A stretch of 20,041 nucleotides of DNA from a virus. The stretch covers positions 1 to 20,041 of the IMG/VR virus record IMGVR_UViG_3300049893_000420; one strand, given 5' to 3'. Position numbers and translations under genes: made by a program. Below the pieces are notes generated by a model. The model was not told the DNA's origin. It was given only the letters and a program-made list of their open reading frames with translations, and searched no databases. Below are positions 1-20,041 of this stretch, piece after piece (positions within the stretch are counted from its first letter, which is position 1; the number at the start of each line of letters is the position of its first letter).

Positions 1-7
1 CTCAGCA

Positions 8-92
8 CTCCTACAGCCCAGCAGTTTTGACGACTCACTCTACTATCGTGTCTCCCCTCCTACAGCCGAGCAGTTTTGACGACTCACTCTAC
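8..92 (+). repeat. Tandem 36-bp direct repeat, period 49 bp
   Basis: Bases 8-43 and 57-92 are identical except at one position (c19 versus g68). The copies are separated by 13 bp of unrelated sequence. The repeated unit contains the promoter-like core described separately. The first copy sits near the left edge, so further copies may lie upstream of the window. Besides a promoter function, a repeat just before a small terminase gene could serve as a packaging recognition site. Nothing in the sequence decides between these, but the promoter match is the more specific signal. Confidence 0.9.
26..48 (+). promoter_or_regulatory. Putative T7-class (single-subunit RNA polymerase) late promoter, copy 1
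   Basis: ACGACTCACTCTA at 30-42 matches the -13 to -1 core of the T7 promoter (ACGACTCACTATA) at 12 of 13 positions. The predicted first transcribed base is c43. The T7 upstream A/T block is replaced by TTTTG, and the usual initial GGG is absent, so a related polymerase with its own specificity is inferred. It points toward the terminase and structural genes. No polymerase gene is in the window. Confidence 0.65.
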
Positions 93-97
93 CATTA
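75..97 (+). promoter_or_regulatory. Putative T7-class late promoter, copy 2
   Basis: The same 13-base core recurs at 79-91, with predicted start at c92, exactly 49 bp after copy 1. The flanks diverge after base 92, while the core is identical in both copies. This suggests the core is the element under selection. The predicted transcript would carry an 80-nt leader before the small terminase start at 172. Confidence 0.65.
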
Positions 98-114
98 CGT
101 TCCCCGTAGCCCAG

Positions 115-143
115 TTGCGTTACCCCGTACCCCCGTTTATAAT
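115..143 (+). promoter_or_regulatory. Possible sigma70 promoter before the terminase genes
   Basis: A perfect TATAAT at 138-143 is preceded, with a 17-bp spacer, by TTGCGT at 115-120 (3 of 6 matches to TTGACA). Transcription would begin near 150, giving a short leader before the start codon at 172. The -10 box falls in the loop of the hairpin annotated at 120-151, so the signal could also be a by-product of that structure. Confidence 0.4.
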
Positions 144-161
144 CGGGGTGAGTATTTTTTT
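120..161 (+). terminator. Possible hairpin with T-run (weak terminator or attenuator)
   Basis: TTACCCCG at 120-127 can pair with CGGGGTGA at 144-151 (eight pairs including one G-T wobble). An alternative is CCCCG at 131-135 with the same right arm. A run of seven T follows at 155-161. The T-run starts 3 nt beyond the stem rather than directly after it, and the loop is 16 nt, so this is a poor match to a strong intrinsic terminator. It lies between the promoter-like repeats and the terminase gene and could attenuate read-through. Confidence 0.3.
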
Positions 162-171
162 GGTGGAAGCC

Positions 172-561
172 ATGATAGACAAGTTGAGCAGTTTAGGTCT
201 CTCCCACAAAGAGATGAATTTCGTTATCGAGTATACGAAGGAGTTCGATCCTTCTGCCGCTGCGTTACGCTCCGGGTATAAGCGCAACGACGGGCCGACT
301 CTACTAAGCCAGCAGCACATCCAGCGAGCCATTGAGAATGTTCTTTCTGTCAGACTGACTGCTTCCGATATCACGGCAGAGTGGGTGTTGATGCAAGCGG
401 TGGACAACCACCTTCTCGCCAGATCGAAGGGTAATCTTAACGCTTCTAATGCAGCGCTGATGATCGTAGCGAAGCATAAGTTCGTTAACGCACATACCCC
501 AGACGACGACACTAACAAGCAGGTGGTGATCCATATCGACGGCAAGTTGCAGAACGTATGA
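172..561 (+). CDS. terS: Terminase small subunit
   Basis: This is probably the small terminase subunit, which binds phage DNA and directs the large subunit to start packaging. The 129-residue product opens with a predicted helical segment (residues about 15-40, NFVIEYTKEFDPSAAALRSG). This is the usual helix-turn-helix pattern of the terminase small-subunit (Terminase_2-like) family, in which an Ala-rich helix ends in a Gly-Tyr-Lys turn. A second helical region (residues 63-105) would serve oligomerisation, and the tail is polar. ATG at 172 is preferred because GGTGGA stands four bases upstream. In-frame TTG at 76 and GTG at 148 would translate the promoter-like repeat or the hairpin and lack a better ribosome site. 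The stop overlaps the next gene's start by 4 nt, as expected for a coupled terminase pair. Identity rests on fold pattern and position. Confidence 0.75.
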   Translation: MIDKLSSLGLSHKEMNFVIEYTKEFDPSAAALRSGYKRNDGPTLLSQQHIQRAIENVLSVRLTASDITAEWVLMQAVDNHLLARSKGNLNASNAALMIVAKHKFVNAHTPDDDTNKQVVIHIDGKLQNV

Positions 562-2048
562 CCGACCTTTCGTCGTCACACTCTGCACTACTTGCCGACT
601 ACAGTAGCGCAGATGATGGGTGCTGCTCATCCTTACTCGACACCCCTCTCGACACCATCAGCTTCTTCGACCTGCCGCCCACCACAGAACCCGAACCGGT
701 AGACCCCTCCCGCTTCCGTCTGACCGTAGCTCAGAACAAAGCACTCGATACCCTGACCTCGGACGCCACGCACTGCGCCCTGGGTGGGGGTGCCCGTTCC
801 GGCAAATCCGCGCTGCTGATCATCTGCATCATCACGCGGGCAATGAAGTGTCCCTACTCCAGACACGCCGTGTTCCGATTCAGACTTAACGCACTCATCT
901 CGTCCATCGTCGCAGACACGCTGCCGAAGATGATGCGACTGGCGTTCCCAGGACTGTGGGAGAAGTGCAAGATGAACCGGCAGGACAACTTCCTGACACT
1001 GCCGAACCAGTCGGAGATCTGGTTCGTCGGTCTGGACGACAAGGATCGTACCGAGAAGATCTTGGGTATGGAGTTCGCAACCTTGTATTTTAACGAGTGT
1101 AGCCAGATCCCTTACACTTCCGTCGTCATCGCCCTTACGCGACTGGCACAGAAGACCTCCTCTCTCACGCTCAAGGCGTACTACGACTTCAATCCCCCTT
1201 CCAAGGTGCATTGGACGTACCTCATGTTCATCCTCAACAAGAACCCGGAGAACAAGCGCGACCTCAAGCATCCCACAGACTATAAGTTCTACCTCATCAA
1301 CCCGATGGACAACATCGACAACCTCGATGCCAAGTACATCAACATGCTGGACTCACTCAACGAGAAGGCGCGCAACCGCTTCCTACTGGGTAAGTTCGCA
1401 GATGAGTCAGACGGTCAGCTCTTCACCGAAGAAGTTATCGCTGTCCAGCGCGTCCTGGGTCGCCAGAGTGAGATCCCCGAGTTCCTGCGGGTGGTCATCT
1501 CGGTAGACCCGTCTGGCTGCTCCGGCCCCGAGGACAAGCGCTCGGACGAGGTGGGCATCACCATTGGCGCACTGGGCATCGACGGTAAGGCGTACCTCCT
1601 TGCTGACCTTAGCGGTAAGCACTCACCTGAGCAGTGGAGCAAGATCGTTAACGATGCCTATGCGCGTCACAACGCTGACATCGTGGTCGGTGAGAGCAAC
1701 TTTGGTGGTGACATGGTGAGAGCCGTGTTGCAGGCGAACAATCCAGATCTGCCGTACAAGGAGGTGACCGCCAGTCGAGGCAAGGTCGTTCGAGCAGAAC
1801 CGTTCAGCACGCTGTACCAACGGGGTAAGGTGCACCACGTGGGTTACTATGCCGAGCTGGAAGATCAACTCTGTGGCATGACCACAGCAGGTTACCAAGG
1901 ACTACGCAGCCCTGACAGAGCCGACGCTTGGATCTGGGCGCTGGCCGAGCTGTTCCCCAGCATGACGCAGAGTAAAAAGTCCGAGGACTGGACGCCGCCT
2001 GTCAAGAAGACATATACTCGGAAAGCAAGCAAGTATGATCGGAGGTAA
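558..2048 (+). CDS. terL: Terminase large subunit (packaging ATPase and nuclease)
   Basis: This is the motor that pumps DNA into the prohead through the portal and cuts the concatemer. In the 496-residue product I see a Walker A loop GGGARSGKS (residues 76-84), a Walker B strand with its catalytic glutamate (ATLYFNE, 174-180), and the coupling motif YYDFNPPS (208-215). The C-terminal RNase H-like nuclease domain has acidic residues at D317 (VVISVDPSG), E379 (VVGESN) and D453/D456 (SPDRADAWIW). Length is typical for the family. The first 50 residues are Ser/Asp/Pro-rich and precede the conserved ATPase core, so they are probably a flexible extension. ATG at 558 overlaps the stop of the preceding gene (ATGA). 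The asparagine before the Walker B glutamate also occurs in other phage terminases and is not a defect. Confidence 0.96.
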   Translation: MTDLSSSHSALLADYSSADDGCCSSLLDTPLDTISFFDLPPTTEPEPVDPSRFRLTVAQNKALDTLTSDATHCALGGGARSGKSALLIICIITRAMKCPYSRHAVFRFRLNALISSIVADTLPKMMRLAFPGLWEKCKMNRQDNFLTLPNQSEIWFVGLDDKDRTEKILGMEFATLYFNECSQIPYTSVVIALTRLAQKTSSLTLKAYYDFNPPSKVHWTYLMFILNKNPENKRDLKHPTDYKFYLINPMDNIDNLDAKYINMLDSLNEKARNRFLLGKFADESDGQLFTEEVIAVQRVLGRQSEIPEFLRVVISVDPSGCSGPEDKRSDEVGITIGALGIDGKAYLLADLSGKHSPEQWSKIVNDAYARHNADIVVGESNFGGDMVRAVLQANNPDLPYKEVTASRGKVVRAEPFSTLYQRGKVHHVGYYAELEDQLCGMTTAGYQGLRSPDRADAWIWALAELFPSMTQSKKSEDWTPPVKKTYTRKASKYDRR

Positions 2049-2056
2049 CCAACATC

Positions 2057-2293
2057 ATGGGTAAGAAGGTCGAAAACATAGCCAAAAAAGGGTTAAGCGT
2101 CATGACATTGGGTGCGTCTAACTATATCAGTAAGAAGTTGGGCAAGAAGCCACCTCAACCCGGTGAACCCGATGCCGCCCCTGTACCCGACGACGAGCAG
2201 TCTCTCCTGGCCAACCGCCGCAAGATGGCTCAGCGTGCCACAGGCGGGCGCAAGAGCACCATCCTGTCTAATCCAAAAGGTAACATACTATGA
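2057..2293 (+). CDS. Small head-region protein with C-terminal STIL tail motif
   Basis: A 78-residue basic protein of unknown function, encoded between terminase and portal. GGAGG (2041-2045) overlaps the end of the terminase gene and lies 11 bases before the ATG. The N-terminus is Lys-rich, the middle is a Pro/Asp-rich linker, and the C-terminus reads RKMAQRATGGRKSTILSN. Small podovirus and siphovirus proteins encoded near the portal often end in an Arg-rich stretch followed by S-T-I-L-[ST]. From general knowledge of these phages I infer a virion-associated or assembly role, but no function is established. The next gene overlaps its stop by 4 nt and encodes a protein with a related tail, so the two probably act together or arose from a common ancestor. 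Confidence 0.75.
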   Translation: MGKKVENIAKKGLSVMTLGASNYISKKLGKKPPQPGEPDAAPVPDDEQSLLANRRKMAQRATGGRKSTILSNPKGNIL

Positions 2294-2556
2294 AGCGAGT
2301 TTTAGCAAGTAAGATGAAAGGTGTATTGCCTGGGGCATCAGGACTGAAGTCAGTCATGGGTGGCGGTGGGTGGTCGAAATTAGTATCAGCGAAGAAAGCC
2401 AAAGTCTTAGCTGACACCACTGCGCGAGCACAGAAGAATACCCCGGCGTACAATGCCACCGACAACGCAGCCGTTCCGACTGAGCCGCCATCTCAGGAAG
2501 AACTGCGCAGACGCAAGGCGTCAACCTTACTGACATCCACAGACAAGCTGGGATAA
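2290..2556 (+). CDS. Small head-region protein, second with STxL tail
   Basis: An 88-residue protein of unknown function. Its ATG overlaps the previous stop (ATGA), so it is translationally coupled, and it ends 6 nt before the portal start. The N-terminus is basic and Gly-rich (GLKSVMGGGGWSKL, residues 18-31). The C-terminus PPSQEELRRRKASTLLTSTD repeats the layout of the preceding protein: an Arg/Lys-rich helix, then S-T-x-L-[ST]. It has no signal peptide or membrane segment. It may be a minor capsid or portal-associated factor; that is inference from position only. Confidence 0.75.
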   Translation: MKRVLASKMKGVLPGASGLKSVMGGGGWSKLVSAKKAKVLADTTARAQKNTPAYNATDNAAVPTEPPSQEELRRRKASTLLTSTDKLG

Positions 2557-2562
2557 CCCATT

Positions 2563-4125
2563 ATGTCCAAGACCATTGACGATCTGCGCGCATTAAGCGA
2601 TAGGATGTTCAAGAACCAGTTCCCCATGCTGTCGTTGTATCAGACACTGGCCGATCATTTTTACCCCGAGCGAGCTGACTTCACCATCACTCGCAACGTT
2701 GGTGCTGAGCTGGCGGACTCTCTTGTCGACTCCTACCCGGTTATGGTGCGGCGTGACCTGGGTAACTCGGTTCACGCCATGCTGCGTGATGGTGACTGGT
2801 TTAGCATCACCACGTCCGACCTGACTTACATGTCGCAGAACGTCAAGATGTGGTTGGAGTGGGCGAGTAACGTTCAGAAGCGCATGATGTACATGCGGGA
2901 TGCGGCGTTCACCAAGTCGGTGAAGCAGGGTGATCACGACTTTATGACATTCGGTCAGTGCGTCATCAGTGTTGAGATGAACCGTAAGCGTAATGGCCTG
3001 TTATATCGTAACTGGCATCTGCGCGATATGGCTTGGCGTGAAGATGAGACTGGGGCTGTCGGTGACATTACCCGTCGGTGGAAGCCGTGCAACGATGACC
3101 TGATCAAGATCTTCGGTGCTGACCGTCTGCATCCGAAGGTCGTTGAAGCGGCCCGCAAGGAGCCTTACTCTGAGGTGGACGTGCGTCATATCGTGATGTC
3201 GTCTGAGACCTACGGTGACGAACAGTATGCTCAGTTCCCTTATGTGAGCGTCTTCATTGATGTGACGAACAATCATATCATCGAGCTACGCGGTCTGCGC
3301 AACAAGTACTATGCTGTACCGAGATTCCAAACAATCGCGGGATCGCCCTACGCTTACAGTCCAGCAACCGTAGCTGGCTTGCCTGACGCTCGTGCGCTGC
3401 AAGCCATGACCCACACCCTGCTCGAAGCGGGTGAGCGGTACGCCCGCCCACCTGTCATCGCTACCATGCAGGCGGTTCGCTCTGACGTTGACTTATCACC
3501 TGACGGCATCACATGGTTGGACAAAGAGTATGACGAGCGCCTGGGTGCGGGTCTGCGACCACTGTTCCAGAACAGTGGTGGGTTTCCCATCGGGTTAGAG
3601 TTGCGCAGTGAGATCAAGAATGTACTGGCGTCGGCGTTCTATCTGAACAAGATCACGCTGCCACCAGCCGATCACGAGATGACGGCCTACGAGACAGCCG
3701 AACGTATGAAGCAGTACCGCCGTGAGGCATTACCACTGTTCCAGCCAGCCGAGTCCGAGTACAACGGTCAGATCTGCGAGATGACATTCGACCTGATGAT
3801 GGCGAACAACATGTTCGGATCGCACTATGACATCCCTGAAGAGTTACTTGGTCGTGACGTGGAGTTCAGATTCCAGTCACCATTGACAGCGACGGAGGAG
3901 GAGAAGAAGGTGAACCGGTTCCATCAGACTGCACAACTGCTGGCTGAAGCTGCGCAGTTCGATCAGACTGCCGTAGCTAACTTGAACTTCGACGCAGCGC
4001 TGCGTGAGGCCATTGCAGGCACAGGAGCGCCGAGCTACTGGTTGAACGACCCGCAGGTCGTCATGGAGAAGAAGGCAGCTCAACAAGCTGAGATGGCTGC
4101 ACAAGCGATGGCAGGTGCAGCGTGA
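2563..4125 (+). CDS. Portal protein (head-to-tail connector, T7 gp8-like)
   Basis: The portal is the dodecameric ring at one capsid vertex through which DNA enters and leaves. The 520-residue length is close to T7 gp8 (536). The N-terminal region (residues 25-86) shows the pattern of the head-tail connector family of T7-like phages: YQTLADHFYPERADF, then an asymmetric DSYPVMVRRDLGNSVHAML helix and GDWFSI. A long helix around residues 360-400 (SAFYLNKITL, then MTAYETAERMKQYRREALP) matches the region bordering the portal tunnel. The C-terminus (EKKAAQQAEMAAQAMAGAA) is Ala-rich helix. The ribosome site is weak (GGGATAA), so coupling to the upstream small gene 6 nt away is likely. The stop overlaps the next start by 4 nt. 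Confidence 0.93.
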   Translation: MSKTIDDLRALSDRMFKNQFPMLSLYQTLADHFYPERADFTITRNVGAELADSLVDSYPVMVRRDLGNSVHAMLRDGDWFSITTSDLTYMSQNVKMWLEWASNVQKRMMYMRDAAFTKSVKQGDHDFMTFGQCVISVEMNRKRNGLLYRNWHLRDMAWREDETGAVGDITRRWKPCNDDLIKIFGADRLHPKVVEAARKEPYSEVDVRHIVMSSETYGDEQYAQFPYVSVFIDVTNNHIIELRGLRNKYYAVPRFQTIAGSPYAYSPATVAGLPDARALQAMTHTLLEAGERYARPPVIATMQAVRSDVDLSPDGITWLDKEYDERLGAGLRPLFQNSGGFPIGLELRSEIKNVLASAFYLNKITLPPADHEMTAYETAERMKQYRREALPLFQPAESEYNGQICEMTFDLMMANNMFGSHYDIPEELLGRDVEFRFQSPLTATEEEKKVNRFHQTAQLLAEAAQFDQTAVANLNFDAALREAIAGTGAPSYWLNDPQVVMEKKAAQQAEMAAQAMAGAA

Positions 4126-4397
4126 ACAAGAACGACATCATCGCCGCCCAGACACGCACACCGACGAAGGAAGAAGTGATTGCGTTGCAGTGCTTGCACC
4201 GGGGTGAGGCCAATGAGTACCAACAAAAACTTGCTTTGAAAGTCATCGTTAATGACTTTTGCCGTGCGCATGATGCGCTATACATACCAGGATCGTTTGA
4301 CCAGACAGCGTTCTTAAACGGACGAGCATTTGTCGGTCAACGTATCCTGAAATACATAAATATACCAGTGGGTAAATTAGATGAATTATCAGAATGA
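4122..4397 (+). CDS. Bbp19-like small phage protein
   Basis: A 91-residue protein starting at GTG inside the portal stop (GTGA overlap). It overlaps the scaffold gene by 17 nt at its end. The C-terminal half, DALYIPGSFDQTAFLNGRAF then VGQRILKYI, has the layout of the Bbp19-like domain known from Bordetella phage BPP-1 and related podoviruses: an aromatic-rich segment followed by a G-[QR]-R-x-[LI]-L helix. These small proteins are encoded near the portal and have no settled function. The assignment is by remembered pattern, not by a search. An accessory role in head assembly is inferred from its place between portal and scaffold. Confidence 0.65.
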   Translation: MNKNDIIAAQTRTPTKEEVIALQCLHRGEANEYQQKLALKVIVNDFCRAHDALYIPGSFDQTAFLNGRAFVGQRILKYINIPVGKLDELSE

Positions 4398-5343
4398 ACT
4401 CAATCCAGGTAATGACTTACCGGGCAGCACAATCCTAAGCGCACCAGCGGGTGACCCTGCTCAACAACCAGCCACACAAGCTGCGCAGCCTGACCCTGCT
4501 CCTGCTGCCGCTGCGCAGCCTGACCCTGCTCAACAACCAGCCACACAAGCTGCGGCTGACCCTTGGTGGAAGACAGCACCAGCCGATTGGCGTGAGCAGA
4601 TTGCTAACGGTGACGAGAAGAAGCTGAACCAGCTCAAACGTGTTAAGGACTTCGGCACGTTCGCTGAGAACTACTTCAATGCCCAGGACAAGATTCGTTC
4701 GGGTGAGATCAAGTCCGGTCTGCCTGAGAACCCAACCGAAGAACAACTGGCGACCTACCGAGAGATACAAGGCATCCCACAGAAGCCTGAAGAATACGAC
4801 TTGAAGCTGGAAGAAGGTGTTGTCCTGGGTGAAGCCGATAAGCGCATTATGGATTCAATCTACCCCATTGCACACAAACACAACGTTCCTGCGGCTGTGT
4901 TGAGTGAGCTGACGAATCAGATGCTGAAAGGTCAAGAGCAACAATTGCGCGAGATAGAAACGCAAGATGGTCTCGACTTTCAGACAGCAGAACGTCAACT
5001 TCGAGACACATGGCGTCACGACTACGACATGAACGTCAATGTGGTGAAGGGATTGCTTAACAGCCTGCCTGAGTCAGTGCGCGGAGTGTTCATGGACTCA
5101 CGACTGGCCGACGGTAGGCTGATGTTTAACTCACCCGAGGTGATGAACTTCTTCGCTGACGTGGCGCGCACGGTGAATCCTGCTGCTACGGTAGTGCCGA
5201 GTGGTACTGGTAACCCGATACAAGCTATCAATGATCGCATTGCTGATCTTGAGAAGCGTATGGGAACGAAGGAATGGTACAACGATATGAACTCACAACA
5301 AGAATACCAACGACTTGTCGAAGCTAAAAGTAAAATGCAGTAG
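4381..5343 (+). CDS. Capsid scaffold-like protein
   Basis: This is probably the internal scaffold that guides capsid polymerisation and leaves before maturation. Support comes from its position directly before the major capsid gene, 320-residue length, absence of Cys, and an acidic, helix-rich composition. Residues 21-60 are a low-complexity Pro/Ala/Gln/Asp segment in which DPAQQPATQAA occurs twice. After it come a conserved-looking WWKTAPADWREQIANGDEKK stretch (62-81) and KDFGTFAENYFNAQDKIRSG (89-108), a pattern I associate with podovirus scaffold proteins. A short amphipathic C-terminal helix (DRIADLEKRMGTKEWYNDMN, near 286-305) could contact the capsid protein. The ATG overlaps the preceding gene by 17 nt. 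No protease signature is visible. Confidence 0.8.
   Translation: MNYQNELNPGNDLPGSTILSAPAGDPAQQPATQAAQPDPAPAAAAQPDPAQQPATQAAADPWWKTAPADWREQIANGDEKKLNQLKRVKDFGTFAENYFNAQDKIRSGEIKSGLPENPTEEQLATYREIQGIPQKPEEYDLKLEEGVVLGEADKRIMDSIYPIAHKHNVPAAVLSELTNQMLKGQEQQLREIETQDGLDFQTAERQLRDTWRHDYDMNVNVVKGLLNSLPESVRGVFMDSRLADGRLMFNSPEVMNFFADVARTVNPAATVVPSGTGNPIQAINDRIADLEKRMGTKEWYNDMNSQQEYQRLVEAKSKMQ
4452..4554 (+). repeat. Nested in-frame direct repeats in the scaffold gene
   Basis: A 34-bp sequence at 4452-4485 recurs perfectly at 4521-4554 (offset 69 bp, 23 codons). A second 20-bp unit at 4481-4500 recurs at 4511-4530 (offset 30 bp, 10 codons). Both offsets are multiples of three, so the protein gains or loses whole Pro/Ala/Gln/Asp units. 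Perfect identity at third positions suggests a recent duplication or ongoing homogenisation by slippage or recombination. Confidence 0.93.
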
Positions 5344-5344
5344 C

Positions 5345-5373
5345 TTGTATAAGTAATATTTATTATGTAAAAT
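5345..5373 (+). promoter_or_regulatory. Possible sigma70-like promoter upstream of the capsid gene
   Basis: TTGTAT at 5345-5350 and TAAAAT at 5368-5373 are spaced by 17 bp in an AT-rich stretch just after the scaffold stop. The -10 box matches the consensus at 5 of 6 bases and the -35 box at only 3 of 6. It would give the capsid gene its own transcript with a leader of about 120 nt. AT-rich DNA makes chance matches common. Confidence 0.3.
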
Positions 5374-5394
5374 CAAGATGCTTATTGATCTCGA

Positions 5395-5461
5395 CCCCTG
5401 AAGTGACGGAGCGGCCCCAATTCGTTGGCTAACCCGCAGAAGTGACAGACGGCCAACTCGG
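5395..5461 (+). promoter_or_regulatory. Structured capsid leader with imperfect repeat
   Basis: The 160-base gap between scaffold and capsid genes holds two related units. GAAGTGACGGAGCGGCC starts at base 5400 and GAAGTGACAGACGGCC at 5439. Both are preceded by a C-rich run and followed by CAA or AA and a TCG. GTTGGC (5424-5429) can pair with GCCAAC (5452-5457), and CCAA-TTCG-TTGG (5417-5428) forms a small alternative hairpin. Neither is followed by a T-run, so this is not a terminator. It could be an RNA-processing site, a translation or stability element, or a polymerase pause site. It does not match the T7-class core at 30-42. Confidence 0.5.
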
Positions 5462-5503
5462 ATTAACGGTACAAACTTAACTATTAATTTGAGGATACAT
5501 GAC

Positions 5504-6334
5504 ATGGCTGATTCAGCTTTTCAAACCATGTACCGTCAGGAATATTTAAAAGGATTCGAGAAACGCCAATCGTTACTTCGTAACACAGTAACAACCGAAG
5601 CGTTGGTCAGCGGCAATTCTGCCGTATTCCTTGTTGCAGATTCTGGCGGTGCGAGTGCAGTAACACGTGGTCTTAACGGCGATTTGCCGACCCGTGCCGA
5701 TAACCTTAACCAGTACACCTGTCAGTTGCGTGAATGGCATGATGTACCAGAACGTACCAATTTCAACATCTTCAGCTCTCAAGGCGATGGTCGTCGAATC
5801 ATGCAAGAAACCAGCATGAACGTCATCAATCGTAAGATTGACGAAGAAATTCATAATGCATTGATGAACGCCACGGTAACGTGGGGCGCTTCTGCTGCTG
5901 CAACTTTGACGTTGGTTACTACTGCCAAGACTAAGTTGGGTAATGCTTTTGCGTTGGACGATGACGATGTATTTGCTGCCATCACTCCTGCGTTCCATGG
6001 CTACCTGATGGGTCTGAACCAGTTCACATCTGCCGATTACATCACTCTGAAACCATTTGAAGGCGTATCGAAGTCACGCGCATTCAACTGGTACGGTGTG
6101 AACTGGATCGTTGATGCGGGTCTTCCTGGTGTTGGTACTGCTAATGCTACCTGTTTCATGTACTCTCGCAAGGCCATTGGTCATGCGATGGATACAGCGC
6201 GAACCAAGACTTATGTCGGTTACGATGAGAAGAACGACAAGTCTTGGGCACGCTGCACCGAGTACATGGGTTCTAAACTTCTACAGAACAGTGGTGTAGT
6301 GAAAATGCTGCACAACGATTCTGCGTTGAGCTAA
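5504..6334 (+). CDS. Major capsid protein
   Basis: This is the shell-forming protein of the head, 276 residues. The N-terminal half has the pattern of the Phage_capsid_2-type family of podoviruses, presumed to have the HK97 fold: SAVTRGLNGDLPTRADNLNQ (residues 51-70), a WHDVPERTNFNIF strand, then RRIMQETSMNVINRKIDEEI (97-116), the long spine-like helix. The C-terminal part (RAFNWYGVNWIVDAGLPGVG, then CFMYSRKAIGHAMDT) fits the axial domain. ATG at 5504 is chosen because GAGGA at 5491-5495 lies eight bases upstream. An in-frame TTG at 5489 overlaps that site and adds only five residues. No delta-domain or cleavage site is evident, in keeping with a separate scaffold gene. Confidence 0.93.
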   Translation: MADSAFQTMYRQEYLKGFEKRQSLLRNTVTTEALVSGNSAVFLVADSGGASAVTRGLNGDLPTRADNLNQYTCQLREWHDVPERTNFNIFSSQGDGRRIMQETSMNVINRKIDEEIHNALMNATVTWGASAAATLTLVTTAKTKLGNAFALDDDDVFAAITPAFHGYLMGLNQFTSADYITLKPFEGVSKSRAFNWYGVNWIVDAGLPGVGTANATCFMYSRKAIGHAMDTARTKTYVGYDEKNDKSWARCTEYMGSKLLQNSGVVKMLHNDSALS

Positions 6335-6342
6335 GGGGAGGA
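6335..6342 (+). promoter_or_regulatory. Strong Shine-Dalgarno site of the decoration gene
   Basis: GGGGAGGA begins at the base after the capsid stop and ends seven bases before ATG 6350. It is the closest match to the anti-Shine-Dalgarno sequence I see in this window. It supports high expression of the downstream protein, as expected for a shell component needed in hundreds of copies. Confidence 0.85.
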
Positions 6343-6349
6343 ATGAACC

Positions 6350-7270
6350 ATGGCTTATTCAACTAGCACACCTCCTGCGCGTGTCGCAGGACGAGCTGGT
6401 GCAACCGGTAATATCTGGTTGTATCGTTCTGCCGATTCATTGGCAACAGTGAGCGGAATTAACTACATCACCAATGCGGCTAAGCTTGGCATGACCCAAG
6501 GTGATATTGTGTTTCACATTGATACCACTAACGGTGTTACAACACAGTTAGCAGTAATCAACGGGGCGACTACGGGCACGGCCATTAACGGAACGACTAA
6601 CACGGCTGGTTATGCCGCTGGTGTTACCACCGTTACAGCGGCATCGGCTGGTACAGGTACAACTCTTGTAGGGGACGTGATCACGTTTGATAACGACCCT
6701 GAGAATGAGTATACCTTAACTGCTAACGCTGACGCTGACATTTCCAACGGCGCAACCCTGACATTTACGCCTGCACTTGTGACTGCAATCCCTGCTTCGG
6801 CAGTGGCTTGGAGAATCAAGTCAACTGTGCGTAACCTGACGGAAGGTGCTGTCGGTAACAAGCTGATCTCTGGTCAAGGTGCTACCAAGACTCTGACCAA
6901 GGCTGAAGCGGGTGCCACTGTGTTGTTTGACCGCGCTGCGGGTATTGTTTACACCCTGCCAACTCCTGTACCGGGTATGAAGTTCCGGTTCGTGGCGACG
7001 GTATCTGTAACCAGTAACGCCTACACGGTAAACACTTCAGCAGCTTCGGTATTCTTGGTTGGTAACGTTAACCAGATTATCGACACCTCCGCCACCAGCG
7101 AAGGTCAGGTAGCTAACGGTACGACTCACATTGGTATGGCCAGCAATGGTAGTACCACTGGTGGTCTGATTGGTAGCTGGACTGAGTTTGAAGCATTAAG
7201 CTCAACTCTGTGGCTGGTAAAAGGTATCCATGTGGGCTCCGGCACACTGGCAACACCGTTTACGACCTGA
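6350..7270 (+). CDS. Capsid decoration or head-fibre protein
   Basis: A 306-residue, Thr/Ala/Gly-rich, beta-strand-rich protein that probably binds the outside of the capsid. It directly follows the capsid gene behind a strong ribosome site. Three parts can be made out. Residues 1-70 contain GMTQGDIVFHIDTTNG. Residues about 100-160 carry GDVITFDNDPENEYTLTANA and then LTFTPALVTAIPASA, a beta-domain common in phage capsid-associated proteins. Residues 175-306 form a head-decoration type module starting ATKTLTKAEAGATVLFDRAA and ending near LWLVKGIHVGSG. The last module also occurs in head-fibre proteins of other phages. The assignment comes from pattern and position. The gene is followed at once by two intrinsic terminators. 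Confidence 0.75.
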   Translation: MAYSTSTPPARVAGRAGATGNIWLYRSADSLATVSGINYITNAAKLGMTQGDIVFHIDTTNGVTTQLAVINGATTGTAINGTTNTAGYAAGVTTVTAASAGTGTTLVGDVITFDNDPENEYTLTANADADISNGATLTFTPALVTAIPASAVAWRIKSTVRNLTEGAVGNKLISGQGATKTLTKAEAGATVLFDRAAGIVYTLPTPVPGMKFRFVATVSVTSNAYTVNTSAASVFLVGNVNQIIDTSATSEGQVANGTTHIGMASNGSTTGGLIGSWTEFEALSSTLWLVKGIHVGSGTLATPFTT

Positions 7271-7285
7271 TAACGGCCCACAACG

Positions 7286-7307
7286 ACCGCCCTTCGGGGC
7301 GGTTTTT
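7286..7307 (+). terminator. Rho-independent terminator 1
   Basis: ACCGCCC (7286-7292) and GGGCGGT (7297-7303) form a perfect 7-bp GC-rich stem around a TTCG tetraloop, and the right arm merges into TTTTT (7303-7307). It lies 15 bases after the decoration stop. This is a textbook intrinsic terminator. Confidence 0.93.
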
Positions 7308-7313
7308 GCCTTT

Positions 7314-7338
7314 GCCGGTACGGATTACCGGCCTTTTT
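7314..7338 (+). terminator. Rho-independent terminator 2
   Basis: GCCGGTA (7314-7320) and TACCGGC (7326-7332) form a perfect 7-bp stem with a 5-base loop, followed by CTTTTT to 7338. It begins six bases after the T-run of terminator 1. The next gene's GGAGA (7339-7343) starts immediately after the T-run, so read-through transcripts still carry a usable ribosome site. Confidence 0.88.
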
Positions 7339-7350
7339 GGAGAATGAATT

Positions 7351-7779
7351 GTGGAAATAACACCATTAAAACCCTCTCAATTACAGCTCGCTCAGTTCGG
7401 ATACCAACAATTTAACGTCGAACTTCCTGAACAAGTCAGTAAAGAAGCTCTGATTGATCCTGCCCTATGGGTACACAGTGCGACCAAGATGCGATTGAAT
7501 GACGAAGTTCGCATTGTAGACGCTGGTGGTACGATGTGGGCTAAGTTGATAGTCACTTTTGCCAACGGTCACGATGTCCGATTGCAGTTGTTGGAATACC
7601 GAATTTTCGAAGAAGAAGAGGTTCCAGAAGTACAAGAAGAACACTTCGTTAAGTTACGAGGTCAGCAAAAGTGGTGTATTATGAAACGAGGAAACCCTGA
7701 CCCGATCATCCAAGGTATCGCCACCAAGCACGATGCGGAACGGGAGAAGACTGAATATTTGCGCGCACTGAAGAGCTAA
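7351..7779 (+). CDS. Uncharacterised virion-region protein
   Basis: A 142-residue protein starting at GTG, seven bases after GGAGA. It is the first gene after the double terminator and lies 3 nt before the adaptor gene. Residues 45-90 (KMRLNDEVRIVDAGGTMWAK, then LIVTFANGHDVRLQLLE) look like a small beta-barrel. An acidic hinge EEEEVPEVQEE (about 89-99) follows. The last 40 residues (KWCIMKRGNPDPII, then GIATKHDAEREK) resemble the short beta-beta-alpha pattern in which a W/Y-x-V strand pair precedes a T-[KR]-x-x-A helix, seen at the ends of many phage hypothetical proteins. Position between capsid and adaptor suggests a structural or assembly protein. I do not recognise a defined function. Confidence 0.7.
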   Translation: MEITPLKPSQLQLAQFGYQQFNVELPEQVSKEALIDPALWVHSATKMRLNDEVRIVDAGGTMWAKLIVTFANGHDVRLQLLEYRIFEEEEVPEVQEEHFVKLRGQQKWCIMKRGNPDPIIQGIATKHDAEREKTEYLRALKS

Positions 7780-7782
7780 ACT

Positions 7783-8949
7783 ATGGCAACGACTCAACTG
7801 TCACTGTACAACGAAGCACTGCTCCTTGTAGGCGAGCGTGAACTGACCACTGTTACGGATGACGTTGAGGCGCGTTACCGTTTAGACACGGCGTATGCGA
7901 ATGGGGTGGACTACTGTCTTGAATTGGTCGCCCCTGTTTTCGCCCGTAAGACTTCCAAACTTACTACGTACACTACCAGCAGCCAACACGCTTACGATAA
8001 TGTGTTCACACTCCCTACTGATTACATCAGCATGGTCGAGTTGTACAGCGATGAGAAGCTGGATCAACCTATTTCACGGTACATCGTCGAAGGCGGTACG
8101 CTTGCCTGCAATTACACGACGATTTACCTACGGTATATCTCCAATGGTTACGCGCTTAGCCTGTGGGACAGATCTTTTGCCCAGGTTGTTGCTGCTTATC
8201 TGGCGAAGTCGGTCGCACCTCGGATTGCATCTGACGAGATGGAGAGAGTCTCTGCTGATTTCACTTCCAGGGTGCAAGAGGCTATCGCGCTGCGTCAGAG
8301 CAAAGAGCCTGACAAGCGATCAAGCAACGAGGGCGTCACCCTTACTAACGACTGGCGAGCGATTTATAACAATGCTCTGTTGTTATTGGGGCTTGATGAG
8401 ATCAACAGTAACAGCGACGACTCAGACCGCAAGGTGAAGTTGGACGTGGCCAGATCTTCGAATCTGATCGAGTATCTGTTGGAGAAGACAGGATGGCATT
8501 GGGCAATTCAATCGTATGAAGCCCAGTACAACCCGTCACTTGAGCCTGAGTGGGGTTACAACAGGGTATTCGACAAGCCTGACGACATGCACCGGCTGGA
8601 CGGCATCTTCGAAGACGAGATGATGCAATATCCATTGAAGACTTACAAAGACGAAGGTGAGTACATTTACACCAATGTTGATACGATTTACATCCAATTC
8701 GTCAGCAATGCTTACCTAACTATGCCTGGGTATTGGCCTTCGTACTTCAGACGCCTTGTGTCTGCGGCCATGGCGCGAGACGTAGCAAGTTCATTGGGTG
8801 TTGACCCAGGAATGCCTGACGCGATTTACAAAGAGATCGAAAGTGAAGCCAAGAATATCGATATCATGCAGTCACCACCACGTCGGATAGCCAGTGGTTC
8901 TTGGACTCGCGCTCGCTATTCTGGTGCACCCTATCGCGGGAGACCGTGA
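7783..8949 (+). CDS. Tail adaptor, tandem duplicated T7 gp11-like (tail tubular A)
   Basis: This is probably the ring connecting portal to tail nozzle. T7 gp11 is a single-domain adaptor of about 200 residues, whereas this product has 388 and consists of two related halves. Half 1 (residues 5-172) has SLYNEALLLVGERELTTV, YDNVFTLPTDYISM and TIYLRYISNGYALSLWDRSF. Half 2 (192-358) has AIYNNALLLLGLDEINSN, YNRVFDKPDDMHRL and TIYIQFVSNAYLTMPGYWPS, in the same order and at similar spacing. Each half has the helical bundle ending in a [VA]AAxxAxxVAxxx helix expected of gp11. The last 20 residues are Arg/Gly-rich. The stop overlaps the nozzle start (TGATG). The similarity is at protein level only, so the duplication is old. 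Confidence 0.88.
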   Translation: MATTQLSLYNEALLLVGERELTTVTDDVEARYRLDTAYANGVDYCLELVAPVFARKTSKLTTYTTSSQHAYDNVFTLPTDYISMVELYSDEKLDQPISRYIVEGGTLACNYTTIYLRYISNGYALSLWDRSFAQVVAAYLAKSVAPRIASDEMERVSADFTSRVQEAIALRQSKEPDKRSSNEGVTLTNDWRAIYNNALLLLGLDEINSNSDDSDRKVKLDVARSSNLIEYLLEKTGWHWAIQSYEAQYNPSLEPEWGYNRVFDKPDDMHRLDGIFEDEMMQYPLKTYKDEGEYIYTNVDTIYIQFVSNAYLTMPGYWPSYFRRLVSAAMARDVASSLGVDPGMPDAIYKEIESEAKNIDIMQSPPRRIASGSWTRARYSGAPYRGRP

Positions 8950-11525
8950 TGCCTCTGACCACTGTAATCAATAAGTTCAACCGGGGTGAGATCGGCAGTG
9001 AGTCGATAGCACGAGATGATATTGACCGGGTGAGAAATTCCGCAGCATTGATGACGAATTTCCTACCTACCCGGTTAGGCCCGATGGTGTATCGCCCAGG
9101 GCTTCAATGGAGGCTAACGGAAGACGGGTACACTTACACAGTACCGTTCGTCAAAGGTATCAACGACAAGGCCATATTGTTATTCAGCGATGGTGAACTG
9201 CGTATCGTGGTGAACGACGCGATTGTCACTCGCACCACAGTAGCTTCAACCATTACCAATCCGAACTTCACCAGTAACATCACCGGATGGACAGTTGCAG
9301 ACGGTGTGGGGTCGTCGTCAGTATGGGCAGCGGGGTATGCCAGCCTCACTGGCGCAGGATCGACATCTGCCAATATTTACCAGACCATCACCACTACAGC
9401 GGTGCCTCATGCGGTACGCATTGTGATTGCCGAAGCGCCTGCTCGTATTCGAATCGGAACCAGTGGTGTGAGTAGTTCGAATATTTTTGACGGTACGCTT
9501 GATCCAGGGACACATTCGATTCTGTTTACACCTGCGTCGAACCCGACCATCACAGTGACGAATTCTGACAACATTCGCACGCTGATCGGTAGCATTGACT
9601 TCGAGACGACCGGTGATTTCATTCTGCCGACGACCATCACAGCGGCAGATCTTCCCTATATCCGGTATCATCAATCGGCTGATGTGGTGTTCATTGCAGT
9701 ACGTGACCAAGCACCGATCAAGGTTGAACGACGCGGTACATACTCATGGGGTATCGCTGACTATCGCGCTAACAACGGGCCGTTTGGTACGATCAACATT
9801 ACTGAAGTATCACTGACAGCGGCGGCGCTCAGTGGGAACACGACGTTGACTGCTTCTGCGGCATTGTTCAAGTCGACAGATGTCGGTGCATTGTACAAGC
9901 TCACTTCAGCGGGTCAGAACGTAGCTGTTGAAGTAAACGCTCAGGACAATGGGACAGGCTCTATTCGGGTCACAGGGGTCACAGGATCACGGATTTTCAC
10001 CATCAACATCAGTGGTACGTTCGTCGCAACGGTCACTTTACAACGGTCTGCTGATAACACCATCTGGGAAGACTTGAGCCCGACATACTCAGGCGTCACC
10101 AGTACCACCTATGACGACGGGTTCGACAACTCGATTTTATACTATCGTCTATGGGTCAAAACTGGGAGTTTTACATCGGGGCCGGTCGTACTCAGCATGA
10201 ATTATTCATCAGGTGCGATTACAGGCATAGCCAGAGTGACCGCTTACACCAGTTCTACCGTAGTGAGTGTTCAGGTGTTGGAAGACTTCGGTGCTACAGT
10301 GGCTACACGTGACTGGTATAAAGGTCAATGGAACGCAACAGACGGGTATCCGTCGGCCCTGTGCATTTATGAAGGTCGGCTGTTCTTCTCCGGTAGTAAC
10401 CACATATGGGGTTCGGAGTCGGACAGCTACTATTCGTTTGATGATACTGTGACCGGAGGCAGTGCGCCGATTAGCCGAACAATCGGTATCGGCCCAGTGG
10501 ATGACATCAACTGGATCTGCCCGACTTCTCGGCTGTTGATTGGATTACCAAACGAAGATTTGTTGATGCGTTCGAATGCGTTTGGTGAGGTAATGACCAA
10601 TGATAATGCGAACATCAAGGATAACAGCGGTCAGGGGTCGTCCATCTGCGACTTTGTGAAGTCTGGTCAAGCTGTTTACTTCGTGCACCATACCACGACC
10701 AAGCTGATTCGATTATTTTACGATGTGCAGCTTGATGCGCATGAAAGCGAAGATTTGATGGTCATGCACCCTCAGATTGCTTCGGTAGGTATCAAGCGTA
10801 TGGCTGTTTCCAGACAACCAGAAAACCGACTGTGGTTGATATTGGAAGACGGTGATTGTCTTGTACTACTGAACGATCTAACTGAACAGGTTACCGCATG
10901 GGCGAGGTTAGAGACCGACGGATCATTCGATGATGTTGTCGTGCTCCCAGGGACATCAGAGGATCAGGTGTATTTCTCGATAAATCGTAACGGAACATAT
11001 CATTTGGAAAAGCTGACTATGTTTAGCGAGAGTCATCCACATGATTCTCATGTTCGTTACACATCACCCGGTACGACATTGACAGGGTTAACCCATCTAA
11101 ACGGTGAAACCATTGGTGTCTGGGCAGACGGTGCCGACCTGGGCGATTATGTCGTGTCAGGTGGATCGGTTACGATTGCAGCGGGCAAGACCAATGTCAC
11201 TGCTGGGCTTCGTTATACGGCGGATTATCAGTCTAACAAAATAGCCGAATACACGGAATACAGCGTGCTGACTCGACGAGCGCGAATTGAGAACGTGGCG
11301 TTCATTGCGTCTAACCTATACGGCCCAGGTTTGAGTGTCGGCCTGGATTCTGCTAATCTCAGGGTTATCGAAGGGTACGATGGTGCAAGTTATGATCAAG
11401 ACTCCTTCCCGTTCAACGGGAGTTATGACACCAACTCACGAGTATGGATACGCGCAACAGCTCCTTGCATGATAAAAGCGGTGGTCTATGGCGTCCGAGA
11501 ATCCGAAAGTAAGACCAATAACTAG
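8949..11525 (+). CDS. Tail nozzle protein, T7 gp12-like (tail tubular B)
   Basis: This forms the tail tube below the adaptor. ATG 8949 is chosen over an upstream in-frame ATG at 8901. It overlaps the preceding stop (TGATG), and the protein then opens with the family's usual INKFNRGEIGSESIARDDID and NFLPTRLGPMVYRPGLQW (residues 7-54). The product has 858 residues versus 794 for T7 gp12. The extra length appears to lie in two beta-rich insertions. Residues about 101-219 resemble a carbohydrate-binding jelly roll (NPNFTSNITGWTV, then IYQTITTT and THSILFTPASNPTITV). Residues about 341-425 resemble an Ig-like strand set (TVTLQRSADNTIWEDL, then ILYYRLWVKTGSFTSG). The core resumes with WYKGQWNATDGYPSALCIYE (456-475). 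The next gene starts 38 nt before its end. Confidence 0.9.
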   Translation: MPLTTVINKFNRGEIGSESIARDDIDRVRNSAALMTNFLPTRLGPMVYRPGLQWRLTEDGYTYTVPFVKGINDKAILLFSDGELRIVVNDAIVTRTTVASTITNPNFTSNITGWTVADGVGSSSVWAAGYASLTGAGSTSANIYQTITTTAVPHAVRIVIAEAPARIRIGTSGVSSSNIFDGTLDPGTHSILFTPASNPTITVTNSDNIRTLIGSIDFETTGDFILPTTITAADLPYIRYHQSADVVFIAVRDQAPIKVERRGTYSWGIADYRANNGPFGTINITEVSLTAAALSGNTTLTASAALFKSTDVGALYKLTSAGQNVAVEVNAQDNGTGSIRVTGVTGSRIFTINISGTFVATVTLQRSADNTIWEDLSPTYSGVTSTTYDDGFDNSILYYRLWVKTGSFTSGPVVLSMNYSSGAITGIARVTAYTSSTVVSVQVLEDFGATVATRDWYKGQWNATDGYPSALCIYEGRLFFSGSNHIWGSESDSYYSFDDTVTGGSAPISRTIGIGPVDDINWICPTSRLLIGLPNEDLLMRSNAFGEVMTNDNANIKDNSGQGSSICDFVKSGQAVYFVHHTTTKLIRLFYDVQLDAHESEDLMVMHPQIASVGIKRMAVSRQPENRLWLILEDGDCLVLLNDLTEQVTAWARLETDGSFDDVVVLPGTSEDQVYFSINRNGTYHLEKLTMFSESHPHDSHVRYTSPGTTLTGLTHLNGETIGVWADGADLGDYVVSGGSVTIAAGKTNVTAGLRYTADYQSNKIAEYTEYSVLTRRARIENVAFIASNLYGPGLSVGLDSANLRVIEGYDGASYDQDSFPFNGSYDTNSRVWIRATAPCMIKAVVYGVRESESKTNN

Positions 11526-11844
11526 AACAGACTTATTGGCGTTTTACGATGAGCCGTTTGAACAATCACTGCGCGGGTTAACAGTTGAGCTGAAAGGAGA
11601 ACCTGTGCTGGTCGCGTTCGTTATCAATACTAGCCCACCTCAAGCGGTAAGCTGGATCAAGGACGAACTGCGCAGATATCCTAAGTGGATCATGCGTGCA
11701 GCCAGAGAGTTCAAGAAGATACTGAGCAGATACCCTTGTGACATTTATGCAATAGCAGACGACGAAGAAATGAATTCCGAGACATTTTTACAGCGGATTG
11801 GATTTGAACATTTTTATAAGCGAACATACGTATGGCAAAATTAA
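11488..11844 (+). CDS. gp13-like virion protein with degenerate acetyltransferase (GNAT) fold
   Basis: A 118-residue protein encoded directly after the nozzle, in the position of T7 gene 13, a virion assembly protein. The start VRPITRTDLLAFYDEPFEQS and the end DEEMNSETFLQRIGFEHFYK match the first strand-helix and the motif B region of GNAT acetyltransferases (N-x-x-[ST]-x-x-F-L-x-x-x-G-F). The central acetyl-CoA-binding motif A (Q/R-x-x-G-x-G/A) is absent: the middle reads RAAREFKKILSRY. Catalysis is therefore unlikely and a structural use of the fold is inferred. ATG at 11488 follows GGTGG and lies 38 nt inside the nozzle gene. The stop lies 13 nt inside the next gene. Confidence 0.65.
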   Translation: MASENPKVRPITRTDLLAFYDEPFEQSLRGLTVELKGEPVLVAFVINTSPPQAVSWIKDELRRYPKWIMRAAREFKKILSRYPCDIYAIADDEEMNSETFLQRIGFEHFYKRTYVWQN

Positions 11845-12314
11845 TCGACGCTGGTTTTGGTTATCTGGAAGGACGGCAAGCCAAGTACGCTGCTGATGCG
11901 GAGGCTAAGCAGATGGAATTGGCTGCGGCTGCACGTCGTGCAGCAGGAACCCAAGACGCTTACGAACAACGTAAGATTGGTGAACAAGTTGCTTCTGATG
12001 CGATTGCTGCGATGGCAGCAGGCGGTGGGGGAGTTAGCGATAACATACTGGCCGATATCAAGACAACTGCCGATTACAATGTACTGTCGACACTGTTTGC
12101 AGGCGAGCAGGAGGCGAAGGGAATGATTTATGCTGCCAAGCTGAAGAAGCACGAAGGCAAGATGGCTAAGAGAATGGCGACAACAAAGAGTCTTGTAAAT
12201 GTAGGCGAAGCGGTAGGTAGCGCGGTCGCGGGAGGGGCACCAAAAGGAGGTAGTGCCAATCCAGTAGGCGGCGGGCGTGGCGGTGGTGGCGGTTTTGGGA
12301 GAGGGAGAGGGTAA
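11832..12314 (+). CDS. Small internal virion protein candidate (gp14-like position)
   Basis: A 160-residue protein, first of three ejection-protein candidates. The N-terminal 60 residues are an Ala-rich amphipathic helix (KYAADAEAKQMELAAAARRA and onward). Residues 60-120 continue as helix with a conserved-looking DNILADIKTTADYNVLS. The last 35 residues are almost only Gly, Ala, Arg, Pro, Ser and Asn, ending GGGRGGGGGFGRGRG. Ala-rich helical proteins of this size occupy the gp14 position in T7-like phages, where they form the outer-membrane pore for DNA delivery. Role is inferred from composition and order, as I see no diagnostic motif. It starts 13 nt inside the preceding gene and its stop shares one base with the next ATG (TAATG). 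Confidence 0.7.
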   Translation: MAKLIDAGFGYLEGRQAKYAADAEAKQMELAAAARRAAGTQDAYEQRKIGEQVASDAIAAMAAGGGGVSDNILADIKTTADYNVLSTLFAGEQEAKGMIYAAKLKKHEGKMAKRMATTKSLVNVGEAVGSAVAGGAPKGGSANPVGGGRGGGGGFGRGRG

Positions 12315-14095
12315 TGCCAACTATTCCACGTCTTGAACGTCGCACAGTCACACCCAGTTCACGGATCAGCTCTGTTGCTACGCCGAACCTCAGTGCGCTT
12401 GGGGAGCAGATAAGCGGTGCTGTAGAACGCATTAAAGATAAGCGTACTCAGTATCAAATCGCTGAAGCTCGCAGCAAGTTCAATATCCTTCTTCACCAGC
12501 AGAACAGTGCTTACGATAACGACGATGACCACGAAACAATTGTCCCCCGATGGGAACAGTCTGTTTCTGAAGGAGTGGACGGACTCATTAAGAATATCAG
12601 TGATCCAGAAGCACGTAACTTATTCATGTTAGACGTTCAGGAGCGTGTCGAAGCCAACCGTCCACGGATCAATGCACTTGCTTTTTCGAAGGAAAGCGAC
12701 AAGAAGGTCGCTGACCTGATGACTGATGCTGAGAAGGCTCACAAAGAAATAGTGGAGACTGACGATCCTATTGAAGCTGAACACATGATCAATAGTTTGA
12801 ATGACCGTGCTACTAAAATGGCAGAAGTCGGGTGGATGAAGGACACCACTGCGGTTGAATTTAAACAGCGGTTCAAACAAGAAGCGGCATTAGGCCGACT
12901 TATGAAGGCAGCACCTGCTGATCGAAAGAAATTGTTACAAGACGATATTATTAAGAACAATGTTCCACCAGAAAAATTGGCTGAGCTTGAACGACAAGTA
13001 GATGATGATTTGTTAAACGATCAGGCTGAGCAAATTGTCACATCTCTCGGTAGCAATTTCTCACTGTCTGACCTGTGGAAAGCGACATCTAAGATTGAGA
13101 ACACCGACCTCAAACGAAAAGTAGAGATCCGTGGTGAAGACGTACATAAGAACATCAAGGCAGCGAAGTTGGAGATGTCAGAAAATCTCTATCAACGAGA
13201 GTTTTTATCAGTACTAATGGGTGAAAAAAAGCTGGACACCAATAGTACAGAATTTAATGCAATGCTTCCACAACATAAGTCCATTTTGGTTCGTGTCGAT
13301 CAGGCGAGAAAAGTGCCTCCGAAAACATCAAACATTTGGACGATTGATAAGTTGAACGGTTACATTGCAAAAAAGGACTACGAGGGTCTTCGCAAGTTCC
13401 TCATCACTCCTGATCCTAAGACAGGACGAATCGAACTTGAACATCTTGCACCAAAGGATCAGGCGTTCTTTTCAAAAATCTCACAACAGGGTGAAGTTCC
13501 CGAGGATTGGGATTCACCTTTCACAGTTGCTCAAACAATTGCCTCCGAATTCGGTTTAGGAAATAGTAATAGTGACGTTGCCACTATGAACGCAGTTCGA
13601 AATCATGTATTAACTTGGATGGAAAGACAAGCTAACGCAAACGTGAAAATCACTGATAAAGACACACTTGATGAAATACGAAACGCTCATGCCGCTATTG
13701 AGTTAGATCCGACTGCTACTGGTTTATTTGATAGCAAGGAAGAGAAACAGTATTACAAGTTGGACGATGAAGAGCGTGTACAGATGATTGATGTCACTCT
13801 CAAGAACCCGTCGAAAGTGAAAGATGCGCAACTTAACATAGTCATGCGTGACATGTTGGAAAACGACAAGACTGACCGTTTCGAAGAGGTGCTGAATGTC
13901 GGGTTAGCGGAACCTGAACGACTCAGTCCTAAAAATCAAGAACGATTTGTTAAAAAAATAGCGACAGAGTTTGACCCGGAATTGTCAGAAATGATCATCA
14001 ACACAGCATACAAATTGACAGGGCGATATCCTAACAATCAGCAATTCTTGGAGTTCTACGAGAGTGAGCGAAGAAAGCGAAGAAAACAGCCTTAA
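12314..14095 (+). CDS. Internal virion (ejection) protein, gp15-like position
   Basis: A 593-residue, strongly charged, Cys-free protein predicted to be nearly all helical, without a signal peptide or membrane segment. Genes of this size and composition after nozzle and gp14-like genes encode the periplasmic tube protein of the T7-type ejectosome. The opening MPTIPRLERRTVTPSSRISS followed by repeated helical segments rich in D, E, K and R (for example KKLLQDDIIKNN near residue 204) is usual for podovirus internal proteins. It overlaps the preceding stop by one base behind a purine-rich GAGAGGG ribosome site, and the next gene begins 32 nt before its end. The middle of the gene (about 13,150-13,700) is AT-richer than its ends. 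No enzymatic motif is visible. Confidence 0.75.
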   Translation: MPTIPRLERRTVTPSSRISSVATPNLSALGEQISGAVERIKDKRTQYQIAEARSKFNILLHQQNSAYDNDDDHETIVPRWEQSVSEGVDGLIKNISDPEARNLFMLDVQERVEANRPRINALAFSKESDKKVADLMTDAEKAHKEIVETDDPIEAEHMINSLNDRATKMAEVGWMKDTTAVEFKQRFKQEAALGRLMKAAPADRKKLLQDDIIKNNVPPEKLAELERQVDDDLLNDQAEQIVTSLGSNFSLSDLWKATSKIENTDLKRKVEIRGEDVHKNIKAAKLEMSENLYQREFLSVLMGEKKLDTNSTEFNAMLPQHKSILVRVDQARKVPPKTSNIWTIDKLNGYIAKKDYEGLRKFLITPDPKTGRIELEHLAPKDQAFFSKISQQGEVPEDWDSPFTVAQTIASEFGLGNSNSDVATMNAVRNHVLTWMERQANANVKITDKDTLDEIRNAHAAIELDPTATGLFDSKEEKQYYKLDDEERVQMIDVTLKNPSKVKDAQLNIVMRDMLENDKTDRFEEVLNVGLAEPERLSPKNQERFVKKIATEFDPELSEMIINTAYKLTGRYPNNQQFLEFYESERRKRRKQP

Positions 14096-16004
14096 TGCCA
14101 CTATCCTCAGAGTCATGGGCGGGCCTGCACCAGAGACTACACCTGATGACATTGAGCCTGTAACGGAAGATTCGACTGGTCTTGAAGAACTTATTATTGA
14201 GAGAATGGGTGGGGCTACCACACCTCCTGATCTGATTGAGTTAACACCTCAAACACCATCAAACCTCAAGCACGCGATGGACAAAGATCCAGACCGGCAG
14301 GCGGCTGTCTATCAACTTGCCGAAGCGCTTGACGCTAGTCCGACCACCGTTGAGAACAACTTCGACGAAGCGAAGAAACGACAACGACTTTCCGAGTTCG
14401 AAGCACTGAAGAACCCCGCTCTTTCGAGGTTCCTTGCTAACCAGGAGAACGCTGAAGTATCGCATGATGACATCGGTGTGCTGTCTGAGATTGCAAACCA
14501 CCTAGGTGCGTTCAACTCGGGTGTGTTGTCGTTCCCAAGTACCTTCTTCGGCGGTGCTGGGGAGACGATGGAGATAGGCAAGCGGAAGATAAAGGAATAT
14601 TTGCCAGAAGGTCTTGCTGAGTTTCTCACTACTCCGATCACCTTGATTGAGCCAGAGAAAGGGGAAAAGGTTAAAACACTGACCGACGCACTGTTCGGTG
14701 CAGAGGAAAAGCTCAACGAGGCGCGTGAGTGGTTATCTCCGGCAAAACTGTCTGAAGGTCGTACCAGTATGCAGGTCGCAGGTGCGATAGGTCAGGTTGC
14801 CTCGCAGATTGCAACCATGCTTGTGGCACCACAGATGCTTGTACCCACACTGTTCACATCAGGTGTTGAACAGCAGGCTGAACGGCAGAAACAGTCAGGC
14901 ACCTACGGTGAGAGTGACAGCGCACTTGTTGCGAGCGGGATGGTGACCGCTACGATTGAGAAGCTTGGACTTGATAAACTGTTAAACCGTGTCCCATTGG
15001 AAGTCAAAAACTCCGTTATGCGGAAGTTGACTGACGTGGGTATCGGTGGCGGTATTGAAGCGTTAACCGAGGTGACCGAAGCGATTGGTCACAACCTGAT
15101 CGAGAAGTACTCAACGAATCCAGACGCTAAGATATTTCAAGGAGTTGAACAAGAAGCAACGGTGGCCGGTATTACGGGCGGAATTATCAGAGCTTTACTT
15201 CCCTCCTACAGAGGCAATGTCAAGAGTAAAACCACCACAGGTGCTATGGATGTTATTCAGCAGACCATGGTGGAACAGCAGTTCCTCGACAAACACATCA
15301 AGCTGCTTCAGGAAAGTACGACAGCTAAGCGCAGTTCTAAAGTATTCAAACGGTTCGAGGATGACATCGGTGAGAACACCGAGGTTAGGATCAATCCTGC
15401 TGCATTCGAAGGACTCCAAGTACCCGACTATGTTAAAGAGCAGATTGACGGACTGGGTAGTGATGTTGTTGTAACAATGAGTCAGCTCGCCAAGGACTTT
15501 GTAAATAATCCAGAACTGCTTAAAGCGGCTCGTCCACACATGCGTGTTAATGAGAACACGATGACGCAGAACGAGGTTGATACCGGTGCGGGCGATACCA
15601 TCAAGAACTTGATGGAAGAAGCCAAGGCGAACGCTGAACTCAAGAGCGAAGCTGATGCTATCTTCAAAGATATCGTAGATCAGCTCGTCGCTACAGGTCG
15701 CATGTCGAAGGAAAGCGCACGAATGAACGCGGTGCTGATCCCTGCGTATATCACTGTGAAGGCGAAGGAGACCGGGTATAGTGTGGCTGAGATTTATAAG
15801 AGGATGAACCTCACCATCACTAAGGCTGAACCCAGGGTTAGACCTAAACCAAACTTCGGGGATGAAAAAATCACAACTGAAGACGTATTGGAAGAGACTG
15901 GGCAGAAGACGAAAGTACGCGAATTGAAACAAGTGGTGTACGATAGAACAGTAAAACGACTGAACATGATCACTAAGTTGCGAGATTGCGTAAATGCCAA
16001 TTAG
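14064..16004 (+). CDS. Large internal virion (ejection) protein
   Basis: A 646-residue protein, third of the ejection candidates. It begins at GTG 14064, ten bases after GGAG, 32 nt inside the preceding gene; an in-frame ATG at 14115 is a weaker alternative. The N-terminus holds two similar segments, ATILRVMGGPAPETTPDDI (12-30) and ELIIERMGGATTPPDLIEL (42-60), in an acidic disordered stretch. Residues 235-265 (MQVAGAIGQVASQIATMLVA, then PQMLVPTLF) and 326-380 contain Gly/Ala-rich hydrophobic helices that could insert in membrane. The C-terminal region has LVATGRMSKESARMNAVLIP (541-560) and YSVAEIYKR, a pattern common near the ends of large polyvalent phage virion proteins. No lysozyme or transglycosylase active site is apparent, unlike T7 gp16. 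Confidence 0.72.
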   Translation: MSEESEENSLNATILRVMGGPAPETTPDDIEPVTEDSTGLEELIIERMGGATTPPDLIELTPQTPSNLKHAMDKDPDRQAAVYQLAEALDASPTTVENNFDEAKKRQRLSEFEALKNPALSRFLANQENAEVSHDDIGVLSEIANHLGAFNSGVLSFPSTFFGGAGETMEIGKRKIKEYLPEGLAEFLTTPITLIEPEKGEKVKTLTDALFGAEEKLNEAREWLSPAKLSEGRTSMQVAGAIGQVASQIATMLVAPQMLVPTLFTSGVEQQAERQKQSGTYGESDSALVASGMVTATIEKLGLDKLLNRVPLEVKNSVMRKLTDVGIGGGIEALTEVTEAIGHNLIEKYSTNPDAKIFQGVEQEATVAGITGGIIRALLPSYRGNVKSKTTTGAMDVIQQTMVEQQFLDKHIKLLQESTTAKRSSKVFKRFEDDIGENTEVRINPAAFEGLQVPDYVKEQIDGLGSDVVVTMSQLAKDFVNNPELLKAARPHMRVNENTMTQNEVDTGAGDTIKNLMEEAKANAELKSEADAIFKDIVDQLVATGRMSKESARMNAVLIPAYITVKAKETGYSVAEIYKRMNLTITKAEPRVRPKPNFGDEKITTEDVLEETGQKTKVRELKQVVYDRTVKRLNMITKLRDCVNAN

Positions 16005-16428
16005 TCGAGAAGAACTGGAAGAGATGCGGAAGTCCGGTGCGGAGATCGAAATCGAACCGCAACGGTTGGTTGTTGAAGGGTTAATCGAACAACTGAAGGC
16101 GTTGGTGCCTGACAATTCTGCGGTGTTATCCGAGATCAAAAAATTGACGGAAGCAATTAGTAAACTCGCCGCACACAGCACCGTTGTTGAGTGCACGCCA
16201 ACAATTGACTGTACACCGAGGGTCGAATCGGTGAATAATGTGACTGTGGATACTACACCATTGATCCAAGCCATTGACAGAATGATGCACCGACCTGATT
16301 ACCGCTTTACGATAACCAGGAATAACCGAGGGTTCATCGAGTCAATGAATGCGGAGGTAGTCGAAAGAAATGATCATAATCACAGTACTGGTCATTATCG
16401 CAGCAGTAGCGATTGCATGGTTCGTTGA
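15994..16428 (+). CDS. Uncharacterised phage protein with conserved C-terminal beta hairpin
   Basis: A 144-residue acidic protein. Its ATG lies 11 nt inside the preceding gene. The N-terminal 60 residues look helical and suited to coiled-coil (MPISREELEEMRKSG, then LSEIKKLTEAISKLAAH). Residues 65-90 repeat an acidic-x-[CT]-T-P motif three times (VECTP, IDCTP, VDTTP). YRFTITRNNRGFIESMNAEV (101-120) resembles a short element common in podovirus proteins: aromatic, alternating strand, R-[DN]-x-x-G, strand. The last 20 residues, His/Ser-rich, overlap the small membrane-protein gene in another frame and are probably not constrained. Function unknown; a virion or tail-assembly role is inferred from position. 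Confidence 0.7.
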   Translation: MPISREELEEMRKSGAEIEIEPQRLVVEGLIEQLKALVPDNSAVLSEIKKLTEAISKLAAHSTVVECTPTIDCTPRVESVNNVTVDTTPLIQAIDRMMHRPDYRFTITRNNRGFIESMNAEVVERNDHNHSTGHYRSSSDCMVR

Positions 16429-16516
16429 TGGATTGTGGGCGAGGCGCATGGATGAGCGAGACAAACAGATCTACTCAGAGACTCAGGATTATTACGAGGG
16501 GCGTGAAGATGATTAG
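16370..16516 (+). CDS. 48-residue single-span membrane protein
   Basis: A short open frame with ATG at 16370 and TAG at 16514-16516. GGAGG lies at 16353-16357, 12 bases upstream, and purine-rich GAAAGAA directly precedes the start. The product begins with one strongly hydrophobic helix (residues 2-18, IIITVLVIIAAVAIAWF). A basic pair (ARR, 24-26) and a highly charged, Asp/Glu-rich tail follow. The charge pattern suggests N-terminus outside and C-terminus in the cytoplasm. It overlaps the gene before by 59 nt and the secreted-protein gene after by 8 nt. Small one-span proteins in late phage operons include holin-like and spanin components, but nothing specific identifies either. It could also be an anchor partner for the next gene's product. 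Confidence 0.65.
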   Translation: MIIITVLVIIAAVAIAWFVDGLWARRMDERDKQIYSETQDYYEGREDD

Positions 16517-16901
16517 AGTATTGCTGATCACAGTATTGCTACTGTTGTGTAACGCGGTTAGCGCTGCGACTATCGAGCTGACGTGTGATAAACCGACGTT
16601 GCGCGAGGATGGCACGGCAATCTCGTCAATCAGTGGCTATCGACTCTATTACAGTTACAATCAGGCCTCACCGGCTGTTATCGACATAGTGGGCGACAAA
16701 TGCGGCTATACGATGCCCAACGCTGATCCTGGTATGTATGAGTTCGCTATCAGCACAGTAGAGGGCAAGTTGGAAGGGCGTAAATCAGCTCCGGTTCAGG
16801 TAACAGTACTATCAACAGCCAATGCGCCTACATTTACAAAACTTACGATTACTAATTGCTACGGCCCAAATAATTGTGTAACTCAGGAGATCAGTCAGTA
16901 A
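16509..16901 (+). CDS. Secreted protein with signal peptide and fibronectin III-like domain
   Basis: A 130-residue product with a clear Sec signal peptide: basic MIR, hydrophobic core VLLITVLLLLC, and an AVSA cleavage region at residues 16-19. The mature part (about 25-101) has the strand pattern of a fibronectin type III domain: GYRLYYSYNQASPAVIDIVG, a turn with CGYTMPNADPGMYEFAIS, and a final strand SAPVQVTV. Four Cys in the mature chain (C26, C65, C117, C123) could form disulfides in the periplasm. C14 inside the signal is not a lipobox, because the preceding residues are LLL. GAGGGG at 16496-16501 lies seven bases before ATG 16509 and selects that start over upstream in-frame codons at 16413 and 16503. 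A phage protein exported during infection may serve lysis, exclusion or surface binding; function is unknown. Confidence 0.75.
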   Translation: MIRVLLITVLLLLCNAVSAATIELTCDKPTLREDGTAISSISGYRLYYSYNQASPAVIDIVGDKCGYTMPNADPGMYEFAISTVEGKLEGRKSAPVQVTVLSTANAPTFTKLTITNCYGPNNCVTQEISQ

Positions 16902-17119
16902 TGCAGATAACAAAAGTTCATAAGTCTAAGGACGGTAAAATCTCTGTCAGATTCGCAAATAAACTTGGTGTAGCGTTTGATAGTATGGATGAAGTGAACC
17001 TACTGGTTGATAGCATCCCGTTCAATATAAAAGTGGCATTAGCCTTATTTGGTTTATCAAATCTAAATGATGCTGTAGGTTTGGATATAGATTCAGTAAA
17101 GACTAAGGTGATTAAATGA
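16901..17119 (+). CDS. Small hypothetical protein
   Basis: A 72-residue protein of unknown function. ATG 16901 shares a base with the preceding stop (TAATG), and its own TGA (17117-17119) overlaps the next ATG. The N-terminal third is basic (ITKVHKSKDGKISVRFANKL, residues 3-22) and may form a beta hairpin. The remainder is mixed, with a mildly hydrophobic IPFNIKVALALFGLSNL (45-61) that is too short and polar to be a sure membrane span. The gene is AT-rich (23 of 60 bases G+C at 16921-16980) compared with about half in the gene before it. I recognise no family. Confidence 0.7.
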   Translation: MQITKVHKSKDGKISVRFANKLGVAFDSMDEVNLLVDSIPFNIKVALALFGLSNLNDAVGLDIDSVKTKVIK

Positions 17120-18234
17120 CTGCAACAGCATTACCGCATCCAGTTGTCTTAGCCCCGTTTTACGGAGGATTTACAGGTACTGGGGTTGGTTCAGCAAATA
17201 ATTTTCAATTTAATGCTGCTGGAGATAAATTAGCTATTCTATTTATAGCCCAATCATCTACTGTACCTGATTTAATATCATTTGTCGTATCAACAGTTAC
17301 TACTGCTGGATCTGCTGGAAATATAGAAGCAACGTTAGAAAATGTAACTACTGGTGATCCTTCCGGTGCTGTAACTAATTCAGCAACTGGATCAGCAACT
17401 ATTTCAACCGCTGATAATCATACTATTTCTGGTATGGCAGGTACTGCAACTATAACGGCTGGTACTGTATACGCTGTAGTTTTAACAGCAGGAGCAGGCT
17501 GGAACAGAGATTTAGAAATAAGATTAGCAACAGGCATAAACGTTCTGGTTGCATTCCCTACTGTTAAAACTAAAGAGTCAGCAGGTTCTTGGACTAGAGA
17601 TGCAAACAATAACTCTGGATGGTGTTTTGGGTTAGCTGATTCAGGCGGTACTTATATGCAAGTGGCTGGGCTACTAGGTGCCTATACTTGTTCAACTCAA
17701 TCATTCGGATCTGGAACAAATCCAGATGAACGTGGAAATAGATTTTCATTAAATGTGCCCATGACTTGTATTGGCGCTAGGGTTTTATGGTCAGGTGGAT
17801 CTGCTCCAGGTGCGAATGATGACGTTAAAATTAAACTACTATCGTCACATACCTCATCTCCAGTAGCAGAAAAATCAGTTACATTAGAAGGTGAAGTTTA
17901 TGCTGGCGAGCTTCATCACGATATTATGTTTGGTAGTGGGTTTAGTTGTGCAGCAGGAACTACTTATGCAATTACTATGGAAGCTATGGGTACAGATACT
18001 CAAGCCATGGTGAGATGGGATTGGCCATCTAACACACATTTAGCGGGTGTAGTTGGTACATCATTTTATGCTACTACTCGAAATGATTTAGGTAATTGTA
18101 CAGATGATAATAATAGCATCTATGGCATATTTCCTATTTTCTCACACGCAGATGATGGTGCTGGTGGAGGGGGTGGAGCTACTGCGAGCGGAGTTGTGGG
18201 GATACAAGCAATAGGTACTGGGGTGATAGCATGA
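17116..18234 (+). CDS. Probable tail or adhesin protein with two beta-sandwich repeats
   Basis: A 372-residue, Gly/Thr/Ser/Ala-rich protein without a signal peptide, probably a surface-exposed virion component because it lies between the ejection genes and the tail-fibre gene. Two halves appear related. In half 1 (about 20-185) TITAGTVYAVVLTAGA is followed by LEIRLATG. In half 2 (about 195-345) SCAAGTTYAITMEAMG is followed by MVRWDWPS. Both are preceded by strands of a jelly-roll kind. A Gly5 linker (350-354) leads to a hydrophobic C-terminal tail (SGVVGIQAIGTGVIA) that may dock onto the tail. The gene is AT-rich for this window (18 of 60 G+C at 17221-17280). It overlaps both neighbours by 4 nt. 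Host binding is inference. Confidence 0.65.
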   Translation: MTATALPHPVVLAPFYGGFTGTGVGSANNFQFNAAGDKLAILFIAQSSTVPDLISFVVSTVTTAGSAGNIEATLENVTTGDPSGAVTNSATGSATISTADNHTISGMAGTATITAGTVYAVVLTAGAGWNRDLEIRLATGINVLVAFPTVKTKESAGSWTRDANNNSGWCFGLADSGGTYMQVAGLLGAYTCSTQSFGSGTNPDERGNRFSLNVPMTCIGARVLWSGGSAPGANDDVKIKLLSSHTSSPVAEKSVTLEGEVYAGELHHDIMFGSGFSCAAGTTYAITMEAMGTDTQAMVRWDWPSNTHLAGVVGTSFYATTRNDLGNCTDDNNSIYGIFPIFSHADDGAGGGGGATASGVVGIQAIGTGVIA

Positions 18235-19907
18235 CTCGAATAGCAAGTGGAGTTACCGATCAGTATATTTATTTTGTTGCTGTTGACGCAACAGATCTGA
18301 AAACACGAGAGACAGGGTTAGCAACGTGGACTGTATACCGTTCGCGTAATGGCGGTGCTTCAGCGGCATTCACGACACCTACGATAAACGAGACTGATTC
18401 TACCAATATGCCTGGTGTTTACGAACTATTGCTTGATGAAGATATGACCATTGATGCTGGAGATGAGACACAAGAAATGGTGTTCCATATTACCCATGCA
18501 GGCATGGCACCAGTAACTCGAACCATTGAACTGTATCGACCAAAAATCACTGCTGGTAACACCCTAGATGTTACTGCAACTGGAGCAGCAGGTATTGACT
18601 TGGGTAATGTTGAAAATCCAACAACGTCACTAGCGTTGACGAATACAACAGTAGGTACAGTAACCAACATCACCAATAACCATGCTAAGTACATGTTAGG
18701 TGCTGTATGGATAGGCCCGGCTGTAAACACTAACACCGTATCATGGGTTGATGGTATTACAACCAACCCTGTCAGTACAGTTGCAGCAGCTAAGACAATT
18801 GCTGATGCTTTGGGTTTGCGTAAGTTTATGATTGTCAGATCGGGCACAGTACAGATCGGTGCGGATATGACGAACTATGATTTCGTTGGTGATCAATGGT
18901 CGTTAACCACTACTGGCGGTTCCAGAGACGTATCTCTTTCCAGTTTTTATAACGCATTAGTCGTTGGGGGAACATACGCTTCCACTTCCGGAGCCCCTCA
19001 TTGGGAGAGATGTGAGTTTTCTACAGGGGTGTCCATCGCGAATGGAGATCTCCATCATTGCCTATTTGCCGGAACGTTAACACTTAATTCTGTAGGTGAT
19101 TATGACTTCATAGATTGTACGTCTATTGTTGCTGGCACGAGTGCTCCTGTATTTGCTTGTGGTTCACCCGCATCTGCATTGAATCTTTCTTACCGTCGAT
19201 GGTCAGGTGGTATCACTATCACTGGTATCAATTCAAACTGCACAATATCAATTGACGCAGTTAGTGGTGGGACAGTAACTTTGCAAGGTGTTGACGGTAC
19301 GGTACACGTTAGAGGCATGGTAAATCTGGACGATCAGCGTACTGGTACACCTACATTGGTTCAAACTCAACGAATTAACCAAGCCAATATCAGAGCAGCA
19401 GTAGGCTTAGCCACGGCGAACCTGGATACTCAACTATCTGCAATTGATGACTATGTCGATACTGAAATTGCAGCACTGACCACAGAGCTGGCAAAAGTAC
19501 CAAAATCAGATGGCACGTCTACTTGGAATGCTACTGCATTAGCCTCGATTCAGCAGGAAGCTACCGATGCTCTTAACGCTTATGACCCGCCGACCAACAC
19601 TGAGTTTGAAGCTCGCACACCCACTGCTGCACAACTTGCCTATATCGTGGCTAATGCAGCAACAGGGCTCCCTGTAACCTTCACTACAGCAGGTGGGTCA
19701 ACTACCGCTGCTGTACTTAACCAAGTAGATGGAGCTGCCGCTAGTGCGACGAACGATCAGTACAATGGTCGTTTACTGGTGTTCACCGACGGTACACTGA
19801 AGGGTGTGGTGACAGATATTACTGATTATGTTGGTTCAACAACAACAGCAACCATTACCGCAATTCCGACTGCACCGACCTCATCTCACAACGCGAGGTT
19901 GATCTAA
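18231..19907 (+). CDS. Modular tail protein (tail fibre or tailspike type)
   Basis: A 558-residue protein probably attached to the tail and contacting the host. Domain order: an N-terminal beta-domain (residues 8-102, YIYFVAVDATDLKTRETGLA, then MPGVYELLLDEDMTIDAGDE), a type common at the start of phage tail and baseplate-associated proteins; a linker; and a probable right-handed beta-helix (about 165-367). The helix opens SWVDGITTNPVSTVAAAKTI and continues with short turns such as FVGDQWSLTTTGG, HWERCEFSTG and HHCLFAGTLTL. A helical segment (375-455) ends in DALNAYDPPTNTEFE, followed by a C-terminal beta-domain (478-558, YNGRLLVFTDGTLKGVVTDI). All these modules recur in tail proteins of many phages. 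No catalytic residues of a depolymerase can be assigned. The ATG overlaps the preceding stop (ATGA). Confidence 0.8.
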   Translation: MTRIASGVTDQYIYFVAVDATDLKTRETGLATWTVYRSRNGGASAAFTTPTINETDSTNMPGVYELLLDEDMTIDAGDETQEMVFHITHAGMAPVTRTIELYRPKITAGNTLDVTATGAAGIDLGNVENPTTSLALTNTTVGTVTNITNNHAKYMLGAVWIGPAVNTNTVSWVDGITTNPVSTVAAAKTIADALGLRKFMIVRSGTVQIGADMTNYDFVGDQWSLTTTGGSRDVSLSSFYNALVVGGTYASTSGAPHWERCEFSTGVSIANGDLHHCLFAGTLTLNSVGDYDFIDCTSIVAGTSAPVFACGSPASALNLSYRRWSGGITITGINSNCTISIDAVSGGTVTLQGVDGTVHVRGMVNLDDQRTGTPTLVQTQRINQANIRAAVGLATANLDTQLSAIDDYVDTEIAALTTELAKVPKSDGTSTWNATALASIQQEATDALNAYDPPTNTEFEARTPTAAQLAYIVANAATGLPVTFTTAGGSTTAAVLNQVDGAAASATNDQYNGRLLVFTDGTLKGVVTDITDYVGSTTTATITAIPTAPTSSHNARLI

Positions 19908-20041
19908 TGGCTACATCAGGTTCACAGAAGACACGCATTGGTGCCTCTTTGGCAGGTGTCGGAAAGAAGTTAACTATCACCCCGAAAGACCCTAGCGCGG
20001 GTGGTGGGCTTACTATTTTAAATTACGAACGTGGTATGAAA
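19907..20041 (+). CDS. Start of a further tail-region gene (partial, runs off the window)
   Basis: ATG 19907 shares one base with the preceding TAA (TAATG), the coupling used elsewhere in this operon. The frame stays open for 45 codons to the window edge. The visible sequence begins MATSGSQKTRIGASLAGVGK and continues with a Gly-rich segment before LTILNYERGMK. It is too short to assign. Continuity with the operon suggests another virion or late protein. Confidence 0.65.
   Translation, partial: MATSGSQKTRIGASLAGVGKKLTITPKDPSAGGGLTILNYERGMK

Follow-up and report, generated by a model that had tools for sequence, protein, structure and literature searches.

A predicted exported fibronectin III-like protein near the fibre-position genes of a podovirus and its possible periplasmic role

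The stretch of DNA analysed here (the window, a 20,041-base virus record) encodes, shortly before its fibre-position genes, a small protein, ORF B, with a predicted signal peptide and a fibronectin III (FN3)-like domain. We favour the reading, with a probability of about 0.35, that ORF B is a Sec-exported periplasmic accessory protein that would alter the envelope around the phage receptor. The strongest negative result concerns the small membrane gene overlapping it, ORF A: the pair was not conserved in the one relative that shared ORF B at this locus.

Gene content of the window

The whole window represents the structural module of an epsilon15/BPP-1-type podovirus, with the following features.

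558-2048: large terminase
2563-4125: head-tail adaptor or portal
5489-6334: major capsid protein, on the basis of PF19821
7783-8949: tail protein
8901-11525: tail protein
11832-12314: T7 gp14-like internal virion protein
12314-14095: large protein in the ejection-protein position
14064-16004: large protein of 646 aa in the ejection-protein position
15994-16428, plus strand: upstream neighbour of ORF A, 144 aa, no assigned function, homologue in the related contig L086
16370-16516, plus strand: ORF A, 48 aa, one N-terminal transmembrane span
16509-16901, plus strand: ORF B, 130 aa, predicted signal peptide and one FN3-like domain
16509-16565, plus strand: putative signal-peptide region of ORF B, N-terminus matched in the L086 homologue
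16901-17119, plus strand: 72-aa protein after ORF B, no assigned function
17116-18234, plus strand: 372-aa protein in the tail-fibre position, fibre role assigned solely by position

ORF A and ORF B sit in a run of coupled late genes. After position 16004 the order is the upstream gene, ORF A, ORF B and the 72-aa gene, followed by the large fibre-position genes; ORF B is coupled to the 72-aa gene through TAATG, and the 72-aa gene to the 372-aa gene through ATGA. A model reading made earlier without database searches (the sequence-only reading) had placed the pair within a run of virion genes, and the gene content agreed. The 72-aa protein yielded neither a family match nor a homologue, and the 372-aa protein had no family match. 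No tRNA or Rfam RNA was found in the window, no terminator-like site was found near ORF A and ORF B, and promoter-like sites did not exceed their number in shuffled sequences.

The window terminase was 47% identical to the terminases of Synechococcus phages PP438432 and OM868079, while the window capsid protein had no match in either record, which suggests exchange of the packaging gene.

ORF A, a probable small membrane protein

ORF A runs from an ATG at 16370 to a stop at 16516 (48 codons), with GGAGG, a possible ribosome site, 12 nt upstream. It overlaps ORF B by 8 nt (16509-16516), and GAGG lies about 9 nt upstream of the ORF B start; the described overlap with a ribosome site for each gene was thus found as claimed. 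Hydropathy and codon score likewise supported the description of ORF A as a one-span protein of 48 codons. Residues 1-18 were strongly hydrophobic (17-residue mean hydropathy 3.05), and the in-frame codon score was 0.197, compared with a mean of -0.13 (sd 0.16) for 83 unannotated ORFs of 40-75 aa, one of which reached that value. For ORF A and ORF B alike, the score was best in the gene's own frame.

At its start (16370-16428), ORF A shares sequence with the 3' end of the upstream gene as well. L086 encodes a homologue of the upstream protein (44% over 124 columns), and L200 a weak match (E 0.003). The L086 protein ends at about window codon 123 and the window copy continues for about 21 residues into ORF A; the extra residues therefore look like an overrun. 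ORF A starts close to where the upstream gene stops in L086.

No homologue of ORF A was detected anywhere searched, including the phage collection by single-sequence search, and the small proteins of the relatives had no similarity to it. Unlike ORF B, ORF A thus rests on sequence statistics, and it is probably a real gene, as yet unconfirmed. No Lys or Arg precedes the span and four occur in the next 15 residues, so that by the simple charge rule the C-terminus, with about 28 residues after the span, may lie inside. ORF A matched no holin family in PHROGs or Pfam; its best spanin profile match had an E of 0.15, and a weak match to defence systems had an E of 0.038. These values, together with the lack of a lipobox, strict or relaxed, in ORF B and its L086 homologue, upheld the earlier remark that spanin, holin and lipoprotein signatures fit poorly. 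The possibility that ORF A arose as a duplicate of the FN3 gene's 5' end was also considered and rejected, the 11/12-base match (shuffle p 0.045) being too weak.

ORF B, its export signal and its FN3-like fold

ORF B (ATG 16509, stop 16901, 130 codons) is a real, little-described accessory gene. Its hydrophobic N-terminus ends in VSA^A, with small residues at -3 and -1 of the putative cleavage site, and fits a Sec signal with predicted cleavage, placed by eye, after VSA at residue 19. This is the only hydrophobic stretch, with no C-terminal span. The mature protein would have a mass of about 11.9 kDa and a pI of 4.7.

Three weak but agreeing lines suggest that the mature part is a single FN3-like domain. 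The Pfam PF00041 match of ORF B (E=0.004) scored 17.7 bits, short of the curated 25, and phmmer aligned the protein to the designed FN3con 4u3h with E=0.024. Nearly all PDB matches listed by Foldseek for its AlphaFold2 model were FN3 domains (prob 0.99-1.00); the best E was 6.5e-3 and none fell below 1e-3, with a query model of modest quality (mean pLDDT 60.5). The model of the L086 homologue was poor (pLDDT 49.9).

Cysteines occur at residues 14 (within the signal peptide), 26, 65, 117 and 123. The earlier description of ORF B as a signal-peptide, FN3-like protein with four mature cysteines was borne out, but the cysteines were not conserved: the L086 homologue (E 3e-15, 41% over 87 aa) has none, and the four cysteines were rejected as a family signature. 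In the pairwise alignment, Cys 26 faces a tryptophan and Cys 65 a serine/threonine stretch of the L086 protein. From these positions, ORF B of the window phage may use a disulfide in place of a packing contact in the core.

A single-sequence search with ORF B returned nothing from the phage collection or the viral contigs. Among viral contigs, L086 was the single match of the two-sequence FN3 alignment, which gave none among genome contigs; the upstream-gene alignment again had L086 as its only match. ORF B had no match to defence systems. Its first 54 residues scored 14.1 bits against an NCBIfam secreted-effector family (cut-off 72 bits), which was judged chance because the match covers mostly the signal region.

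Related contigs and the slot before the fibre-position genes

Related contigs were found through alignments of the terminase, tail protein and capsid. The closest relative found was L086 (42.9 kb, tail protein 64% identical), in which the ORF B homologue, also with a signal-like N-terminus, occupies the same place after the upstream gene and before a fibre-position gene. There the FN3 gene comes next after the upstream gene, so ORF A is absent. The coupling in L086 was exact, with ATGA before the FN3 gene and TAATG after it, leading directly into a 1161-aa fibre-position protein.

The sequence-only reading had taken ORF A and ORF B for a functional pair and had named failure to co-occur in relatives as the outcome against it. 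That outcome was found, in one relative: L086 keeps the FN3 gene without the membrane gene before it, and the two therefore do not form a conserved unit. In the best explanation, the small membrane protein ORF A is specific to this lineage and separate from the FN3 protein, which does not require it. Adjacency and overlap alone, as this comparison illustrates, should not be taken to mean a functional pair.

Other relatives carried different genes at the same place. In L087 the slot lacks an FN3 gene. In L200 and L210, whose capsid is 69% identical to that of the window, the slot encodes a small lipoprotein alongside a single-span protein and a small membrane protein that is holin-like; the lipoprotein matched Rz-like spanins weakly (E 0.01 and 0.03). 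Since L086 has the FN3 gene alone, L087 none, and L200/L210 a lipoprotein with membrane proteins, the envelope genes in this slot vary between relatives. In G007, the gene before a fibre-position gene resembles, by eye, the upstream gene of the window.

The large protein before the slot also varied in length: 646 aa in the window, 656 in L086 (14838-16808), 1434 in L087 (14965-19269), 2535 in L179 (5362-12969) and at least 2225 in L211 (11998-18675, where the locus end cuts the gene). The range apparently reflects fusion with large multi-domain proteins. L211 also encodes, at 7181-7636 (minus strand), a 151-aa protein that matched a response-regulator receiver domain (PF00072, E 9e-22), beside genes for small membrane proteins. 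This contig has been binned into a Muricauda genome assembly. The capsid relatives L199-L207 are contigs assigned to assemblies of Glaciecola, Muricauda, Rhizobium, Mesorhizobium and other Hyphomicrobiales, which hint at hosts of the phage group.

Other small exported FN3 genes

A PF00041 search of 42 related records gave three matches, all below the cut-off: the window, Manatee Spring phage MW202742 and a 242-residue gene of G015 without a signal-like start. A small signal-bearing FN3 gene was thus seen in 2 of the 42 records. The count bears on the earlier claim that phages seldom export such a domain, and it is too low, since PF00041 missed the L086 homologue.

The MW202742 protein (18797-19147; Pfam E 0.002) has a predicted signal peptide and two mature cysteines and is annotated as "rim binding protein 2 domain". 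MW202742 is a podovirus with a related tail protein, and its FN3 gene lies on the opposite strand, away from the virion genes. ORF B had no direct sequence match to this protein at the thresholds used. L087 carries a weak FN3-like gene next to a helicase-like one, in a region without virion genes. The kinship of ORF B to the proteins of L087 and MW202742 is weak, perhaps no more than a shared fold. FN3-like genes at such unrelated places are easier to reconcile with a mobile accessory gene than with a part of the virion. A limited literature search returned no description of a family of FN3 proteins exported by phages. A small protein of L185 (6643-7047, minus strand), with a hydrophobic N-terminal stretch and no family match, adjoins the L087 FN3-like gene.

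Proposed role of ORF B and alternatives

Phages often carry small exported proteins that alter the host envelope. ORF B would be expressed late, together with the tail-fibre genes, exported through Sec, and released into the periplasm after signal cleavage. The mature protein could then bind an envelope component, plausibly the phage's own receptor or its surroundings, and infected cells or debris would stop taking up progeny, through superinfection exclusion or receptor masking. The periplasmic role is suggested by the position kept in L086 between the upstream and fibre-position genes and by the signal-like N-terminus in both proteins. Superinfection exclusion by the FN3 protein alone is possible; ORF B had no sequence similarity to any exclusion protein.

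It is doubtful that the exported FN3 domain, alone or together with ORF A, serves as an accessory lysis factor that helps to disrupt or modulate the envelope when the cell lyses, for instance by regulating a holin from the periplasm or as an extra outer-membrane factor. The lipoprotein, holin-like and single-span proteins in the L200/L210 slot point in this direction, as does ORF A, itself a small membrane protein. However, L086 encodes an M23 peptidase, a holin-like protein (phrog_4712, E 1e-4) and a lipoprotein (ITGC lipobox) further downstream, and L087 has holin-like and lipoprotein genes at the end of its late run and an M23 peptidase gene on the other strand. The FN3 gene is thus not needed in these relatives as the lysis device, one of the roles that the earlier reading had suggested for the pair. 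In addition, the L086 FN3 gene stands without a membrane partner, and with neither a lipobox nor a C-terminal span ORF B is neither an o-spanin nor a u-spanin.

A virion component, in which the N-terminus would stay uncleaved and the FN3 domain would be a small accessory of the tail or fibre or a coat on the particle, is unlikely. ORF B belongs to a continuous virion gene run and, in both the window and L086, its translation is coupled to that of the fibre region; phage tail proteins contain FN3-like domains, several viral Foldseek matches of ORF B were tail proteins, and P0003 matched tail-protein profiles. The N-terminus, though, is that of a typical signal peptide, with its small residues, also in L086. 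Paired cysteines would suggest an oxidising compartment, but without conservation. The MW202742 and L087 genes, which lie outside virion runs, argue against a fixed virion role.

An inner-membrane/periplasm complex of ORF A and ORF B is very unlikely. The two genes are adjacent and overlapping, each with a ribosome site, and their predicted locations are complementary; yet ORF A is missing from the closest relative having ORF B, had no homologue anywhere searched, and with a tail that by charge may be cytoplasmic would offer almost nothing periplasmic for contact. Action outside the cell, for instance on host surface polysaccharide or neighbouring cells, is very unlikely: FN3 domains are common extracellular modules in bacteria and release at lysis would expose the protein, but no secretion route beyond Sec was suggested and no binding-domain family match reached the cut-off.

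If the periplasmic accessory role is correct, a soluble exported FN3-like domain beside fibre genes of environmental podoviruses would be a new fold among exclusion proteins, and the fibre-neighbour position is a simple clue for finding more such genes. More speculatively, and with low probability, single exported FN3-like domains may form a dispersed, undescribed class of phage accessory proteins that close an outer-membrane receptor from the periplasm; such a class would parallel the lipoprotein exclusion factors but would have another fold and lack a lipid anchor.

Comparison with known systems

FN3/Ig-like domains of phage virion proteins have the same broad fold as ORF B but sit inside larger proteins, whereas ORF B is a single domain with a predicted signal peptide. 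The MW202742 protein is alike in being small, with a signal peptide and one FN3 domain, but its gene differs in genomic place and strand. The standalone SH3 protein of Drexlerviridae (PMC13164509) is also a single small beta domain from a variably present accessory gene; it is SH3 rather than FN3 and tied to the lysis cassette, while the two closest copies of the ORF B type are both linked to the fibre region.

Rz/Rz1-type spanins resemble the locus in that the gene for an exported protein comes after, and overlaps, that for a small membrane protein, and in having cysteines. The o-spanin, however, is an outer-membrane lipoprotein with a lipobox (PMC6139136), which ORF B lacks, and the topology of ORF A looks opposite to that of an i-spanin. 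ORF A has no periplasmic domain and does not combine an inner-membrane span with reach across the periplasm, ORF B does not carry the N-terminal lipoylation signal and C-terminal span of a unimolecular spanin, and the pair is not conserved.

The exclusion proteins compared here are coliphage lipoproteins. T5 Llp is a small periplasmic protein that acts on the periplasmic face of FhuA and whose gene lies next to the receptor-binding protein gene (PMC9586334); Rtp45 works like Llp, on LptDE, and carries a disulfide (PMC12685063). Llp is small, exported and encoded beside a receptor-binding gene, and ORF B is small, signal-bearing and near fibre genes; Rtp45 and Cor of T1-like phages are also small and exported, and the ORF B cysteines could pair as in Rtp45. 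ORF B differs from Llp in being FN3-like, with a predicted role, and from Rtp45 in that its cysteines are not kept in L086; it also lacks the lipoprotein signal of Llp/Cor-type proteins. Fibre-gene adjacency, small size and likely periplasmic location are what it has in common with Llp and Rtp45, and on this analogy we propose, with modest confidence, that ORF B would work like T5 Llp or T1 Cor while belonging to neither family.
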